Shown: positions 1 through 64,000 of the stretch, in pieces
Layout of the letters: each line of letters begins with the position of its first letter
Numbering within the stretch: position 1 is the first letter of the stretch
IMG/VR virus record: IMGVR_UViG_3300035698_018873
Coordinates: 1 to 64,000 of that record
Length of the DNA: 64,000 nt
Direction: 5' to 3' (one strand)
Source: a virus
Made by a program: the position numbers and the translations under genes
The notes under the pieces: generated by a model
What the model was told of the DNA's origin: nothing
Seen by the model: only the letters and a program-made list of their open reading frames with translations
The model's database searches: none

Positions 1-81
1 GTTGTATCTGTTGTATCTGTTGTATCTGTTGTATCTGTTGTATCTGTTGTATCTGTTGTATCTGTTGTATCTGTTGTATCT
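1..81. repeat. Nine-copy 9-bp microsatellite, coding
   Basis: Nine perfect copies of GTTGTATCT run from the window edge. On the minus strand they are read in frame as repeated Asp-Thr-Thr inside the partial gene that ends here. There are no spacers, so it is a coding microsatellite, likely able to change copy number by slippage without breaking the frame (9 is a multiple of 3). Confidence 0.95.
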
Positions 82-329
82 GGCTTTGGTTTGTCTGATT
101 CTTCTCTTTCAGACCTAGCAACAGCATTTTTCTCAGCCGCTATTATAAGCATTTTGTTGATCGACGATTTAATAGATCCTAATGTCTCTAAATCATTGGT
201 ATTTATCGGTTTATTGTCAACTAAATTTTTTAACACCAACACTTCATTATCACTCATGAATTGCAAGTTATAAAGATGAGTTAAAAATCCAGAAGCAGAT
301 TTGACAGAATGCACATGAATAGAAGCCAT
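1..329 (-). CDS. Hypothetical protein with (DTT)n tail, partial
   Basis: A reading frame begins at an ATG (327-329) preceded by a good Shine-Dalgarno, AAGGGGA, and stays open to the window edge, so the C-terminus is missing. The first 83 residues are mixed polar/hydrophobic with predicted helices and no recognised domain. From about residue 84 the protein becomes a tandem Asp-Thr-Thr repeat, which looks like a flexible linker or low-complexity tail. It is transcribed divergently from the lipase gene at 445. Function unknown. Confidence 0.7.
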   Translation of the reverse strand, partial: MASIHVHSVKSASGFLTHLYNLQFMSDNEVLVLKNLVDNKPINTNDLETLGSIKSSINKMLIIAAEKNAVARSEREESDKPKPDTTDTTDTTDTTDTTDTTDTTDTTDT

Positions 330-444
330 TTGACGTCCCCTTTTTATTAAATACAGATTATTTACTGCAACGACCATTAAAATTTGCTTAAAATCATTAT
401 TTTTCCTTCAAATTTAATTTATGCAATAACACTAGGAGGCTAGT
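330..444. promoter_or_regulatory. Divergent intergenic region
   Basis: A 115-bp A/T-rich gap between the minus-strand repeat protein and the plus-strand lipase must hold promoters in both directions. No convincing consensus -35/-10 pair was found by eye. The only clear signal is the lipase ribosome-binding site AGGAGG at 434-439. Confidence 0.4.
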
Positions 445-1050
445 ATGATAAGCTTATTAAAATCAGCAGAGCTAGCAAAATTAACTGACACAAAAACAGA
501 GCATGAAAAAGAAAATGTTCAATATAATATATTTAATATAGACGGTTTAAAAGTCTGTGCCTTTCAAGGAACAAAGGGACTAAAAGATATTCATGACGAC
601 TTCAAAGCATGGCGAAAAAAGATATTTATAAACGAGTCTTTATATAAACTTCATGCAGGATTTTGGTTGCAAACAGAAGATATAATAGATGATTTATGCG
701 ATGTAGATTTATTTATCGGCCATTCTTTAGGTGGAGCAATAGCCCAATATTGTGCGCTATATCACAAAAAACCAGTAATAACTTTTGGTAGCCCAAGAGC
801 TGGTAATGCCAAATTCTCAAGAGATATTAATAAGTTTCACATAAGAGTGAAAAGTAGTGGCGACATAGTAACAGGCCTACCACCATGGTGGTTAGGATAT
901 AAACACGGCGGATCTCTCATAAAAGTAGGACAACGAAACAGACCATGGTGGAAGTTTTGGTCAACCAAAGATCATCTAATAAATGATTACGTCGAAGGTA
1001 TAAGTGAGTTATCAGTCAAGGATGACATATTGAAATGGGCTAAGATTTAA
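445..1050 (+). CDS. Class 3 lipase/esterase-like hydrolase
   Basis: An alpha/beta hydrolase of 201 residues. The nucleophile elbow GHSLGG (Ser94) sits after a hydrophobic strand, followed by FGSPRAGN, a hallmark of the class 3 lipase family. Asp140 (in SSGDIVTGLPP) and His177 (in STKDHL) are well placed to complete the Ser-Asp-His triad. The ATG has a strong AGGAGG Shine-Dalgarno. No signal peptide is visible, so the enzyme would act in the cytoplasm or reach membranes after lysis. It is one of the few plus-strand genes, and its 3' end overlaps the convergent gene at 1040 by 11 bases. The substrate (phospholipid, acylglycerol or other ester) cannot be told. A lysis or membrane-remodelling role is inference. 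Confidence 0.85.
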   Translation: MISLLKSAELAKLTDTKTEHEKENVQYNIFNIDGLKVCAFQGTKGLKDIHDDFKAWRKKIFINESLYKLHAGFWLQTEDIIDDLCDVDLFIGHSLGGAIAQYCALYHKKPVITFGSPRAGNAKFSRDINKFHIRVKSSGDIVTGLPPWWLGYKHGGSLIKVGQRNRPWWKFWSTKDHLINDYVEGISELSVKDDILKWAKI

Positions 1051-1438
1051 CTTTAGCTATTATCCTGTCAGTTGAATAATTTTCATCAATTTTTTTAACT
1101 ATTGACACTAATTTGTCTATATTTCCGTCTTTTTTAAAAACCAAAGACGCACCTATGTTTAAACATTCTTCAACTTCTAAATGTGATCCAAATGCTGTCC
1201 ATGCAATATAAATGGGATCGTCAGATATGCTCATCATTTCTTCTAAAACTTTTTTATTCCAACCATTCTTCAACATCACATCAAAAAACACCACTTTATA
1301 TTTCGGCAAATTGTTATAATTTTTTCGCAGTTCTTCTAATGTCTCATAACAATCAACATTAATACCATTTTTTTCCATTTCTTCTTTAAAACTCTTTATA
1401 ACACACTGTTCATCTTCTATCAATAATATTCTACTCAT
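1040..1438 (-). CDS. Orphan CheY-like receiver domain protein
   Basis: A 132-residue single receiver domain. The acidic pair Glu8/Asp9 (ILLIEDEQ), the phospho-acceptor Asp53 at the end of a hydrophobic strand (KVVFFDVML), Thr81 (IAWTAFG) and Lys103 (LVFKKDG) occupy the canonical positions, so phosphorylation competence is plausible. There is no output domain, and no histidine kinase is visible in the window. I chose the ATG at 1438 rather than an upstream in-frame start because it follows the neighbour's stop by one base and a GGCGG lies about 8 bases upstream. It could tap a host kinase or act as a sequestering decoy; both are inference. Confidence 0.75.
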   Translation of the reverse strand: MSRILLIEDEQCVIKSFKEEMEKNGINVDCYETLEELRKNYNNLPKYKVVFFDVMLKNGWNKKVLEEMMSISDDPIYIAWTAFGSHLEVEECLNIGASLVFKKDGNIDKLVSIVKKIDENYSTDRIIAKVKS

Positions 1439-1439
1439 A

Positions 1440-1928
1440 TCATTTACCGCCTTTTGCAAAATACGCTATCAAGCCGCCAAGAATAGCCAATGTTATTATT
1501 GACGACACAACTTGTATAATTATCGTTTTCACTGCGCTACTGGTTTGAGCATCAGGAACTGGTTGTGGTATCCTATTACCACCGCTTATAAAACTTCTAT
1601 CTTTTTTAATAGTACTGACCAAAGTTCCAACTTGCTTGCTAGTTTCATGAACCACTTTGGCAAGCTCTTTTTGGTCTCCCGCTATTTCAGAAACTTCGTC
1701 TTTTAATGAAGCTATATCTTTTGATCCAGCCGTTAACTGAAGATTTATTTTACTTATTTCTTCAGAATTTTTACCGCATTCTTCAACTGCATGGGATATA
1801 AGCATATCCCTCTTGCCTTCTTTTCTGGCTTTTCTTTCAAAAGTAGCTATTTCATCAGCAGTGTACTGCTGAGACGACTGTCTTCTGTATCCACCTGGTG
1901 GAGTTAAATCACCGCTAAGTTCGTCCAT
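1440..1928 (-). CDS. Tail-anchored coiled-coil membrane protein
   Basis: A 162-residue protein with a charged N-terminus, a long heptad-like helical stretch at about residues 45-110, a Pro/Gln linker, and one strongly hydrophobic segment near the C-terminus (about residues 134-157) ending in KGGK. This suggests a C-terminally anchored inner-membrane protein with a cytoplasmic coiled coil. The layout recalls XhlA-type holin-associated proteins, but the length and sequence do not allow that call. It lies directly downstream of tRNA-Glu and is coupled to the receiver-domain gene, with one base between stop and start. Confidence 0.55.
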   Translation of the reverse strand: MDELSGDLTPPGGYRRQSSQQYTADEIATFERKARKEGKRDMLISHAVEECGKNSEEISKINLQLTAGSKDIASLKDEVSEIAGDQKELAKVVHETSKQVGTLVSTIKKDRSFISGGNRIPQPVPDAQTSSAVKTIIIQVVSSIITLAILGGLIAYFAKGGK

Positions 1929-1961
1929 AAATTGCCCGTATTAAATTTGATTACAAAAGAT

Positions 1962-2033
1962 TACTCCGTATGGGATTTGAACCCATGCTAACTGATAGAA
2001 AGTCAATTGTGCTAACCACTACACTAACGGAGC
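1962..2033 (-). tRNA. tRNA-Glu (UUC anticodon)
   Basis: A full 72-nt cloverleaf folds on the minus strand. There is a 7-bp acceptor (GCTCCGT with ACGGAGT, first pair G-U), a D-arm with GTG/CAC stem, a 5-bp anticodon stem (ATTGA/TCAGT), loop CTTTCTA giving anticodon TTC, a 4-nt variable loop, and a T-arm ATGGG-TTCAAAT-CCCAT. The discriminator base is A and CCA is not encoded. Position 37 is T rather than the usual purine. It lies just after a strong hairpin and ahead of the tail-anchored membrane protein gene. Confidence 0.9.
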
Positions 2034-2039
2034 TTAAAA

Positions 2040-2080
2040 ATATTTAACCCCTGGTCTTTTTGGGACCAGGGGTTAAATAT
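2040..2080 (-). terminator. Strong hairpin terminator
   Basis: A perfect 17-bp stem (2040-2056 with 2064-2080) with a 7-nt loop has a GC-rich core CCCCTGGTC/GACCAGGGG. Read on the minus strand the stem is followed by a short T run before the tRNA. It would end the transcript of the nucleotidyltransferase-like gene at 2171-3043, or mark the processed 5' side of the tRNA transcript. Confidence 0.8.
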
Positions 2081-2170
2081 TAGTTATAAACTAAAATTAC
2101 AGCCTAATCCATAAAGCAATGCCTGTGTTCTAATTCAATTTCTTTTAACATGTTATATATTTTCCTAAAA
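2081..2170. other. Short gap with no clear gene
   Basis: Ninety bases lie between the hairpin and the stop of the next gene. One possible 15-codon minus-strand frame starts with the ATG at 2149-2151, with an AGGAAA about 12 bases upstream. It is too short to support as a gene. Nothing else is seen here. Confidence 0.3.
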
Positions 2171-3043
2171 TCATATCAAATTGTTAAAAATGTTTTGTAT
2201 GGCTTCTACATCATTTTCATCAATCTCTTCATCTTCTCCCAGCAATTCATCTAATTCATCTAAAAATGCCATATAATGGTACCTTTCTAACAATTTCTGA
2301 ACAACATTGGCTGGTAATAAATTTTTAGACCCAAATCTTTTAATTTCTTCTGGCGTCAGGTCTTTATCAAACGCGTTATGTCTATCGTCTTTGATTTTAG
2401 ATCTTTTATCTGACAAAGTTTTAACATTTTCTTCAATGTCATCTAATTCTTTTCTTATTTTGGCTTTTATGCCTTTTATTTCGTCATGCGGCAAGCTTTT
2501 TAATATTTTATAATCAACTACATTTCTCATCAATTCGCCAGTTTCTAAATCTATGGAACTAACAGTATCTCTGAATTGTGACATATATTCATCAAGGTCT
2601 GCTTCTAAATCATACGGTCCTTTAACCCATCCAGATTGTAAATCGTACAGTCCATCAGCATTATCTGTATTGTATTTTCCACGATGAATAAAAACTTGCA
2701 AAGGATGCTTTGTTCCTGGAACAAGTATCTCTTTTTTGTTATAATGATCATAAACATCACTAGCAATCAATTCATATTGTACATCACTAATGTCTTTGTC
2801 AATTTCAATCAACAAGTCATAATCACTAGTAGAAAGCCACTGATAACTAAGTATACTGCCCTTAATATACGACTTCCCAGACACTGGTGCAACATTTTCA
2901 TCAATCTCATCAACAATCTCTCTAGTCCATTCTAATATTTCTGGATTCATTTCGTCATTTTTATCAAATACTGTTGGACATAAATTTTGTCTCGTAGGAT
3001 CTATCACTGACTCAAAAACGTTATCTAATTTTTTATTAAGCAT
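2171..3043 (-). CDS. Nucleotidyltransferase-fold protein
   Basis: A 290-residue protein. Residues 61-80 hold the pol-beta-type nucleotidyltransferase signature: Gly62-Ser63, then Ser73-Asp74-x-Asp76 in a hydrophobic strand (STSDYDLLIEID), which would bind two metals and NTP. The C-terminal 100 residues are helical and highly acidic. Substrate and role are unknown; families with this core include tRNA-modifying, antibiotic-modifying and toxin/antitoxin enzymes. The start codon follows the upstream stop after TAT with no Shine-Dalgarno, and the preceding bases (TCAAAAATAATAT) resemble the window's recurring late-promoter element. Confidence 0.6.
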   Translation of the reverse strand: MLNKKLDNVFESVIDPTRQNLCPTVFDKNDEMNPEILEWTREIVDEIDENVAPVSGKSYIKGSILSYQWLSTSDYDLLIEIDKDISDVQYELIASDVYDHYNKKEILVPGTKHPLQVFIHRGKYNTDNADGLYDLQSGWVKGPYDLEADLDEYMSQFRDTVSSIDLETGELMRNVVDYKILKSLPHDEIKGIKAKIRKELDDIEENVKTLSDKRSKIKDDRHNAFDKDLTPEEIKRFGSKNLLPANVVQKLLERYHYMAFLDELDELLGEDEEIDENDVEAIQNIFNNLI

Positions 3044-3046
3044 ATA

Positions 3047-3301
3047 TTATTTTTGATACCCTATAATACTGACTCTTCCCATTAACGCAAAATCACTTGA
3101 TTCAAGCTTTTTTATCATCATCTTGTCATACCCAGATTTGCTAACACTGTTGTTGTTGTCTATTTCCTTAGCATAATCAGAGGACTTTGGCTCCTTTTTA
3201 GATAACATCCTATAATCTAATATTTTTTCTAAAATATCATCAATTGACCCATCAAAGTCATCCGGCAGTTTAAAAAACAAATCAACATGAGCGATGCTCA
3301 T
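3047..3301 (-). CDS. Small hypothetical protein
   Basis: Encodes 84 residues from the ATG at 3299-3301, which overlaps the upstream stop as ATGA and so is preferred over an earlier in-frame ATG. It has a mixed N-terminal half (HVDLFFKLPDDFDG) and a lysine-rich C-terminal half. No recognised domain. Translationally coupled to the 185-residue protein upstream. Function unknown. Confidence 0.6.
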   Translation of the reverse strand: MSIAHVDLFFKLPDDFDGSIDDILEKILDYRMLSKKEPKSSDYAKEIDNNNSVSKSGYDKMMIKKLESSDFALMGRVSIIGYQK

Positions 3302-3855
3302 TCTGTAAATCCCACTACCCATGGCATTCTTTTCATACGCATCTCTTCTTCGCTAAATTCATCTTTAAATTCATCCCTTGTCATCATACACAGTCTGTTA
3401 GCTTCTTCATGTGTACAATAGTAACCAAGACGCCAACTGCCGCCACCGCTGCTGTATTCTGCCAAGCTAAACCCATTTTCTTTAGCCCAATTATCTGTTT
3501 TTACCATTAACTCACCGCCAATTTCAAAAACCTTATCAGAAATATCTTCATCTGATTTTAATTCTTCTATCACGTCTTCGCTAACCATGTACTTTTTAAA
3601 AGTCTTGTTGCTACCACCTGTTATTTCTACTATCCACATCTTTAGATATTCAAAGATTTCTGGATAAGACATCAACTCCATTTCCAATGAAGAAACAGAA
3701 TTATTAGCTTCACTTAATCTATTTATATCATTTTCACTAGCATCTATTGTTTCTTGATTTAGAATCTCGTAGTCTTCACCAAATATTTCCTTGCACAGTT
3801 CAAAATAATAATTGCGAGTTCGATCTAGTAATGTTTTAGCTTCTTCTATGTTCAT
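3298..3855 (-). CDS. Hypothetical acidic protein
   Basis: Encodes 185 residues, acidic and mostly helical in its first 110. A Gly/Ser/Trp segment (SSGGGSWRLGYYC) follows and may form a beta hairpin. The C-terminus carries a Met/Arg-rich patch. No family recognised. It starts a short coupled unit with the 84-residue gene. No Shine-Dalgarno is obvious before the ATG. Confidence 0.6.
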   Translation of the reverse strand: MNIEEAKTLLDRTRNYYFELCKEIFGEDYEILNQETIDASENDINRLSEANNSVSSLEMELMSYPEIFEYLKMWIVEITGGSNKTFKKYMVSEDVIEELKSDEDISDKVFEIGGELMVKTDNWAKENGFSLAEYSSGGGSWRLGYYCTHEEANRLCMMTRDEFKDEFSEEEMRMKRMPWVVGFTE

Positions 3856-3915
3856 TAAACGTAAAATACAACAAGATCTATATTAGAATACAGGTTAATA
3901 CAACAGGGGCAATAT

Positions 3916-4449
3916 TTAAACTCGTGATTTATTTCTGTGTGGCATATCAATATGTGGAATATCTTTATCTAAAAAGCCACACAATCTGTTCCAGCCATCA
4001 TCACCATCACACAAGTTCATCATTAAAATGTCATTTCTTCCACTAAAATAATTTTCAACTCTCATACTATGTCTATGATATCCTCTTATCATTCTTCTTT
4101 TATTAAATCTCGTGCATTCAAACAAATCAATGTGAGATTTATACACTTCCGGTCCGCACCTGTCATTTTCCGCCAACTTTTTACCCCAGCCAAATCTAGC
4201 TGATGCCATTTTCATTGAATTAAGCCAATTATCCAAATCTCTTGTGGTGCAGATGAATTTAGACCCAGGATACAAGGAATCTAATCTTTCAAATTCATTG
4301 CATATAGGTGAATCAACTAGGGCATCAAAGCTAGATGCCCATTCTATAGTTTTAGGGTAATGTTTAGTTTTATATCCAAGTATCTCTAAAGATTCTGATA
4401 AGCTAGCAGTGCCAGTTCTTGGTAAGCCTATTCCAAATATTTTAGTCAT
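3916..4449 (-). CDS. Sulfotransferase-like protein
   Basis: A 177-residue protein beginning with the PAPS-binding 5'-phosphosulfate loop GLPRTGTASL (residues 8-17), typical of P-loop sulfotransferases. Near residue 67 the segment CTTRDLDNWLNSM resembles the conserved strand with arginine that contacts the 3' phosphate. The family transfers sulfate from PAPS to hydroxyls of sugars, lipids or small molecules. It overlaps the upstream glycosyltransferase-like gene by ATGA, so the two are probably made together and may act on the same glycan. It is short for the family, but both cofactor motifs are present. Confidence 0.75.
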   Translation of the reverse strand: MTKIFGIGLPRTGTASLSESLEILGYKTKHYPKTIEWASSFDALVDSPICNEFERLDSLYPGSKFICTTRDLDNWLNSMKMASARFGWGKKLAENDRCGPEVYKSHIDLFECTRFNKRRMIRGYHRHSMRVENYFSGRNDILMMNLCDGDDGWNRLCGFLDKDIPHIDMPHRNKSRV

Positions 4450-5285
4450 ACTAAATCCAACAAGTACTCAGCCGCTGAAATTGGCTTATATGTATTTTCC
4501 CAAAGCATCTTAGACGCTCTAGCAAATGGTCTAGGATCAACTGTTTTTAATTTTTCTAAATCAAGTGGGTTAGCAATATGTAAAAAATGTCTATTTGGTA
4601 TAAAATCAAAATCATAACTTGGGATATAATTCAGTGCCAGTGGGATACCGCAAGACGAATATTCTATTTCTCTGGTATTTTTACCATCACAATTGTATTT
4701 ATTGCCACCTTGTAATATCAGTCCCCATTTGCATTCTTTTAAAACATCACAAAATTTGCCAACTGGCAATCTTCCAGTATGAAAATTTTCATCACCAGAA
4801 CATCTTTTTACAAAAGCTGGTCTTCCCCATCTCTTGTTGCTATTTCTGCCGCCAGCACAAGACGCTATATATTTAAAATCGTTGTTTTGGTCCCATTTGA
4901 AATACTCAAGCGGGAAATTTAAATTACACCACATTATCCATGACACCACTTTAATTCCAGTATTTAACTTGAATTCATTCCAAAATTCATGTGGGTGATA
5001 TTGTGTTTTTATTATTACTTTAACATTGCTAAAAATGTTTTTAAACAAGCCATCTTCATACATTGCTTTTATATTAAAACATCCACCGTTGGCATCAAAC
5101 GCTACAGCTATTCCATTAATAACAGCTAAAGCAAATCCTTCTTCTTTCCTATGATATTTTTCTGGCGCAACAGCGGTTTTTGATTTGTTTATATCAAATA
5201 AGCCGCTATCACTAAGTGTCCTTATTAAGGAATGATATCCTTGAGACAAGCCAGAATCATCATCATGTAAAGTCAATTTGTGCAT
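4446..5285 (-). CDS. Glycosyltransferase-like (exostosin/GT-B type)
   Basis: A 279-residue protein. The C-terminal half carries the pattern WGLILQGG... TREIEYSSCGIPLAL... IPNRHFLHIANPLDLEKL, matching the nucleotide-sugar-binding Rossmann half of GT-B or exostosin-like glycosyltransferases, where a Glu-containing helix contacts the donor. The N-terminal half is less clear. It is coupled by ATGA to the sulfotransferase, suggesting a two-step glycan modification. The ATG follows GTGTAAATAATAC directly with no Shine-Dalgarno, one of the leaderless-type starts of the window. Confidence 0.6.
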   Translation of the reverse strand: MHKLTLHDDDSGLSQGYHSLIRTLSDSGLFDINKSKTAVAPEKYHRKEEGFALAVINGIAVAFDANGGCFNIKAMYEDGLFKNIFSNVKVIIKTQYHPHEFWNEFKLNTGIKVVSWIMWCNLNFPLEYFKWDQNNDFKYIASCAGGRNSNKRWGRPAFVKRCSGDENFHTGRLPVGKFCDVLKECKWGLILQGGNKYNCDGKNTREIEYSSCGIPLALNYIPSYDFDFIPNRHFLHIANPLDLEKLKTVDPRPFARASKMLWENTYKPISAAEYLLDLV

Positions 5286-5298
5286 GTATTATTTACAC
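5286..5298 (-). promoter_or_regulatory. Late-promoter-like element GTGTAAATAATAC
   Basis: An A/T-rich element abuts the ATG of the glycosyltransferase-like gene with no Shine-Dalgarno between them. It matches the recurring GTnAAATAtA motif of this window, and would place transcription start at or near the start codon. Confidence 0.5.
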
Positions 5299-5308
5299 AC
5301 AGCAAAAT

Positions 5309-5608
5309 CTATCCACCAGACATTGAGATAATAGAATTCAAAGAATCATCCGTACGTTTTCTGCAAGCAGAAACTTGTTTTTTGTTGGACTTCTGAATTG
5401 CTTTAGCGATTAAATATTTTACTTCTTTACCAAATGTACCACCTTTTTCTTCTATTTCTTCTTTGATAAATTCATAAATAGCTTCTATTTGATTGCGCCC
5501 ACCATAGTCAGTTCTCATGAATTGCTTTGATTTTTTAGCACATTCGCTAATTAATCTAAGTCTAGTGGTCCTACGTTTTAACTCGTTTAATTTGCATTTA
5601 TCGGTCAT
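5309..5608 (-). CDS. Small basic hypothetical protein
   Basis: Encodes 99 residues from the ATG at 5606-5608, chosen because AAGGAGAAA lies at ideal spacing. An upstream in-frame start lacks one. The protein is basic and helical (KRRTTRLRLISECAKKSK), compatible with nucleic-acid binding, but there is no recognised domain. Confidence 0.6.
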   Translation of the reverse strand: MTDKCKLNELKRRTTRLRLISECAKKSKQFMRTDYGGRNQIEAIYEFIKEEIEEKGGTFGKEVKYLIAKAIQKSNKKQVSACRKRTDDSLNSIISMSGG

Positions 5609-5657
5609 AATGATTTCTCCTTGCACTTTTTAGTAACAAAAAGCACAAAAGAAATTA

Positions 5658-6062
5658 TTATAAAACCACTTCTAACAACGACCTTTGTCTACAAACATAC
5701 AAATTACCATCAGCAACAAAGGCGAATTGATGTTTAAAAATTTTAGGAATTTTTAGTTTTTTGTATTCATCTGGTTCAATAAGCCATGCTGGACTATAAG
5801 ACAATTCACCAGACAATACAATTTGATTAACTTTTTCAGCATTTCTAGGAATTTTCATTTTTCTAATTTCAACTACACAAACCATCCAATCAGTTATGAT
5901 TCTAGTCTTTCCATCATTAGTTTTCATAATGATTTGGTTAATTTCATCATGGGTTACAAATTTTTTAATACCCATATCATTTTGTTCATGTTCAAAGTCA
6001 ACAAATTCGACATTTTCATAACAAAATGAATTTCCAGTAATAGCTCTTTTTACTTTAAGCAT
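5658..6062 (-). CDS. Hypothetical protein
   Basis: Encodes 134 residues of mixed beta-strand character, with several short hydrophobic strands and no cysteine motif or membrane segment. It is the last gene before a 50-base gap. The ATG lies directly after TGTCAAATATATGAC, which exactly fills the 15-bp space to the upstream gene, with no Shine-Dalgarno. Function unknown. Confidence 0.55.
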   Translation of the reverse strand: MLKVKRAITGNSFCYENVEFVDFEHEQNDMGIKKFVTHDEINQIIMKTNDGKTRIITDWMVCVVEIRKMKIPRNAEKVNQIVLSGELSYSPAWLIEPDEYKKLKIPKIFKHQFAFVADGNLYVCRQRSLLEVVL

Positions 6063-6077
6063 GTCATATATTTGACA
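6063..6077 (-). promoter_or_regulatory. Late-promoter-like element, leaderless type
   Basis: The entire 15-bp intergenic space reads TGTCAAATATATGAC on the minus strand and is followed immediately by ATG. The same core TGTCAAATATAT fills the 15-bp space before the gene starting at 44590. The recurrence in two unrelated intergenic gaps supports a functional promoter. Confidence 0.6.
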
Positions 6078-6866
6078 TTAAACATTAAAATCATCAAGGA
6101 CAATGTCTTCATTTGATTCAGAACTTGATTCAGAACTTGATTCAGAACTTGATTCAGAACATTCTAGCTTATTTTTTTCAAGACTTTCATGGCCATCTGC
6201 ATCATCATGGGGTTCTAATTCTTTTTTTATAGACTTAGTAAAAATATTGGTATTTGGATCATCAATATCACCATCACCACCAAATTTTTTTGGTGATATC
6301 ATTTGGTTAATTTCTTCAGTTACTCTTGCAGCACCTTCTGTTGGATCAACCCTGCTAAATTTCATAGTAATATCAATAACATCTTGTCTATCACCTGGTT
6401 TTGATCCAGTCAGCGATACACCAAACGAACTCCTAGAAACTTCCATATCCTTTTTGACATCATGCAATCTACTTTTAACTTCATGTTTTGATAATCTAAC
6501 TGCCATTCTTACTTCCATCTCTGATAGCCCTAAAGTAGACGGGTCAATGAGAGATAGCAGCGGAACTTCTAAATAATGATCACCATCAATTTTAGTCTTA
6601 ACAACCTTAGGTATTAATGTTCCGTCATCTGATTGGTGAAAATACGTTGACAATTGTTTAATAAATTGTTGGTCTTGTACCTCATGTGCTGTGTTGGCAG
6701 CATGCGCTATACCGCGTACCATATCTGATAAAGTATCATTATCTGCTTTTATATTATCAGGCTTTAATATATTAAGACCAAAATCAGAATCACCATCATC
6801 ATTTGGTGATTCTGATTTATTTTTCTTTTTTTTCTTTTTCCAAGACAATGGATTCCACCAGCTCAT
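6078..6866 (-). CDS. DUF2589-like protein with Ser/Glu repeat tail
   Basis: A 262-residue protein. After a Lys-rich start, residues about 40-170 resemble DUF2589: a helix with repeated Ala/Gln, a strand block, VPLLSLIDPSTLGLSEMEV, then a strand ending in KHEVKSR. The same VPLLSL-then-strand arrangement occurs in the adjacent gene. The C-terminal third is disordered and contains repeated Ser-Glu blocks made by a 12-bp DNA repeat. The gene overlaps its paralogue by ATGA. DUF2589 has no firm function, so none is assigned. Confidence 0.6.
   Translation of the reverse strand: MSWWNPLSWKKKKKKNKSESPNDDGDSDFGLNILKPDNIKADNDTLSDMVRGIAHAANTAHEVQDQQFIKQLSTYFHQSDDGTLIPKVVKTKIDGDHYLEVPLLSLIDPSTLGLSEMEVRMAVRLSKHEVKSRLHDVKKDMEVSRSSFGVSLTGSKPGDRQDVIDITMKFSRVDPTEGAARVTEEINQMISPKKFGGDGDIDDPNTNIFTKSIKKELEPHDDADGHESLEKNKLECSESSSESSSESSSESNEDIVLDDFNV
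6115..6160. repeat. 12-bp tandem repeat, 3.8 copies
   Basis: The unit GATTCAGAACTT is repeated three full times plus ten bases. On the minus strand it encodes a Ser/Glu-rich repeat in the tail of the DUF2589-like protein. The unit is a multiple of three, so copy-number change keeps the frame. Confidence 0.95.
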
Positions 6867-7438
6867 CCATTAGTTACCACCCTGGGCTGAGCAGAAGCAT
6901 TTAGTATAGCTTCTAAAAATCTGTGCATGCCTTCTGGACAGTCATCCTTAGCTATTTTCATACTAGCAGCATAACGCGCTCTGGTGTCAGTTTTTCTAGT
7001 CTGCGATGATTTGTGACTAGCCCTGCCAGTAACCTTAACGCTAAACGGACCCCAGCCAGCTTTCATTTCAAAGCTTCCTTCGGCCTCAGTCGAAGCAGTC
7101 GATTCTTCAGACGACTGAATAGTCATCTCAAACTCAATATTGCCTTCTTGAACATTAACATTTGGATGTGTCAGCAACGACAGCAATGGGACAGATATTA
7201 TTTTTGTTATTGTGTCTGTAACATTTCCTTCACCATCAAGAATGGTCTCGCTGTATTTAGCATCAACCATTATAACATTACCGTCTTTGTCCAAACCAAC
7301 AGTTTTTACCCATTCCATATACTGGAAAGATAATTGTTTCTGAGTTTCAGCCATAGCAACTGCTGGCACTTTAAACATACGATCTAAAGGTAATGCATTA
7401 ACCGCTCCACCTACTAGGCTTCCTATATTAGCTGTCAT
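6863..7438 (-). CDS. DUF2589 family protein
   Basis: A 191-residue protein matching the DUF2589 layout: LPLDRMFKVPAVAMAETQ at the N-terminus, the segment around WVKTVGLDKDG, then ISVPLLSLLTHPNVNVQEG leading into beta strands. Residues about 125-170 are rich in Lys, Ser and Gly. Role unknown. It heads a two-gene unit with its divergent paralogue. The start has AAGGAGACAGTC before ATG, and TTCAAATATAAAC lies further upstream, so this is a case where the promoter-like element is followed by a normal leader. Confidence 0.7.
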   Translation of the reverse strand: MTANIGSLVGGAVNALPLDRMFKVPAVAMAETQKQLSFQYMEWVKTVGLDKDGNVIMVDAKYSETILDGEGNVTDTITKIISVPLLSLLTHPNVNVQEGNIEFEMTIQSSEESTASTEAEGSFEMKAGWGPFSVKVTGRASHKSSQTRKTDTRARYAASMKIAKDDCPEGMHRFLEAILNASAQPRVVTNG

Positions 7439-7452
7439 GACTGTCTCCTTAT

Positions 7453-7465
7453 GTTTATATTTGAA
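7453..7465 (-). promoter_or_regulatory. Late-promoter-like element with SD leader
   Basis: TTCAAATATAAAC on the minus strand is followed by a short leader with AAGGAG and then the ATG at 7438. The same TTCAAATATAA core precedes the start at 51893, so its position here gives independent support that the element is a promoter and not part of ribosome binding. Confidence 0.55.
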
Positions 7466-7485
7466 TTAAAAAACTATAAGAAAAG

Positions 7486-8139
7486 CTATATAGATTTATT
7501 TCTTCCTGGAATTACCCAAATGTACGGATTTCTCTTGCCATTTTTAACAATTACTGGCTTAATTTCTTTTTTATTACAGAAATATGTTATTGCTTCCGAT
7601 ACAGTTCTTCTATTGTTTTGAGAAGGATTTTCCCAAATAAGATCATCACCAGTTATGACAGCATTTGGAAACAGTGTATATGCAATTTCTATATCAGTGA
7701 TAACATCTTCATATTGATGCGATGCATCTACATAAACAACATCAACATCATCACAAATACCATATTTGGCAATTTCCATCATGCCAGAAACAGTATCCAT
7801 TTTTAGTGGTATTAAATATTCCCTTTGGTCCCAACACGACAAAACAAAGGCATCATGCAAATCATCTAATTGCTCTTGAGTAAAGTCAGTGTGTTCAGCG
7901 CTGCCAGTCCAATGATCAATACACACAACATTTATTTCATCGGACTTTGAACACCACCATCTGGTACTATATCCAACCCAACTACCAAGTTCCACAACAA
8001 GTCTAGTAGACTTGTTGACATATTTAGACAAAATATCTATATGTCTCCTATCAAACCACTTTGGATACACAGATAAGTCTATGTTCTTTAATGGTTTGAT
8101 AGGATAAGGAAAATCTTTTCTTAAGTTATTGATGCCCAC
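7486..8139 (-). CDS. Class I SAM-dependent methyltransferase-like
   Basis: A 217-residue protein. Residues about 47-62 (LVVELGSWVGYSTRWW) form the SAM-binding motif I of Rossmann methyltransferases. VYVDASHQYEDVITDIE further on matches the Asp/His-containing motif of the Methyltransf_24 type, whose members act on small molecules or sugars. The start is GTG (8137-8139) with a weak TAGG upstream, and no ATG is available. Substrate unknown. The neighbouring glycan genes make a sugar or lipid acceptor reasonable, but that is inference. Confidence 0.7.
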   Translation of the reverse strand: MGINNLRKDFPYPIKPLKNIDLSVYPKWFDRRHIDILSKYVNKSTRLVVELGSWVGYSTRWWCSKSDEINVVCIDHWTGSAEHTDFTQEQLDDLHDAFVLSCWDQREYLIPLKMDTVSGMMEIAKYGICDDVDVVYVDASHQYEDVITDIEIAYTLFPNAVITGDDLIWENPSQNNRRTVSEAITYFCNKKEIKPVIVKNGKRNPYIWVIPGRNKSI

Positions 8140-8153
8140 TGCCTAGTTACTTA

Positions 8154-8438
8154 CTAGGTTAGTATACCAAGTATATTCTTTTCCTGAACAATCAACACAT
8201 CTTCACCATCGTGGTGAATGTACGATACAACATTTCCAATCAACACCTTATCACCGACTTTAAATTCCATTGGAACTCTCTTGCCAGATTTAATAATTTT
8301 ACCAGGACCAACAGCCAAAACAGTACCAGTTTGCTTAAGCTCTCTAGTTTGTTCTGGAAGTAAAAGGCCTTCCTGAGTTTCTTCTTCAGGATCATCACGT
8401 TTTACGATGATGTTATCGTTCATTGGTTTTAAGTTCAT
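8154..8438 (-). CDS. groES: Co-chaperonin GroES
   Basis: A 94-residue Cpn10 that aligns along its whole length. It starts LKPMNDNIIVKR, followed by a mobile loop with the hydrophobic tip GLLLP (the part that binds GroEL), then GTVLAVGPGK and FKVGDKVLIG, and ends VLIVQEKNILGIL. Phage GroES homologues, like T4 gp31, replace the host lid so that GroEL can fold the large capsid protein; this role here is inference. No GroEL is seen in the window. Coupled by ATGA to the upstream gene, with an AGGGGA Shine-Dalgarno. Confidence 0.95.
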   Translation of the reverse strand: MNLKPMNDNIIVKRDDPEEETQEGLLLPEQTRELKQTGTVLAVGPGKIIKSGKRVPMEFKVGDKVLIGNVVSYIHHDGEDVLIVQEKNILGILT

Positions 8439-8731
8439 TCTATCCCCTGCACAAATTCGGTTTTGCCTACAGTAACAGCAATAGAATCTTGCTCATACTT
8501 TTCGGCTATGTCTGCTAATTCTTCTTTAAAACCGTCGATCATTTTACTATCAATGTTACCAACCCAACAAGCATTTTGCCATACCTCTGTTGGATCAGAA
8601 AATCCAGTAAAATGCATTTCAGTGTATTCTCTCATTTTGGCAGCAATATTCTTGATAAATCTAGACCACTTTTTTTGTGGCAAGCTATCATCAGAATTAC
8701 CAATTTGAACTACTATAGTTTTTTTACTCAT
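8435..8731 (-). CDS. Conserved phage-type hypothetical protein
   Basis: Encodes 98 residues from the ATG at 8729-8731, which overlaps the stop of the upstream kinase and is preferred over an in-frame start four codons earlier. It begins with the strand IVVQIGNSDDSLPQKKWS, followed by a helical region and WQNACWVGNID. No known catalytic motif. It lies between the P-loop kinase and GroES with overlaps on both sides, so the three are probably translated together. Confidence 0.55.
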   Translation of the reverse strand: MSKKTIVVQIGNSDDSLPQKKWSRFIKNIAAKMREYTEMHFTGFSDPTEVWQNACWVGNIDSKMIDGFKEELADIAEKYEQDSIAVTVGKTEFVQGIE

Positions 8732-9257
8732 TGACAAACCCATCTATTTGATCTGCTATTTGGATAGAAGAATCAAATACTTTCATTTTATCTGCGTGGT
8801 TAATACTAAGTTTTAACCACAGGTCATAAAGAATAATTGAATCGCCATCCATTCTGTCCATAGAAAGTTTCAACTTTGCAGGGTCAGAATCTCTATTTTG
8901 CGCTCTTTTAATTCTAGTTTCTTTAGGAGTAAACAGATGTGCTATCTTGCAAGAATAACGATTGTTATTAATATAACTTTCTAAACACCATTTAAGCTGA
9001 ACTTCATTTCTCGGCTGGCCATCAACTACAGGTACTAAACCTTCAGAAATAGCTTCTTCTATGCCTTCACACATTAATTTGAATGCTATTTCGTCAGTTT
9101 TTGCTGGAGCAGCTTGCCCGTCAAAATAATCTGGAGAAAACATTTCTCTGAGTTTTTTACCTACAACCACTGGATAATAACCAATCTTAGACAATTCGTC
9201 AATAGTATACGTCTTACCACAATTAGTAGCGCCCATCAAAAACAGTATCTTATTCAT
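8724..9257 (-). CDS. P-loop kinase (nucleoside/adenylate kinase-like)
   Basis: A 177-residue protein from the ATG at 9255-9257 (TTGGAGAACATT upstream). The Walker A motif GATNCGKT is at residues 9-16. VVDGQPRNEVQL recalls the adenylate-kinase motif around the substrate-binding Arg, and RIKRAQNR resembles a lid arginine cluster. It could phosphorylate a nucleotide or act in nucleic-acid end repair. The adenylosuccinate synthetase two genes upstream favours nucleotide metabolism, but the substrate is unproven. Confidence 0.7.
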   Translation of the reverse strand: MNKILFLMGATNCGKTYTIDELSKIGYYPVVVGKKLREMFSPDYFDGQAAPAKTDEIAFKLMCEGIEEAISEGLVPVVDGQPRNEVQLKWCLESYINNNRYSCKIAHLFTPKETRIKRAQNRDSDPAKLKLSMDRMDGDSIILYDLWLKLSINHADKMKVFDSSIQIADQIDGFVNE

Positions 9258-9281
9258 AATGTTCTCCAATAATTAAATACA

Positions 9282-9746
9282 TCACAAATGATTACGACCA
9301 ATAAGACTTAACGCATTGTCGCATACAGTCTTTAGTGTATCTTTTGGCGTATCATCAGAATCAATTAAGCATTTTAAATGTTCTATAGTTGCTATTGCTC
9401 CTGGGCTACGACCACCGCAATCAAAGTCGATTAATGAATCTGGCATATTGTTTTCTATTACTTCAGTCCAATGAGCACCACCGTCATAAAAACATATATC
9501 AAAACAATACGAACCATCTCTTAATTTGTTGACATCAGCCCATCCTTTTTCAGGACTAGATTCTGTATAATTAGCTTTAATTATTCCTATACCATCAATA
9601 AAATCATAACCATTAACTTCACTTAAAGTATTGATCCAAGTGCCATTAATTACAATTTCGCCATTATCTATACATATTTTTTTAGCTTCTTCTTCTGATA
9701 TTTCCAAAATTTTAAAAGTACCAACCATCCTAGTAGTTTTAGACAT
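9282..9746 (-). CDS. Hypothetical protein with duplicated C-terminal module
   Basis: Encodes 154 residues from the ATG at 9744-9746, chosen for its GGAGAAAA Shine-Dalgarno; the longer in-frame extension only runs inside the purA-like gene. The last 45 residues (PGAIATIEHLK ... DNALSLIGRNHL) are nearly identical to the C-terminus of the plus-strand gene at 15523, and the DNA is also alike, showing a recent duplication. The N-terminal 105 residues are unrelated to that gene and unrecognised. Function unknown. Confidence 0.6.
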   Translation of the reverse strand: MSKTTRMVGTFKILEISEEEAKKICIDNGEIVINGTWINTLSEVNGYDFIDGIGIIKANYTESSPEKGWADVNKLRDGSYCFDICFYDGGAHWTEVIENNMPDSLIDFDCGGRSPGAIATIEHLKCLIDSDDTPKDTLKTVCDNALSLIGRNHL

Positions 9747-10842
9747 TTTTTCTCCAGTCGCCTTCATTAGACCAACAAGTTTCATATTCAAAATCAAGTA
9801 TTGATAACACTTTATTGATAATATTAATTGGATCATCGATTTGATCACAACAAGTAAACATTAATTTAGGAGTTATTTTAAATCCTTTGCTTTTCGCTTT
9901 TTTAATATCTCTATCAATATCTTCTTTCATCCTACTAATGTTGAGGGTAGCAAACCTCATAGATCCCTGAAAGTCATTAGTAACATTGGTTTTATCTGTT
10001 ATGCCAGTAACTGGCTTACCAGCCAATTCGCCAGCACCATGTCTGGTAAGATAAACTCTAGTAACATAATGAACAACTAATTCATCTACTTTTGGATCAG
10101 CTATTTCAAGAACATTATCTATGCCAGTGTTAGAATAAGTAACATGAGGAAAATCTATACTGTTTTGGTCAAGACATAGCCCTTGTGCACCTTCAAAAAC
10201 CACATCATCAAATTCTCTAATCGCTTTTTTTGTTTCTATCATTTTGGTGTGAATCTTAAAATCTTGCAAATCATAGAAAAAGTCATCAACCATTCTGCTA
10301 ATAATGCCACGATCTATTTTCAGTTCAAGTTCTTCAATTCTTGGTAAAAAATACTCATCTTCTAATAATTTAAAAGCCTCATTGTGCAGCCCAATTCTGA
10401 AAGAGAACTTTTTTATTGCGTTTCTTCTAATAGTTTCACCAAATCCCATACCGCAACTGCCGTGTCTACTAGTGCCTCTCTTTTTCTCAAGTGCCTGATT
10501 TATCAATATATCATAAGGAGTAACAAGCGGACAATTTGGGTCAACATATACTTTTATTTTTTGAAAACCGTTCGCCATTTTTTGACACAAAAATCCAGAT
10601 TCTTTAAAAAACATTACTGGATCAATAGCAAAATGTGGTCCAAGTATTGTCGCTGCGCCTTTTACTGTGCCAGAGCCTAAACTATGAAACACGTGGCTGA
10701 AGCTGTCATAGCATACTGTATGCCCTGCTTGCGCACCGCCATTAAATCTGACTACAGCTGAGTTAGGATTAGAAAGGTAATTTACAGTATTGCCTTTGCC
10801 CTCATCGCCATAATTGGAACCAATTACTACTTTTAATTTCAT
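9739..10842 (-). CDS. purA: Adenylosuccinate synthetase-like enzyme (PurA)
   Basis: A 367-residue enzyme of the PurA family, which joins IMP and aspartate using GTP on the way to AMP. The phosphate loop is GDEGKG with catalytic Asp13, and the AGHT motif supplies His41; both sit at the same positions as in E. coli PurA. GTSRHGSCGMG (123-133) replaces the usual GTTGRGIGP, and VTRVYLTRHGAGEL matches the IMP/Asp-binding Arg region. It is about 65 residues shorter than typical PurA. PurZ enzymes of 2-aminoadenine phages have Ser in place of the loop Asp, so this reads as PurA rather than PurZ. AAGGAACAA precedes the ATG. Confidence 0.85.
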   Translation of the reverse strand: MKLKVVIGSNYGDEGKGNTVNYLSNPNSAVVRFNGGAQAGHTVCYDSFSHVFHSLGSGTVKGAATILGPHFAIDPVMFFKESGFLCQKMANGFQKIKVYVDPNCPLVTPYDILINQALEKKRGTSRHGSCGMGFGETIRRNAIKKFSFRIGLHNEAFKLLEDEYFLPRIEELELKIDRGIISRMVDDFFYDLQDFKIHTKMIETKKAIREFDDVVFEGAQGLCLDQNSIDFPHVTYSNTGIDNVLEIADPKVDELVVHYVTRVYLTRHGAGELAGKPVTGITDKTNVTNDFQGSMRFATLNISRMKEDIDRDIKKAKSKGFKITPKLMFTCCDQIDDPINIINKVLSILDFEYETCWSNEGDWRKNV

Positions 10843-10860
10843 TTGTTCCTTAATTGTTGT

Positions 10861-11748
10861 TTATTGCCTAGAGGGACCATACAAAGCGCGAGATACAGAA
10901 TCCTTTACAGACTTATCATCCCATTGGCTGATCACTTCGTCTGGGTCGGCTCCTTCATTCACCATAATCACAGATGTCACAACTTGAGGCAGGTTGACGT
11001 GATTATCTAACAAAATAACCCTCTTACCAAGCAACTTTTCCCATTTTGAATAAATTATACCAGAACGACTTCTAGCAAAACTTCCTTCTTCAGCAATAAT
11101 ATGAAAAACATTATATTTAACCTGTGCTGTTTCTAACATTTGTTCAGCATTCAAATCAGCTTGCATGTCAATATTTACTGATTCTTTCAGCAAATTATTA
11201 CTTGGAGACTCAGGGGGATATTCATCACCAACAGTGAACAAGTAACCCTTTTTACCGCGCTTTTCAAAGCAATCTATTTCGGTCTTTTGAGAAGCAAAAG
11301 CCCAAGCTAAATCATAAGATTCATACTGGTTGCCGCCTCCGCCACCTTCTAGATAAAGATCAACTAATTGGTCAGCGATTCTAATATCAGCTTCAAACTG
11401 AGTTACTTGCAAAGGATATCTATCACTCTGAATATCACCAATTGCCATCATCATGATGTGAGGATCAGTAACTGGCCTGTTTTCTAGAATACTACTAACT
11501 AAGGTGCCAAGACCTTCTTTAGCAATTTTTTCAGCCACAAATCCCATTGATCCAGTAACATCAAGACCAAAAATCAAAGCAGTAGACTCTGGATTTACTT
11601 CTGAGTCTCTTGATTCACGAATGGTTATGATTTTAGGATCAAAATCCTTTTTAATAGAACTGCTTTGAAATAACTCTTTACGTGACTTAGTGCTATAATT
11701 TGCACTACGTGCATTGTATTCAGATACATTCCAAGATGCACCACCCAT
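10861..11748 (-). CDS. VWA-domain protein
   Basis: A 295-residue protein with a von Willebrand factor A fold. LIFGLDVTGSMG carries a complete MIDAS metal site (Asp63-x-Thr65-x-Ser67), followed by helices and a Gly-rich loop GGGGGNQYESYDLAWAFAS, then a strand LFTVGDE. VWA domains bind protein partners through a divalent metal. There is no signal peptide or membrane segment, so it is cytoplasmic or virion-bound. The downstream role is unknown. AGGAGATTAC precedes the ATG, and the zinc-ribbon/Met-rich protein gene lies immediately upstream. Confidence 0.8.
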   Translation of the reverse strand: MGGASWNVSEYNARSANYSTKSRKELFQSSSIKKDFDPKIITIRESRDSEVNPESTALIFGLDVTGSMGFVAEKIAKEGLGTLVSSILENRPVTDPHIMMMAIGDIQSDRYPLQVTQFEADIRIADQLVDLYLEGGGGGNQYESYDLAWAFASQKTEIDCFEKRGKKGYLFTVGDEYPPESPSNNLLKESVNIDMQADLNAEQMLETAQVKYNVFHIIAEEGSFARSRSGIIYSKWEKLLGKRVILLDNHVNLPQVVTSVIMVNEGADPDEVISQWDDKSVKDSVSRALYGPSRQ

Positions 11749-11775
11749 GTAATCTCCTAAATAAAGGTTGTTTGA

Positions 11776-12684
11776 TTATTTGTCAAAAAATCCGCTCATC
11801 ATTGAACCAGAATGCCCTTTTTTGCCGCTGCCGCCCATCATCTTCATCATCATCATTGTCTGTATCATATTGCCAGAACCAGCTGCGCCAGCGCCCATAC
11901 CACCCATTTGCGACATCAACATCATAGGCATAATGCTGTCCATATCACCCATATCACCACCCATCATCATAAGCGGCATCAAGCTTCCTTGCATACCATT
12001 TAATCCTTCCGTTCCACCCAACATATCACCCAAATTTTTAAGAACCATCACGCCAGATTCAAATCCAAGCATTGATACTTTAGGTGGAGTCCAAGTGCCA
12101 GATGATCCATTAGGACTCATAGTGACAAATTTTTTAATAATTTTATCATCACCACCTTCAACTTTAATAATTTTATCCTTAACTTCTATCACCCATCCTT
12201 TAGGTTTAGAATTAACATAAATCAAATCGCCAGTTTTTACCTTACCAACTTCTGTTGATTGAGCAAAAGCTGGAACAGGGATACCAAATTGATCAATCAG
12301 ATTTAAATTGATCTGAGCATCTTCTCCCTCTCCATCCAAAGTAGAAATACCATCTTCACCTTGGATACCAACTTTACCAGTCATTAAGTCCCAAACAACA
12401 CCATTAACTTTCTTAAAAAAGCGATCCATCATTTTGCTACCAAAGCCGTCGCCTAAATTCATCATTGTATTCTCCTTGTTTGTGTTTTCACTGTTTGTGA
12501 TGAATTTATTTCTAGCTGCAACATCACGGTCGTAAATTAGATCAGTGTCATTATAGTCACGATTACCACGACACAATGGATATTTAATGCACCCATAAAA
12601 TGGAATACTGAGATGAGTATTTGTTTTTAAAACAGTTTCAGACCCACACAATGGGCATAACCCTGGTCCGCATTCATTTTTCAT
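11776..12684 (-). CDS. Zinc-ribbon protein with Met/Gly-rich tail
   Basis: A 302-residue protein. The N-terminus has a topoisomerase-type zinc ribbon, CPLCG ... GCIKYPLC. The middle is beta-rich (KTGDLIYVNSKPKGWVIEVKDK). The last about 100 residues are low-complexity Met/Gly. A second in-frame ATG at 12463-12465 has a near-perfect Shine-Dalgarno (AAGGAGAATACA), whereas the first ATG has only a weak one. Two proteins of 302 and 229 residues may therefore be made, with and without the ribbon. Function unknown; it sits beside the VWA gene. Confidence 0.65.
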   Translation of the reverse strand: MKNECGPGLCPLCGSETVLKTNTHLSIPFYGCIKYPLCRGNRDYNDTDLIYDRDVAARNKFITNSENTNKENTMMNLGDGFGSKMMDRFFKKVNGVVWDLMTGKVGIQGEDGISTLDGEGEDAQINLNLIDQFGIPVPAFAQSTEVGKVKTGDLIYVNSKPKGWVIEVKDKIIKVEGGDDKIIKKFVTMSPNGSSGTWTPPKVSMLGFESGVMVLKNLGDMLGGTEGLNGMQGSLMPLMMMGGDMGDMDSIMPMMLMSQMGGMGAGAAGSGNMIQTMMMMKMMGGSGKKGHSGSMMSGFFDK

Positions 12685-12692
12685 TCTTGCTC

Positions 12693-12986
12693 TCAGATCA
12701 ATTCTTTTTGTGTTTTAAGATAAGACTTCCAAATACAAGTTCTTTCCTCTTTCGAAATACCAACTAAAGCACGAGAAAAAGAAATTTTGCGACCAACAGC
12801 ACGACAAAAGTTATCTCCAGGATCACATACAGATTTACCATCAGATCCTACTTTAACAGATTTTTCTTTGAAAACGTCTCCGCATTCCACTTTTTCTATT
12901 GTGCAGTAAGTAATCCTGAATTGGCATTCAGTTTTATGCGAAAAATTAAGCCTATAGTCAAACCCGTTGTTTGCATTGATAATCAT
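12693..12986 (-). CDS. Small Cys-containing hypothetical protein
   Basis: Encodes 97 residues with six scattered cysteines and a C-terminal block GRKISFSRALVGISKEERTC. The Cys spacing does not form a standard zinc ribbon. A good AAGGAGACAAA lies before the ATG. Nine bases separate it from the next gene, consistent with one operon. Function unknown. Confidence 0.6.
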   Translation of the reverse strand: MIINANNGFDYRLNFSHKTECQFRITYCTIEKVECGDVFKEKSVKVGSDGKSVCDPGDNFCRAVGRKISFSRALVGISKEERTCIWKSYLKTQKELI

Positions 12987-13017
12987 TTTGTCTCCTTAAC
13001 AATTTTTATTCTTTTGT

Positions 13018-13386
13018 TTAATAAGTAAAGTCATTATTTGTTAAGCCATTATGGCTAAAAACGATATCATTATTTTCATTTTTTGCATAGCCAAGGTCAT
13101 GCAGGGTTTGTAATATCTTATTTATGAAAACAAGATTTTCAGTCATTAACAATCCAGATAGAATTTTTAAAAAATCAACAGAATCCTCCTCCGATTTTTT
13201 AGAATCCTCCTCCGATTTTTTAGAATCCACTAATGGCATGACCCTAAAGCCTTTTGGTCTTGTGCCATCAGTGAAAACAATCGGAATATAAGGACAATAG
13301 GTATATCCTTCTTTAAGATGAGTATGTTTACCTTCTGGTATTGACAAAATTAAATTAACAAAGTCAACATCCTCAATATTATTCAA
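13018..13386 (-). CDS. Hypothetical protein with duplicated KKSEEDS
   Basis: There is no ATG near the 5' end. The TTG at 13384-13386 has GAAAGG six bases upstream and is the best start (122 residues); a TTG two codons earlier is the alternative. Residues about 55-70 repeat DSKKSEE twice, made by a 21-bp DNA duplication. The rest is mixed alpha/beta with no recognised domain. Confidence 0.55.
   Translation of the reverse strand: MNNIEDVDFVNLILSIPEGKHTHLKEGYTYCPYIPIVFTDGTRPKGFRVMPLVDSKKSEEDSKKSEEDSVDFLKILSGLLMTENLVFINKILQTLHDLGYAKNENNDIVFSHNGLTNNDFTY
13181..13228. repeat. 21-bp tandem repeat, 2.3 copies
   Basis: Two identical 21-bp units beginning GAATCCTCCTCC, plus six bases, encode a repeated DSKKSEE peptide on the minus strand. 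The frame is preserved. A recent slippage duplication is likely. Confidence 0.95.
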
Positions 13387-13403
13387 AACCAACCTTTCTA
13401 TTT

Positions 13404-13955
13404 TTAGACAACTGCATCTTCTTTGTAATCAAATGGAGTAGCATCACGACAAGATATTAACGGCCCAACAAAAGCTGAGATTTCTTTATTTCCTTTTATA
13501 TTAATAACAGACCTTGGAATTTTAGTGTTAATAGCCACAAACATCAATCCAGCCTTGCTTATTTTATAACAGCCATTGGCATTATCATTCTTTGTTTTTT
13601 TAGATTGAGGAATTACAAGATCCCATTTTGACAAAGTGGCAAAAACACTGTATTCTACTGGTTTTAACCCGATGTCGCCAAAATAAAATTCTACATTTTT
13701 ATTCTTTTTAATATGCGCCACAGCTTTTAAAAATGCCGTCATATTTCCTTTTGATATTGATGTTTTAACTAATGATTCACTGAAAACTACCACATCACCA
13801 TAACATTCATCAGCTGTTCTATCATATCTTTTGCATTCAAAATCATATTTATAATCAAATTCAACATTTTTTGACAAAACAGGCTTATTTAAAAAACTGC
13901 CAATTACCATTTCTGGAGGAAATCTAGACTTTTCAAAACATTCAAAATCAACCAT
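13404..13955 (-). CDS. Hypothetical protein, possible winged-helix C-terminus
   Basis: A 183-residue protein. NGCYKISKAGLMFVAINTKIPRSV near residue 130 resembles the wing and recognition region of winged-helix DNA-binding domains (pattern Y-x-I-T/S-x-x-G-x-x-F-V), but the match is weak. The gene overlaps the upstream nucleotidyltransferase stop by eight bases. Function unknown. Confidence 0.5.
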   Translation of the reverse strand: MVDFECFEKSRFPPEMVIGSFLNKPVLSKNVEFDYKYDFECKRYDRTADECYGDVVVFSESLVKTSISKGNMTAFLKAVAHIKKNKNVEFYFGDIGLKPVEYSVFATLSKWDLVIPQSKKTKNDNANGCYKISKAGLMFVAINTKIPRSVINIKGNKEISAFVGPLISCRDATPFDYKEDAVV

Positions 13956-14853
13956 CTAATCCACTATCGCACATAGCCCTTATTTCTCTTAATGCTCTGA
14001 TAGCTTTATCAGGAATCTTTGTTGCTTTTTCTATCCCATCAAGTGTGATTTCTAAGCAATTGACCAAAAGATCCTTAATCTCCTGTTCTCTTGGCTCATG
14101 CGGCAAAGACGACTTTTTATACAAATCCTCAAGACCTCTTTCTTCTTTTTGAAAATAAGATTCGATTTCTTCTAATTTCCACTCACCTCGCCTAATAGAC
14201 TTTAACTGTTCTCTATTTCTTTCTAAATCTAATTCACCTTCTTCTAAAATTTGTTGTACCTCACCCATTAGTCTTACTACATGGTAAGCAAACTTTACAT
14301 CATAACCATACTTAGCAACAGTTTCTGCTCTTTTTCCAATACGATTTTGACTTTTCATCTTTTTTACCTGGCTATAAGCATAACCCTTAAACTTATGCCA
14401 ACACAATTTTGATAAAAACATCTTTCTATTATCTCTAACAAGTTCACCAACAGATGTTGAGTGCAAAACGCAGCGCCTAGGGGTAAACAAGCTATCAATC
14501 ATGTTTGGATTACAGCCCATACACAAATTAAAATATTTAACAATGCCATAAATATTTAAATCGTATTCTCTTCCCTTACCGCCTTCGGCTTCCTTATCAA
14601 TCAAATGGTGTTTTTGAAATTGATCAAACTTAGGAGGTTGTTTACCAAACCCTGTAATGTGCCCATCCAAATGAGGAAATATCAAGCCCTTTGGTGGAAT
14701 AGCGAATCCATAAATGTCAAAGTCACTAGTGTCATCGTTAACACCATATGCTATTGACCCCATTATTGTTTCATAATGAACATTATTTCTTAAAAATCTT
14801 GGATAATCTTTTATTATTTTTTTTTCTCTAAGTTCATCAAATAAGCCAGACAT
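13948..14853 (-). CDS. RlaP-type nucleotidyltransferase
   Basis: A 301-residue protein with the pol-beta-like signature GSIAYGVNDDTSDFDIYGF at residues 32-50: Gly-Ser, then Ser-Asp-x-Asp as metal ligands. This pattern, with the following PPKGLIFP segment, fits the family annotated as RNA repair pathway DNA polymerase beta (RlaP). Members are found in phages and in RNA-repair operons. The helical C-terminal half contains a charged coiled region. No RNA ligase is seen nearby, so a repair role is inference. A GAGG Shine-Dalgarno lies inside the upstream gene, with a 17-base overlap. Confidence 0.75.
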   Translation of the reverse strand: MSGLFDELREKKIIKDYPRFLRNNVHYETIMGSIAYGVNDDTSDFDIYGFAIPPKGLIFPHLDGHITGFGKQPPKFDQFQKHHLIDKEAEGGKGREYDLNIYGIVKYFNLCMGCNPNMIDSLFTPRRCVLHSTSVGELVRDNRKMFLSKLCWHKFKGYAYSQVKKMKSQNRIGKRAETVAKYGYDVKFAYHVVRLMGEVQQILEEGELDLERNREQLKSIRRGEWKLEEIESYFQKEERGLEDLYKKSSLPHEPREQEIKDLLVNCLEITLDGIEKATKIPDKAIRALREIRAMCDSGLDG

Positions 14854-15475
14854 TTTTTACCTCATAAACATGTTTTGAGTCTTTAATGTTATTGTAATCT
14901 TCTAACGACATCTGTATTACCGTGCCTGCCATAAACCTTCTGCTCTTTATTATATATATTATTACTGAAGCAGATCCGTAGTGCCCAATACGATAAACTA
15001 ATTCAGCTTTTGTTACAAAATTACGAATAGGGCTAGTACTAAAGTCCCAATCAATACTTTTAAAATCTATAATATCTGCTTTTTCAAGAATGTCAAGAAC
15101 CACAGATCTACCAGCACTATCAAATTCGCGTTGCTTTTCATATTTCTTGAGATTCAAGTACCAGATTAATCCACATGGCATATCACTGCTCATGATTTCC
15201 TTAGCTTGCCTATCAACGTTATCCTGGCCAAAAATGCTGCCAATTTCGCCACTGAGGGTAATATGACTCATAGTCAATGGTTCTTTTAATAACGGCTCAA
15301 TAATGGCTTCTAATAACGAGAGTTCTTTATCATCAACATCAGGTGCAAAAAGTTCATTCCAGATAGGCATACAGACAGCAAGATCACTTTTCAAAAAGGA
15401 TTTACTGTCTATTGATAATATATATCCAGCATCTTGTAAAGATTTGCAAATTTGGTCTCGTTTTAGTTCGCTCAT
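14837..15475 (-). CDS. Hypothetical protein
   Basis: A 212-residue soluble protein without cysteine motifs or membrane segments. The C-terminal half is beta-rich (ASVIIYIIKSRRFMAG). It heads the unit that continues into the RlaP-like gene. There is no Shine-Dalgarno; the ATG directly follows GTACAAATACTT, a version of the late element. Function unknown. Confidence 0.55.
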   Translation of the reverse strand: MSELKRDQICKSLQDAGYILSIDSKSFLKSDLAVCMPIWNELFAPDVDDKELSLLEAIIEPLLKEPLTMSHITLSGEIGSIFGQDNVDRQAKEIMSSDMPCGLIWYLNLKKYEKQREFDSAGRSVVLDILEKADIIDFKSIDWDFSTSPIRNFVTKAELVYRIGHYGSASVIIYIIKSRRFMAGTVIQMSLEDYNNIKDSKHVYEVKNVWLI

Positions 15476-15522
15476 AAGTATTTGTACTTGTGCAAAAATA
15501 CTAGTAAACAGTATATATTTTT
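15476..15522. promoter_or_regulatory. Divergent promoter region
   Basis: A 47-bp gap between divergent starts. The minus side reads GTACAAATACTT directly before ATG. The plus side reads GTGCAAAAATACTAG and then an A/T-rich run before the ATG at 15523. Neither start has a Shine-Dalgarno, so short or absent leaders are likely on both sides. Confidence 0.45.
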
Positions 15523-15846
15523 ATGAATATAGAAGATATAGAAGTAAATTTTGAATCCAAAATCGGTCTCACTGAAGATTTTAAGCCAGTAATCGGCATC
15601 AGTGGCACAATTAATTTAGAAGGAGTAACAGACTTTAAGAATCTTAGCGGAGCAGACGAGGAAGAAATAGATAAATACATCTGCGAAAAAATGTTGAAGG
15701 CAATGAAAGAAAAAAAGAAATGCCCAGGAGCAGTAGCAACTATAGAATATTTAAAACTCTTGATTGATTCTGGTGATACGCCAAAAGATATGCTAATGAC
15801 TGCATGCGACAATGCGCTAAGTCTTATTGGTCGCAATCAATTGTGA
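15523..15846 (+). CDS. Small protein sharing C-terminal module with 9282 gene
   Basis: A 107-residue plus-strand protein. Residues about 68-107 (PGAVATIEYLK ... DNALSLIGRNQL) are almost the same as the end of the minus-strand gene at 9282. The DNA from about 15722 to the stop is close to identical, including TTAAGTCTTATTGGTCG-like stretches. The N-terminal part is acidic and unrelated. The shared part is helical and may be a binding module. Function unknown. Confidence 0.6.
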   Translation: MNIEDIEVNFESKIGLTEDFKPVIGISGTINLEGVTDFKNLSGADEEEIDKYICEKMLKAMKEKKKCPGAVATIEYLKLLIDSGDTPKDMLMTACDNALSLIGRNQL

Positions 15847-15857
15847 GGTATAAGTGC

Positions 15858-16046
15858 TCATAACAAAACACTTTCATCGTCAGACTCATCGTCTATTGGT
15901 TCTAAATCATATTCAGTTTCCCAGCCAATTTCTACTACTTCTTTTTTGCCGCATCCTGGGCAATCTAATACTTTATCAAGGTTGTCAAATGACAATAATT
16001 CATAAGGTACGTGATCGCAGTCACACATAGAATCAAAATAAAACAT
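15858..16046 (-). CDS. Small zinc-binding-like protein
   Basis: Encodes 62 residues. CDCDH near the N-terminus and CPGCGKK at about residue 29 give a likely zinc knuckle, followed by a very acidic tail. AAAGGAAAA lies before the ATG. It is one of several small Cys-rich proteins between 15.8 and 17.7 kb. Function unknown. Confidence 0.55.
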   Translation of the reverse strand: MFYFDSMCDCDHVPYELLSFDNLDKVLDCPGCGKKEVVEIGWETEYDLEPIDDESDDESVLL

Positions 16047-16053
16047 TTTTCCT

Positions 16054-16461
16054 TTAACATGTGACTATATCGTGCACCATCTCATAACGAATCCGTATGT
16101 TATCCCCACGATCAGCAGCTGATAAGAAAAGAATTTTGTAACATTGGTCATATGTCGAATTAATATTTTTTACATAATTTAAAAAATTACTCTTCATAAT
16201 AGTTCTGCCACAGATGTCTCTATCTGAAATGATGACAGCCTCAACACCATCGGGCTTAAATAAAACTTTGTGTTTATTAGAAACATAATCAACGCCATAA
16301 ATGAGAACCCTACCAGGCATAACTTGTTTGATGATACCCAAAGCCCATTTGTTATCTTCATCTCTCTTACGTTCAAATTCTTTGCGTCCAGCTTTAAACA
16401 GTTTGTTTTCTCTATTGCTGATTTCACGACGCAAAATGTGTTTTGGAATTTTTTTTAACAA
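16054..16461 (-). CDS. Hypothetical protein, possibly frameshifted at its 5' end
   Basis: The open frame can start only at a TTG (16459-16461) with no Shine-Dalgarno, and a stop lies just upstream in frame. A different frame begins at the ATG at 16495-16497, right after the previous gene, and reads MIISDKKLAAYEKIVKK up to a run of eight A bases. Moving forward one base there joins it smoothly to IPKHILRREISN. So this may be one gene with a +1 recoding site or a one-base homopolymer insertion. The protein is basic at the N-terminus, with strands RVLIYGVDYV and AVIISDRD. Function unknown. Confidence 0.5.
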   Translation of the reverse strand: MLKKIPKHILRREISNRENKLFKAGRKEFERKRDEDNKWALGIIKQVMPGRVLIYGVDYVSNKHKVLFKPDGVEAVIISDRDICGRTIMKSNFLNYVKNINSTYDQCYKILFLSAADRGDNIRIRYEMVHDIVTC

Positions 16462-16500
16462 TTTTTTCGTATGCGGCTAGTTTCTTGTCACTTATAATCA

Positions 16501-16692
16501 TTAATGCATTACCAATTTGCCGTCATTGTGACATTCGCATGTACATGGTTTTGGTGATAGACGATTTTCTTTTACATCTTTAGGCCATTCTTCAATAAAC
16601 CTAAGTCTCATTAATTTGTTCCATCTGTCTTGATCTAAATTTCCGTATTTATCACGAAATTTTATATAACAATGGTTACAACAAGGGTCCAT
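16501..16692 (-). CDS. Cys-rich mini-protein (zinc-binding)
   Basis: Encodes 63 residues with CCNHC at the N-terminus and CTCECH near the C-terminus, separated by a basic helix. The paired Cys/His clusters suggest a single zinc site closing a small domain. The start overlaps the upstream stop by one base. Function unknown. Confidence 0.55.
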   Translation of the reverse strand: MDPCCNHCYIKFRDKYGNLDQDRWNKLMRLRFIEEWPKDVKENRLSPKPCTCECHNDGKLVMH

Positions 16693-16910
16693 TATGAATC
16701 ACCTTTTACTGGATTAATTATTTTCATCACTTGATCCATGCCATACAAAACAATGTATTGTCTTCCAAGCATCACAAGAAATAAAATCAAAATGAGCGCA
16801 AAGCACAACAACCAAATTGGAAATACAGTACCATTAATGATACCATTAAAGAAATAGCCAATAATAAAGCCACTAACAATGAAGTAGAAAGAAGTTTTGA
16901 ATTCAAGCAT
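16692..16910 (-). CDS. Small two-helix membrane protein
   Basis: Encodes 72 residues from the ATG at 16908-16910; a GTG three codons earlier is possible. Two hydrophobic segments (about residues 8-26 and 30-48) are separated by a short Gly/Asn loop, with a positively charged C-terminal tail. This is the topology of a small inner-membrane hairpin protein. Holin or superinfection-exclusion roles are possible but not supported by sequence. Confidence 0.55.
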   Translation of the reverse strand: MLEFKTSFYFIVSGFIIGYFFNGIINGTVFPIWLLCFALILILFLVMLGRQYIVLYGMDQVMKIINPVKGDS

Positions 16911-17017
16911 ACTGCACACATTTATTTAATAAACGACTTCTTATAACCATACCATTTTATAATGGTTGTTCAAAGTTGATAAATTATTATAGATCTTTAA
17001 ATACAATTAGTCTTGAG

Positions 17018-17407
17018 CTAATCGCCAGTATATCCGCCTGATCCCTTAGAAGCATAATACGCTACAGGGTCAGAATTTCCAACGTCTTTATAAACTATTT
17101 TGTTTATTTCATGATTGATATGGCTATGTTCATTTTCTGCCGTGCGAAGTAAATTTCTTAATCGATCTAGCTCATTTAATTGATCTTGTTTCATCCACGC
17201 AGAGTTATAAGGATATGCTTTTTTAACTTCTTCTCTTAATTTTTTAACTTTAATCCAAGAATCATTTAATAATTCTTTTAACCTAGCAACTTTTTCTTCT
17301 TCATTTTCTTCATTCTCAGGTTCTAATTGATCGCTTACATCAATCGCTTCTTTTATTGGTTGCTTACGCCCATCAATTGCATTACCAAATTCGCTGCCGC
17401 TAAGCAT
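17018..17407 (-). CDS. Coiled-coil hypothetical protein
   Basis: A 129-residue hydrophilic protein with a long heptad-rich helix from about residue 38 to 110 and a Gly-rich C-terminus (KGSGGYTGD). A TAGGAGTAGTC leader precedes the ATG, and TTGAATATAATC upstream resembles the promoter element. It may oligomerise. Function unknown. Confidence 0.55.
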   Translation of the reverse strand: MLSGSEFGNAIDGRKQPIKEAIDVSDQLEPENEENEEEKVARLKELLNDSWIKVKKLREEVKKAYPYNSAWMKQDQLNELDRLRNLLRTAENEHSHINHEINKIVYKDVGNSDPVAYYASKGSGGYTGD

Positions 17408-17456
17408 GACTACTCCTAATATTGATTATATTCAAGCTTCCTACATTTGACTACAA

Positions 17457-17690
17457 TCATTCTTCTTCAAAACCGCACTCTAAACATACCAATGGGTTAT
17501 CAACGCAGGCACTGCACGGTGGTGCTATATGGCAATAACAACCAATCACTTCTTCAAACCCCATTTTACCAGAACAATTTTCACAATGGCAATCATCACC
17601 TTCTTCTAGCCGTGTCTTTTGTTCTTCTACATCTGGACAATTCATGTCGTCTGGACATACAGCACCAGAGTCTATTTCTTCTATATTCAT
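17457..17690 (-). CDS. Cys-rich multi-zinc-knuckle protein
   Basis: Encodes 77 acidic residues with about a dozen cysteines, many in CxxC or CxC spacing (CHCENC, CYCH, CSAC, CLEC). This is compatible with two or three zinc sites. AAAGGTG lies before the ATG. Such small zinc proteins in phages often bind host proteins, but nothing here shows a partner. Confidence 0.55.
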   Translation of the reverse strand: MNIEEIDSGAVCPDDMNCPDVEEQKTRLEEGDDCHCENCSGKMGFEEVIGCYCHIAPPCSACVDNPLVCLECGFEEE

Positions 17691-17742
17691 TTAAACACCT
17701 TTACTAAGCAGCTCGATGTAATATTTACCCACTGACATGTCT

Positions 17743-18042
17743 TCAACTAGCATTGATATCAACCACATCTAATCCATCTTCGCCTTGTTCAAACATATCG
17801 GCTAACCCACTAGTTATCATTGCAAAAATCCTAGTATTGCCTGTTTCATCAATTTCTTTATTAAGATAATCAGTTAATTGCGCAGTCAATTCTTGTTCAT
17901 CATTGATTATTATTTTTTTAACTGTAGGGTCCAACCCAATTTCATCAGGAAGTATTTCCTTAGCGATGTATGCAATATCTTTACTAGATAACCTGATTGA
18001 TATTCCTCCACGCACATTTTTAGCTTCTGGTGGCATTGTCAT
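17743..18042 (-). CDS. Hypothetical protein
   Basis: A 99-residue acidic protein with helical stretches (LSSKDIAYIAKEIL, ELTAQLTDYLNKEID). No domain recognised. AAAGGAC precedes the ATG with suitable spacing. It lies in a run of short genes with gaps of 37-52 bases. Confidence 0.55.
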   Translation of the reverse strand: MTMPPEAKNVRGGISIRLSSKDIAYIAKEILPDEIGLDPTVKKIIINDEQELTAQLTDYLNKEIDETGNTRIFAMITSGLADMFEQGEDGLDVVDINAS

Positions 18043-18079
18043 TTGTTAGTCCTTTACTAGCTATCGTGTTCTTTAATTT

Positions 18080-18343
18080 TCAAAGCTCATTAGCTAAATC
18101 AACTGCTTTTTCACCTAAGGCTATCCTGATACAATTTTCTGCCTGACTATACTCCATAGTTTTACAACCTTTTAATGCCATTGCGACTGCATTTAGTTGT
18201 GAAACAATGCTTGAATTTTCAAATCGTTCTATTTTGAGTTCTGGGCAACCATCTGGCTGATAATAAGCTGATATTGATTTAATAGTCGGGTCATTCTTAA
18301 AATCTTCTAGAACCTTCTTAAAATCAATGCTGTCATAACTCAT
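18080..18343 (-). CDS. Hypothetical protein
   Basis: An 87-residue protein, alpha/beta in pattern, with no motif. AGGAGAATCAT before the ATG overlaps the stop of a short upstream open frame (18353-18463). It is the first intact gene downstream of the mobile nuclease cassette. Confidence 0.55.
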   Translation of the reverse strand: MSYDSIDFKKVLEDFKNDPTIKSISAYYQPDGCPELKIERFENSSIVSQLNAVAMALKGCKTMEYSQAENCIRIALGEKAVDLANEL

Positions 18344-18352
18344 ATGATTCTC

Positions 18353-18463
18353 CTAAACATTTGGCGGTATTGTGGATTTTATTACATCGTCCACACTGGA
18401 TTCATACTTGTTTTTATCTGGTTCAGCGATGGGTAAATACCAAATAAAATTACTAAAAATCAA
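18353..18463 (-). pseudogene. Possible 3' remnant of a disrupted gene
   Basis: A 36-codon open frame, with TTG the only plausible start, reads like real protein (YLPIAEPDKNKYESS ... TIPPNV). Its TAG lies inside the Shine-Dalgarno of the next gene, as is normal for coupled genes. There is no convincing start or ribosome site. It may be the surviving 3' end of a gene cut by insertion of the nuclease cassette that begins about 70 bases upstream. Confidence 0.35.
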
Positions 18464-18532
18464 TATTGGCTTATATTACGTTACAATCACTTAAGTTTTA
18501 TTTCACAAAAATACCAGTAATTCAGTGGTTAG
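18464..18532. other. Gap downstream of the cassette
   Basis: Sixty-nine A/T-rich bases with stops in all minus-strand frames. No hairpin with a T run was seen. It is the downstream edge of the mobile cassette. Confidence 0.3.
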
Positions 18533-20488
18533 TCATAAGCAAATCAAGAATCTAATTTTAGATGCTTCAGGAATTTTTCTTAGCGAATTTAACGATGCCC
18601 AATTTGCTTCAGAATAGTTATTCTTTTTGGCTTGATCATAAACAGTCTTCTTGTGTATTCGTATGTTTTGTCTATTTTTATAGTGATAACTTGGCCTTGT
18701 TTCACCATCACGCTTCCATCCAGCGGCTTGATATATTGCCCCAGTATGTCCTTGAGTTGTATCTGCGAAAGATACTAACATTAATATGTCATCATTGTTT
18801 GACTTATATTTTTTAACCACTCTGGACAAAAACCAGGAGGCCAAATTCTTCTTTTGGAAATTAGGATTAATACAAAATCGTACCAGTTCTCTCATTTGTG
18901 AAGGTTCCAAATTTTGTTTATAAGCTGTTTCTTGTCTGGTTATTGGTCCTATTGTAGCTGAGGCTATCAGTTTATCCCCTAAATATGCTCCTAGCGTAGT
19001 GCCATGCCTGCCTGATATTCCAATATAGTGAAATGCCTGATAAAATGGCAAATAGATATCAGGGTCTATTTCTTTTAAAACAATATCATTAAATTCAAAT
19101 GATATTGTTTTAAAAGAATCTTCTATGAATTCCCCCACTTTTATGAAATTATTAGCTGCAACTATGAATTTATCTTTAAATTTATCAAATCCAGATAATA
19201 TTTTTTGCCTTTCTTTGTCTTTCATTCTGAGCCAGTCTGATTTAATTTCAACTATTGCAAATTCGCCATTGCTTAACCATAGCCTAAAATCTGGAACAAA
19301 ATGTCTTGCCCCATCATGTTCATACTCAATTAAATCAAAATCTCTTTCAATAAATTTAATATTTTCATTGGCGTCACACCATTTTATGAAATTCTCTTCA
19401 TAGGATGAATCAAAAGGCATTTCACCCCACCTAGAACTGACAACTCCTCTTTTAGAATTGCATTTGCCATTTTTCCTAAGTATTGATGTGCGTTTTGAAG
19501 CTTTATATCTATTTGTGATATCAGACCAGTATAAAGCTTGCTTCTGCCTAACTACATCGACATATTGTGGGTTGTCTTTCCAAAATTTCTTACCATTAAT
19601 AGATCCAATTTCTTTGCACAATTTTTTAACATCATCTGAATGTTCTTTGCCATAAAATGGGTTGCCACTGCCACTAAACATCTCAGAAACTGTAGTCGGA
19701 ATTACATTTTTGGCTGCTAATGCATTTGAAACAGTGGTTATAGTGCAGTTATACCTTTGAGCAACTTTTGACATATTACCATGATGTTTATAAGCTTTTA
19801 TCAATTCATCTTTATCGAATATAGTTTGTTGTTCTGATATGGTTTGTATTTTTATATTGTTCTTTTTTAATTTGTGAAATACAAACCCAACGCTTCTATT
19901 AAGAAATTTGGCTATAGAAGACATACCATGTAAAGAATATGCTGATGACCACCATTCTTCATTATCTTTGTATTCTGGTAATGATACTTTTTTAATAGAA
20001 TCGATTTTATTTTTAATTATGATTTGTTTTCTTATTTTAATTTTATTATCAATTAAAACATTTTTAATTGCATAACTGCTTATTTTGTATTTTTTAGACA
20101 ATTTATTAATAGACATTAAAGTGTAGTCTTTGCATATGCCAACAGAGTCAATGCTTTCAGATATAGGTGCGATATCAAGCTTTTTACAGATGCGATTGAC
20201 AGCAGATGCAGACGATCCTGCCAAATCTGCTATTTGTTGCATAGTATAACCTTTTGGCCTAAGGTCTTTTACTTTTTCTATCAAGCCATCGTCAAATTTT
20301 GACTTTTGAGCATCAATGTGATTGCGCGATCCAACGCCAATTCTCTTTAACAATTTCATCACTGATCTTCTTGGTATACCAAACTTTTCTCCTATTTCTT
20401 TTTGTGTCATGCCATCGTTGTAGTTGTTAGTGATTTCTTGTTTCTGATTATCAGAAAACAAATCTTCCAATGCTTCTCTTGAACTCAT
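18533..20488 (-). CDS. HTH5-NUMOD3-PD-(D/E)xK nuclease with Mom-like C-terminus
   Basis: A 651-residue multidomain protein. Residues 17-262 hold about five helix-turn-helix units (for example MTQKEIGEKFGIPRRSVMKLL). Residues 274-300 (GSGNPFYGKEHSDDVKK) match the NUMOD3 DNA-binding motif of homing endonucleases. Residues 360-450 form a PD-(D/E)xK nuclease: Glu364, then VPD400 and VEIKS with Glu414/Lys416. Residues about 470-620 (FHYIGISGRHG, ELVRFCINP, SFADTTQGHTGAIYQAAGW) match the Mom family of GNAT-like DNA adenine-modifying enzymes. It is the last gene of a three-gene unit with an HNH nuclease and a methyltransferase. It is probably a homing-type or self-protecting nuclease; activity is unproven. 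Confidence 0.7.
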   Translation of the reverse strand: MSSREALEDLFSDNQKQEITNNYNDGMTQKEIGEKFGIPRRSVMKLLKRIGVGSRNHIDAQKSKFDDGLIEKVKDLRPKGYTMQQIADLAGSSASAVNRICKKLDIAPISESIDSVGICKDYTLMSINKLSKKYKISSYAIKNVLIDNKIKIRKQIIIKNKIDSIKKVSLPEYKDNEEWWSSAYSLHGMSSIAKFLNRSVGFVFHKLKKNNIKIQTISEQQTIFDKDELIKAYKHHGNMSKVAQRYNCTITTVSNALAAKNVIPTTVSEMFSGSGNPFYGKEHSDDVKKLCKEIGSINGKKFWKDNPQYVDVVRQKQALYWSDITNRYKASKRTSILRKNGKCNSKRGVVSSRWGEMPFDSSYEENFIKWCDANENIKFIERDFDLIEYEHDGARHFVPDFRLWLSNGEFAIVEIKSDWLRMKDKERQKILSGFDKFKDKFIVAANNFIKVGEFIEDSFKTISFEFNDIVLKEIDPDIYLPFYQAFHYIGISGRHGTTLGAYLGDKLIASATIGPITRQETAYKQNLEPSQMRELVRFCINPNFQKKNLASWFLSRVVKKYKSNNDDILMLVSFADTTQGHTGAIYQAAGWKRDGETRPSYHYKNRQNIRIHKKTVYDQAKKNNYSEANWASLNSLRKIPEASKIRFLICL

Positions 20489-20544
20489 AATTACATTTTA
20501 GCAACCAGGAAAAAACATATAATTATTCTTATCATACCGTGTCA

Positions 20545-21723
20545 TTATTTTGCGTGAACAGATTTAAACACTAGTATTGGTTCATAAGTTTTTTCCCTAC
20601 CCATGAATGACGCTGTTTTCATTTCTAAAATTTCTGTTAAGGATCTGTTGTGTTTTTTAGCAATACTAATACACAGACCCTTTTGCCGAAGTGGCAAATT
20701 AAGCGCTATTATCCCACTAAACTTTTTAAATATATTATCAAGTATGGGTTCTGTTTTTGTACTGTGCGAATCAACTCCACAATAATGCTCTGTGTCGTCA
20801 TATGGAGGAGATGTAAAAAGCAAATCACCTTTAGGAAAATCAACTTTTGATGAGTCTGCGTACTCAATATTCGCATTAACTTTATTATCAAAGTAATCAG
20901 CAATTTTTTTGTTAGATTTCACAGAATTTTCGTTTAAGTCATACCCATGATATTTAATGTTTCTGCCAACACATCCGATAAGTCTTCCGCCCCATCCCAT
21001 TGTGGGGTCAACTACAATTCCACCGTTTGGAATATACTTGTCATAAATATATGCTGCCACCCATGGTTTAAAAACAGAAACAATGGTAAAATCTCTAAAG
21101 TGTCTAGCTATAACTGACATTAAACTATAAATATTGCATTTTTTGCTATTCTTCCACATCATCTCAACCGCTTTTTTTAACACAATTGTGTTTCCCTTTT
21201 TCCAAGCGTCTGAAACACAATTGTAATGCTTATGCGTGGAAAAATAAAAATGATCATTGAAATGTTTTATAAAATTAACCGCTGAAGGATTACTATAATT
21301 GGCATTTAAAGTAGGCTTTACTTTCAATATATTGCTAGAAAATTTATTTAATATATTATTGTGATATTGAGGATGTTTGAATCCAAACTTTACTAACCAT
21401 TTGCTGCATTGTTCATGGGCTTTAAAATGCTCTTTCCAATCACAATAATATATCTCATCATCGGTTTTTCTACTGTGAGCAGATTCAACAGTTCTTTTAC
21501 TTACACCCAATTTTTTAGCTATGTCATTATATGCAAGCCCATCATTTAACTGTTCATTTATGTAATTTTTGTTATTTAATTCTTTTGGTCTCATAGATTT
21601 GTTATAACTAGTATCAACGCCAGCTTTCTTCAACCTTTTTCTAATCGTCATAGCAGAAACTTTATACTTTTCTGCCATTTGTCTTAAGCTCATATTTTTG
21701 TAATCTTCAATTAGTTCTTGCAT
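20545..21723 (-). CDS. DNA methyltransferase with N-terminal HTH
   Basis: A 392-residue protein. Two HTH units occupy residues 11-36 and 62-84, similar in style to the downstream nuclease. The catalytic part has motif I VVDPTMGWGGRLIG (237-250) and motif IV TSPPYDD (304-310). The latter is the SPPY form typical of amino (N4-cytosine or N6-adenine) methyltransferases, with order X-I-IV visible. The start overlaps the HNH gene by 17 bases, and AAGGAATATC precedes the ATG, so they are coupled. It may protect DNA from one or both neighbouring nucleases. The target base is unknown. Confidence 0.8.
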   Translation of the reverse strand: MQELIEDYKNMSLRQMAEKYKVSAMTIRKRLKKAGVDTSYNKSMRPKELNNKNYINEQLNDGLAYNDIAKKLGVSKRTVESAHSRKTDDEIYYCDWKEHFKAHEQCSKWLVKFGFKHPQYHNNILNKFSSNILKVKPTLNANYSNPSAVNFIKHFNDHFYFSTHKHYNCVSDAWKKGNTIVLKKAVEMMWKNSKKCNIYSLMSVIARHFRDFTIVSVFKPWVAAYIYDKYIPNGGIVVDPTMGWGGRLIGCVGRNIKYHGYDLNENSVKSNKKIADYFDNKVNANIEYADSSKVDFPKGDLLFTSPPYDDTEHYCGVDSHSTKTEPILDNIFKKFSGIIALNLPLRQKGLCISIAKKHNRSLTEILEMKTASFMGREKTYEPILVFKSVHAK

Positions 21724-22651
21724 GATATTCCTTTTTTACATCATTAAGCCAGGCTTTAGTTTGTTCTATAGAAAATGTTGATTTAGCGATATTTATACAT
21801 TTCAAGACAAGATTGATATTATCAATGTCGTGACCAAGATTATTATCAATTCGATCAGCAGAGACACTAAAACATGGATGTTTATAAACAGCCATTGGCA
21901 GCCCAGTTATAGCGCATAAACCATTTTGTTTTTCAAATAACAATGTTAACAGGTCTGTTGTTAAATAATTATTTAAAGCCTTGCTGTTGTCTCTCATTTC
22001 GCCATTTCTTTTAACTGATGAAAGATAATCTCTTGAAAATCTTTGCGGCTTAAATTTTTTATTACCAACCAAACAATCTAAAAAGAATAAAACATCGCCA
22101 TTTGCATGCTTATTTTTGGCAATATTTAATCCACGACAAATTAATTGAATATTATCTCTTGTGTGACCAAAATCATTATTAATTCTATCTATAGATATAT
22201 CAAACAACGATGTTTCGCATGTTAATTTTATCCCTGACAATCCACATTTACAACTTTGTTGTTCAAGCATTCCAAACACGAAATCACAGTCAATGTCACC
22301 AATTCTATTATTTCTTTTGTCTTCATTTAAGGAATTGTAGACTTTTGATTTAACAAATAACTCAACCGAATTATTTCTTTTTTTAATCCATCTTTTATAT
22401 AACAACTTTCGACCAGTTTTGTCCCTACTTTTTTTAGCATAATCTCTGCTTTTATATTGTTCATCTGTTAATGATTTATTAGCACAAAATCTGCACTTTG
22501 TTCTTTTACACCTTTCTCTTTCCATGATCGTTTTGTATGATAACACATACTCTTTTTTACAATTATCACACCTAAACCAAATTTTGGATTTTTTACTTAA
22601 ACTATCTTGACATGTGCCGAATTTTTGTCTTGACACTTCCCAATCTATCAT
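21707..22651 (-). CDS. Tandem HNH-type endonuclease
   Basis: A 314-residue protein from the ATG at 22649-22651, chosen because a consensus promoter lies only six bases upstream and the N-terminus MIDWEVSRQKFGT then matches MIDWVLTKEKYGT of the nuclease at 32272. A CxxC zinc pair follows (CDNC, CRFC). Two related HNH-like modules lie at about 134-180 and 246-290, each with a Cys-x(2-4)-Gly start, DRI-D/N-N, GH-x(2)-DNI and NIAK. Duplicate HNH modules in one chain are unusual. It heads the cassette with the methyltransferase and the HTH nuclease. Confidence 0.75.
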   Translation of the reverse strand: MIDWEVSRQKFGTCQDSLSKKSKIWFRCDNCKKEYVLSYKTIMERERCKRTKCRFCANKSLTDEQYKSRDYAKKSRDKTGRKLLYKRWIKKRNNSVELFVKSKVYNSLNEDKRNNRIGDIDCDFVFGMLEQQSCKCGLSGIKLTCETSLFDISIDRINNDFGHTRDNIQLICRGLNIAKNKHANGDVLFFLDCLVGNKKFKPQRFSRDYLSSVKRNGEMRDNSKALNNYLTTDLLTLLFEKQNGLCAITGLPMAVYKHPCFSVSADRIDNNLGHDIDNINLVLKCINIAKSTFSIEQTKAWLNDVKKEYHARTN

Positions 22652-22657
22652 AAATGG

Positions 22658-22686
22658 ATTATAACACAATTTTAAAAATTTGTCAA
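22658..22686 (-). promoter_or_regulatory. Consensus sigma-70-type promoter
   Basis: TTGACA (22681-22686) and TATAAT (22658-22663) are separated by exactly 17 bp on the minus strand, a perfect bacterial consensus. Only six bases lie between TATAAT and the ATG of the HNH gene, so transcription should begin at or just before that codon. It differs from the late elements elsewhere and should be read by host RNA polymerase. Confidence 0.8.
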
Positions 22687-22727
22687 TATATTTACAACAT
22701 GTAACAATCGTCGCTGTAAATATATTC
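22685..22727. repeat. 12-bp inverted repeat near the cassette promoter
   Basis: AATATATTTACA (22685-22696) is perfectly inverted as TGTAAATATATT (22716-22727). A third related palindrome, TTGTAAATACATTTACAA, lies about 110 bases further on. The repeated GTAAATAT core equals the late element, so this may be an operator, paired late promoters in both directions, or part of a homing-site boundary. Confidence 0.6.
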
Positions 22728-22871
22728 ATGCCAACCGCTAATATATTAACAAACCGAATGTATTCATACTAAATACGACTGCTGCATATAGCTAAATGCG
22801 ATTGCTACACATGAACACAAACGCCGACTAATATTGTAAATACATTTACAATTTATAATATCAAAACAAAG
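22728..22871. other. A/T-rich spacer upstream of the cassette
   Basis: No gene longer than about 15 codons is supported. It contains the TTGTAAATACATTTACAA palindrome (about 22834-22851). It separates the cassette from the capsid gene terminator. Confidence 0.4.
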
Positions 22872-22902
22872 AAAAACCCCGAAATGTTCTTTCGGGGTTT
22901 TT
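22872..22902 (-). terminator. Rho-independent terminator after the capsid gene
   Basis: A perfect 13-bp stem (AAAAACCCCGAAA with TTTCGGGGTTTTT) and 5-nt loop lie eight bases after the stop of the major capsid gene. On the minus strand the stem ends in a T run. This is the clearest intrinsic terminator in the window, and it isolates the capsid transcript from the nuclease cassette. Confidence 0.95.
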
Positions 22903-22909
22903 TGTAATA

Positions 22910-24427
22910 CTACAGATTGCTTACGTTAATGGTGGCGTAGAAAAGTCCACCATCCTCGATAAGTTTTTTACCATATCTCGTCATCACACCCTTGTTTGGG
23001 GTGAAGCTGTTAGGATCAAGCACAGTAGGAGTGCTTAACAGCGGAATATATGGAGCATAGAAATAACCAGCATCCAATGCGCTATTACCCTTGAATCCCA
23101 TTAAGATCTTACAGTTCGGAAACAGTGGGTCTTTGTAGAGCTTCAGCTTGCCTTGGATAGTACCAGCATTGGTAATACCAATATCAATACCATCGGTTGA
23201 CAGAGCATCAGAACCACGGAAGTCATTCAGCTGCTCAAATTTAGAAGCAATGTCAGAACTAGTAACCATCCAGTTAGCAGGACCACGCAAGGTAGTTCTG
23301 TGCAGGACATTAGCAACTTCCAAAGTCTTGTACAGCAACGCGATGTTACGATCAACAAAGTTGACAGATGCACCAGCTGCAGTAGCAAAGTTGTGGGTAG
23401 CGCGAATACTAGAGGCAATGATAAGGTCGTTGATGATCTCACGATCGATTTCAGCAACAATCTCGTCACCCAACAGGTCAGTCAGGGTAGATTCAGCATC
23501 GATGTTATGCACCGATTTGAGATCCTGAGCTGCTTCCAGAGACCAAGAAGTCTTGAGCTTACGAGTCATAGCACTAACGCTATCACTGTCAATACTCAGA
23601 GTGACTTCAGGCTGAAAAGGGTTGTCTTCCAGGTCGAACTCATAATCAGTAGTCGCAACAACATCAGCTGGGAGAGAACCACCAATAAGAGTAACAACCA
23701 CTTCACCAGTTGCATTATTAAAACTGGAGGTGTTCTGATCAACACTAATAGCACTGGTAACTTCATCAGAAGTAACAATGGTATCAACATTGCCTTCAGA
23801 GTCGAAGGTCACCTGCAACATAGGATCAGGAGTGTCGCAGCTATCTTCGTCAGGACTAAAGACATTAACAACAACAGTACCAGCAAGAACTGGCATCTGA
23901 GCAAGTTTGCCGCTGATGACACTACCAGCAATACTAAGTTGCTCATCCTTAACAGTTTGGGAACTGTAGTAAGGATCTAATGCCCAGCCGTTCTGACGAG
24001 AGAACTGCTGACTGGTGTTCTGACGCATAATCTGCGTGCCAGCTTGAGTTTGACCCTTGGTCAAAGCGTAGCGATAGCGGATGTAGAAGAGCAAACTAGC
24101 AGGCTGACTCATTGGCTGAACACCAACAAGACTATCAGCAATCAGCTTAGGATAGCTCTTACGCAGTAAAGGCAGCGCAAAACGGGTAAAGTCAGCGATA
24201 TTACCACTAGTGGTAGTCTGACTACCCTCAGTAAGGAGACTGCTCTGAGCCTTGCCATCACCGATCATGTGTTTGTGCTGATTTTCAAGAATAGCAGCCA
24301 TGAGCTGCATTTTGCTTTTAGACTTGACTTCAGGCATCTTATTGATGACTTTAGCCCAACGCTTAACTGTCTGGTTGGACTTAGCTTCAGTAAGAAGTAC
24401 CTTTTGTCTTAAACTTGGTTTGGTCAT
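22910..24427 (-). CDS. 23: Major capsid protein (gp23-like)
   Basis: A 505-residue protein matching the T4 gp23 family: FTRFALPLLRKSYPKLIADSLVGVQPMSQP near the N-terminus, and LKTSWSLEAAQDLKS ... LLGDEIVAEIDREI around residues 300-340. The likely prohead protease site is after Glu67 (LLTE/GSQ), close to the T4 gp23 cleavage at residue 65. Codons are more GC-rich than neighbours, as in highly expressed genes. AAGGAAGACC precedes the ATG, and a strong terminator follows. It forms the hexamers of the head shell. Confidence 0.93.
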   Translation of the reverse strand: MTKPSLRQKVLLTEAKSNQTVKRWAKVINKMPEVKSKSKMQLMAAILENQHKHMIGDGKAQSSLLTEGSQTTTSGNIADFTRFALPLLRKSYPKLIADSLVGVQPMSQPASLLFYIRYRYALTKGQTQAGTQIMRQNTSQQFSRQNGWALDPYYSSQTVKDEQLSIAGSVISGKLAQMPVLAGTVVVNVFSPDEDSCDTPDPMLQVTFDSEGNVDTIVTSDEVTSAISVDQNTSSFNNATGEVVVTLIGGSLPADVVATTDYEFDLEDNPFQPEVTLSIDSDSVSAMTRKLKTSWSLEAAQDLKSVHNIDAESTLTDLLGDEIVAEIDREIINDLIIASSIRATHNFATAAGASVNFVDRNIALLYKTLEVANVLHRTTLRGPANWMVTSSDIASKFEQLNDFRGSDALSTDGIDIGITNAGTIQGKLKLYKDPLFPNCKILMGFKGNSALDAGYFYAPYIPLLSTPTVLDPNSFTPNKGVMTRYGKKLIEDGGLFYATINVSNL

Positions 24428-24463
24428 TATGGTCTTCCTTGTTTGAGAGTAAGATTAATTAAA

Positions 24464-25195
24464 TCACATCATTTCTGCGATTTGGTCGATATCGTGGTCA
24501 CCATCAGCACTCTTGCGAGTTTGTGATTTGCCACTACCATTACCAACTTCTTCAGAAATTGGTTGCTTAGTTTTAGGCTGTTTAGCTAAAACTTTTCCTT
24601 CGCTGAGGAGCTTTTTGTCCGTAACTTTTTTGGATAAAGATTCACGAGCTTCGCTCAAAAGCTTTTCACCATCAGTTACTTTGGACTCAAGAATTTTCTG
24701 TCTAGAGACAGATTTTTCAGCAAGTTCACTCATTTTGGCTGATTTAGATTTCTCGCGAGAAACCTCTTCTTTTAGAGTAGCTAACTCTGCTGTCAGAGCA
24801 GCATTTTTCTTACTCTCAACCTGCAATGTCTGTGCGTTTTCCGCGCTGTCTAATTTTATGCCGCCCAAGATCCCTGTGACCTTCTTGAGCTTGCTGACAG
24901 CTTCAGACTCAGCAATAGCCGAATTTTTCTCTGACGCTTTAAGAATTGTTTTTTGTTGGGATTCCATGAAAAGCTGAACACCACGAGAAAGAGAAGCCTT
25001 ATGAGCTTCAACTTCTTCTACGCAAATTTTCTTAGCTTTATCTAACCTAGAACCATATTCCTTTTGAAGCTTGGACTTTTCATCACCATGCCACGATTCG
25101 CACACAGCAATAAACTCTTTGTTTGCTTCTTCAGAAATGCCCATTGCTTTAAGCAATGAGCCGATTTTTTGTAGACCAGTAGGTTTATCTTTCAT
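24464..25195 (-). CDS. 22: Prohead scaffold/core protein (gp22-like)
   Basis: Encodes 243 residues from the ATG at 25193-25195 (AAGGAATATGAC upstream). It is highly charged, almost entirely helical, with long coiled-coil stretches and Lys/Glu/Ser/Ala bias, and lies directly upstream of the capsid gene where T4 has gene 22. Several (L/I)-x-E sites (for example KLLSEG, LLSEAR) fit cleavage by the gp21-type protease. It would shape the prohead core and be degraded during maturation. The call rests on position, composition and the RGVQLFMESQQ helix, not on a strict motif. Confidence 0.75.
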   Translation of the reverse strand: MKDKPTGLQKIGSLLKAMGISEEANKEFIAVCESWHGDEKSKLQKEYGSRLDKAKKICVEEVEAHKASLSRGVQLFMESQQKTILKASEKNSAIAESEAVSKLKKVTGILGGIKLDSAENAQTLQVESKKNAALTAELATLKEEVSREKSKSAKMSELAEKSVSRQKILESKVTDGEKLLSEARESLSKKVTDKKLLSEGKVLAKQPKTKQPISEEVGNGSGKSQTRKSADGDHDIDQIAEMM

Positions 25196-25294
25196 GTCAT
25201 ATTCCTTGTTAGTTTTGACCAAAAATGGTATTGGATTGACATTATATTTGTTGTTTTCTTTATCAGCTAAGAAAAAGATATATTGATAATAAAA

Positions 25295-25306
25295 GTAAAT
25301 AATTTC
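25295..25306 (+). promoter_or_regulatory. Late-promoter-like element on plus strand
   Basis: GTAAATAATTTC directly precedes the ATG at 25307 on the plus strand with no Shine-Dalgarno. The same core GTAAATAATTC is found before the gp26-like gene (45811-45822). Confidence 0.45.
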
Positions 25307-25912
25307 ATGAAATATATATGTTCAAGATGCAGCACTGAATATGACTTTAAAAAATCAAAAAAAGATCCATTCGTATGTAGAAAGTGCAAAATAAGAGATA
25401 CCACTAGAAGAAAAGAATTTAGAGATGCAGCTCAAGAAAAATCAAGACTAAAGTTATCAAATCCCAATGTAAAATCAAGAATGTCTCAGTTAGCAATTTT
25501 AAATAACATAAACAACGCTCAAAAAATAAGCAAAAGTTTAAAAAAACATCATAAAAACAACATTGAATCTAGAAAATCAATAAGTGACAGAGTAACAAAA
25601 TTATGGAAAGAAGAAGAATATTCTGAAAAGACTTGTAATGGCATAAAAGAAAAGTGGAAAGATCCAATATACAGAGGTAAGATTTTAGGAAGTAGATTAA
25701 AAATAAACGATCCATTGCATGTGATTGAAAAATTAGGCTATTCTTACGTTCCAAAATTTAGACTTGGACCACACACATTTGATTATTTAATAGGAAACAT
25801 GTATTTGTACGACAAGCAAATACTAAAACTTAAAGCAATATTTTTAAATCATTATTTTAGCGACTACGTTTACACTAATGATCTAAATTCAATTCCGAAA
25901 CCTGAGAGTTAG
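25307..25912 (+). pseudogene. Truncated Vsr-like homing endonuclease remnant
   Basis: A 201-residue plus-strand frame inside the otherwise minus-strand head cluster. It has a CxxC pair (CSRC, CRKC), repeated linker units of the form KxWxDPxYRxK, and FRLGPHTFDYLIG, which aligns with YRVGPYTFDFMID of the intact nuclease at 32272. It then diverges before the Glu and Trp-His catalytic residues, which are missing. Its 3' end overlaps the convergent gene at 25875 by 38 bases. It is read as a decayed homing endonuclease left between head genes; a function as a short protein cannot be excluded. Confidence 0.7.
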
Positions 25913-26099
25913 AAGCCTCATCCATTTCTTTTGCTTTTTTCTTCTTTTTCTTTGGCTTTTCTTTTGTGTCTAAAGCCATTGGAACCATTGCGATAGCACC
26001 AGTACCAACAGTCTCACTAACAATAGTTCCTTCAGGCAAAATCATCATTTCACCGTTGCATTCTATCACAACATCATTTAATAATCTATATTTAGACAT
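25875..26099 (-). CDS. Small basic head-cluster protein
   Basis: A 74-residue protein with an N-terminal beta region (YRLLNDVVIECNGEMMILPEGTIV) and a Lys-rich stretch KPKKKKKKAKEMDE. It sits between the scaffold and an acidic core protein, where T4 carries small core proteins such as gp67/gp68, but there is no direct similarity that I can show. AGGAAGATACA precedes the ATG. Confidence 0.5.
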   Translation of the reverse strand: MSKYRLLNDVVIECNGEMMILPEGTIVSETVGTGAIAMVPMALDTKEKPKKKKKKAKEMDEASNSQVSELNLDH

Positions 26100-26116
26100 T
26101 GTATCTTCCTAAAGTT

Positions 26117-26144
26117 AGACCCTCAGAATTTCTTCCAAGGGTCT
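26117..26144. terminator. Short hairpin between head genes
   Basis: AGACCCT (26117-26123) pairs with AGGGTCT (26138-26144) around a 14-nt loop in the gap between 26171 and 26099. A TTTATT follows on the plus strand. It is a weak terminator or a processing/attenuation hairpin. Confidence 0.4.
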
Positions 26145-26170
26145 TTATTAAGTCAGAAATCAAAGTTTGC

Positions 26171-27361
26171 TTAATAGCATTCCATCATTTCGTCTTCGTC
26201 ATCAAGGCCGATATCGTCCTCAATTTCTTCTTCATCTTCTAAATCGCTTTCAAGTTCATCATCATCGTCAAAATCATTATCTTCGTCGTCAATGCCAAGT
26301 TCGTCGTCTTCTTCACCAGCAATGGCTGCTTTCAAATCTTTAAGATCAGTGATAGCATCATCTAAAACAGATGCTATAGATTCTGGGTCAGTGATGTCAA
26401 TATTACAAAATTCATCTTCACAACCACCAACTTCATCTGGATCAATGATCGACACTTCCATGCCAAATTCATCATCACCGTCGTCGTCAATTTCTTCATT
26501 GCCACCACCAATTTCTTCATCACCACCAATTTCGTCATTGCTAATTTCATCACCACCGCCAATGTTATCAACAACTTCCTCTTCCTCTTCTTCAAATCCA
26601 AAGCTTTCCTTGACTACAGAATCATCAGATTCGGCATCGTCATCATCAGTAACAGCAGCAGAAGCGGCAGGAGAGCTATTCTTTTCGTCCTGATGATCAG
26701 ATTCAGTAGCTTCTTTACCAAAGCTGCCAGGAGAAGTAGCGTTTTTACCACCGTTCTCATTGCCAGACTCAGAAACAATTATCTTAGTGCCAGCTTTTAA
26801 AAGTTCAGTCTTGCCATCTCTTTCAACAAGAACATCATGCGGAAGTTCAATAACTCTTCCTTCTTGTTTAACAGACTTGTCAGCAACACCTTTACCGTCA
26901 GCCTTTTCAATTGCTGGTTCTTTGGTGCCACCTTCTGAGGTTTTAGAATTTCCAACAGACTTATCAGCAAGACCTTCACCAGGTTGTTCCATTGTTTCTT
27001 TAGTCTTAGTCTTAGTACCAGAGTCAGAATTTGACTGAGTACCAGCAACATGATTTTCCATACCACCTCCAGTGTAGCAATCACAATCTTTTGGCTTTTT
27101 GTCAGCAACACCGCTTCCTTCAGCTTTTTCAATAGCAGCATTACCACTACCAGCAGCTGGGGCACTACCGCCGCCAGTTTCGCCACCAGTATTACCGCCA
27201 ATCTCTTTGCCATCACCAGAAAGTTTTATATTACTAGAACTTTCTTTCTTTTTTGGCTCTGAGTCCTGGGTCACGCTTTTACCTTGCACGCCCTTGCCAT
27301 CGGCAGAAATCATGCCGATTTCTTCTTGAATAGCTCTCAATATTGCAACACGATCAGACAT
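26171..27361 (-). CDS. Acidic low-complexity head-cluster protein
   Basis: A 396-residue, extremely acidic protein. The N-terminal half carries four diverged copies of a motif like ADGKGVxxKSV (near residues 20, 80, 130 and 155), separated by Gly/Ser/Lys linkers. The C-terminal half is largely Asp/Glu, with one ordered helix DPESIASVLDDAITDLKDL. It sits between the protease and the scaffold, so an internal core or DNA-mimic-like head protein is plausible. GGGAGACAAAA lies before the ATG. No family recognised. Confidence 0.55.
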   Translation of the reverse strand: MSDRVAILRAIQEEIGMISADGKGVQGKSVTQDSEPKKKESSSNIKLSGDGKEIGGNTGGETGGGSAPAAGSGNAAIEKAEGSGVADKKPKDCDCYTGGGMENHVAGTQSNSDSGTKTKTKETMEQPGEGLADKSVGNSKTSEGGTKEPAIEKADGKGVADKSVKQEGRVIELPHDVLVERDGKTELLKAGTKIIVSESGNENGGKNATSPGSFGKEATESDHQDEKNSSPAASAAVTDDDDAESDDSVVKESFGFEEEEEEVVDNIGGGDEISNDEIGGDEEIGGGNEEIDDDGDDEFGMEVSIIDPDEVGGCEDEFCNIDITDPESIASVLDDAITDLKDLKAAIAGEEDDELGIDDEDNDFDDDDELESDLEDEEEIEDDIGLDDEDEMMECY

Positions 27362-27385
27362 TTTTGTCTCCCAGGTGATTTTTGA

Positions 27386-28066
27386 TCAACTTAAGTATTC
27401 TTTCATAGCCTCAACGAATTTTTTCTCGTTGATTCTCTTAAATTGCTGTTTTTTGGTCCTATTAATTTTACTCTCCATCACATGAAGAGCAGTGCCTACA
27501 ACAGATGGTTCATTGACCGCATCAAAACAGACAAACCTGAACCCAGGAAGGACTCTGTTTACTTCTGTGCCATCTTCCATCAAGTCTGTTTCCATATCAC
27601 CAACACCACGGCTGCTAATAGAAACTGTTATTTTTTGGTCAAGAAGTGCTTTAAGAATCTTGCCCTTTGGCAAGTCTTCTAAAATTTCAAATTGACCGTA
27701 AACATTGTTGCCTTCCATCCATAACTTGGTTAGGAGAAGACAGGCATTTTCAGTATGAATTTTAGCATCATCTGGATGATCCAATTCACCTAAAACCATT
27801 CGCTGTTCAATAGAAGGTTTTAAAGCTCCGATCGCTTCACTCATGACATCATGAGAATAAAATCTGCCGTTTTCATTTTGCCAATTAGCTTTTTGAATAA
27901 GGCTAGTCAGTCTAGTATACTTACGCTTGTTGTCGCCAGTTCCTTCAACAATTGTTTCGGGTTCTTTAATTAGCTTAAAAGCGAAAGTATCTCTAATGAT
28001 CTGGCCATTTTCAGAGCTAGTCATTAGAGAATTTTCAAGAAGCAGTTTTGCTTTGCTTAGTTCCAT
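27386..28066 (-). CDS. 21: Prohead maturation protease (gp21-like)
   Basis: A 226-residue protein of the T4 gp21 serine protease family. GELDHP supplies His97, SISSRG supplies the catalytic Ser (151 or 152), and FDAVNEPS (Asp182) follows at the family position. It cleaves scaffold, core and capsid precursors after (L/I)-x-E inside the prohead and then itself. Location between portal and scaffold matches T4. AAGGTG precedes the ATG. Confidence 0.92.
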   Translation of the reverse strand: MELSKAKLLLENSLMTSSENGQIIRDTFAFKLIKEPETIVEGTGDNKRKYTRLTSLIQKANWQNENGRFYSHDVMSEAIGALKPSIEQRMVLGELDHPDDAKIHTENACLLLTKLWMEGNNVYGQFEILEDLPKGKILKALLDQKITVSISSRGVGDMETDLMEDGTEVNRVLPGFRFVCFDAVNEPSVVGTALHVMESKINRTKKQQFKRINEKKFVEAMKEYLS

Positions 28067-28074
28067 ACTACACC

Positions 28075-30504
28075 TTAAGCGCTTGGATGACCAGAATTAG
28101 GCTTGTCTTTGCCAGTTTTAGCTTTAGAAGTGCCATCGTAATCTTTATCAGAAAAAGATGGCTTAGCATTGACTACCTTACCGTCACTGTCTTTGCCAGC
28201 AACGGTTTCGCTAGTGTAGTCTTTCTTGTCAGGATCTGTGACATTATTGTCTTCAGAAACTGGATTTTCTTCGTCAGATTCTTCATCATCAATGATGACT
28301 TCACCATCTTCATCAGGTCTAATGCCATCATTGTCTTCGTCTTCTTCTTCATCACCGCCAACAATCACTTCGTCTTCGTCATTTGCAACTACATCATCAA
28401 TTTCTTCCTTAGACTGCAAAACTCTATCCAAAATGCTTAGCAGTTCTTCATCGTTGTCAGCAATGATAGCTACAGACTCATCAATGGGATTATTATCATC
28501 ATAATCGCCATCACTGTCATCGTCTTCTTCAGCATCGTCTTCTTCTTTGATGACAGTATTATCATTTGCTATGTTTTCGTTGCAATCTTCGTCTTTGTTG
28601 TCATCTTCGTCTTTGTTGTCATCTTCTTCGTCTTTGGAATCTGAGCCAAATCCTTTATATTCTTCGTTAATTTCAATGTCACCATTGCCACCAAAATTAT
28701 ATCTATCTTCTTTTTCTATAACTTCTGGAATACTTTCAGAAATCACAAAGTCATAGTAAAGAGATGCCATTTCTTCAAACAGATTGGCATCAATATCTTT
28801 AGACTTGTCCATGACCTGTTTTAAAAATCTCAAGTCAGATTCAACCAAACCCTTTTTGAGCATTTTCCTGAATTCTTTGTCATTTATTTCAATTTCTTGC
28901 GATCTGGTACTTTTCATTGCCTCAACAACCAATTTAATATCTTCTTCGGTCATTTCAGCTATTGGCTTAGCATTTCTGATAACATGAGCCAACTGAAGCT
29001 CTTCATCTTCAATCTCTTCATCTTCAGCATTTGCGTCAATCTCTTCATCGCCAATGTCTTCACCGCCAATATCTTCACCACCAATACCCATGCCGCCAAT
29101 ACCCATGCCGCCAAAATTGGCGTCACCCATGTCACCTTCAAAATCACCGACATCAGTTTCAGTTCCAAAAGTGTCAACACTTTGAGGTTCAGGTATTCTA
29201 TCAAAATCAGCAAGAGTATTAGTATCATTAACTAGGTCAGCACTAACATTTGCTAGTAAATCTTCAGCTTCGTAAAGAGTAGCATCATCAACATTGTTAA
29301 TGTCACTCTCAATCCTGATGATTAAGTCATTAACTGATTCCTTAACCGCTTGGTCAGCATCAGAGCCATCAACAACGTTATTCATCATTTTTAACATGTT
29401 TAAATATGCCTGAGCTTTAACAGCTCTAGAGGACATATCTTCGTTAAATAATTTAGATAAGAATCTGTCGTAAGTATCTGAAAACACTCTTGGTGATTTA
29501 ACAGAAGATTCCTTTAAAATTTCAACGTTTTCTCTCAGTTCTCTGCTGCCGCTTAATGAAGCTGCAACAGACCACTGCTCAAGAATGTCATTTTTATTAA
29601 CATGACAATTTGTTTCCCATAATAACATCGAAGTATTCTTGGAAACATGATAATTAAAGATGCCATTTCTGTACAAAGAATTTTCAACAAGAGCCATCAT
29701 GCCATCTTGATCAAGCACACAGAATTCTTGCTCTTCTTTTAAGAAGTCTTTGCAAAGGCCAATAGCATCAGTCGTCTGACCATTAGAAACATGACCAGCA
29801 ATGGTCTTCATTAGCCTATTAAAATTAGTGCTGCTGTGTGCATTCTCAGCAACTATTCTCATATGTCTAGCAACAACTTTACGCTTAGTCAACTCATTGA
29901 TCGGAAATTTAGATTTTTCTTCACCAATCATTATGTTTCCTTCACTGATAACAGCTTCAGAACTCTTTAATGATTCTTTTAATGTTTCTACAACTCTGGG
30001 GTAAATATCTTCTGGGATTAACCCATTACTGGCAGATATTCTATGATTAATGCCGTCCCATGTCCTAGTAACACCACCAGCGGGAATAGCAGTAGGACAG
30101 CAGTTACCAGCTTTAATTTTATTGAAAATCTGATTGGTTCTGCTTAAATCTTCACTATCAAGCGAATCTTCAATAGAGTCAACCAGCAATCTGCAAGATT
30201 CACTAAAAATAGCTGGCTTCTCTTGATCGATTATTTCTAATCTATGAATATTGCTGATTTGAAAAGACCTATTGTTCTTTTCTAAATCTGCCCTGTAATA
30301 TTCATTAGTGTCAACGCTTTCAAACACCACACTATTGAAATTGTGAGAAACAAGACGTAATTTTTCGCCAGTTTCTTCACTAATACGGTTTAGTTTGCTT
30401 TCGACCAACTTAATCTGGCTGCTGTAGCCTTTGTTTACGCTGGCCAAAAACTTACGTGCGTCTATTTTAGACTTAGGCGCAGAACTTAGTTTTTGATTGC
30501 CCAT
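28075..30504 (-). CDS. Large acidic head-cluster protein
   Basis: An 809-residue protein between portal and protease. Residues 1-460 are ordered and helical, without a recognised fold. Around residue 480 there are short Gly repeats (GGMGI, GGEDI), then about residues 510-600 are helical again, and the last 200 residues are mostly Asp/Glu with KDEDDN repeats. Such an acidic protein beside the protease could be a prohead core component. T4 has only small genes (67, 68) here, so its size is notable. The leader contains GCAAAAATACCTTA and then AGGGGATTATAA before the ATG. Confidence 0.55.
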   Translation of the reverse strand: MGNQKLSSAPKSKIDARKFLASVNKGYSSQIKLVESKLNRISEETGEKLRLVSHNFNSVVFESVDTNEYYRADLEKNNRSFQISNIHRLEIIDQEKPAIFSESCRLLVDSIEDSLDSEDLSRTNQIFNKIKAGNCCPTAIPAGGVTRTWDGINHRISASNGLIPEDIYPRVVETLKESLKSSEAVISEGNIMIGEEKSKFPINELTKRKVVARHMRIVAENAHSSTNFNRLMKTIAGHVSNGQTTDAIGLCKDFLKEEQEFCVLDQDGMMALVENSLYRNGIFNYHVSKNTSMLLWETNCHVNKNDILEQWSVAASLSGSRELRENVEILKESSVKSPRVFSDTYDRFLSKLFNEDMSSRAVKAQAYLNMLKMMNNVVDGSDADQAVKESVNDLIIRIESDINNVDDATLYEAEDLLANVSADLVNDTNTLADFDRIPEPQSVDTFGTETDVGDFEGDMGDANFGGMGIGGMGIGGEDIGGEDIGDEEIDANAEDEEIEDEELQLAHVIRNAKPIAEMTEEDIKLVVEAMKSTRSQEIEINDKEFRKMLKKGLVESDLRFLKQVMDKSKDIDANLFEEMASLYYDFVISESIPEVIEKEDRYNFGGNGDIEINEEYKGFGSDSKDEEDDNKDEDDNKDEDCNENIANDNTVIKEEDDAEEDDDSDGDYDDNNPIDESVAIIADNDEELLSILDRVLQSKEEIDDVVANDEDEVIVGGDEEEDEDNDGIRPDEDGEVIIDDEESDEENPVSEDNNVTDPDKKDYTSETVAGKDSDGKVVNAKPSFSDKDYDGTSKAKTGKDKPNSGHPSA

Positions 30505-30520
30505 TTATAATCCCCTAGTT

Positions 30521-30534
30521 TAAGGTATTTTTGC
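30521..30534 (-). promoter_or_regulatory. Shared leader element GCAAAAATACCTTA
   Basis: The element GCAAAAATACCTTA lies upstream of the 809-residue protein. Almost the same sequence, GCAAAAATACTTTA, lies upstream of the tail sheath gene (49287-49302). Both are followed by a Shine-Dalgarno, which suggests a promoter class with a normal leader. Confidence 0.45.
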
Positions 30535-30579
30535 GTAGAAAGTATAGTTGAAAAATTAATGATCGTTATCAAATTACAA

Positions 30580-32250
30580 CTAATCATCTTCAGTCTCTTC
30601 TAAACTTAATTCAATTTCTTCTTTTAATATTTTCTCGACAATAGTAATTGCTGATTTACTTTCTTCAGTCAAGTACTCTTCATCATCAATGCCATCAAGT
30701 TCGTTTTCATTGAGCATTTTTTGAAAACTCTTAAACGGACTATTTCTGTTTTTATCTTCAAGAATTTTTGCATCCAAATCTTTAATTTCATTAACAATTG
30801 TTTCTAACAAAATGCCATTATATTTTTCTTCAAAGAAATCTTTATCATCACCTTCTTCACCGCCACTGTCATTTTCAGATTCTAATTTCATCTTCTTCTT
30901 AAGTAGGCTAAGTTCATCAACCGTCATATTCGTAAATCTAGAAACAATCCATTCATCTGGAAATATTCCTAAGTCCTTTAGTCCACCCATTATATCAACT
31001 CTACTAGCCCAAGTTTCAATTCTATACAATTCATCAATTGCACTAGCCGAAGTCATAGACAATTCAAAATCTTTTAAATCACTTGTTGAATAATTTCTTA
31101 ATGCTAAGTGAACAAGAACTATTTTCTTAATACCTACAATAATTTGATCTTGCACCCACTGAACAGCTTTTGCAAATTCTGGGGATTGAGATGCTACTGA
31201 TTTACTACTATCTCCACTATCAGATTCGCCAAGACCAACTCTATAAAAAGGTATTTTAAGAGCAGATATCATTTTCTTTTTAAAATATTCAATATCAGCA
31301 ATAGCGTCAAGATTTTCAGCGCCTTGTAAAGTTTCAATTTCAACACCACTGCCATCAGATGCTACAGGAACCCAATAATCATCATCTTGAATATGCGGCG
31401 CATATCTTTCATTCATTTCACCAGTGCTTGGGTCGATGAATTTATGCTTTTTAAATCTTCTTGCAATTATTTCAATATATTGTTCTCGTTCCTTAGGTGG
31501 TAGATTACCAACTGGAACTTTAAACATTCTTTTTTCAGGTGCTCTAGTTAATCGATAAACTAGGGCAGCATCCTCCATTAATCGTAGTCTTCTAAAGTCC
31601 CTACGAGCGCCATCCAGCAAACTTTTTCCATAAGGGTGGAAAATCTGTTCAAAAGATTCCAGCCTCATATGAGACACTTGCCAAGGATGATAATAACTTG
31701 GTTCACCTCCTTCTTCTTGAAAAAAGAAGCCAACTAAGTCGCTAAATTTTGTTTCAACTCTGGTAAAGTTATAAATCGCCATTGGTCTAACAGTAGCAAC
31801 ACCATCTCTGTTTTGAGTTGGTACTATTTCAACAGCAAAATCACCATATTTTGATAAATATCTAGTAATTGGTCTTATCATAGCATCAATATTTAATGTG
31901 TTATACAAAAAATCTTCAATTTCAGTTTTCAATCTAGAACTAGTAGTTTTTACCAACACTGAATGATTTAATTCTGGATCTCTTAAAGAAGATTCATCAG
32001 CATACATGTCTAAAGCTAGCGAAATCTCACCAACTTCATCCATCTGATCATAGTCTTTATAGCGCTCCATTCTGTTAATTTGAACATTAGTTTGTTCAAG
32101 CATGAAACTAGGATCAGACAAATCAACAACATCTTGACCAGAGCTAAAAATTCTTTCAATCTCAGGTTGATTTTGGAGCAGATTTTCATGACCATAAATG
32201 TTTCCACGTTTAAACATCAAACGCAGTTTGTCGAATAAGGGCCAACTCAT
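30580..32250 (-). CDS. 20: Portal protein (gp20-like)
   Basis: A 556-residue protein of the T4 gp20 family. Conserved blocks include EISLALDMYADESSLRD near residue 75, LMEDAALVYRLTRAPEKRMFKV, then DDDYWVPVASDGSG and IETLQGAENLDAIADIEYF. It forms the dodecameric ring at one head vertex that starts assembly and passes DNA. The ATG follows GGGTAAATATATAAT with no Shine-Dalgarno. A nuclease gene separates it from the terminase. Confidence 0.93.
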   Translation of the reverse strand: MSWPLFDKLRLMFKRGNIYGHENLLQNQPEIERIFSSGQDVVDLSDPSFMLEQTNVQINRMERYKDYDQMDEVGEISLALDMYADESSLRDPELNHSVLVKTTSSRLKTEIEDFLYNTLNIDAMIRPITRYLSKYGDFAVEIVPTQNRDGVATVRPMAIYNFTRVETKFSDLVGFFFQEEGGEPSYYHPWQVSHMRLESFEQIFHPYGKSLLDGARRDFRRLRLMEDAALVYRLTRAPEKRMFKVPVGNLPPKEREQYIEIIARRFKKHKFIDPSTGEMNERYAPHIQDDDYWVPVASDGSGVEIETLQGAENLDAIADIEYFKKKMISALKIPFYRVGLGESDSGDSSKSVASQSPEFAKAVQWVQDQIIVGIKKIVLVHLALRNYSTSDLKDFELSMTSASAIDELYRIETWASRVDIMGGLKDLGIFPDEWIVSRFTNMTVDELSLLKKKMKLESENDSGGEEGDDKDFFEEKYNGILLETIVNEIKDLDAKILEDKNRNSPFKSFQKMLNENELDGIDDEEYLTEESKSAITIVEKILKEEIELSLEETEDD

Positions 32251-32265
32251 ATTATATATTTACCC
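32251..32265 (-). promoter_or_regulatory. Late-promoter-like element, leaderless type
   Basis: GGGTAAATATATAAT ends immediately before the portal ATG, with no Shine-Dalgarno. It lies in the 21-bp gap after the nuclease gene and would let portal transcription start independently of the inserted element. Confidence 0.6.
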
Positions 32266-32271
32266 AAAAAG

Positions 32272-33579
32272 CTAATTAACATAATATATGAATCTTTTTA
32301 ATGGAGGAGTGTGCATTTTTCTATATTTAAAATTTGATGCAAAATCATTTTCATTCATGTGCATTCCACGTGCTTTATTCCACAAAGTCTTTTTGTGCAT
32401 TTTCCAACCATCATCATTAACATAAAAATACGAACTGGTTGTATTACCATCAAATTTCCAATTACTTGCTTTGTATATTGTACCATCATGACCTTGCATT
32501 GGATCAGAATAAGAAACCAAAATTTTTGCACTAGTGTTAGCTTTTATATATTTTATTGCTCTTTTTAAAAAATACGAACAAGTATTTTTATTATAATAAA
32601 ACGGAGATACAGCTAGTCTTGACAATTCCAAGCATTCTTCTTTTTTAACACCAAGTCTATCATAAATCTGTTTTCTTATTGGATGAACAAACATAGCGCA
32701 GCATACTAACTTGTCATCTATGAATCCACCATATGCAATTCCATTTCTTCCAGATCCTCCAAGATAATGAAATGACCCAAAAAAAACTTTGTATTCATCT
32801 GTTTTGACAATCTTAAATTCAAGATTTTTTAAAGATATATTATTAGGCTTGTAGTCATTAATTTTACACCAATGCTTTATTAATCTTATGACTTCATCAC
32901 AATCAGCTAACTGCGATTCCCATATGATCTTTAATTCATAGTCACTTATTGATTTTATATAAGATTCTTTGGCTTTGTCTTTTACTATCACATTTGGCCT
33001 AGTATGCCAATAATTACCATTGACCTCCAATAAAATCTTTTTAACACCAGTATCAATCATAAAGTCAAATGTGTACGGCCCAACACGATATTGGTGAGTA
33101 TGCTTAACACCAAGACCATTCAATATTGATATCATATTAACTTCAGTTGATGGTGTTTTATGCATCTGTTTAATAAGAGCTACAGCGTGTTTTTCTCTAT
33201 AATCATTATTGGCCCAAGCTGCAATGGCAGACTCTGAACATTTTTGTTTATTTTCAGGAAGATTAACGGCGATAGTATGCTTGTTTTTATATTCATCGTC
33301 TGACCATAATTTTATACTACTTTTAGATCTTTCTTCTCTATAGTCTTTGTCTTTCCATTTTTCAAGTGACGACAACTTTAACTTATTTCTTACTTCGTCT
33401 ACTGATCCTACGCATTTATGACAAAGCCAATCAATATTATTATTAACAATTTTTGATTTTATTCTTATCGTTAAATTGCTTATTTTCCCACATTTATCAC
33501 ACACAACAATTACTTTTGGCCTATACCCAGTTATGCATGATGTTCCGTATTTCTCTTTAGTTAAAACCCAATCAATCAT
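32272..33579 (-). CDS. Vsr-like homing endonuclease with Mom-like C-terminus
   Basis: A 435-residue protein. The N-terminus MIDWVLTKEKYGT with CDKC/CHKC zinc pairs is shared with the HNH gene at 21707. Repeated linkers KxWxDxxY cover residues 70-140. The nuclease core is YRVGPYTFDFMID (Asp172), LLEVNGNYWH (Glu185, His192) and IIWESQL, as in Vsr-like (EDxHD) homing enzymes. Residues about 255-400 (FHYLGGSGRNG, ELSRLAVSP, SYSDPMQGHDGTIYKASNW) match the Mom-like domain also found at 18533. It is inserted between terminase and portal and starts within one base of the terminase stop. Confidence 0.75.
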   Translation of the reverse strand: MIDWVLTKEKYGTSCITGYRPKVIVVCDKCGKISNLTIRIKSKIVNNNIDWLCHKCVGSVDEVRNKLKLSSLEKWKDKDYREERSKSSIKLWSDDEYKNKHTIAVNLPENKQKCSESAIAAWANNDYREKHAVALIKQMHKTPSTEVNMISILNGLGVKHTHQYRVGPYTFDFMIDTGVKKILLEVNGNYWHTRPNVIVKDKAKESYIKSISDYELKIIWESQLADCDEVIRLIKHWCKINDYKPNNISLKNLEFKIVKTDEYKVFFGSFHYLGGSGRNGIAYGGFIDDKLVCCAMFVHPIRKQIYDRLGVKKEECLELSRLAVSPFYYNKNTCSYFLKRAIKYIKANTSAKILVSYSDPMQGHDGTIYKASNWKFDGNTTSSYFYVNDDGWKMHKKTLWNKARGMHMNENDFASNFKYRKMHTPPLKRFIYYVN

Positions 33580-35501
33580 TATTTATTAAAATACGAACGC
33601 TTATTTCTTGATGCAGGCATTTGAGCTTTTTTTTGTTCTAATGGTATTCCACCACCAAGCTGGCCAACAAATATAGCCAATTCTTGATCTGCAGACATTC
33701 CTTGAGTTGGTTCCCCAGACGTTAACATTGGATACATTAAATCATTACCGCCTTTTTGTAATATCTCATCCATCGTTAAATCTATCCTTTTTTCAAATCC
33801 AGATTCTATCTCTTTAGAAGATGTTGGTATTAATCCATCTGGAGTCTGAAGAGCATCCATTTTTCCTAAGCACGCTAATCCGCCAGCCGTCATTAAGTCA
33901 TCATTATTACCAGATCCAGGCTCATTGCCCACTTTTCCATTACCCAAATGAATATAGATCTGAGCTTCTGCCTGTAGCCTGGTCGATCTAAACAAAATGC
34001 CGTCATTTTCTAACCCAAAATGATCAATAATGGCCTTGACTATTTCTGGTTTGCTAGATCCAGATATAGGAAATCCAGGTTTTTTATCTTTTTTGCCAGA
34101 CGACAATCTTCTAAAAAACAGATTGGGATAATAATAAATAGATTTTAAATCCTGAGATACCGTTTTGCCAATACCAGTGCTGTCAACAATAACCAAAGCA
34201 TTATTGTAAAGTCTTCCCAAATAATCAATCATTTTGGTAAATTCAGAAGGTTCACATTTTATTTTAAGTTCAGCTACTTGTCTATTAAGAGTAACATCAA
34301 CTATTTCTATAGTTGAGAAGTCACTAGCTTCACCAGATGAAATATCAGCCCCAAGAGAATACCTATGACCTGGATTTCCTGGAACCATTATCCTATTATT
34401 TTCAATTACATCAATGGTCTTTTGGACAGGAAGTTCCCAAACCCATAAACTTTTCTGAAAATCAAGGAGAATATTATTAATATTAGCATTTGAATTGCTA
34501 TATCTTACTGGTTGAGTTCTTATTTTATAATTTTCATCGAATGTTTTTTCTAATATAGTTAAGGCCTGAGGACTAAGTACAGTATTGCCTACGCCAATAA
34601 ATTCCATTAATATTTCTTGTCTAAACTTCCAAGATTCACCTTTTTCTTGCAATTCATTATATTGAGTAACAAGCCAAGGACTTTTGAAATCACCGTACTT
34701 GTTCTTGTCTTCTATTGATTTACATTTTTCAATATTATCACATGGCGCAATACGAATATTCTTGCCACTAATCTTATCTTTAAACTCAATAACCCAGTCC
34801 ATCTTCCACCATGGGATCTCAATGCCATGAAAGTTATTGGTCTTAACTAAAGAATCTTCCCATGTGTGGTGATACCAATTGCCCTTACCATTAGAAGTGG
34901 AAATAACGATGACTCTACCACCATGCATTAACGTGGGCTGGCCAGCAGTCCACATAGCTTCCATTTCTGGGATAAATCCAGCTTCGTCAATGATAACCAA
35001 AGAAGCAGTATTTGATCTAAGTGTGTCTTTAGAACTGGTAAGTGATTTTATTTCAGAACCATGAAAAAATTCTATTGAATGTTCATTATATGACTTTGGA
35101 GATTTGAATTTTTTAGAACCAAAATCTCTTGGATCACCAAAAGCCTCAAACATCCATTCTGGCAATTCTTCATAAACAAATTTCACATTTCTATCTAAGT
35201 AACCTTTAGCATCTTCATCACGTTTAGATACAATTAATACTTTTCTATTTGGGAAAAACATTGCCACCCAAAGAGCATATGCACCAGTTAGGGTTGAAAT
35301 ACCAGACTGGCGACATTTCCTATAAATTATTCGATCATGCTTTTTAAAATCTTTTATTGATTTCTTTTGATATCCAAACAATTTAAATGGTATAATTCCC
35401 GCGTTAGGATGTTTAATCTTGCAAAAGTGTTCGCAAAAAAACGCGAATGATTTTCTGCATTCGTTTAATAATTTGAATTTTTGTATTCTAGTTAGTGCCA
35501 T
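33579..35501 (-). CDS. 17: Large terminase subunit (gp17-like)
   Basis: A 640-residue packaging motor. The ATPase has a Walker A-like RKCRQSGIST (61-70), Walker B LVIIDEA (168-174) with catalytic Glu, and motif III STSNG (201-205). The RuvC-like nuclease has GADIS with Asp386, VIVDSTG with Asp440, and a C-terminal Asp pair in GNNDD. It cuts and pumps DNA into the prohead through the portal. Its ATG overlaps the end of the upstream nuclease gene by ten bases, so its translation may now depend on that element; AGG lies six bases before the ATG. Confidence 0.96.
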   Translation of the reverse strand: MALTRIQKFKLLNECRKSFAFFCEHFCKIKHPNAGIIPFKLFGYQKKSIKDFKKHDRIIYRKCRQSGISTLTGAYALWVAMFFPNRKVLIVSKRDEDAKGYLDRNVKFVYEELPEWMFEAFGDPRDFGSKKFKSPKSYNEHSIEFFHGSEIKSLTSSKDTLRSNTASLVIIDEAGFIPEMEAMWTAGQPTLMHGGRVIVISTSNGKGNWYHHTWEDSLVKTNNFHGIEIPWWKMDWVIEFKDKISGKNIRIAPCDNIEKCKSIEDKNKYGDFKSPWLVTQYNELQEKGESWKFRQEILMEFIGVGNTVLSPQALTILEKTFDENYKIRTQPVRYSNSNANINNILLDFQKSLWVWELPVQKTIDVIENNRIMVPGNPGHRYSLGADISSGEASDFSTIEIVDVTLNRQVAELKIKCEPSEFTKMIDYLGRLYNNALVIVDSTGIGKTVSQDLKSIYYYPNLFFRRLSSGKKDKKPGFPISGSSKPEIVKAIIDHFGLENDGILFRSTRLQAEAQIYIHLGNGKVGNEPGSGNNDDLMTAGGLACLGKMDALQTPDGLIPTSSKEIESGFEKRIDLTMDEILQKGGNDLMYPMLTSGEPTQGMSADQELAIFVGQLGGGIPLEQKKAQMPASRNKRSYFNK

Positions 35502-36913
35502 AAAAACCTAATACTACCAGCATTCCATAATCTTCTGAAACCATTGTTGAACATATTTTGGGCTCCAGATAAATTGTGGTCATATTCATCTAATTTTTCA
35601 TTTAACTTGTGCTTTTGGTATTTTTGTCTATTAAAAATATTAAATTTGTCAGTGTAGTAATATCCTGGTTTAGTTATGCCGTCAACAGCAAATCCCAATT
35701 TTTTATACAGATTGCCATCAGAATACCTTCTATCAGCATAAGTCATTATCATATCTGGTTTAATATTGCGAACAAACAGCTTGAACAACCTGCCAGCACC
35801 ACCAATCACATTCATGTTAATTTTATTAGCGAATCTTGATATTTCCCATCCATATTTATTGTGTCTATTGAACCCAATGCAGCAAACCAAAACACCATCA
35901 TAACGCAATCCATACCTGATACTAGAATTTTTAGTTGATCCTTGCAAATGATTTTGATCCATAAATTTTTCGAATTCTTCGAATCCAATTTCATCTACTG
36001 TGCATTTCCTAGCGCCAATGCGTTGGTTTTTATTAAATCTAGATAACAACATTGATTTAACAATATCAGTGTTATTTGTCCATTCACTCTCGAAAATCTG
36101 CAATAGACTAATGCCGTTATTCAATGCCAAATCGCATTTATCATAATGCTTATACTTTTCTTGTTTAGTTTCAGTAGATCCAAAAGAGTGCCAAAACAAA
36201 CCATGACATTCTATGCCAATGCTGCCAGACAATATGTCTATTTCAAATGGTTTTATTGCTTTTCTATCATTAACAACACATTCAACATCATTATCAGCTA
36301 GAAATTCAGCAATTTCTTTATGAAATTTGGTTACAATAAAAGAGCATTTAGGGCAACCTTTTCCTTCTAAATGATTGTTAGGTTCCTGCTTGAATATACC
36401 ATGCTTTTTGCATATTATGTTTATATTGCTTTTGTTGTGTTCATACTCAACTGTTGAATAATCATAGACATCGCCATGTTTATCTTTGGCTCTTTCTATA
36501 AACTGGTCATTAGTTAAAGTTCTAGAATTATGAGAACGATCTAATCCGCATTTTGGACATCCCTTGCCTTCCGCGTAAGATCTGTTATTTATTTTCACTT
36601 TCCCATGTTTATTGCATATAATATAAGAATTTTTATCACCATATGCAATTATTTTATGTTGCGTACCATAAATCAAAGTGCATTTAGCAATGAAATGATC
36701 TTCACCTTTTTTTAGTCTATTTTTATTAGCTGTTTTTCTACATTCAGGGCATGGGTATTTGCTTCTTAAATGCTCTGATGGTTTTTGCTCAAAAACCAAA
36801 TCATGTTTATTGCAAATTATCTTTACTAATACTCCAGACCCCATATAATCTACTAGAGAATAATCATAAGCATCACCATGAACGGTTGTTGACTTATCAA
36901 TAAAATTAGCCAT
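35492..36913 (-). CDS. EDxHD (Vsr-like) homing endonuclease
   Basis: A 473-residue protein. Three zinc repeats at about 6-60, 69-124 and 133-192 follow the pattern YDYS, then C-x-x-H, HL, and C-P-x-C. The nuclease core is FEIDIL (Glu224, Asp226), then IGIECHGLFWH (Glu235, His242), the hallmark of Vsr-like homing enzymes such as I-Bth0305I. The C-terminal part (NHLQGSTK, ISRFANK, TYADRRYSDGNLYKKLGF) is a GNAT-like domain common in this group and distantly similar to the Mom-like domains at 18533 and 32272. It lies between the candidate small terminase and gp17 with overlaps on both sides. Confidence 0.85.
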   Translation of the reverse strand: MANFIDKSTTVHGDAYDYSLVDYMGSGVLVKIICNKHDLVFEQKPSEHLRSKYPCPECRKTANKNRLKKGEDHFIAKCTLIYGTQHKIIAYGDKNSYIICNKHGKVKINNRSYAEGKGCPKCGLDRSHNSRTLTNDQFIERAKDKHGDVYDYSTVEYEHNKSNINIICKKHGIFKQEPNNHLEGKGCPKCSFIVTKFHKEIAEFLADNDVECVVNDRKAIKPFEIDILSGSIGIECHGLFWHSFGSTETKQEKYKHYDKCDLALNNGISLLQIFESEWTNNTDIVKSMLLSRFNKNQRIGARKCTVDEIGFEEFEKFMDQNHLQGSTKNSSIRYGLRYDGVLVCCIGFNRHNKYGWEISRFANKINMNVIGGAGRLFKLFVRNIKPDMIMTYADRRYSDGNLYKKLGFAVDGITKPGYYYTDKFNIFNRQKYQKHKLNEKLDEYDHNLSGAQNMFNNGFRRLWNAGSIRFLWH

Positions 36914-37529
36914 TTAATAAACTCTGAACATCATCATTTGTTAACGACTCATCTTCTGATTTGACAGCGATAGAGTCATTATTTTTAAGAGCAGCAAATA
37001 ATTTGGCAATTGAATCCATAGTTGATGCTCTATTTCTGGAAATATCAACCTTAGTTTGAAGCAATTGAGCTACAGCTTGAATATCAGCAGCACGATAATT
37101 ATCTTGTTCAACTTTTGGCAATAGCATACCTATTATGTCATCAGCCTTTTTACGATCAGATTCTGCTTCATCAAACATCATTTCAGCACTATCGCAGTGC
37201 CTTTTCAAGAGACCTAGCACATTTTCTTGAAGCTTTTCTCTTTCCTCATCAACTCTATCTGCAACAACACTAGTTTTTGAAATTATGTTGTCGTATCCAT
37301 CATCGTCATCGTCATCATCATCGTCATCATCATCATTGTTATTACTAACCAGGCTATCTTCAAAGTCATTTAGTTGAGGCTGAGGTTCTGGCTGAGGCTG
37401 AGGCTGAGGCTCTGGCTCTGGCTCTAATTCTGGCTCTAATTCTGGCTGAGGTTCTTCATTTTCTGCCTCTTCTATTTCTTCTAACAATCTAGCTAAGGCT
37501 GGATCAATATTATTAAGATCTTCACTCAT
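36906..37529 (-). CDS. Candidate small terminase subunit
   Basis: A 207-residue protein upstream of gp17 (separated only by the homing nuclease), the position of T4 gene 16. The first 85 residues are low complexity, with Glu/Pro and Gln/Pro repeats and then an Asp run. The remaining 120 are helical with heptads (RDEEREKLQENVLG-like; VDISRNRASTMDSIAKLF), compatible with the ring-forming helical core of small terminases. No HTH is seen. The call is from context and helical pattern only. Confidence 0.5.
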   Translation of the reverse strand: MSEDLNNIDPALARLLEEIEEAENEEPQPELEPELEPEPEPQPQPQPEPQPQLNDFEDSLVSNNNDDDDDDDDDDDDGYDNIISKTSVVADRVDEEREKLQENVLGLLKRHCDSAEMMFDEAESDRKKADDIIGMLLPKVEQDNYRAADIQAVAQLLQTKVDISRNRASTMDSIAKLFAALKNNDSIAVKSEDESLTNDDVQSLLNG

Positions 37530-37539
37530 GGTAGCCCAA

Positions 37540-37866
37540 TCAGTTATTAATTTCTGTTTTAAATACCTCTTCTTTTAATTCCATCAATCTTTCGAGCTTG
37601 AATGGCAATTTTACTTGATCACCTGCTTCTATGGCTATATTGATTAAATTTTCTATTATAAAAGAAAATTCTGAAGCAATCTTAGTATCATTACCATTAT
37701 AAAATTTTAAAAACGATTCAGATACTCCACGACGATTTCTTTTTGGATCATTATTTCCATCTTTTTTAACTCTAACTCTTCCTTCAAAGTCTTTACCCTT
37801 TGGACCAACTTTTTTAAGTCTAGTTTTTCTGCTTATACGTTCTTCTGTAGATTTTGGATTTGACAT
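37540..37866 (-). CDS. Small basic hypothetical protein
   Basis: A 108-residue protein with a very basic N-terminal half (RKTRLKKVGPKGKDFEGR) and a helical, more hydrophobic C-terminal half. It lies directly downstream of the gp55-like sigma gene, so a transcription-accessory role like T4 gp33 can be asked about. Gp33 is acidic, so the resemblance is only positional. The ATG follows AATAAAATATAAAAC with no Shine-Dalgarno. Confidence 0.45.
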   Translation of the reverse strand: MSNPKSTEERISRKTRLKKVGPKGKDFEGRVRVKKDGNNDPKRNRRGVSESFLKFYNGNDTKIASEFSFIIENLINIAIEAGDQVKLPFKLERLMELKEEVFKTEINN

Positions 37867-37876
37867 GTTTTATATT

Positions 37877-39841
37877 TTATTCATCATCATCATAGTAAAA
37901 AGAATTATCTTCTTTGTTATCAAAATCTCTCATTTCCAAAATATTAACTGTAAATTCATCTCTGTGATATCTTATTATTTTCAAAAATTGATTTATAGTA
38001 ACATTATCTAATCCGCTAGCGTCCCTTAATTTTGTTTTAAATCCATCATGTGGCTTATCATCAGTCAGCCATATTTTTCTCATTGATATAACTAATGTAA
38101 CAAAATCATTATCATAATCACAAAACGACTTTAATTCTTCTAAAAAGATTTCAAAATCTTCAATTGACTTAGACTTAGTTTTTTGTTTGCGTATTACAAA
38201 GTCTTTGTAAGACGGCATATTCTTCTTGTCTCGTTTTTCCTTTTTTAAGTATGCTAAAATCCTGGTCTTCGCCACTTGGCTGTTGTGAGAAATGAATCCA
38301 TTGGCAATATATGAACTGTGTTCAGATGATACTTGGATTTCACAAACATCTGATTCGGTCTTGCTTATGCTATTAACTGGTAGCCAAACAATATTGTTGT
38401 GCTTGCCCATCCCTTCAGCTAACCTATCAATAATAAAGCGCATATCATCGTCATCATCAGGTACATCAAGGTTCGCTAATTTTACCCCAACTTTATTGAA
38501 ATCACACAACCCAGTTTTTGACTTACGCGCAGATCTTAATTTAGATATACTATCTGGTATACTGTGCTTGGAACATAAGTCATTTATTTTTGAAGACAAG
38601 CCATATCTGAGCATCTTTATATTGCGTAAATTGCGTAAATTGATCTGTTTTCTTACAATGCTAAATCCTATCGTGTCATAAAACTTTAGAGAGTCTAAAG
38701 ATGACAACAAAATCTGGACAGCGCCAAGTAAACTACTGCTGCATTCTTTCTTATCATTGCTGATTTTTGATATAATACCTAAGTTTAATAGCATTAATCT
38801 TATTTGACCAATCAGCTCTTTAGACGTAGAAATATACCCAACATTGCCATTATGCCTAGAAGAATGCCCGTCACCATCAAACATCCCTTGTAATGCAGAA
38901 ATAACGACTTCTCTTGTTGATTTTAAAATGACATTTGGAATAATTTTTGAGTCAGCCTTTAACCCAGAGAGACCAATAAGTTCAATGAATTTAACAAATC
39001 CAACGTTATGAATATGAACTGCTTGTCTTTTCGGATAGTGTTTGCACAACAAGCCAATAGTATTATTGACCAACTTATTAATAACTTCCGTATCAATGTT
39101 GTATATGATCACACAGTTATTACCAACACAGCCTTTTGCAATATATAGCCCAATTACATATGCCAATTCGCAATCAATATCACCAACAGACCACAATTCG
39201 TCGTTAAAATCAACCTCAATCTCATTGACAAAGGTATTTTGATTATATTGAATACCAACTAAGTCACCTTCTTTTAAATCTCCAGATTTTGCCCATTCTG
39301 GGCCTTTATCACTCAATCTATATAACAAATGTTCTGGCGTGCAAGTGATATCATACCCAAGCTCAACCATTATTTTATTAACGCCTTTTCTATTTTTAAC
39401 AACATTAGCAACAATATCTGTTATTCCATCTATCCCATACGTTTTTGTATTACCATCACCAATAGCATTAGAAATATGTTTTATACCATCTTCTGTAAAA
39501 ATATTGGTATCTGGAGCAACGCACCACATATTAAAAACTTTTGGTGACCCTGGAGCATTATTATATTTATAAAGAGTTTTTTCTATTTGCATCCAAGCAA
39601 CTTGAAACAGCTCATAAAATGACGATTGATCTCTTCCTGGAAAAATATATTCAAAATTATGTGCCCTTATTATTTGTCTTATGAGTTCTTCTGCATGTAT
39701 CATTATTTCATCACGCAAACAAATATCAACACACCCTCTACCTACATATCTATTCAAAAGTTCTTCAACTTTTGGATTATCAAAATACATATTTTTCTTT
39801 TTGGGTGCAGCTTTTTTTACAATTTTGGGAACTGGCAACAT
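37877..39841 (-). CDS. 55: Late sigma factor (gp55-like) interrupted by an intein
   Basis: A 654-residue precursor. Residues 1-106 plus 521-654 make a 240-residue sigma-like protein. The joined segment SSFYELFQVAWMQIEKTLYKY ... KVFNMW/SQVAKTRILAYLKKEKR is a sigma region 2, as in T4 gp55, which recognises late -10 elements. Residues 107-520 are an intein with splicing blocks and two LAGLIDADG motifs. The insertion falls inside the DNA-binding part of region 2, so splicing should be needed for activity. The ATG directly follows ATGTAAATATATC with no Shine-Dalgarno. The UvsW-like helicase gene lies upstream. Confidence 0.8.
   Translation of the reverse strand: MLPVPKIVKKAAPKKKNMYFDNPKVEELLNRYVGRGCVDICLRDEIMIHAEELIRQIIRAHNFEYIFPGRDQSSFYELFQVAWMQIEKTLYKYNNAPGSPKVFNMWCVAPDTNIFTEDGIKHISNAIGDGNTKTYGIDGITDIVANVVKNRKGVNKIMVELGYDITCTPEHLLYRLSDKGPEWAKSGDLKEGDLVGIQYNQNTFVNEIEVDFNDELWSVGDIDCELAYVIGLYIAKGCVGNNCVIIYNIDTEVINKLVNNTIGLLCKHYPKRQAVHIHNVGFVKFIELIGLSGLKADSKIIPNVILKSTREVVISALQGMFDGDGHSSRHNGNVGYISTSKELIGQIRLMLLNLGIISKISNDKKECSSSLLGAVQILLSSLDSLKFYDTIGFSIVRKQINLRNLRNIKMLRYGLSSKINDLCSKHSIPDSISKLRSARKSKTGLCDFNKVGVKLANLDVPDDDDDMRFIIDRLAEGMGKHNNIVWLPVNSISKTESDVCEIQVSSEHSSYIANGFISHNSQVAKTRILAYLKKEKRDKKNMPSYKDFVIRKQKTKSKSIEDFEIFLEELKSFCDYDNDFVTLVISMRKIWLTDDKPHDGFKTKLRDASGLDNVTINQFLKIIRYHRDEFTVNILEMRDFDNKEDNSFYYDDDE
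38282..39523 (-). other. LAGLIDADG intein (414 residues)
   Basis: It begins with Cys107 (CVAPDTNIFTEDG, block A). Block B is ITCTPEHLLYR with the TxxH histidine. Two endonuclease motifs are visible, VIGLYIAKG and LQGMFDGDG (the second well conserved, the first with Lys where Asp is usual). The end is SSYIANGFISHN with the His-Asn pair, followed by Ser as the first C-extein residue. All splicing residues are present, so it should excise itself. The first LAGLIDADG copy may have lost a catalytic acid. Confidence 0.93.
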
Positions 39842-39854
39842 GATATATTTACAT
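39842..39854 (-). promoter_or_regulatory. Late-promoter-like element, leaderless type
   Basis: ATGTAAATATATC ends immediately before the ATG of the gp55-like gene, without a Shine-Dalgarno. If the encoded sigma reads this element, the gene would be autoregulated. Confidence 0.6.
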
Positions 39855-39876
39855 CAGCAATACTGATAGATATTTA

Positions 39877-41751
39877 TCATTTTATAAATTTTGGTATTTT
39901 TTTCCTTGACTTGAGAAAATCAACTGCATCAATAACAGTGCTACCAAATGCAATCTTTGCGACATAACCCATCTCAACAATATATTTCAGTCTTTTTCTG
40001 CTGTGGTCAATCAAGTACCAATTACCAGTAAAATAAAAATCTATAACTCTCGACCATCTTCTTTCATTTTTTCTTACTGCTCTGCCAACAATTTGATCAA
40101 AATTGCTTGATTTTTTGCCACCACCAATAAGTATCAAATTATGACATCCACCACCAAGATCCATACCTCTTTTGCCAACTTTGCTAACTATCAAAGTCTT
40201 AATATCACCATCTTCAAACCCTTTTATAGCTTTAATCCTATTCTTTGGCGATACCTTATTGAATATAAACGACGAATCAGGTAAAATTCTTTCTAATTCA
40301 AGACCCAACGGCTCAATACTGTTAGTATCAATAATAATTAAATTCTTTTCATTTTTAAAATTATTAACCATTTTTGAAATAACTTTATGAAAATCAGGAT
40401 TTTCTATAATTATTTCTTTTTCCGCAACGTCAAAAGCAGTCTTGTCTTGTGGATCAATATCTCCAAATTGAACCATACAATATTTAACTGGTTGTATTTG
40501 ATCTATTTCTTCCAATTCTTTTCTTTTAGATCTTGATATAACTGGCCCAAATCTGCCTTTTAAGATCATCTTCTGAACTGGTTTATCTGGGTCATACGGA
40601 GTGCCACTAAAACCATGAACATATCTTCCCTTAAACCATTCATCAAATAAATGATCATAATTTTTTGAAGCAGCGTTGTCCATTTCGTCAATTAATAACA
40701 ATTCGCAGTTGCCAACCATGTTCTGCAAAATGCCAGTCTTTTTTATTAAAGTATGATAAGATTTTAATGCTATCTTGAAGTATTTTTCTCTTTCGTATTC
40801 ATGAAACACTTCTATAGCTTTAGCAAGTTGCTTATCAAAATCACTCGTTACACTAGCGAATTTTAACAAGTCAACATCTTTTATACCTATTTTTTCAACC
40901 AATGATATTTCACTAAGTTCTTTTTCAATATCTTCAATATCCATTTTGAATTTCGACTTGCATTTGTCAATGACATTAGAAGCAGACCATACAAGCTTCC
41001 CTTTTAGTCCAATAATGGCCGACAATTTATCGCCATCTTTTTCAGACATGCTCTTAAAGTCTTTATTCATTGTTGACATTTTAATCTTAAAATTTTTTCT
41101 CATCGGCTTTTTAGGAGTGCTCAAAGCTGCAATAGAGCCAACACATACCAAATTACCATCTGGCATTTTGCCAGAATAAAACTCACCAACATCATCATGG
41201 TGCACCACATTAAATAACTTTAAGCTGTCTGTTATCTGGTTTAAAACAATAGTTTGTTCAGTTATTATCACAGTTGGGCATCTAAATAGCTTAACAATAC
41301 CAGCCATCATAGCTGATTTTCCTGCCCCAGTTGGATGAAAATGCGTTCCTATTTCAAACAATATTCCAGCAACACCCTTTTTTGATGCCTGACAAACAGA
41401 ATTTAAGCATCTCATTTGGTGATCGTGGGCCGTAATGCCATCAATTAATTTATTATCAAAAGATCCGACTGCTGGTATAGGATATTTCGACTTTTCTCTT
41501 ACATCAACCACTTCATAAGGAAAGTCATGTTCAATACATAATTCTATTAATTCTTTTAAATAACCTTTTCTTAATGACTGAGATTTTCTGTTGTAATATT
41601 TATAATATCCATCCCAAACACCATTCTTCATGGCCCTCTTGCGCATTGCTTGAGGGTCTTTTACTCTAAAATGTTTGTTTATAACAGACTCCTGCATCTC
41701 AAACACTTGGGTGAGTTTGAGCATACAGTTGTCTTCTATTATTATTTGCAC
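39877..41751 (-). CDS. uvsW: UvsW-like superfamily 2 helicase
   Basis: A 624-residue helicase. TGAGKS (141-146) is the Walker A, LLLIDEMD (352-358) is motif II (DEMD rather than DExH), SGTP (382-385) is motif III, and QIVGRAVRKNERR is motif VI. The N-terminus, with VWDGYYKYYN, matches the small DNA-binding domain of T4 UvsW (YGNWDGRIRL). An extra segment at about 215-345 enlarges the first RecA lobe. The GTG at 41749-41751 is preferred because it preserves this N-terminus. UvsW remodels R-loops and replication forks and drives recombination-dependent replication. Confidence 0.85.
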   Translation of the reverse strand: MQIIIEDNCMLKLTQVFEMQESVINKHFRVKDPQAMRKRAMKNGVWDGYYKYYNRKSQSLRKGYLKELIELCIEHDFPYEVVDVREKSKYPIPAVGSFDNKLIDGITAHDHQMRCLNSVCQASKKGVAGILFEIGTHFHPTGAGKSAMMAGIVKLFRCPTVIITEQTIVLNQITDSLKLFNVVHHDDVGEFYSGKMPDGNLVCVGSIAALSTPKKPMRKNFKIKMSTMNKDFKSMSEKDGDKLSAIIGLKGKLVWSASNVIDKCKSKFKMDIEDIEKELSEISLVEKIGIKDVDLLKFASVTSDFDKQLAKAIEVFHEYEREKYFKIALKSYHTLIKKTGILQNMVGNCELLLIDEMDNAASKNYDHLFDEWFKGRYVHGFSGTPYDPDKPVQKMILKGRFGPVISRSKRKELEEIDQIQPVKYCMVQFGDIDPQDKTAFDVAEKEIIIENPDFHKVISKMVNNFKNEKNLIIIDTNSIEPLGLELERILPDSSFIFNKVSPKNRIKAIKGFEDGDIKTLIVSKVGKRGMDLGGGCHNLILIGGGKKSSNFDQIVGRAVRKNERRWSRVIDFYFTGNWYLIDHSRKRLKYIVEMGYVAKIAFGSTVIDAVDFLKSRKKIPKFIK

Positions 41752-41767
41752 TTATTTAAAATACATA

Positions 41768-43030
41768 TTAATCTTTGTTGTCTTCTTTTTCTTCAGAATT
41801 TTCTGCACCAATAACAGCCAAAATAGGCTGAACGTGCATTCCTATAATCGAATTCGCCATTTCAGAAAAGTACTTACCAGTCAATTTAGCAGACGCCATT
41901 TCACGGGCTTCTCTAATCACTTCCCCATCAACCTGGCCAAGAATACTTTCATTTCCTTCCGCAACCACATCATCAACAGTCAATCTGTCAGTATTAACTT
42001 TGGCAATAGCATGTCTAGTCACACCATTAATACTAGCATCAACACTAATTTCTTGGTGTTCACTAAGAAGTTCGTGTTCTAATTCCAGTATGTCTTCAAG
42101 TATCATTAACGCCGCTTTTGCAGCAACCCACAATCTGGATTCACCTATACCCATTGATGATAACGCATCCTCTTCAGACCCAATACCACTGCCACCAAGA
42201 TATTCAGTTATCTTAGCAGTTGCTTTTTTCCTTATTTGAGAAACACGAACATTACTCACACCTAAAGCAGCCGCTATCTCTTTAGTAGCCTTTGGGTCTC
42301 TATCCTCACCACCTTTAGACATACCAAAAGTAGCCAACATAACAGCTTGTTCAGTCTGCGTTAAACCAATTTCCTCACTGTTGAACAAATTCAACAGCAA
42401 TTCTCTTCTCTGATTATGTGACTTCTCTGCTTTTTTGCCAGAATCAGGGTCACCTGGAATAGTAGAAGCAAACGTCGCTGCGCCATCTTCTTTACCCATT
42501 GGGGTATCAGCACTAACACTAGCTCTAGAACCTTTAAGAAAATCAGTCTTACCACCAGCGTGAGGCTTAACACCAGACACATTTGAAGATGCTGCTGCGC
42601 CTCTTTTGATTTTGGAATCTAAATATCTCTTCACATGAGTGGTAAATGGAGCAATTCCTTTGTCATTTTTAGCAGCATCCCAAACAGCCTCAACACCAAA
42701 CGAAACAGCCTCATCTACGCTAAAGGTTGGCGTCTGGTATCTTCTAGCAGTATAAATAATAGATGGTTTTAAAGCAGAAACAAGCTCATCTAATGTCCAA
42801 CCCTTATCTAACGGCTTTATAACCTTTTTTAAATCATTTAATGCTTTTCCAGGTTTTGGGCTAGGTATGCCAGTCCAATCAATAGAAGAACCATCTGCAT
42901 CTTTGTACGTTTCTTTAGGTTCTTCTGGTTCTTCTGGTTCTAAATGAGAATATGAATCAACATCAATATTTTCTTCATCTTCTACCTCTTCAAAAATTTT
43001 ATTCATTTTATCATTAAAATTAAAAGGCAT
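41768..43030 (-). CDS. Sigma-70 family factor, phage-type
   Basis: A 420-residue protein. Residues about 85-147 resemble region 2 (SIIYTARRYQ, then DEAVSFGVEAVWDAAKND, then THVKRYLDSKIKRG). Residues 220-278 are a region 4 helix-turn-helix (GLTQTEQAVML ... TKEIAAALGVSNVRVSQIRKKA). A Ser/Gly-rich linker separates them, and a 130-residue C-terminal extension follows that is not part of usual sigma factors. It therefore has a -35-type reader, unlike the gp55-like protein. Having both in one late cluster suggests two promoter classes. CGGAGAAACC precedes the ATG. Confidence 0.8.
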   Translation of the reverse strand: MPFNFNDKMNKIFEEVEDEENIDVDSYSHLEPEEPEEPKETYKDADGSSIDWTGIPSPKPGKALNDLKKVIKPLDKGWTLDELVSALKPSIIYTARRYQTPTFSVDEAVSFGVEAVWDAAKNDKGIAPFTTHVKRYLDSKIKRGAAASSNVSGVKPHAGGKTDFLKGSRASVSADTPMGKEDGAATFASTIPGDPDSGKKAEKSHNQRRELLLNLFNSEEIGLTQTEQAVMLATFGMSKGGEDRDPKATKEIAAALGVSNVRVSQIRKKATAKITEYLGGSGIGSEEDALSSMGIGESRLWVAAKAALMILEDILELEHELLSEHQEISVDASINGVTRHAIAKVNTDRLTVDDVVAEGNESILGQVDGEVIREAREMASAKLTGKYFSEMANSIIGMHVQPILAVIGAENSEEKEDNKD

Positions 43031-43041
43031 GGTTTCTCCGA

Positions 43042-43302
43042 TTATTGTATATTTGCTATATTTGGTGTGCGTCTGATGTCTGGAGTATTTCTACTTGGTG
43101 ACCAACTGTTTGACATTTGAACGATATCAATGTCTTTCTTTATACTTTTTTTAATTCCATCAACATCTTCAATATCTTCTTCGTCTTCGTTATCTATATC
43201 ATTGCTGTTTCTTTGTGGATTAGACATAGGAACACCATATTCATAATGACTATTTGTAGTTCTTGGATTTCCAAGTTTTATGTTCAAGCCAGATAATTTC
43301 AT
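43042..43302 (-). CDS. Hypothetical protein
   Basis: An 86-residue hydrophilic, probably disordered protein, rich in Asn, Asp and Pro. It overlaps the upstream gene by ATGA and sits just before the sigma factor. No recognised domain. Confidence 0.5.
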   Translation of the reverse strand: MKLSGLNIKLGNPRTTNSHYEYGVPMSNPQRNSNDIDNEDEEDIEDVDGIKKSIKKDIDIVQMSNSWSPSRNTPDIRRTPNIANIQ

Positions 43303-43727
43303 GTGCTTTTCAACGAAGAAATCATTTCTTGTTTAAAATCATTAAGAACATCATTTATTTCATTTCTAGTAACAAATTCTTTAGTGAGAATCGGTAACTG
43401 TTGTGCTACAGCATTTCTTATCTGTTGTGGGCTAAAAGTTGGTTCTTCACTGCTTTCAGGCTTTCTTGGCTTTTTAGGTTCTTTAATCTTGTTCATATTG
43501 TCAACATTAATTTCTTCACTAGCATCAATATATTCTTCTTCTAAAAATACCTCATACAAATTATTGCCAATACCACTGGTTTTAATTTTACACTCATTCA
43601 AACATTTAACGTCATCTTCATTACGAACCATTAAATAGCTGACTCCACCAATACTAACACATTCAGAAATACCATCCCCAAGATACACAATTACCTTTTT
43701 TATGCCACTTTCGTTAAGTTTTTTCAT
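43299..43727 (-). CDS. Hypothetical protein
   Basis: A 142-residue protein. The N-terminal 70 residues are beta-rich (KKVIVYLGDGISECVSIGG), followed by a Lys/Pro/Glu linker and a helical C-terminus. Overlaps on both sides (ATGA) place it in one translational unit with the 288-residue protein upstream. GAGGATAGC precedes the ATG. Function unknown. Confidence 0.5.
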   Translation of the reverse strand: MKKLNESGIKKVIVYLGDGISECVSIGGVSYLMVRNEDDVKCLNECKIKTSGIGNNLYEVFLEEEYIDASEEINVDNMNKIKEPKKPRKPESSEEPTFSPQQIRNAVAQQLPILTKEFVTRNEINDVLNDFKQEMISSLKST

Positions 43728-44590
43728 GCTATCCTCAAGTTAAATAATGGAGATGATCTAGTCTCGCCATTTGGCATATCAATGTCAACTCTATACTGGT
43801 ATGTTCCTTTTAAAAATCTATTAGTGTCAACCAAATATTGCAATACATACGGGTTAGATTTATATTGGTCTTGTCTTAGCCCTACTGTCATTTCTTCTTC
43901 TGAAATCACCACTTCTTTGTTTGCAGTTTGAAATGTTATTTTGGCCTTAAGCGATGGAATAAATTTAGAAATCTTATTTGTGTCATACTGATAAAGAGGC
44001 AATGGTGTTATACCAACCTCTAATTTTCTTATTTCAGGCTGTTGGAATCTACTATCAAGCGGCTCAAATCCAATGCGTATATTTTTTAAACCGTCATCAA
44101 CATACCAGCCACCACTATCAACAAAAAATTTGCTGCATTTACTTTGAATATTATTTGGATCATCACATGGGTTGCTACCAGCTATGTCAGTTACATCAGG
44201 ATCACAAGATTCGCAGTCATTACCAACAAAATTCCATACATCAAAATATACACCTGGACCAAACAACTCTTTACAAAGATACAAATCAAATTCAAAACAT
44301 CCAGGCGTGTATTCTGGTTGAATGTCTGTCCCACAAAATCCTGTATCTTGGTTAATGTTGCCACATCTCTTTATTAAGCCATCATATAAAAATTCGTTTG
44401 ATAAATCTTTATCCTCTGGAGCGGCTGGTGGAAACACAATTTCAGTTACAAGATTCTCTTCATTAACCGAACATTTGTATATCTGAATAGAGCACAAAGA
44501 TAACGGATCTTTTGGTTCTCCATTATAGAAGAACTTATTGTTAAGTGTCACAGTATCACAAACGGCAGCATTTAATCTAGAAGAACTCAT
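43724..44590 (-). CDS. Putative virion protein, Cys-rich
   Basis: A 288-residue, mainly beta protein with about 14 cysteines clustered in the middle (CGNI, CGTD, CESCDPD, CDDP). The C-terminal 60 residues look like an immunoglobulin-like or tail-module sandwich (YQYRVDIDMPNGETRSSPLF). It lies among tail genes, so a structural or adhesion role is likely but unproven. The ATG directly follows TGTCAAATATATTGT, with no Shine-Dalgarno. Confidence 0.5.
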   Translation of the reverse strand: MSSSRLNAAVCDTVTLNNKFFYNGEPKDPLSLCSIQIYKCSVNEENLVTEIVFPPAAPEDKDLSNEFLYDGLIKRCGNINQDTGFCGTDIQPEYTPGCFEFDLYLCKELFGPGVYFDVWNFVGNDCESCDPDVTDIAGSNPCDDPNNIQSKCSKFFVDSGGWYVDDGLKNIRIGFEPLDSRFQQPEIRKLEVGITPLPLYQYDTNKISKFIPSLKAKITFQTANKEVVISEEEMTVGLRQDQYKSNPYVLQYLVDTNRFLKGTYQYRVDIDMPNGETRSSPLFNLRIA

Positions 44591-44605
44591 ACAATATATT
44601 TGACA
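44591..44605 (-). promoter_or_regulatory. Late-promoter-like element, leaderless type
   Basis: TGTCAAATATATTGT fills the whole 15-bp space between the preceding gene and the ATG at 44590. Eleven of the first twelve positions, or all twelve, match the element at 6063-6077, which is also a 15-bp gap filler. Confidence 0.6.
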
Positions 44606-44863
44606 TTACCTTCTTACACTAGGCATTGACGGTTTTGACATTCTTGGAGTTCTGGCTCCCTTAGTTTTATTCTGAGAGTCATTCTTTTTCTTCATTTCTT
44701 CATTATATCTTTCTAAATACCAAACACGTTCTTCTGCAGTCATTACTCGCTGTTCAAATAAAGATAAGCCACAATATTCCTTAAGAAGGAACATTTGATT
44801 CCACAAGGCCCAATACTGATTGTCTAGGGCCTCATGGTTAACCTGGGCGAAAAAAGTTTTCAC
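44606..44863 (-). CDS. Small tail gene, probable +1 frameshift extension of gp26-like protein
   Basis: An 85-codon frame with only a GTG start that sits against GGA, inside the end of the gp26-like gene. It overlaps that gene by 26 bases in the +1 frame. In the overlap the upstream frame reads TTT TTT CGC and this frame reads TTT TTC GCC, so a tRNA-Phe slip of one base would fuse them. Residues DNQYWALWNQMFLLKEYCGLS and EERVWYLERYNEE are helical. Position and layout match tail assembly chaperone frameshift pairs of many phages. It could also be an independent gp51-like gene. Confidence 0.5.
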   Translation of the reverse strand: MKTFFAQVNHEALDNQYWALWNQMFLLKEYCGLSLFEQRVMTAEERVWYLERYNEEMKKKNDSQNKTKGARTPRMSKPSMPSVRR

Positions 44864-45797
44864 TCCAAGGTAAGGCTATAGTAGACTCAGCTTTGCAGTC
44901 ATCATTTTGACATGTTACTTCTAACGAAGTATCCACACCAGGGCTAATATCATCAATGAAGGTCCTAATGACAGCAGTATCTTGTTGATGTAGTCCATCA
45001 ATTATGCTAATTCTTCTGTCACCAGAATGTTGTTCTCCATCAATTTCAAATCCAATTATCTGATTTTTCATGTTATCATCATAAACTTTACTTAGATCTT
45101 GCATATTATTTTTAATAACAGTTTTATTCTTTGACTTCTTTTTGATGCGAGCTTTTGACTTTTTGACAGGATCAAAAATTCCATCATCTGATCTAGACAT
45201 TTTCATTATATCATTGACTCTAACTAATCTTATCAACGCTTTAATATCTTTTCCAAATGATTCTGATAATTTGGGCAAATCGACCTTAAATGGTTCTTCA
45301 GTATACTCATCATTGGCCCATTGAACTGATTCTTGCAAATCATTAAGATCAAAATTGTACATGTTCTTTGATTTGCAAGAAGAACATGTAGAAACAAATT
45401 CATAGTCATTGCCGTGTGTTATACCTCTTAAGTAATATAACACATAATTAAAATCTCCAGCAACCATATCTCTAATGCTAAAGCCTTCTGGAAGTTTAGT
45501 ACATGATTCAACAATCTTGTTAAGCAATGATCCACTGGCAATCAATCTCTGATTTGTTAACATTTTATCAACATCAGCACCCATAGGCTTTACTTCTAAT
45601 ATGCCATCAGGCATCGCACCATTGTAATACCGACCTTTACTAGGAAGTTTTACTTTTTCCCAAGGAATATAGTTGTCTTGAGAAATATGGTCCAACAATT
45701 GATCAAATAAATTTTGTTGAGATTCTTGATTTTCTTCAATCCTCTCAAGTTGCTGGGCAACACTATCTGGCATTTCTTCTGACATTTCTTCTGACAT
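44838..45797 (-). CDS. 26: Baseplate hub/tail assembly protein (gp26-like)
   Basis: A 319-residue protein resembling the T4 baseplate family that includes gp26. VKLPSKGRYYNG, then DFNYVLYYLRGITHGNDYEF, and two CxxC-type pairs (CSSC and CQNDDC) are consistent with a zinc-binding domain for assembly. The first nine codons contain a direct repeat (MSEE MSEE). AGAGGTGAAATA precedes the ATG, with AGTAAATAATTC further upstream. Its 3' end overlaps a small +1-frame gene. Confidence 0.65.
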   Translation of the reverse strand: MSEEMSEEMPDSVAQQLERIEENQESQQNLFDQLLDHISQDNYIPWEKVKLPSKGRYYNGAMPDGILEVKPMGADVDKMLTNQRLIASGSLLNKIVESCTKLPEGFSIRDMVAGDFNYVLYYLRGITHGNDYEFVSTCSSCKSKNMYNFDLNDLQESVQWANDEYTEEPFKVDLPKLSESFGKDIKALIRLVRVNDIMKMSRSDDGIFDPVKKSKARIKKKSKNKTVIKNNMQDLSKVYDDNMKNQIIGFEIDGEQHSGDRRISIIDGLHQQDTAVIRTFIDDISPGVDTSLEVTCQNDDCKAESTIALPWSENFFRPG

Positions 45798-45810
45798 TAT
45801 TTCACCTCTA

Positions 45811-45822
45811 GAATTATTTACT
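45811..45822 (-). promoter_or_regulatory. Late-promoter-like element with SD leader
   Basis: AGTAAATAATTC lies upstream of AGAGGTG and the ATG at 45797. It is the same core as at 5286-5298 and 25295-25306, here with a normal leader. It follows a hairpin that ends the sheath-tube transcript. Confidence 0.5.
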
Positions 45823-45839
45823 TCTTACATAGATACAAC

Positions 45840-45867
45840 AATCCCCTCGTGTTTAAACGAGGGGATT
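45840..45867 (-). terminator. Hairpin after the tail tube gene
   Basis: AATCCCCTCGT (45840-45850) pairs perfectly with ACGAGGGGATT (45857-45867) around a 6-nt loop. It lies ten bases after the tube gene stop. The T run is weak, so it may act as a 3' end stabiliser as well as a terminator. Confidence 0.65.
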
Positions 45868-45877
45868 TAACAAAAAT

Positions 45878-46408
45878 CTACTGTAATTCTGCTCTATCAT
45901 ATTTCATTGATACATCAATGGTTTGTATCTCAGTATTAGTATAATCAAGATCATTCCAATTAACATCGATAGGCCAACAACCGTACATCTTCCAAGATTC
46001 TATACTCTTGCCTTGGCCATCAGTCATAGACAACACAGAATCTTTTTTATAGTCTGACGGACTAGCAACTGTGGCTGATGGGATTTGAATAATTTCATTA
46101 AGCCATTCATAAACAGTCGCTGACGAGTCTAAGTCATTAGCAACATCATAAAAAACCAAGGAAACTGGTTCCCAGTGATACTTACCAGCAAAGTAAGCTT
46201 GTTCTTCATCATGATGCATGACTGCTTCTTCGACAACACTATGGGGTCTCTGAGCAGACTGCAAATAAACAGAAGCCTCTTTCAGTTTTCCTACACCACC
46301 GTAAAGTTGAGAAAACACCCATCTATGTTTTCTTTTAGTTTCAACTCTTGGTGACGCAGAGCCATTCTCAAACGATTCTGTATTATTACCTGAGGTAAAT
46401 CCTGGCAT
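45878..46408 (-). CDS. 19: Tail tube protein (gp19-like)
   Basis: A 176-residue protein with the tube family pattern: ETKRKHRWVFSQLYG near the N-terminus, SAQRPHSVVEEAVMHHDEEQAYFAGKYHWEPVSLVFYD in the middle, and WKMYGCWPIDVNWNDLDY at the C-terminal strand. It stacks as hexamers inside the sheath to form the DNA channel. It lies 13 bases after the sheath gene, with AGGAGAAATAAC before the ATG, and is followed by a hairpin. Confidence 0.92.
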   Translation of the reverse strand: MPGFTSGNNTESFENGSASPRVETKRKHRWVFSQLYGGVGKLKEASVYLQSAQRPHSVVEEAVMHHDEEQAYFAGKYHWEPVSLVFYDVANDLDSSATVYEWLNEIIQIPSATVASPSDYKKDSVLSMTDGQGKSIESWKMYGCWPIDVNWNDLDYTNTEIQTIDVSMKYDRAELQ

Positions 46409-46421
46409 GTTATTTCTCCTA

Positions 46422-49271
46422 TTAGCCCGTTACGCCGACAGCAGCCAAGACTTCTTCACTGGAGAAGCTTTGATCTGTTCTCAAAATACCAATATTTAGA
46501 ACAATAAATTCTGCCACTCTTGTAGGCTTGATCAACAACGAAACGTGCATTTCGTTTCTGCCTATCCTGATCGGTGTATTGTTGGTTTCATCACAAATAA
46601 CTTTGTACCCCGTGACACCACGTCTGGATTGTACATCATTCATGAAATTTTCAACATTTAACGTAAGACTATTTCGTGTTGATTCATCATTTGGCTCAAA
46701 CAGGTATTCATTAAGAAGACCATTAGGACCAGAAAGATTCTTCTTGATAAAGGTCAACAACATTCTTACATTAACTCTATCAAGAGCGCTATCGGCTCTT
46801 TGAAGAGTTCTTTGGCCCCAAATGTAAATTCCCTTTTGTGGAAAATTAGCAATTGGATTAACGGCATTGTTTAAACCATACATTATATCACGTTGACCAC
46901 GATCTGGATCAAATTCAAGACCAAGCGCCTGAATCAGTTGACCTCTACGTAGTCCAGCTGGTGCAAACCACTGTTCAGAAACGCGTTCAGTCCTGGCAAA
47001 CACACCAGCAACATGACCAGATGGAGGAGTAAAGATTTCACCACCATTAAATTGGTCGAATATCTTAACCCATGGGCTGTACAGCGAACCATAGCTGCTA
47101 TTGAGAGCAACCTGAAGGTCAGTGAACAACAGTCCATTATGCCAGTCAACAACTTGCTGTGCATTGAGACCAAATGGAGGATCGATAATACTTAAGCAGT
47201 CACCACGACTAGTAGCAACAGCTAAAGCAGTGGTAATAACAGCGCCACTTGAGAATCCTGGAGTTAGCAGCAAAGAAATATCAATCTTTTCAGGATCAGC
47301 AAAAGAGTAAAGACCACTACTTTCTGCTGGATTGCCAATTATGGCCCTATCAAGCTCGCTTGAGTAAACTGGATCAAAAGGAATACCATTAGCCTGGCCA
47401 TCAAATTCTCTATTAAAGAATGATGCTGGTTCACGATCTTCATAATCAATACCAGAATCGCCACCAAGGAATTCAGGTCTATTAATCCATTGGATGAATT
47501 CGTTTCCGCCAACAGGAGCACTAACGCCATCAGGATTTAAAAAGCTGCCAACATACCGACTACTTGCTGGATCAAATGAAATATTGTCTAGGGCGAATAC
47601 TAAAACATCCTGGTTATCAACCAATTTAAAGCTAAATCTTCCAGGAGGTGCTACTTCGCCAGAGAATCGTTCAAGGTCAATTCTGTATCCATCAACCCAA
47701 GTACCAGACGTGGTTGCTACAAACCAACCAACAATATTCTGATAATATGCAGCATCAACTACACATTGGGCAGCCTTAGAAGTATCACCATTAGAATATT
47801 CTTCACAACTCAGTGGGATTTCTTCAGTTACTTCACCACCTTCTGGGAGGGCAGTTCTAAGATCTCTAAATCCTCTGAATGACTCAGTGAACGGAAATAA
47901 GAAACCAACAGTCTCAGCAAATCTGACTGAAGTAATATTGCTACCATTAGCCATTAACCTTATTTGGTCAAGTTGATGGCCAACCGTTGTTTCAACAACT
48001 AAAACACTATCACCGCCTGGTATAACCATTGAATAGGCTTTAACCAAAACATCGCCAGAAACCGTAGCCGACGCATTAATCGCAGAAGCTACAGTAGCTG
48101 CTGGAATATCAGACCCAACTGGTATTGTAGCGTTAAATTCAACTTTTGCAGAAGATGATTCTACTTGGAATTTAGCTATGCTATTAGAAGAATTAAAATC
48201 GTACGGTTCTGGTTGAATGCCAATCAGATTTGATCTTGGTATATCAAAAATGTAAAGACTTTGGCCAATCTCTAATGCAAATGCTTCAGTTGAAACTAGT
48301 TGGATTGACTCGCCAGCTGTCTCAGTTCTAAATTGAACGCAATCATCTTCTGTAGCGTATGCTAAATATCCTTCACCGGATAAACCAGGAATAGAATTTA
48401 AAGCATTTGCTAAATCGTCAGCAGTAGCATAATCACCAGTAATGACGTAAGAATTAATGCTACTTACGTCACCATTATCAACATTAAATGAAAAGGTTGT
48501 GTTATCAGGCTTAACAGAAAATCTGAACGAGTCATTAGTATCTAAAGTTCCTGATGCAACAACTATTTGAACAACAATTCCATCAGAAACAACAATGTCT
48601 TCACTTGTGCCGACAGTGCCGCTTTCAACAATAGACCCAGATGTAACTTCTGCGCCATCAGACGACCTTGTTATTAAATATTCAGCACCATCAATCGAAC
48701 TCCCGCTAGTGGCTGGAGCACTGGTCAATAAGACTAAAAATTCATCATCAATTGGCGCTATGTAATCAGACCCAACAAAAGTCAGATTAGCAGCAGTGGG
48801 TCCAAATGTAACTTCATTAACTAAAGCATCAACAAATTCAATAAACGATGTTGATGCAGAATGGAATGAGAAGCCATTTTGGCCAGCTTCACGAGTCTTA
48901 ATCTTACCAAAGTCAATATTCTGAAAAACCGGAATGCGGCCCCAGCCAGACTCTTTATTGCCAGAAACATCAATGCAAACATCGGCAAGTTCTTCGTCTT
49001 GCCCATCTTCACATTCAATGCCTACTCTATTGACCCAAGCAATATTACCTTCTTCCAAAAAAGCTATTACGGCATAGCCTAAATAACTTTCTGGAAAAGG
49101 ATTGCCATACGTATCAACAAAGTTCTGCGCATTTGTTACTAGACTCGGATCATTGATCGGACCCTTATTTGCAGTTCCGACAAAACCTGGAAGTATTCCG
49201 CTGCTCCCATTGGGAAGAACACTAAGGTCGATCTCGTTAACAAAAACTGCTGGGCTTAGAAAAGTTGCCAT
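46422..49271 (-). CDS. 18: Tail sheath protein (gp18-like)
   Basis: A 949-residue contractile sheath protein. The N-terminus FLSPAVFVNEIDLS ... GILPGFVGTANKGP is the classic sheath start. The C-terminal domain has RTLQRADSALDRVNVRMLLTFIKKNL and NTPIRIGRNEMHVSLLIKPTRVAEFI, which interlock subunits. It is about 290 residues longer than T4 gp18; the extra length lies in central beta domains (about residues 150-480) probably exposed on the surface. CGGAGTGAGC precedes the ATG, with GCAAAAATACTTTAAAG upstream. Confidence 0.94.
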   Translation of the reverse strand: MATFLSPAVFVNEIDLSVLPNGSSGILPGFVGTANKGPINDPSLVTNAQNFVDTYGNPFPESYLGYAVIAFLEEGNIAWVNRVGIECEDGQDEELADVCIDVSGNKESGWGRIPVFQNIDFGKIKTREAGQNGFSFHSASTSFIEFVDALVNEVTFGPTAANLTFVGSDYIAPIDDEFLVLLTSAPATSGSSIDGAEYLITRSSDGAEVTSGSIVESGTVGTSEDIVVSDGIVVQIVVASGTLDTNDSFRFSVKPDNTTFSFNVDNGDVSSINSYVITGDYATADDLANALNSIPGLSGEGYLAYATEDDCVQFRTETAGESIQLVSTEAFALEIGQSLYIFDIPRSNLIGIQPEPYDFNSSNSIAKFQVESSSAKVEFNATIPVGSDIPAATVASAINASATVSGDVLVKAYSMVIPGGDSVLVVETTVGHQLDQIRLMANGSNITSVRFAETVGFLFPFTESFRGFRDLRTALPEGGEVTEEIPLSCEEYSNGDTSKAAQCVVDAAYYQNIVGWFVATTSGTWVDGYRIDLERFSGEVAPPGRFSFKLVDNQDVLVFALDNISFDPASSRYVGSFLNPDGVSAPVGGNEFIQWINRPEFLGGDSGIDYEDREPASFFNREFDGQANGIPFDPVYSSELDRAIIGNPAESSGLYSFADPEKIDISLLLTPGFSSGAVITTALAVATSRGDCLSIIDPPFGLNAQQVVDWHNGLLFTDLQVALNSSYGSLYSPWVKIFDQFNGGEIFTPPSGHVAGVFARTERVSEQWFAPAGLRRGQLIQALGLEFDPDRGQRDIMYGLNNAVNPIANFPQKGIYIWGQRTLQRADSALDRVNVRMLLTFIKKNLSGPNGLLNEYLFEPNDESTRNSLTLNVENFMNDVQSRRGVTGYKVICDETNNTPIRIGRNEMHVSLLIKPTRVAEFIVLNIGILRTDQSFSSEEVLAAVGVTG

Positions 49272-49286
49272 TAGCTCACTCCGTGC

Positions 49287-49302
49287 TTTAAAGTATTTTT
49301 GC
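49287..49302 (-). promoter_or_regulatory. Shared leader element GCAAAAATACTTTAAA
   Basis: The element lies upstream of the sheath gene and is followed by a Shine-Dalgarno. It differs by one base from the element at 30521-30534, upstream of the 809-residue head protein. It probably drives the sheath-tube pair. Confidence 0.5.
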
Positions 49303-49314
49303 TGAAGTTAATAT

Positions 49315-49740
49315 TCAGTCAGTCTTACGTTTAGAAGAACTCTTATTCTTAGAACCAGAGTCTTTATTCTTAGAACTTACAGCTTTAGATTTACCACCAG
49401 CTGTTGGACTAACTTTCTTCTTCGGCAAGAAATCCTTATAATTGGCCCCAACTAGGCTTGGTCCATTACTGCGATCTATCTTAGTAACTCTGATATAACC
49501 ACGTTTTCTTAAATTAGACAGCTGCGCTTTAATGACACGATCATTTGGTAAATCAACATGTTTACCAGGCCCAACTTGTATGGTTATTTGTCCAGAAATA
49601 AGGGTAGAATTTTTTCCATAAAGCTGAATTGGAATCATCTGGAGTCTAGTAAGATTAACAATTCTGATTTTGTTTTGTTCAGATTCTCTTTTAGCTCTTT
49701 TGCTTTCTTGAATCTCTTTAATTGTTAATGGGCGAGCCAT
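49315..49740 (-). CDS. Hypothetical tail-cluster protein with Lys/Ser tail
   Basis: A 141-residue basic protein. The middle is a small beta domain (IQLYGKNSTLISGQITIQVGPGKHVDLP) with a helix and basic strand after it. The last 35 residues are repeated Ser/Lys/Asn (SSKNKDSGSKNK), probably disordered and nucleic-acid or surface binding. It lies between the sheath and the tail completion protein, with AGGAGACCACT before the ATG. Function unknown. Confidence 0.5.
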   Translation of the reverse strand: MARPLTIKEIQESKRAKRESEQNKIRIVNLTRLQMIPIQLYGKNSTLISGQITIQVGPGKHVDLPNDRVIKAQLSNLRKRGYIRVTKIDRSNGPSLVGANYKDFLPKKKVSPTAGGKSKAVSSKNKDSGSKNKSSSKRKTD

Positions 49741-49749
49741 AGTGGTCTC

Positions 49750-50646
49750 CTAAGTTGATGGGATGGAAGTATCTCTTATTAAGTCGTAGGTTTCTCCAGG
49801 AATTTTGACTTCGCCAGATGGTCCAATAAGCCCTTCTTTAATAATCATAGGCTTGGATAATATATTAGGAACAATTTTAGTTGGAGTGGGAAGCCACCCT
49901 TCCATCTTGACAGAAACAGACTTTTTAACATATGTTTTCGTCTCTGAATCGGCTTCCAATTCAGAAATATCAGAACTACTACCTGGGTGAAGTATGACTT
50001 CTTGAATTAACCCCATAGATTCATCTTCAATATAGTAAGATGCTACAGGATTAATCCTTGATAAAATCGAATACAAAGCATATTCAGCTTCGCTTTTGTG
50101 TTCAGCCCATATTTCTAATGTATAGTCAATAAGATATGGAACTGGCCTATAGATCAATTCTGATTTTCTGGTGCAATTTTTGAAATTTCTAGCAATACTT
50201 CTTATGGGTGGTGTATATCTTTTAGAATCAAAATTTTCAGAAGTTCTAGATATAGCCAATATGGGTAAAGCAAGTCTGCCACCAACAAGATTTTTATCAG
50301 AATGAATCAATGCTTCTGGGTCTGCTCCAGCAATTCTTACTGGCATTATTTTATATTCTTCAGTACCTTTGCCAACTGGCACTCTTATCCCAGAAAAATA
50401 GTTTTTAATCCCTCTGTCCATCAACTTAAAAGCTGGAACATACGCTTCTCTCACTTCTTCCACAAAGTTTATATCTATTGTGTCATCAACAGCCGATACA
50501 CAATTTTCGCAAACATCTTCCCAATCTCTTGGATCATTATGTCTAGCTGCAGGATCACCAGCCGACTTTTGATGATCAGGAACATAGCTCTGAACTTCTT
50601 CTTGGCCAACTGGAAATTCGCTAAAGTCAAAGCTGTGGATTGTCAT
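49750..50646 (-). CDS. Tail sheath stabiliser/terminator (gp15-like)
   Basis: A 298-residue protein. LPILAISRTSENFDSKRYTPP, then RNFKN, and YRPVPYLIDYTLEIWAEHKSEAEYALYSILSRINP follow the pattern of the gp15 tail-completion family (PVPY-x-x-x-Y, then I-L-x-x-x-x-P). Gp15 caps the contractile tail before head joining. Position just upstream of the sheath agrees with T4 gene order. It is coupled by ATGA to the 88-residue gene. Confidence 0.6.
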   Translation of the reverse strand: MTIHSFDFSEFPVGQEEVQSYVPDHQKSAGDPAARHNDPRDWEDVCENCVSAVDDTIDINFVEEVREAYVPAFKLMDRGIKNYFSGIRVPVGKGTEEYKIMPVRIAGADPEALIHSDKNLVGGRLALPILAISRTSENFDSKRYTPPIRSIARNFKNCTRKSELIYRPVPYLIDYTLEIWAEHKSEAEYALYSILSRINPVASYYIEDESMGLIQEVILHPGSSSDISELEADSETKTYVKKSVSVKMEGWLPTPTKIVPNILSKPMIIKEGLIGPSGEVKIPGETYDLIRDTSIPST

Positions 50647-50909
50647 AATATTGAATTAACCCATTTCTGGTTGTTTATGTCTTCATAAACCTCATCAAAA
50701 TAAATTTTACCTTCTGCCATTTCATCTTTACTATCAATGTCAGAAAAAACCATTGTATTATCAGACGATATTGTTATATCTTTCTTACTTAAGCCTTTCT
50801 CCGTTAATTTTTTAACAATATCAACAGAAGCTTTTTCTAAAAACTTGTTTCTTACCATAACAACTTCGTCAATTAAATCTTGTTGTAAGTCATTCCAATT
50901 AGTAATCAT
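50643..50909 (-). CDS. Small neck-cluster hypothetical protein
   Basis: An 88-residue acidic protein, helical at the N-terminus (LQQDLIDEVVMVRNKFLEKA) and strand-rich at the end. It overlaps both neighbours by ATGA, so it is made together with the gp14-like and gp15-like proteins and is likely a neck or connector accessory. No family recognised. Confidence 0.5.
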   Translation of the reverse strand: MITNWNDLQQDLIDEVVMVRNKFLEKASVDIVKKLTEKGLSKKDITISSDNTMVFSDIDSKDEMAEGKIYFDEVYEDINNQKWVNSIL

Positions 50910-51496
50910 TGCTGAGGCCTTACTGTGAAGTCGCCAGTATCTAATTCAACCACACAAGTCCAATACAACCACACATAATTAAAATTACCAGTATCTCTAG
51001 CTTCAACTACTCTAAATTTATTCGCTAATCCAGTCTTGCCATTAATAAATTCTGTGTTCTGAGTTTGCACTAGTGTATTATGTGGTACTTGTATCACATC
51101 TCCTTTCCTGATGAGTCTATCACCAAACAAATTAAAAAGTTCTGCTCTTGAATAGTTAATATTAAATTTAGCATTACTATCAATACCCCATTTAACTAAG
51201 GATGTTGACATTTCTTCAGGTTTAAACTGACCTCTAATAGTTAATGGCTCTACAAAAATTGGGTTATCGTCTTCTTCCCAAACTTCGTCTATTTCGCCCA
51301 AATTATTGCATCTCCTATATATAACAGTATCAGCACCAGATTGCTTTATGTAGGCTAACGCCTCTGCTTCTGCTCTCGCTATTTCTGGGTTATCTGGATT
51401 AAAAATAGACAGTTTACTATCTTGTAAATCATTAAATTGATAAGAAGAGCCAGCATTCTGCATAGAAGAATAATCAAACGCATCGATGTCAGACAT
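50906..51496 (-). CDS. Neck protein (gp14-like)
   Basis: Encodes 196 residues from the ATG at 51494-51496, which has GAGG upstream; the longer in-frame extension overlaps the neighbour and is not used. GDRLIRKGDVIQVP, then FRVVEARDTGNFNYVWLYWTCVVELDT matches the pattern seen in T4-type gp14 neck proteins. It would join the head portal complex to the tail. Coupled to genes on both sides. Confidence 0.55.
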   Translation of the reverse strand: MSDIDAFDYSSMQNAGSSYQFNDLQDSKLSIFNPDNPEIARAEAEALAYIKQSGADTVIYRRCNNLGEIDEVWEEDDNPIFVEPLTIRGQFKPEEMSTSLVKWGIDSNAKFNINYSRAELFNLFGDRLIRKGDVIQVPHNTLVQTQNTEFINGKTGLANKFRVVEARDTGNFNYVWLYWTCVVELDTGDFTVRPQQ

Positions 51497-51893
51497 CAGA
51501 TAAACCTCTACTAAAATAATTAGAATCACAAGACTCTTTAGTATCGCATTCATTTTTAATTTGGCCAGTTGATGTTCTAGCTGCATCTTGTAAAATTTTA
51601 TAATAATCGTTAACCACATTAGATGGACATGTATTGCCATCTGGTGGTGGCCCATCTGGCAGTACAAACCATTTATCATGGCCAAAAGATCCAGATGTTG
51701 GGCCAGCATATGGGATTTTTATTTTAGACCCAGGTATCAATTCTAACGCTATATCAACATCCAAATAATAATTTGACCCAATCATCGCTATGGACAGATT
51801 GTTAGTAGTCTGTTCTGACAAGGGTTCAAATCCTGGAACACGAACTTGATTACCTATGACCAGCAAATAATTTTGTATTTTTATGTTTCTCAC
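51489..51893 (-). CDS. Neck/baseplate-cluster hypothetical protein
   Basis: Encodes 134 residues with a GTG start (51891-51893) placed directly after GTTCAAATATAATAT; an ATG in that stretch runs into a stop at once. The first 65 residues form a small beta domain ending GSKIKIPYAG, somewhat like a LysM or tail-module fold. The rest is Cys-containing and less ordered. It overlaps the gp14-like gene. Function unknown. Confidence 0.5.
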   Translation of the reverse strand: MRNIKIQNYLLVIGNQVRVPGFEPLSEQTTNNLSIAMIGSNYYLDVDIALELIPGSKIKIPYAGPTSGSFGHDKWFVLPDGPPPDGNTCPSNVVNDYYKILQDAARTSTGQIKNECDTKESCDSNYFSRGLSDV

Positions 51894-51908
51894 ATATTAT
51901 ATTTGAAC
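51894..51908 (-). promoter_or_regulatory. Late-promoter-like element before a GTG start
   Basis: GTTCAAATATAATAT ends right at the GTG. The core is the same as at 7453-7465, where it precedes a normal leader. This is the clearest case in which the start codon must be used without a Shine-Dalgarno. Confidence 0.6.
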
Positions 51909-51935
51909 AAAAAGAAAAACATCAAAACAAATAAT

Positions 51936-52688
51936 TTAGAACGGATAAATGCCTGGAGGTTCAGTCAACAATAAAGCGTCTTCTTCAACTTTACGTTTTT
52001 CTTCTCTTCCCCAAGTCAATAAGTCTTCCCCGTTAAAAGTTGTCGTCCCACCGTCAGGAGTCGGGAGGGCTCTCTTAGATCTAATATTGCCAAGTATCAT
52101 AGCACATTCAGCAATTGCCATTCTCTTGAGAAGTTCTTTAGACCATGGTGTTCTAAATTCAGTAATGCATGGAAAGTATTCAACAAAAACTGGATATGTT
52201 CCTCTGGGTATTGGAGTAAGCCTTATTTTATTATTCCCTTTTACTTCCCATCTGCCCTCAGTACCCAAAATTCGTTGACTAAACTTTCGATACGACTGCA
52301 ACAAATGGTAATCGAGTAAAAGCCCTTGTAAGCCAGTAACATTACCTATATTAAATAAAAATGATTCAGCACCAAATATGTCACCAATTCTAGTAACTGA
52401 TGGGTCCCATACAACTTGTTTTATCCAATATGCATCTGGTGGTAATTCATATTCATTAATTAGTGGCTTAGTATAAAAGGTAGCAATCTTCTCTTCAAAA
52501 GGAAAGTATCCAGCAATAAAATTGCCGACACTTCTGAATACTGTTTCAAAGTGGAAGTCTTCCAACTCAACTTGAACAGTCGGATAGCCAAAATGAGCTA
52601 ATACCTCTTGTTTAGTTGGGTTTGTGTCCAGTTTTAAAACTGCACCACATCCTTGGCTGCTTGGTCTACCGTCGGGTCCGCAAATCAT
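51936..52688 (-). CDS. Neck/connector protein (gp13-like)
   Basis: A 250-residue protein with the pattern RKFSQRILGTEGRWEV, then IRLTPIPRGTYPVFVEYFP, then a helical end with AECAMILGNIRSKRALPTPDGG and GEDLLTWGREEKRKVEED. This arrangement is common in myovirus neck or head-completion proteins near gp14, in line with T4 genes 13-14. The ATG directly follows GTGTAAAATATAATTT without a Shine-Dalgarno. The family call is tentative. Confidence 0.5.
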   Translation of the reverse strand: MICGPDGRPSSQGCGAVLKLDTNPTKQEVLAHFGYPTVQVELEDFHFETVFRSVGNFIAGYFPFEEKIATFYTKPLINEYELPPDAYWIKQVVWDPSVTRIGDIFGAESFLFNIGNVTGLQGLLLDYHLLQSYRKFSQRILGTEGRWEVKGNNKIRLTPIPRGTYPVFVEYFPCITEFRTPWSKELLKRMAIAECAMILGNIRSKRALPTPDGGTTTFNGEDLLTWGREEKRKVEEDALLLTEPPGIYPF

Positions 52689-52704
52689 AAATTATATTTT
52701 ACAC
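52689..52704 (-). promoter_or_regulatory. Late-promoter-like element, leaderless type
   Basis: GTGTAAAATATAATTT precedes the ATG of the gp13-like gene, and the TAA stop of the gp6-like gene is built into it. There is no Shine-Dalgarno. Confidence 0.6.
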
Positions 52705-54435
52705 TTGTAGGTTTGTTCGTTCAATGAAGTATTGAACGTTTTGTGATCCAAGAACATAAAGCTCATTAACTCCAATTCCATGAGGTCTGTCTTCTATTGG
52801 TGTAGAAGAATTTATGACAATGCCAAGAGCTGGGTAATCATCGGTTGGCTTATATACCGTCAAATTGTTAACACCATTAACTTCTTGTATTGCCGTTATC
52901 AAAGTGCTTTTGTTGAAACCCTGACCCATTTCTATTTCTCTAACATCAAAAACGGCATTTATGGCAGCATTAACATTCTGCTTAACAATGGATGGATCAA
53001 CATTCCTAGACACAACAACTGATATTTCTAAGTCAATAGGTTTAACAGCCCCATCCAATATTCTTACTTCATCAGTGAAGACGTTTATTTGAGATAATTC
53101 TGTGCTTAAGGCTGTTTTTAGTCCTTTGTTTGGCACTACTGGCACATCTTCATTTTCTTGTAATATATATATTTCTATAATATTCATGTTAACATAATTT
53201 CCAAGAAGATACTTAGTAGCTTCCTCATCTGAACTTGCTTCTCTAACGTTTTTAACAACAGTTTCTATATCTTTATCAATCCCAGTTCTGACAGATGCCG
53301 CTGCTTTTATTACAGACCCATAAACAGGGTGAGAAAAATTCTCTGACACCGTCATGTAATCATCTTTAGTGGCAGCATTGTTATGGACAGCAAATTGTCT
53401 TGGCGCTCTATCTTTGGCTGATTTTAACGATTCTTCATCTTGACCACCACGTGATGGATTTAAATTTCTAAATAAAATGTTTTGAGTAGCATATCCAGTT
53501 TGTGCTATCGGCTTAGATTCAGATATGGTCCCACTACCTATTCTGCCTCTTACACCGCCACCAGTTCTATACACAACGCTTATTATTTGACCTTCTATTG
53601 GAGATTTACCAGTAACATTGTCTCCAAAAATGATTCTCATTCTGTTATCTAAAAACTGAACCTCATACGACTCTTCATTACCAGTAGCTTGTTCAATAAA
53701 TTCTACTCTTTCCCATTCTGTTTCTGACTTTCCGCTCGCCACAGAAACTTTGATAGGTTCGTCCAAAACATTGTTAATCAAGATGTCTACTGTTTGATTT
53801 GGCTCGCCATTTGATACTTGTACCACTGGTGCAGCAAATTTTCCTTCAACAGCAAATGCTACAATTCCCCTTTTAGTTCTTGGTATTACAATATCACCGT
53901 TATAATCACCAGGCGAACCAAAAAGTTCATAATTGACAGCTGTACCATCTGGACCAACAATGCTAAAAGACAATCCAGATGGTATTAACACATCAAAAGA
54001 CGAAGGAACTGAGATGCTACATTCCACTTCAGCCACTGCTGGTGTTGCTCTAAGTAATTTATTACCTATCAATGACAGATGATTAGAAACTGCCGTTCTA
54101 GATTGCGCAGTAGGTAAAAACGCCTCATCAGCAATAATATCAGATCTCTCTGATAAGATATTGCCGACAGAAGACACAACCTCCATGAACATTATGAATC
54201 CATTACTTAGTACAAAATCATTAAAATCTTCTGGAAAATAAACCCTTACATATTCAACCATTGCTCTACGTAAAGCAGAAAAATCAAGAGCAGAAAAATC
54301 AATCCTTCTCAACGCAGATGGAGGAAGCTGTACTCCTATTTCTTCTGGTTCCATTGGTAAAGAAATAACAGTGTTAAAATCACCATTAGCAACTCTAGCT
54401 AATATTTCCACAGGGTTGTCATTGTCTTCATTCAT
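52699..54435 (-). CDS. 6: Baseplate wedge protein (gp6-like, baseplate J type)
   Basis: Encodes 578 residues from the ATG at 54433-54435 (AGAGGAAATTG upstream); a TTG one codon earlier is not needed. Conserved blocks are SNGFIMFMEVVSSVGNILSERSDIIADEAFLPTA, then VQFLDNRMRIIFGDNVTGKSP, then VYRTGGGVRGRIG and RGGQDEESLKSAKDRAP ... ATKDDY. These match gp6 and the baseplate J group, which form the iris ring of the wedge. It is coupled to gp25. Confidence 0.9.
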   Translation of the reverse strand: MNEDNDNPVEILARVANGDFNTVISLPMEPEEIGVQLPPSALRRIDFSALDFSALRRAMVEYVRVYFPEDFNDFVLSNGFIMFMEVVSSVGNILSERSDIIADEAFLPTAQSRTAVSNHLSLIGNKLLRATPAVAEVECSISVPSSFDVLIPSGLSFSIVGPDGTAVNYELFGSPGDYNGDIVIPRTKRGIVAFAVEGKFAAPVVQVSNGEPNQTVDILINNVLDEPIKVSVASGKSETEWERVEFIEQATGNEESYEVQFLDNRMRIIFGDNVTGKSPIEGQIISVVYRTGGGVRGRIGSGTISESKPIAQTGYATQNILFRNLNPSRGGQDEESLKSAKDRAPRQFAVHNNAATKDDYMTVSENFSHPVYGSVIKAAASVRTGIDKDIETVVKNVREASSDEEATKYLLGNYVNMNIIEIYILQENEDVPVVPNKGLKTALSTELSQINVFTDEVRILDGAVKPIDLEISVVVSRNVDPSIVKQNVNAAINAVFDVREIEMGQGFNKSTLITAIQEVNGVNNLTVYKPTDDYPALGIVINSSTPIEDRPHGIGVNELYVLGSQNVQYFIERTNLQV

Positions 54436-54854
54436 CAATTTCCTCTTTCACCAGCTGTTGGAATCATAAAAGTAACCAAAAGACTGTCAGAATTAGTGCT
54501 ATCAAGCACAGTGCTTCCAAATACGGATACAACCATCATATTTGGGTTATTTGTGTCTTGATTTATATCAACACTAGACAATTTAATTCGTGGATGAAAT
54601 TGTCTAGTTTGATCTCTTATCGATTCTTCTAATTCATCAAAACTTCCAGGGTCATTTTGATCAAAAACAAAAGCGCCAATATTGCCGCCAAAGCTTGGCC
54701 TAAACAGCCTCTCTCCACGCAACGTTAATAGCCCTTGCAAATAATCATTTTTAATTAGTCTACTGTTTTCTTGCCTCGGCAAAACACTAGTAGCACTGCC
54801 AAACAATGATTTACCTTTAAAAAACGGAAAATTAGATCCAAACCATTCAGCCAT
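54435..54854 (-). CDS. 25: Baseplate wedge protein (gp25-like)
   Basis: A 139-residue member of the GPW/gp25 family: NDYLQGLLTLRGERLFRPSFGGNIGAFVFDQ and then SIRDQTRQFHPRIKLSSVDI. Gp25 joins gp6 and starts sheath polymerisation. It overlaps gp6 at its stop and the upstream gene at its start. Confidence 0.92.
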   Translation of the reverse strand: MAEWFGSNFPFFKGKSLFGSATSVLPRQENSRLIKNDYLQGLLTLRGERLFRPSFGGNIGAFVFDQNDPGSFDELEESIRDQTRQFHPRIKLSSVDINQDTNNPNMMVVSVFGSTVLDSTNSDSLLVTFMIPTAGERGN

Positions 54855-55561
54855 TATCTCACAACCTCCCTGACCTTATAAATTTCATTTCTTAATTTAT
54901 CAATTTCTGATTCAAGATGTTTTCTTTCGTCAGATAAACGTTGTTTTTCTTCGTTTAGATTGTCCAAATTATTTTTAACTTTAATTGCTTGTTTGCTATT
55001 AGGTCCAAGAACTAAAACAATGTTATCAAAAATTGCTTTTGAGTTGTTTATATTAGCTTGATTTAGTCTGATGTCATCAGAATTAGATTTTAAAGAAGAC
55101 GACAAGCCAGATATTTCAATCGTTAATTCATCAAGTCTCTTAGTAGAACTTCTAGTTAATTCTTCATAGTCTTCTTTTGTTAAACCAGCACTAACAAAAT
55201 CGACCACTTTAGTGTCTTGTCTTAAAGTTATATTGTTTAATTCATATGGGTCAGACTTCTCTTCGCTGTCTTCAAATTCCAAAACTTGACCTATTTCAAA
55301 TTGATTAACACCAGATCCAGAAGTAGATGGGCCAGAGTCAGTAACATCAAAAGTTAACTGACCTAAGAATTTCCTTCTTTCTTGTTTATTAAAAACTAAA
55401 GACGGTTCTTTCCTGATGATTTCTGCCACTGGTACTTGAACAAACTGCTCTCCAGATCTTGGCGGATCTTGCGTTGACACAGTAAAAGTGATATTTCCAA
55501 CATCAGATGGTTTATGAGGTAATATGCTGTTATACAATCCGGTAGGCGCTTTTATTATCAT
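54854..55561 (-). CDS. Baseplate-cluster protein with coiled-coil C-terminus
   Basis: A 235-residue protein. The first 130 residues are beta-rich and may form a small OB-like or hub module (QLTFDVTDSG, IGQVLEFEDSEE). Residues 130-235 form a long heptad helix (LNEEKQRLSDERKHLESEIDKLRNE). It lies between spike and gp25, coupled to both, so it is likely a hub or wedge component. No T4 equivalent could be assigned by eye. Confidence 0.55.
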   Translation of the reverse strand: MIIKAPTGLYNSILPHKPSDVGNITFTVSTQDPPRSGEQFVQVPVAEIIRKEPSLVFNKQERRKFLGQLTFDVTDSGPSTSGSGVNQFEIGQVLEFEDSEEKSDPYELNNITLRQDTKVVDFVSAGLTKEDYEELTRSSTKRLDELTIEISGLSSSLKSNSDDIRLNQANINNSKAIFDNIVLVLGPNSKQAIKVKNNLDNLNEEKQRLSDERKHLESEIDKLRNEIYKVREVVR

Positions 55562-57624
55562 CCTCTAATAATCCCTTCCGACACTTTATTGTAAGGGCCA
55601 TTGCCGACATACCCTCTATTTGTTGGTGTTAACGGCGGTTCATTCGGTGCTGTGTAATTGTCCGCACTTCCTCCCTTAGGAGATGGACCACCAGCACCAG
55701 GACCGCCCATGACACCTGGATGATGAGCACGCACAATAGCCCCATTTATTACACCAGTAGTGCCTATACCAGAGCCGTCAGCAACAAACTGACCACCAGC
55801 TGCATTAATAACAAACTTACCGTCAGACTTAAATGATATCTTGCCAGCAGCATTGAACAAAATATCAGCATCAGATTTTATTTCAATTCCCTTTGATGCG
55901 TGTATTTGTATTTTTCCCTCTTTATTTCTTAGCAATATTACCTGGCTTGAGTCATCAATCAATATAAATTTTTGCTCTCTAGGATCATGCCAAGCTGTGT
56001 GCCTATCAGTACTATTACATATTAAAGCTCTGTTATCTTTATCATTCATTTCAGTCCATATTTTACCAACACCACCCTGATTTCTAGATTCAAACCCTTG
56101 ATTTATTCCTCCAGATGCTGGTGTTTTAAGTCTTAAAAATTTGTTGGCTAAGTCTAATTTACAATGAAATGTATCTTTTTGGGGATTAAATGTCATGGAA
56201 ACATTGGTAGCAAACTCATTTTCTTTAAGCTTCTGCCAGTCTTCACTTATATGGGAGCTAGTATCAGTACATATCATCATGTAATCATATCTGTCATTTA
56301 TTTCTATTATCTTAGACTTATGGGAGTACAACAAAGATCTATCTAACTGATCTTTTTCATTAACTTCAAATCCAAATCCACGTCCGTTTTTTCTACCCTT
56401 CAATAGCCATCCATTACCTCTTGGCGTCTCCAGCCCCTCAGCATCAGATTTGTCAGATCCTCTGTCATCAAGAACAAACTTAAAACCATATCTAGTAACA
56501 ATTCTCATTTGTCTGGCATCTCTTCCCTGCCAGCTACTATCTTCATCATCAACTTTACCACCAATTTCATCAATTCTGTTTCTTCTGATAAACACATCAG
56601 ACGATGGATCAGACCCCATATCCATAAATTGCATTAAATGACCAGCTTTGGTCCTGATTTTTAACCATCTTTCATCCCTACTGCCAAATTCTGATTGCTG
56701 CTTAGATGATCCAAACCAATCACCATCTCTACTAACACTAGATGTTGGACCCGATTGCGCCCAACCAACATCTCTCATTTCAAATTTGTGACCATAACTA
56801 GTTCTTAGCTCCATCCTACGTTGGTCTCTGTTAGAGCTATCAGGTTCGTCTTCATTAAGAGTTCTTACAAGATTATTTTGCCTTGTTTTTTCCAAATCAT
56901 GGTCATCATCAAAATTTCCAGAAAAGTCATTATTCCATGTATACCCTTGGTCACCAAATATGGCATAATGACCGTATTTAGTGACCCAGGCCATCATTTT
57001 TCTGTCTGGCTTGTTGATTTCTGGATTAGATTTTTTATTTTCAAATTCTGAATTAGATAAAGCATCAGTTCCAGCTGGCGCTGGCGCAACATTGTGTTCC
57101 GATGGATAAAATCCAGTTTCATCAATGACCATCATACTTCCGTATCGGTCCTTGACCCCAACAGAATACGGTCTACCATCTTTTGGATAGTAGCTCTCCC
57201 ATTCTATATTGTCAGTACTGACTGGTTTTCCTTCTTCGTCAACAAAAATGCCAGTTTTTTGATACAAGGAATGAAGTTTATAAAATCTTCTCCTAGTAGC
57301 TTCTGCATGACCAGTCCAAATTGGTCCATATGGGTGTTGTTTTTCAAAACTAATCCAGATCATGTCACCTATTTTAGGTGCTGACCAACTACCAGTACCC
57401 TTACCACCATGCTCAAACGAGGGCACTGCCCAAGGACATTCTTCAGGTTTTAAACTAAAATTATGCATTTCTGGCATCTTGAAACGCACTCTATACATAT
57501 TCAAAGGGTCATTAGTCTCAACAACTAACGCCCTATACATTCCTGGATATCGGTCATAAAGCGTTTTCTGCTTACGATCGTAATTCAGTTTGCTGTAAAT
57601 ATTATGTAGATTGTCTTCTATCAT
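55558..57624 (-). CDS. 5: Baseplate hub spike (gp5/VgrG-like, no lysozyme domain)
   Basis: A 688-residue spike. Residues about 25-115 are an OB fold (YRALVVETNDPLNMYRVRFKMPEMHN, PWAVP, GDMIWISFEKQHPYGPIW). Repeated strand units (KTRYGHKFEMRD-like) fill the middle. The end is a beta-helix with IQIHASKGIEIKSDADILFNAAGKISFKS, as in gp5 C-terminal needles. The T4 lysozyme domain normally after the OB fold is absent. GGGAAGCG precedes the ATG, with CATAAAATATAAAG upstream. Confidence 0.88.
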   Translation of the reverse strand: MIEDNLHNIYSKLNYDRKQKTLYDRYPGMYRALVVETNDPLNMYRVRFKMPEMHNFSLKPEECPWAVPSFEHGGKGTGSWSAPKIGDMIWISFEKQHPYGPIWTGHAEATRRRFYKLHSLYQKTGIFVDEEGKPVSTDNIEWESYYPKDGRPYSVGVKDRYGSMMVIDETGFYPSEHNVAPAPAGTDALSNSEFENKKSNPEINKPDRKMMAWVTKYGHYAIFGDQGYTWNNDFSGNFDDDHDLEKTRQNNLVRTLNEDEPDSSNRDQRRMELRTSYGHKFEMRDVGWAQSGPTSSVSRDGDWFGSSKQQSEFGSRDERWLKIRTKAGHLMQFMDMGSDPSSDVFIRRNRIDEIGGKVDDEDSSWQGRDARQMRIVTRYGFKFVLDDRGSDKSDAEGLETPRGNGWLLKGRKNGRGFGFEVNEKDQLDRSLLYSHKSKIIEINDRYDYMMICTDTSSHISEDWQKLKENEFATNVSMTFNPQKDTFHCKLDLANKFLRLKTPASGGINQGFESRNQGGVGKIWTEMNDKDNRALICNSTDRHTAWHDPREQKFILIDDSSQVILLRNKEGKIQIHASKGIEIKSDADILFNAAGKISFKSDGKFVINAAGGQFVADGSGIGTTGVINGAIVRAHHPGVMGGPGAGGPSPKGGSADNYTAPNEPPLTPTNRGYVGNGPYNKVSEGIIRG

Positions 57625-57637
57625 CGCTTCCCGTCAA

Positions 57638-57651
57638 CTTTATATTTTATG
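57638..57651 (-). promoter_or_regulatory. Late-promoter-like element with SD leader
   Basis: CATAAAATATAAAG on the minus strand is followed by GGGAAGCG and the ATG of the spike gene. It lies in the divergent gap with the plus-strand gene at 57657. Confidence 0.45.
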
Positions 57652-57656
57652 TATCT

Positions 57657-57953
57657 ATGATTCTAACTCAAATGACTTATGAGAAAAAAGACGGCAAGAA
57701 AAATCTTGTTGTGCTAGTACTTGGCAAAAAAAACGAAAAGTTGGTTTGCATACTTGATAAAACAATATCTAAGCAAGACTCTGAAATGATAAGAAAAAAT
57801 GCAGACAAATTAAACAACATGAGCATAGCCAACAAAATTATATGGTTTAAAGATAATATTCCTAGTGCTTACAGAAAAGGGTATAGAGAGTTAATACCTA
57901 AAAAAATAACAATCATTAGATCATATTCGTTAACAAAAAACAAATACTTATAA
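57657..57953 (+). CDS. Small basic plus-strand protein
   Basis: A 98-residue basic protein with an N-terminal strand pair (KKNLVVLVLGKKNEKLVCILD) and a helical lysine-rich end. It is divergent from the spike gene, convergent with the primase, and overlaps the primase 3' end by six bases. No Shine-Dalgarno is obvious. Function unknown. Confidence 0.5.
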   Translation: MILTQMTYEKKDGKKNLVVLVLGKKNEKLVCILDKTISKQDSEMIRKNADKLNNMSIANKIIWFKDNIPSAYRKGYRELIPKKITIIRSYSLTKNKYL

Positions 57954-58991
57954 AAATTCTCTTCCAGTAATTCCTTCAAATATTGTTTTCATTGTTGCTT
58001 TAATTTTATTCTTTTTAATATATTTTGCAGGATTCTCACCTCTTTTTTTCATATCATTCCAATCTTCTTGTTCTTCTCTCGTTTTAGAATACGGAGGCAA
58101 ACAATAATAAATATTCTTGAACAAATCACCTTTTCTTAATTTGCTTAGAGCCAAGTAATCTTTGACGATTGATTCTATTCCTGCCCCATCATTATCAGCT
58201 GCTAATATTACTGTATGTGGATTTAAAGCTAACAACAATTTTATTTGTCCTTTTTTTAATTTGGCTCCACCAGTGGCAACACAGCCAGGGCCAACAGACA
58301 GAGCATTAAAAATAGCTTCAGCAACAATCACTTCAGAACATGGTTCAACATCATCAAATCCATACAAAAAATCACCTGCTGATTTTAGAGATCCTGGTGG
58401 AAAATTAAAAATCTTATCCATTTGTCTTCTTGACTGGTAAAAAACCAACATTCCATATTGATAATACGGAACAACAATATTGGTTCCTAAATAATGGATA
58501 TTGGCTCTGTGTATTACTTCCTTATCTAATCCTCTATCATTAAATAAATATCCAAAATTCATTTTCCATAACATACTGTCGTTTTTATTTCGCAATGACT
58601 TGCATCCAATTGGCAATTCTATCTCATGTTCTATTTCTTCTTCTATTTCTTCCGTACTTTTAGTATCACCTTCATAAACTATGACACCTCTACAAATTTC
58701 GTCAATTGCTTCTCTGACAGTTATATTTTTGTATTTTGAAACAAACCACACAAAAGAACCATCATATTGTTCATGATTTGGTCTAAAATCGTGAACAAGT
58801 GCTTTTTCTTTATTAATAGCCATACAAAAATTCGTATCGCCATCTGGATTACAAACTCTGAATTGTTCTCCTTTGTCTTTGTATTCAAGATGCTTTGACA
58901 ACCACAATTCTATTTGATCACCAGTAGGTTTTACAACTTGTTTTGATTTACTTTTAAATCTAATATAAGAATTGTTGGCTAGTTTATCCAT
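57948..58991 (-). CDS. 61: DNA primase, DnaG/Toprim type (gp61-like)
   Basis: Encodes 347 residues from the ATG at 58989-58991, which has AGGGGA at proper spacing; an ATG three codons earlier is too close. The N-terminal part has an incomplete zinc-like region (FRVCNPDGDTNFCMAIN). The Toprim core has VIVAEAIFNAL (catalytic Glu), VATGGAKL, then VILAADNDGAG (Asp-x-Asp) and EDWNDM. It makes RNA primers for lagging-strand synthesis with the replicative helicase, which is not in this window. Confidence 0.88.
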   Translation of the reverse strand: MDKLANNSYIRFKSKSKQVVKPTGDQIELWLSKHLEYKDKGEQFRVCNPDGDTNFCMAINKEKALVHDFRPNHEQYDGSFVWFVSKYKNITVREAIDEICRGVIVYEGDTKSTEEIEEEIEHEIELPIGCKSLRNKNDSMLWKMNFGYLFNDRGLDKEVIHRANIHYLGTNIVVPYYQYGMLVFYQSRRQMDKIFNFPPGSLKSAGDFLYGFDDVEPCSEVIVAEAIFNALSVGPGCVATGGAKLKKGQIKLLLALNPHTVILAADNDGAGIESIVKDYLALSKLRKGDLFKNIYYCLPPYSKTREEQEDWNDMKKRGENPAKYIKKNKIKATMKTIFEGITGREFL

Positions 58992-59589
58992 TGAAATCAT
59001 CCCCTAAAATGTTTCTTATATCTGACTTTCCAACAGATAATATGATCTTATTTCTAATTTTTACAAATTCAACCAACGATGGAAAATATTGCTTTTCATC
59101 TTGCGGTAATTTTTTATAAGATCCAAAGCATGACTTAGACACCGATATATAATAATCTGTGATTTTTCCAGACATCTTCATAAAAGTTAAATTTCTAACA
59201 CCATTCTTTCGTTTTCTATTTAGAAACGACAAATCGTCAGGCATTTTTTCTTTCATGACCTTAATTTGATACAGCAAATCTTGTTCTAAAATAACATCCT
59301 CTTCCACTTTCTTTATACATATTTTAATAACATCGCTTCTTGATAGTAATGAAGCGCCACTAGACAATAATTTCTTTTTCTTAGCATACAACACTACTGC
59401 TTTTATCACTTCTTTTGATTCATCAACATCTAAACCATCTTCTTCGCATTTTTTTAAAAACGAGCTAAACCATCTATAATGGTACGTCTTAGTTATGTCC
59501 TTAGCCTTTGAAAATTTAAATCCTCTGCCAGCTTTAATCATACACTGTTTAAAGTGCACAGCCATCTCTAATACGTTTTTGTCAATCAT
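58984..59589 (-). CDS. Hypothetical protein upstream of primase
   Basis: A 201-residue, basic, helical protein from the ATG at 59587-59589. YHYRWFSSFLKKCEEDG and several Lys-rich helices are the main features. Coupled to the primase gene, so a replication role (for example a helicase loader, as T4 gp59) can be asked about; I could not show similarity. A GTATTTTATATACGTG sequence precedes the ATG with no Shine-Dalgarno. Confidence 0.5.
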   Translation of the reverse strand: MIDKNVLEMAVHFKQCMIKAGRGFKFSKAKDITKTYHYRWFSSFLKKCEEDGLDVDESKEVIKAVVLYAKKKKLLSSGASLLSRSDVIKICIKKVEEDVILEQDLLYQIKVMKEKMPDDLSFLNRKRKNGVRNLTFMKMSGKITDYYISVSKSCFGSYKKLPQDEKQYFPSLVEFVKIRNKIILSVGKSDIRNILGDDFNG

Positions 59590-59622
59590 CACGTATATAA
59601 AATACCGAAGAAGGGTATAACA

Positions 59623-59871
59623 ATGACTGAGCAATTAGAACAAGAGCAATCAGAACAAGAGCAACGAGAGCAAAAAAAAGAAAAGTTTGGAGAAGAATTA
59701 AATAGTCTTTTAAAAAAGCATGACATGAAAAAATATGTATCAATATTTGAAGAATCTGGTGAATCTTGGACTTTTTTTAAAACAGATGATTTAATGGAAG
59801 CTACTAGAATATTAAAAATAGCTCACAACCAGTTTCATACAAGGGTCATGCAAGAGATTGGTGATCTATAG
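59623..59871 (+). CDS. Small acidic plus-strand protein
   Basis: An 82-residue protein with a Glu/Gln repeat at the N-terminus (EQEQSEQEQREQ) and a helical end. GAAGAAGGG lies before the ATG, and TATAAAATA upstream resembles a T4-type late -10. It overlaps the convergent glycosyltransferase 3' end by 26 bases. Function unknown. Confidence 0.55.
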   Translation: MTEQLEQEQSEQEQREQKKEKFGEELNSLLKKHDMKKYVSIFEESGESWTFFKTDDLMEATRILKIAHNQFHTRVMQEIGDL

Positions 59872-60844
59872 ATCTTAACATTATGCTGTTAGCCTCTTTC
59901 ATTAAGCCAAGTTTTTTACACAGGGCACTCATTCTGTGATGATAAGTGTGCTTTTTTAACACTTCTTCTTTAATTTCTAAAGCCAATTTCTTTCCTTCTT
60001 CAATATAATCAGGATTCATAGCATAATTAACAACAGTATTCAAGTATTCTTCTGGGCTATTGGCCATCACAAATTTGTCACAATATCTATTAAATCCAAA
60101 AACTTTATCAAGAACTGGTAAAGACCCACACAGGGCTACTTTCCAAAATCTTTCAGGAATATCAATCCCATAAACGGTTGTATGAGGCTCTGATACACAT
60201 GGTCCAACTAAAGCAGAACTGAGAAACTTTCTACCACTATCGTTGACATCCAAAGTTCCTCTATGTGACTTTACTCCTTGCCAACCACCCCATCCTTTTA
60301 TAGCTAAGTCATTGCCAACTCTTTCGCTTAATGGTAAAATCAACTTATCAATATTATTGCTTTTATATGGCCATTTACCACCAAGAAATGCAATTTTATA
60401 ATCAGATTCTTCTATTTCTGGATAATACAATGTAGAATCACCAGCTGTTGGAATTCCAACAAACGGAATCCCAAAGTCATCAGTCCAGCTCTTCCAAAAC
60501 GTTTTGCCGTCATCTTGATGGCCATATCCAAACACAACATTTGGTTTTTGCTTTACAACCCACGATATAGCTTCTTTGGGCTCATTGATGTCAACACCAT
60601 ATAATGGTTTTAAATAATCACCAAATGGGTTTACGTGTATAGCAATTTTTCCAGTAAACCCGCTAGGAATATTTTGTCTATGACCAGAGCATCCAATATA
60701 CAAGTCTGGATTAAATTCTAAAAAAGATTTTTCTTCACCATCCCAAAATTTGGCTACATGTCCTGAATCATTAAAAGCATTAATAAAGCCTTGTGTTATA
60801 TAAAGAAACGCACCGCCGCATGGCTTTACCACTAATACTCTCAT
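59846..60844 (-). CDS. Glycosyltransferase (GT-B, CgeB-like)
   Basis: Encodes 332 residues from the ATG at 60842-60844 (AAGGGG upstream; the two GTG codons before it are not needed). The C-terminal half IPERFWKVALCGSLPVLDKV ... SPEEYLNTVVNYAMNPDY, ending EEVLKKHTYHHRMSALCKKLG, matches the CgeB-like glycosyltransferase group, where this region binds the nucleotide sugar. The N-terminal half is the acceptor Rossmann domain. It is coupled to the double glycosyltransferase upstream. Confidence 0.8.
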   Translation of the reverse strand: MRVLVVKPCGGAFLYITQGFINAFNDSGHVAKFWDGEEKSFLEFNPDLYIGCSGHRQNIPSGFTGKIAIHVNPFGDYLKPLYGVDINEPKEAISWVVKQKPNVVFGYGHQDDGKTFWKSWTDDFGIPFVGIPTAGDSTLYYPEIEESDYKIAFLGGKWPYKSNNIDKLILPLSERVGNDLAIKGWGGWQGVKSHRGTLDVNDSGRKFLSSALVGPCVSEPHTTVYGIDIPERFWKVALCGSLPVLDKVFGFNRYCDKFVMANSPEEYLNTVVNYAMNPDYIEEGKKLALEIKEEVLKKHTYHHRMSALCKKLGLMKEANSIMLRSIDHQSLA

Positions 60845-62709
60845 CACCACCCCTTGTATTTTTTTAACAAGTGATCTTTTAATCTTTTCCTAACAATAGT
60901 TTTGTCTGATCTAAACAACCTATCTTGAATATTTTTATTTATGCCATGCTTTTCTTCCCACCCAATAGTTCTATCATGCCACAAATGAAATAAGTCAATG
61001 GACCTAACAACATAGCTCTTAGTGCTGTCAACCATTCTTTTATAAAATTCCGTGTCTTCGCAGCCGTAGCCCACAAATTCTTCACAAAAGCCACCCATCT
61101 TTAAATATGCTTGTTTTCTTATTGCAAAGGAACCGCCTTCGTAATAATCAACTACTCTATCAGATGAAACATTGTTTCTATCAACAGAATTGCTAGAAAC
61201 AATCTTGTTTGTAGCTTCTTTGTCCATATAACATACTGTTTTTCCTATATGGACAGACTCATGTTCTTTTAATAAGTCATTTAATTTTTGAAAATAGTCA
61301 GATCCAGCAAGCATATCAGCATCATGCAATACCATGTTTTCATTAATTGACAATGACGCAGCTTTATTGAATGCAGCTGACTTACAAAAATGCATCTCAT
61401 TAATCCAATTCCTAACTAATACATGATCAATACACGGAAAGTCACCAATGTTAATCCTTGATTCAGAATCTTGTTCTGCAAGAATTATTTGTATGCACGG
61501 AAATTTCTGAGCCCTTATATTATTAATAACAGCTTTTACACACGCAGATCTACCTATATCTCTGAATGGCACAATGCAAGTCATTGATTCAACTTGTGAC
61601 TTATCAGTACAATCAATAAAAGTCCTGTTTTGTCCTTTTACTTTTTCAAAATGCTTCTTAGCTTTTTGATAATGAGAATGCTTGTCTGGATCACTAGACG
61701 TATCATCATATATTTTAAAAAATTTATCAGATCCTTCAATGTCTAAAAACCCTTGTTTTTTATGACAAACATTAGCTATTCTACTACTATAGTCAACATG
61801 TTCAAAACCATACATTCCAAATTCTTCATCAAAATATCCAACTTTTTGAAAAGCCTCATCGTGCACAGCCAATACTGCACCATGAGGCTTATCTTGAACG
61901 TTTATCACACCGTTTGATGATTTAGGCCTATCAGCACCATAAACACCAGATTGTCTATAACAAAAGTGTTTATAACCAGTCAAATCCATTTTGTCAAAAT
62001 AAAAACTATCCCATCCTTCATTTAGTACTTCAACATCATCATTCAATAAAAGTTTATATTTAAACCTTTTGAGACAATTTAACAGTCTATTAGTATTAGT
62101 AGCTATACCGCATCTATTATTATGAATAGCAATTACATCAGTTTGTTTTTTTAGCCATTCCCACACTTTAGGGTCTGTGCTTTCATCACTGACAAAAACA
62201 GTAGTTCTTTTTAAATTAGTGTTTTTTCTTATTGATTCTATCAAAGCCATCAATGATTTTAATCTATTAAAACTCAAAATGCCAACACCAATATTATTAG
62301 AAATATTCATAGAATTAGCATTCAACCTAGAATTAGAAAATTCAGTTGCATAACTCCTATTTGATGATCCTCTCCCAACAACATTAGATTTAATTTTTCT
62401 TTTTCCAACAACAATTTTACCATATACAGGCTTTTCTTTTTTGATTATTTTATGTTTTACTTCTTTCTTTTCTTCTTTAACCTTAATAATTCTAATACCA
62501 CTATTTCTTTTTGTTAACGGTGATACGCTAACATTAATGTTTTTTTCCTCTTCTGGAATTATCTTTATTACTCTCAAATATCTCGGAACATATCTTTTAA
62601 AAAACTCGTCTAAAACTTTTCTTTGCCCTTTATTAAAATTGACCATGCCACCATTCTTATTTGGAATTTTAATAGCATGGCTTTTTGTATTTACAAACAA
62701 ATAATTCAC
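60844..62709 (-). CDS. Two-domain GT-A glycosyltransferase
   Basis: A 621-residue protein with a basic, strand-rich N-terminal 135 residues. Two GT2-type catalytic domains follow. The first (about 137-345) has GVGILSFNRLKSL, VFVSDES, LLLNDDVEVL (DxD-like) and YGFEHVDYS. The second (about 370-590) has CIVPFRDIGRSACV, IIILAEQDS-like strand IQIILAEQD, VLHDADML (DxD) and GYGCEDTEFYKRM. Tandem GT-A domains often make alternating or two-step polymers. The start is GTG (62707-62709) with a weak upstream site, overlapping the previous stop. Acceptor unknown. Confidence 0.85.
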   Translation of the reverse strand: MNYLFVNTKSHAIKIPNKNGGMVNFNKGQRKVLDEFFKRYVPRYLRVIKIIPEEEKNINVSVSPLTKRNSGIRIIKVKEEKKEVKHKIIKKEKPVYGKIVVGKRKIKSNVVGRGSSNRSYATEFSNSRLNANSMNISNNIGVGILSFNRLKSLMALIESIRKNTNLKRTTVFVSDESTDPKVWEWLKKQTDVIAIHNNRCGIATNTNRLLNCLKRFKYKLLLNDDVEVLNEGWDSFYFDKMDLTGYKHFCYRQSGVYGADRPKSSNGVINVQDKPHGAVLAVHDEAFQKVGYFDEEFGMYGFEHVDYSSRIANVCHKKQGFLDIEGSDKFFKIYDDTSSDPDKHSHYQKAKKHFEKVKGQNRTFIDCTDKSQVESMTCIVPFRDIGRSACVKAVINNIRAQKFPCIQIILAEQDSESRINIGDFPCIDHVLVRNWINEMHFCKSAAFNKAASLSINENMVLHDADMLAGSDYFQKLNDLLKEHESVHIGKTVCYMDKEATNKIVSSNSVDRNNVSSDRVVDYYEGGSFAIRKQAYLKMGGFCEEFVGYGCEDTEFYKRMVDSTKSYVVRSIDLFHLWHDRTIGWEEKHGINKNIQDRLFRSDKTIVRKRLKDHLLKKYKGW

Positions 62710-63224
62710 TATCTTAAAACCCCATATTTTGGCATAGGCCTGTTATCAACTGTTATAAACCTAAATCTGCTAGGTTTAACTATATTTCCTGAACATTCTT
62801 TGATCATTTCGTTATCAATTATTTTAACATCGATGATTTCTTGCGTTTTTAACGCTTTACCAAAAATGTCTTTCATCATTCCTGGACCCATAAATTTATT
62901 AGCTGAAAGCATTACATCAACTAGCGCACCATCTGAAAAATAAAAACTAGCATCAGCTATTTTTATCATTTTCATAATATCAATCAGTAATGGCAATTTT
63001 GGAGCAATATCTGCACAATCATTTAATTCCAAATCAATAACATTTGAATTAAAATCAGACATTCTAATTAATATGTTATTTTCTCTAAACCCAATATAAA
63101 CATTGATGCCACTTAATGGATACGGCTTTACAATATACGAATAAACACCATTAAAAATATCTTTATAATCAGATATTTTTAATAAATCTGGATAGTCAAC
63201 AAAGTCTGGAATACTGGTTTTCAT
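62709..63224 (-). CDS. Hypothetical protein
   Basis: A 171-residue alpha/beta protein with strands INVYIGFRENNILIRM and DVKIIDNEMIKE. No motif recognised. It overlaps the upstream gene by ATGA and the downstream glycosyltransferase by one base, so it belongs to the same translational unit. Function unknown. Confidence 0.55.
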   Translation of the reverse strand: MKTSIPDFVDYPDLLKISDYKDIFNGVYSYIVKPYPLSGINVYIGFRENNILIRMSDFNSNVIDLELNDCADIAPKLPLLIDIMKMIKIADASFYFSDGALVDVMLSANKFMGPGMMKDIFGKALKTQEIIDVKIIDNEMIKECSGNIVKPSRFRFITVDNRPMPKYGVLR

Positions 63225-63493
63225 ACATAATAAATACCACCTTTACTAATAATAAAATAGCTACCAAATTTTGCAAATTTTATTTTTTTAATATTAATCA
63301 ATTTGCTCTTACTACTACCAGTAACTATCAATTGCGGATTGCCAGCTACTAACGTGTGAACATTGTCATCTTTAATTCCATTGATCAAAGCACACCATCT
63401 GGAAAATATTCCATCTTTAAAAATAATATCACCTATAGACGGAACCCAATTTTGAATTGGTCCATGACTCATCAAGTCGATTTCAACATTCAT
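63221..63493 (-). CDS. Hypothetical protein
   Basis: A 90-residue, mostly beta protein (WVPSIGDIIFKDGIFSRW and later strands KIKFAKFGSYFII). It looks like a small barrel. GAGGATTAAATA precedes the ATG, three bases after the upstream stop. Function unknown. Confidence 0.5.
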   Translation of the reverse strand: MNVEIDLMSHGPIQNWVPSIGDIIFKDGIFSRWCALINGIKDDNVHTLVAGNPQLIVTGSSKSKLINIKKIKFAKFGSYFIISKGGIYYV

Positions 63494-63496
63494 TAT

Positions 63497-63931
63497 TTAA
63501 TCCTCTTCTAGTGTTTTACTAAAAGGGTCAAATACAATCTTTTTATCATCAATATTCCAAACAATAGTCATACCTTCTCTGCGACCACCAAGTCTGTGTC
63601 TTATTATTCTATCAATTGGCATAATAAAATTATCTATATTAGCATTTGGGAGAGAAGAGCCATATTCATCTTCTTCTAATCCATTTTTAACACCATCCCA
63701 TAATTCTTTTTGTTCTCTTACTTGATCAAATCCAGACAGCAAGCTTTTTCTCATGCTGATATCAGAGCTATACGCAGAAACCACAGTTTTTTTCTTATTG
63801 TGGTCATCATCTTCCCATTCAACAGAGCTTGAAAATTCAACTCTTTCTTCTTTAGGGTCTTTAACAAACGGTATTATAGCTTTTCTAATATCAAATATGT
63901 TTTTAATAACGATTGATTTTATTTCATTCAT
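63497..63931 (-). CDS. Hypothetical protein
   Basis: A 144-residue charged protein. The N-terminal helix IKNIFDIRKAIIPFVKD is followed by an acidic middle and a C-terminal strand pair MTIVWNIDDKKIVFDPF. AGGAGAAACC precedes the ATG. No recognised domain. It begins a four-gene coupled run leading into the glycosyltransferases. Confidence 0.55.
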   Translation of the reverse strand: MNEIKSIVIKNIFDIRKAIIPFVKDPKEERVEFSSSVEWEDDDHNKKKTVVSAYSSDISMRKSLLSGFDQVREQKELWDGVKNGLEEDEYGSSLPNANIDNFIMPIDRIIRHRLGGRREGMTIVWNIDDKKIVFDPFSKTLEED

Positions 63932-63939
63932 GGTTTCTC

Positions 63940-64000
63940 CTAAGATCTTTTATGCTTAATCTTCTTATGACATGCGGTACATTCCCAATTTTTAGTAAAC
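63940..64000 (-). CDS. C-terminal end of a zinc-finger protein, partial
   Basis: A minus-strand frame entering from the window edge reads FTKNWECTACHKKIKHKRS and then TAG (63940-63942). The Cys-x-x-Cys with following Lys/His is like the last half of a zinc ribbon. The stop is eight bases before the next ATG and the Shine-Dalgarno of that gene overlaps it. The rest of the gene lies outside. Confidence 0.6.
   Translation of the reverse strand, partial: FTKNWECTACHKKIKHKRS

Follow-up and report, generated by a model that had tools for sequence, protein, structure and literature searches.

A phage gene interrupted by an intein

The DNA analysed is a 64,000-nt stretch of a viral genome (positions 1 to 64,000 of IMG/VR record IMGVR_UViG_3300035698_018873; hereafter, the window). 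On its minus strand, a 654-aa open reading frame (37877-39841) comprises a 414-aa intein, a selfish protein element expected to splice itself out, and a 240-aa host protein, the latter being what is left when residues 107-520 are removed from the precursor. The gene lies between a UvsW-like helicase gene and a terminase large subunit gene (Table 1), and this order, uvsW, sigma-like gene, terL, is kept in most of the loci that we compared.

Table 1. Coordinates of the interrupted gene, its intein motifs, and its conserved neighbors in the window
Feature	Position	Strand	Description	Basis
UvsW-like helicase	39877..41751	-	Conserved upstream neighbor of the sigma-like gene	
N-extein	39524..39841	-	N-terminal portion (106 codons) of the sigma-like host protein; contains the region 2.2-like helix	Homologs
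Intein	38282..39523	-	414 aa; class 1; Cys1...His-Asn, then Ser+1	
Block B	39329..39340	-	TPEH of the splicing domain, residues 168-171	
Endonuclease block C	39131..39160	-	YVIGLYIAKG; catalytic acid replaced by Lys (AAA, 39134-39136)	Comparison with 15 inteins
Endonuclease block E	38864..38887	-	GMFDGDGH, intact	
C-extein	37877..38281	-	134 codons and stop; region 2.3/2.4-like helix, predicted C-terminal helix-turn-helix, acidic tail	
Terminase large subunit (gp17-like)	33579..35501	-	Conserved downstream neighbor	

Several other genes of the window deserve mention, all of them on the minus strand. Directly upstream of uvsW is a gene for a second sigma-like protein of 420 aa (41768-43030), which matches phrog_351, reaches the Pfam cut-off for Sigma70_r4, and has a weak region 2 match; only the closest relatives of the window (L002, L011, L051, and L052) have a homolog in this position. 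A free-standing HNH endonuclease (35492-36913), common to the window and L002, is encoded between the sigma cluster and terL; in L011 and L094, relatives of it lie in inverted orientation next to the intein-bearing sigma gene. In the product of 36906-37529, shortly before terL, a stretch of aspartates comes after an E/P/Q repeat; the gene possibly occupies the position of the small terminase. Two Mom-like DNA modification proteins (32272-33579 and 18533-20488) carry additional domains: an endonuclease-like N-terminal part in one and helix-turn-helix (HTH) domains in the other.

The open reading frame matches two Pfam families above cut-off, Intein_splicing at E = 6e-10 and LAGLIDADG_3 at E = 1.5e-15, and contains intein blocks A, B, C, E, F, and G. 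Sequence features expected of a class 1 intein are present: a cysteine at the first position (Cys107 of the precursor), which is common to all related inteins; a TxxH motif in block B (TPEH); and the C-terminal junction SHN/S (the slash marks the insertion or splice boundary here and below). An initial sequence-only reading of this DNA had listed the open reading frame, Cys107, TPEH, two LAGLIDADG-type motifs, His-Asn, and Ser+1, and each of these is indeed in the sequence. It had also placed the insertion at NMW/SQVAK and predicted a 240-aa extein, which agrees with our comparison. The intein call is not a matter of chance, since intein-free homologs cross this junction uninterrupted and other contigs carry the same intein in this position.

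Both endonuclease motifs are likewise present as had been claimed, but only the second is intact. Motif 1 is GLYIAKG; its Lys stands in place of a Glu common to all 15 related inteins compared, so that the window intein lacks the pair of catalytic acids expected of an active LAGLIDADG enzyme. Most related inteins keep both acids; motif E is lost in the L012 intein. By this comparison the window endonuclease has probably lost one catalytic acid (E to K) and would hence be impaired, and this copy of the intein may be past homing. The substitution is compatible with a homing cycle in decay or with an error in the sequence.

Fold and identity of the host protein

Structures were predicted for intein-free relatives rather than for the spliced window protein, whose exteins are not contiguous in the translation. 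With 55 intein-free homologs as input, AlphaFold reached a pLDDT of 84. In each of two Foldseek runs against 350,542 PDB chains, sigma factors make up 49 of the 50 top matches. These matches include T4 gp55 (7d7c_F; probability 1.00, TMt 0.67), and among viral models the gp55s of phages KPV15 and Moby are matched with TMt 0.69 and 0.62, the named viral models being mostly sigma factors. The Foldseek E-values are moderate (best about 0.01), and the sigma conclusion thus rests on the consistency of the matches; the low global TM-scores we read as uncertain domain arrangement in the predicted models.

Sequence comparisons point in the same direction more faintly. Pfam Sigma70_r2 gives weak matches in four of the 55 homologs at E up to 1 (best E = 0.00069), with no family member above cut-off and no match to the window extein. 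The L002 and L008 records have weak Sigma70_r2 matches at the place of the gene, and phrog_351 matches five family members. Searches of Pfam, PHROG, and PDB sequences with the extein or its family returned no significant sigma match. That the extein is some other helical DNA-binding protein would accord with the lack of any single sequence beyond the family cut-off and with the empty PDB sequence searches. We consider this very improbable, however, given that two AlphaFold models retrieve almost only sigma factors from the PDB chains, that the named viral models mostly agree, and that in a profile comparison the DLxQ...LYKF stretch of the family pairs with DLIQ...VDKF of RpoD. The predicted models therefore support a sigma-like host protein at the level of the fold, as the sequence-only reading had proposed for the exteins.

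That reading had gone further and called the protein a gp55-like late sigma factor. The evidence supports a sigma factor, of which a late gp55 is a plausible candidate identity: we give slightly less than an even chance to this protein being the gp55 orthologue and true late sigma of these phages, which would be compatible with the explanation that we favor below for the intein. The sigma2 part is well matched by gp55 structures, and an hhalign comparison with gp55 aligns the core in the expected register (P = 0.0025; full alignment, 0.041). Across 15 related, possibly incomplete, records, a gp55 profile detects no further gp55, whereas it is positive in all four T4-like control records, whose sequences are also among the profile rows. 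Located beside uvsW and terL in a structural gene cluster, the gene encodes a protein that ends in an acidic tail. Against this, there is no convincing full-length gp55 match, and a shallow family alignment gave no hhalign match to T4 gp55 alone (nor to the nearby 420-aa sigma-like protein). The family adds a predicted C-terminal HTH-like domain to what in gp55 is a sigma2-only architecture with a C-terminal sliding-clamp-binding motif, and the second sigma-like gene lies just across uvsW. Nor are T4 late-promoter octamers enriched: TATAAATA occurs eight times in the scan against 8.15 expected, and a look at upstream k-mers revealed nothing. Of the earlier proposal, the sigma-like fold is supported, and gp55 identity and lateness are conjectural. 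A helicase-gp55 gene order shared with Acidovorax phage ACP17 was considered and dropped, the match between its helicase and the window UvsW being weak (E = 0.022).

Empty and occupied alleles at two sites

Relatives were collected by scanning IMG/VR with the host protein. Most homologs are intein-free and have KVFNMWSQVAKT uninterrupted at the site; this majority reads FNMWSQVAKTVILA straight across the junction, giving dozens of homologs with unbroken host sequence. The site of the window, which we call site b, is occupied at the same codon boundary in nine others (L002, L010, L012, L013, L017, L094, L096, L131, and L129). A related intein occupies a second site (site a, QTAW/CQIE), 23 residues upstream in window numbering, in L011, L076, L078, L084, L093, L134, and L137. 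Both sites are occupied in the L129 gene, and the overlapping contig L137 has the same arrangement. In the first scans, at least 12 of about 86 distinct loci are occupied; the fraction is a lower bound, since keeping the 80 best among 114 matches favors uninterrupted genes.

Three further observations concern these relatives. In L013, L014, L015, L017, L094, and many other homologs, a zinc-ribbon-like insertion (CxxC...CPxC) separates the region 2.2-like helix from the 2.3-like one. The 341-kb L096 record (G007) has several intein-domain matches in different genes of the one phage record. The L010 intein (L010:7890-10016) ends in Ser-Asn (SN/S) rather than His-Asn, and its N-extein ends in FNMF rather than FNMW; judged from these residues, it may splice differently.

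One pair of alleles, L076 (occupied) and L080 (empty), differs at site a by an exact insertion of 1,272 bp (424 codons); identity on the two sides is 95.8% over about 4.3 kb and 94.1% over about 4.0 kb. On a 66-row tree of exteins, the presence of the intein requires nine to 10 changes, about the number obtained with shuffled labels. The inteins themselves divide nearly by site in their own tree; the exception is the L010 intein, which is at site b but falls among the site a inteins, in a fork whose inner order is unsettled. This placement hints at a move between sites.

The sites can be located on the sigma2 region by means of gp55, for which the contacts have been described: Y97 stacks on the −12 adenine and T99 touches the −8 adenine, while E70, D74, and E77 touch the clamp helices of RNA polymerase (PMC7892883). 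In the hhalign register, KVFNMW/SQ of the family falls on NPHAYI/TQ of gp55, and site b is thereby placed in the promoter pocket, the equivalent of sigma region 2.3 and of the gp55 pocket for the −10 element. The alignment supports this placement, and the earlier suggestion that the insertion lies in the sigma region contacting the −10 element is borne out by it. An ungapped count back along the same helix suggests that site a may lie at or beside the clamp-contact residues, give or take a residue or two; the exact contact residues of the family protein we infer from sequence. Since the inserts break the sigma2 surfaces for −10 DNA and RNA polymerase, an unspliced precursor should be inactive.

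A probable homing element in a sigma-like gene

We propose, with a probability of roughly 0.85, that an ordinary homing LAGLIDADG class 1 intein has entered a sigma-like factor encoded by one clade of uncultured T4-like myoviruses, at its conserved sigma2 region. The intein anatomy, the empty and occupied alleles, the two sites, and the predicted sigma fold are what sequence and computation provide; we infer that the intein splices and that it has no regulatory role. One 654-aa chain would be translated as the precursor, Cys107 would begin an N-to-S acyl shift, the N-extein would pass to Ser521 (the +1 residue), and cyclization of Asn520 would release the 240-aa sigma protein. The precursor would be blind to promoters, its insert splitting the residues equivalent to those with which gp55 holds the −10 element. 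Splicing would then be required because the precursor should fail at promoter recognition, and an intein whose splicing is required and whose imprecise loss is harmful would persist. Spread of the parasite would have invaded two sites of one gene, with repeated gain and loss.

The sequence-only reading had instead suggested that splicing gates the sigma factor, slow or conditional excision delaying the active protein and so timing a (late) class of transcription. Such a gate is mechanistically possible. The insertions lie at positions equivalent to promoter and RNA polymerase contacts, where the precursor is probably inactive; splicing residues are kept despite the damaged endonuclease motif of the window and the loss of motif E in L012; and conditional splicing is reported for other natural inteins (PMC5790916, PMC6195587). 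However, any intein is expected at a critical site, and this one is absent from most homologs, including a phage about 95% identical to one occupied at site a, with a distribution on the tree about as scattered as shuffled labels. With empty alleles in the majority and so close an empty relative, a required timing role is unlikely, and we regard the gating explanation as improbable. So scattered a presence and absence is better explained by a parasite that homes than by a timer that the phage needs.

The intein has known parallels. The nearest nonsigma relatives of the sigma-gene inteins in viral contigs are in TerL-like proteins (junctions of the type VIVIS/C...HN/TPNG). These class 1 LAGLIDADG inteins share the splicing domain, endonuclease type, and motifs, but at about 24-35% identity, and the host here is a sigma-like factor. 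In mycobacteriophages, TerL has several intein insertion sites at active centers (PMC5050341). Haloarchaeal MCM-a and MCM-d are neighboring intein sites (PMC10643990) and resemble the present case in being close sites in one gene, singly or doubly occupied; the host gene is different, and the two sites of the sigma-like gene are separated by 23 residues in window numbering, many relatives having a zinc-ribbon-like insertion in the interval. With T4 gp55 the family shares a sigma2-like fold, on which the insertion sites map to or beside the clamp-helix and −10-like element contacts, although sequence similarity is weak, a C-terminal HTH-like domain is added, and the gp55 rows inspected are intein-free.

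No inteins in sigma factors were reported in the open-access literature searched, the main intein catalogs being outside its scope. We file the sigma-like factor as an apparently new host, here with two sites, of a familiar kind of element, although prior reports of sigma-factor inteins may exist. By tblastn, three family members found no homolog in 50,697 cultured phage records; the analysis reveals a widespread sigma-like family in uncultured T4-like, often very large, phages that falls below cut-off in the family libraries used. A putative transcription initiation factor joins the host proteins colonized by inteins, and the natural pairs of occupied and empty alleles, together with a gene that has two sites, offer material for asking if an intein placed in a master regulator affects regulation at all.
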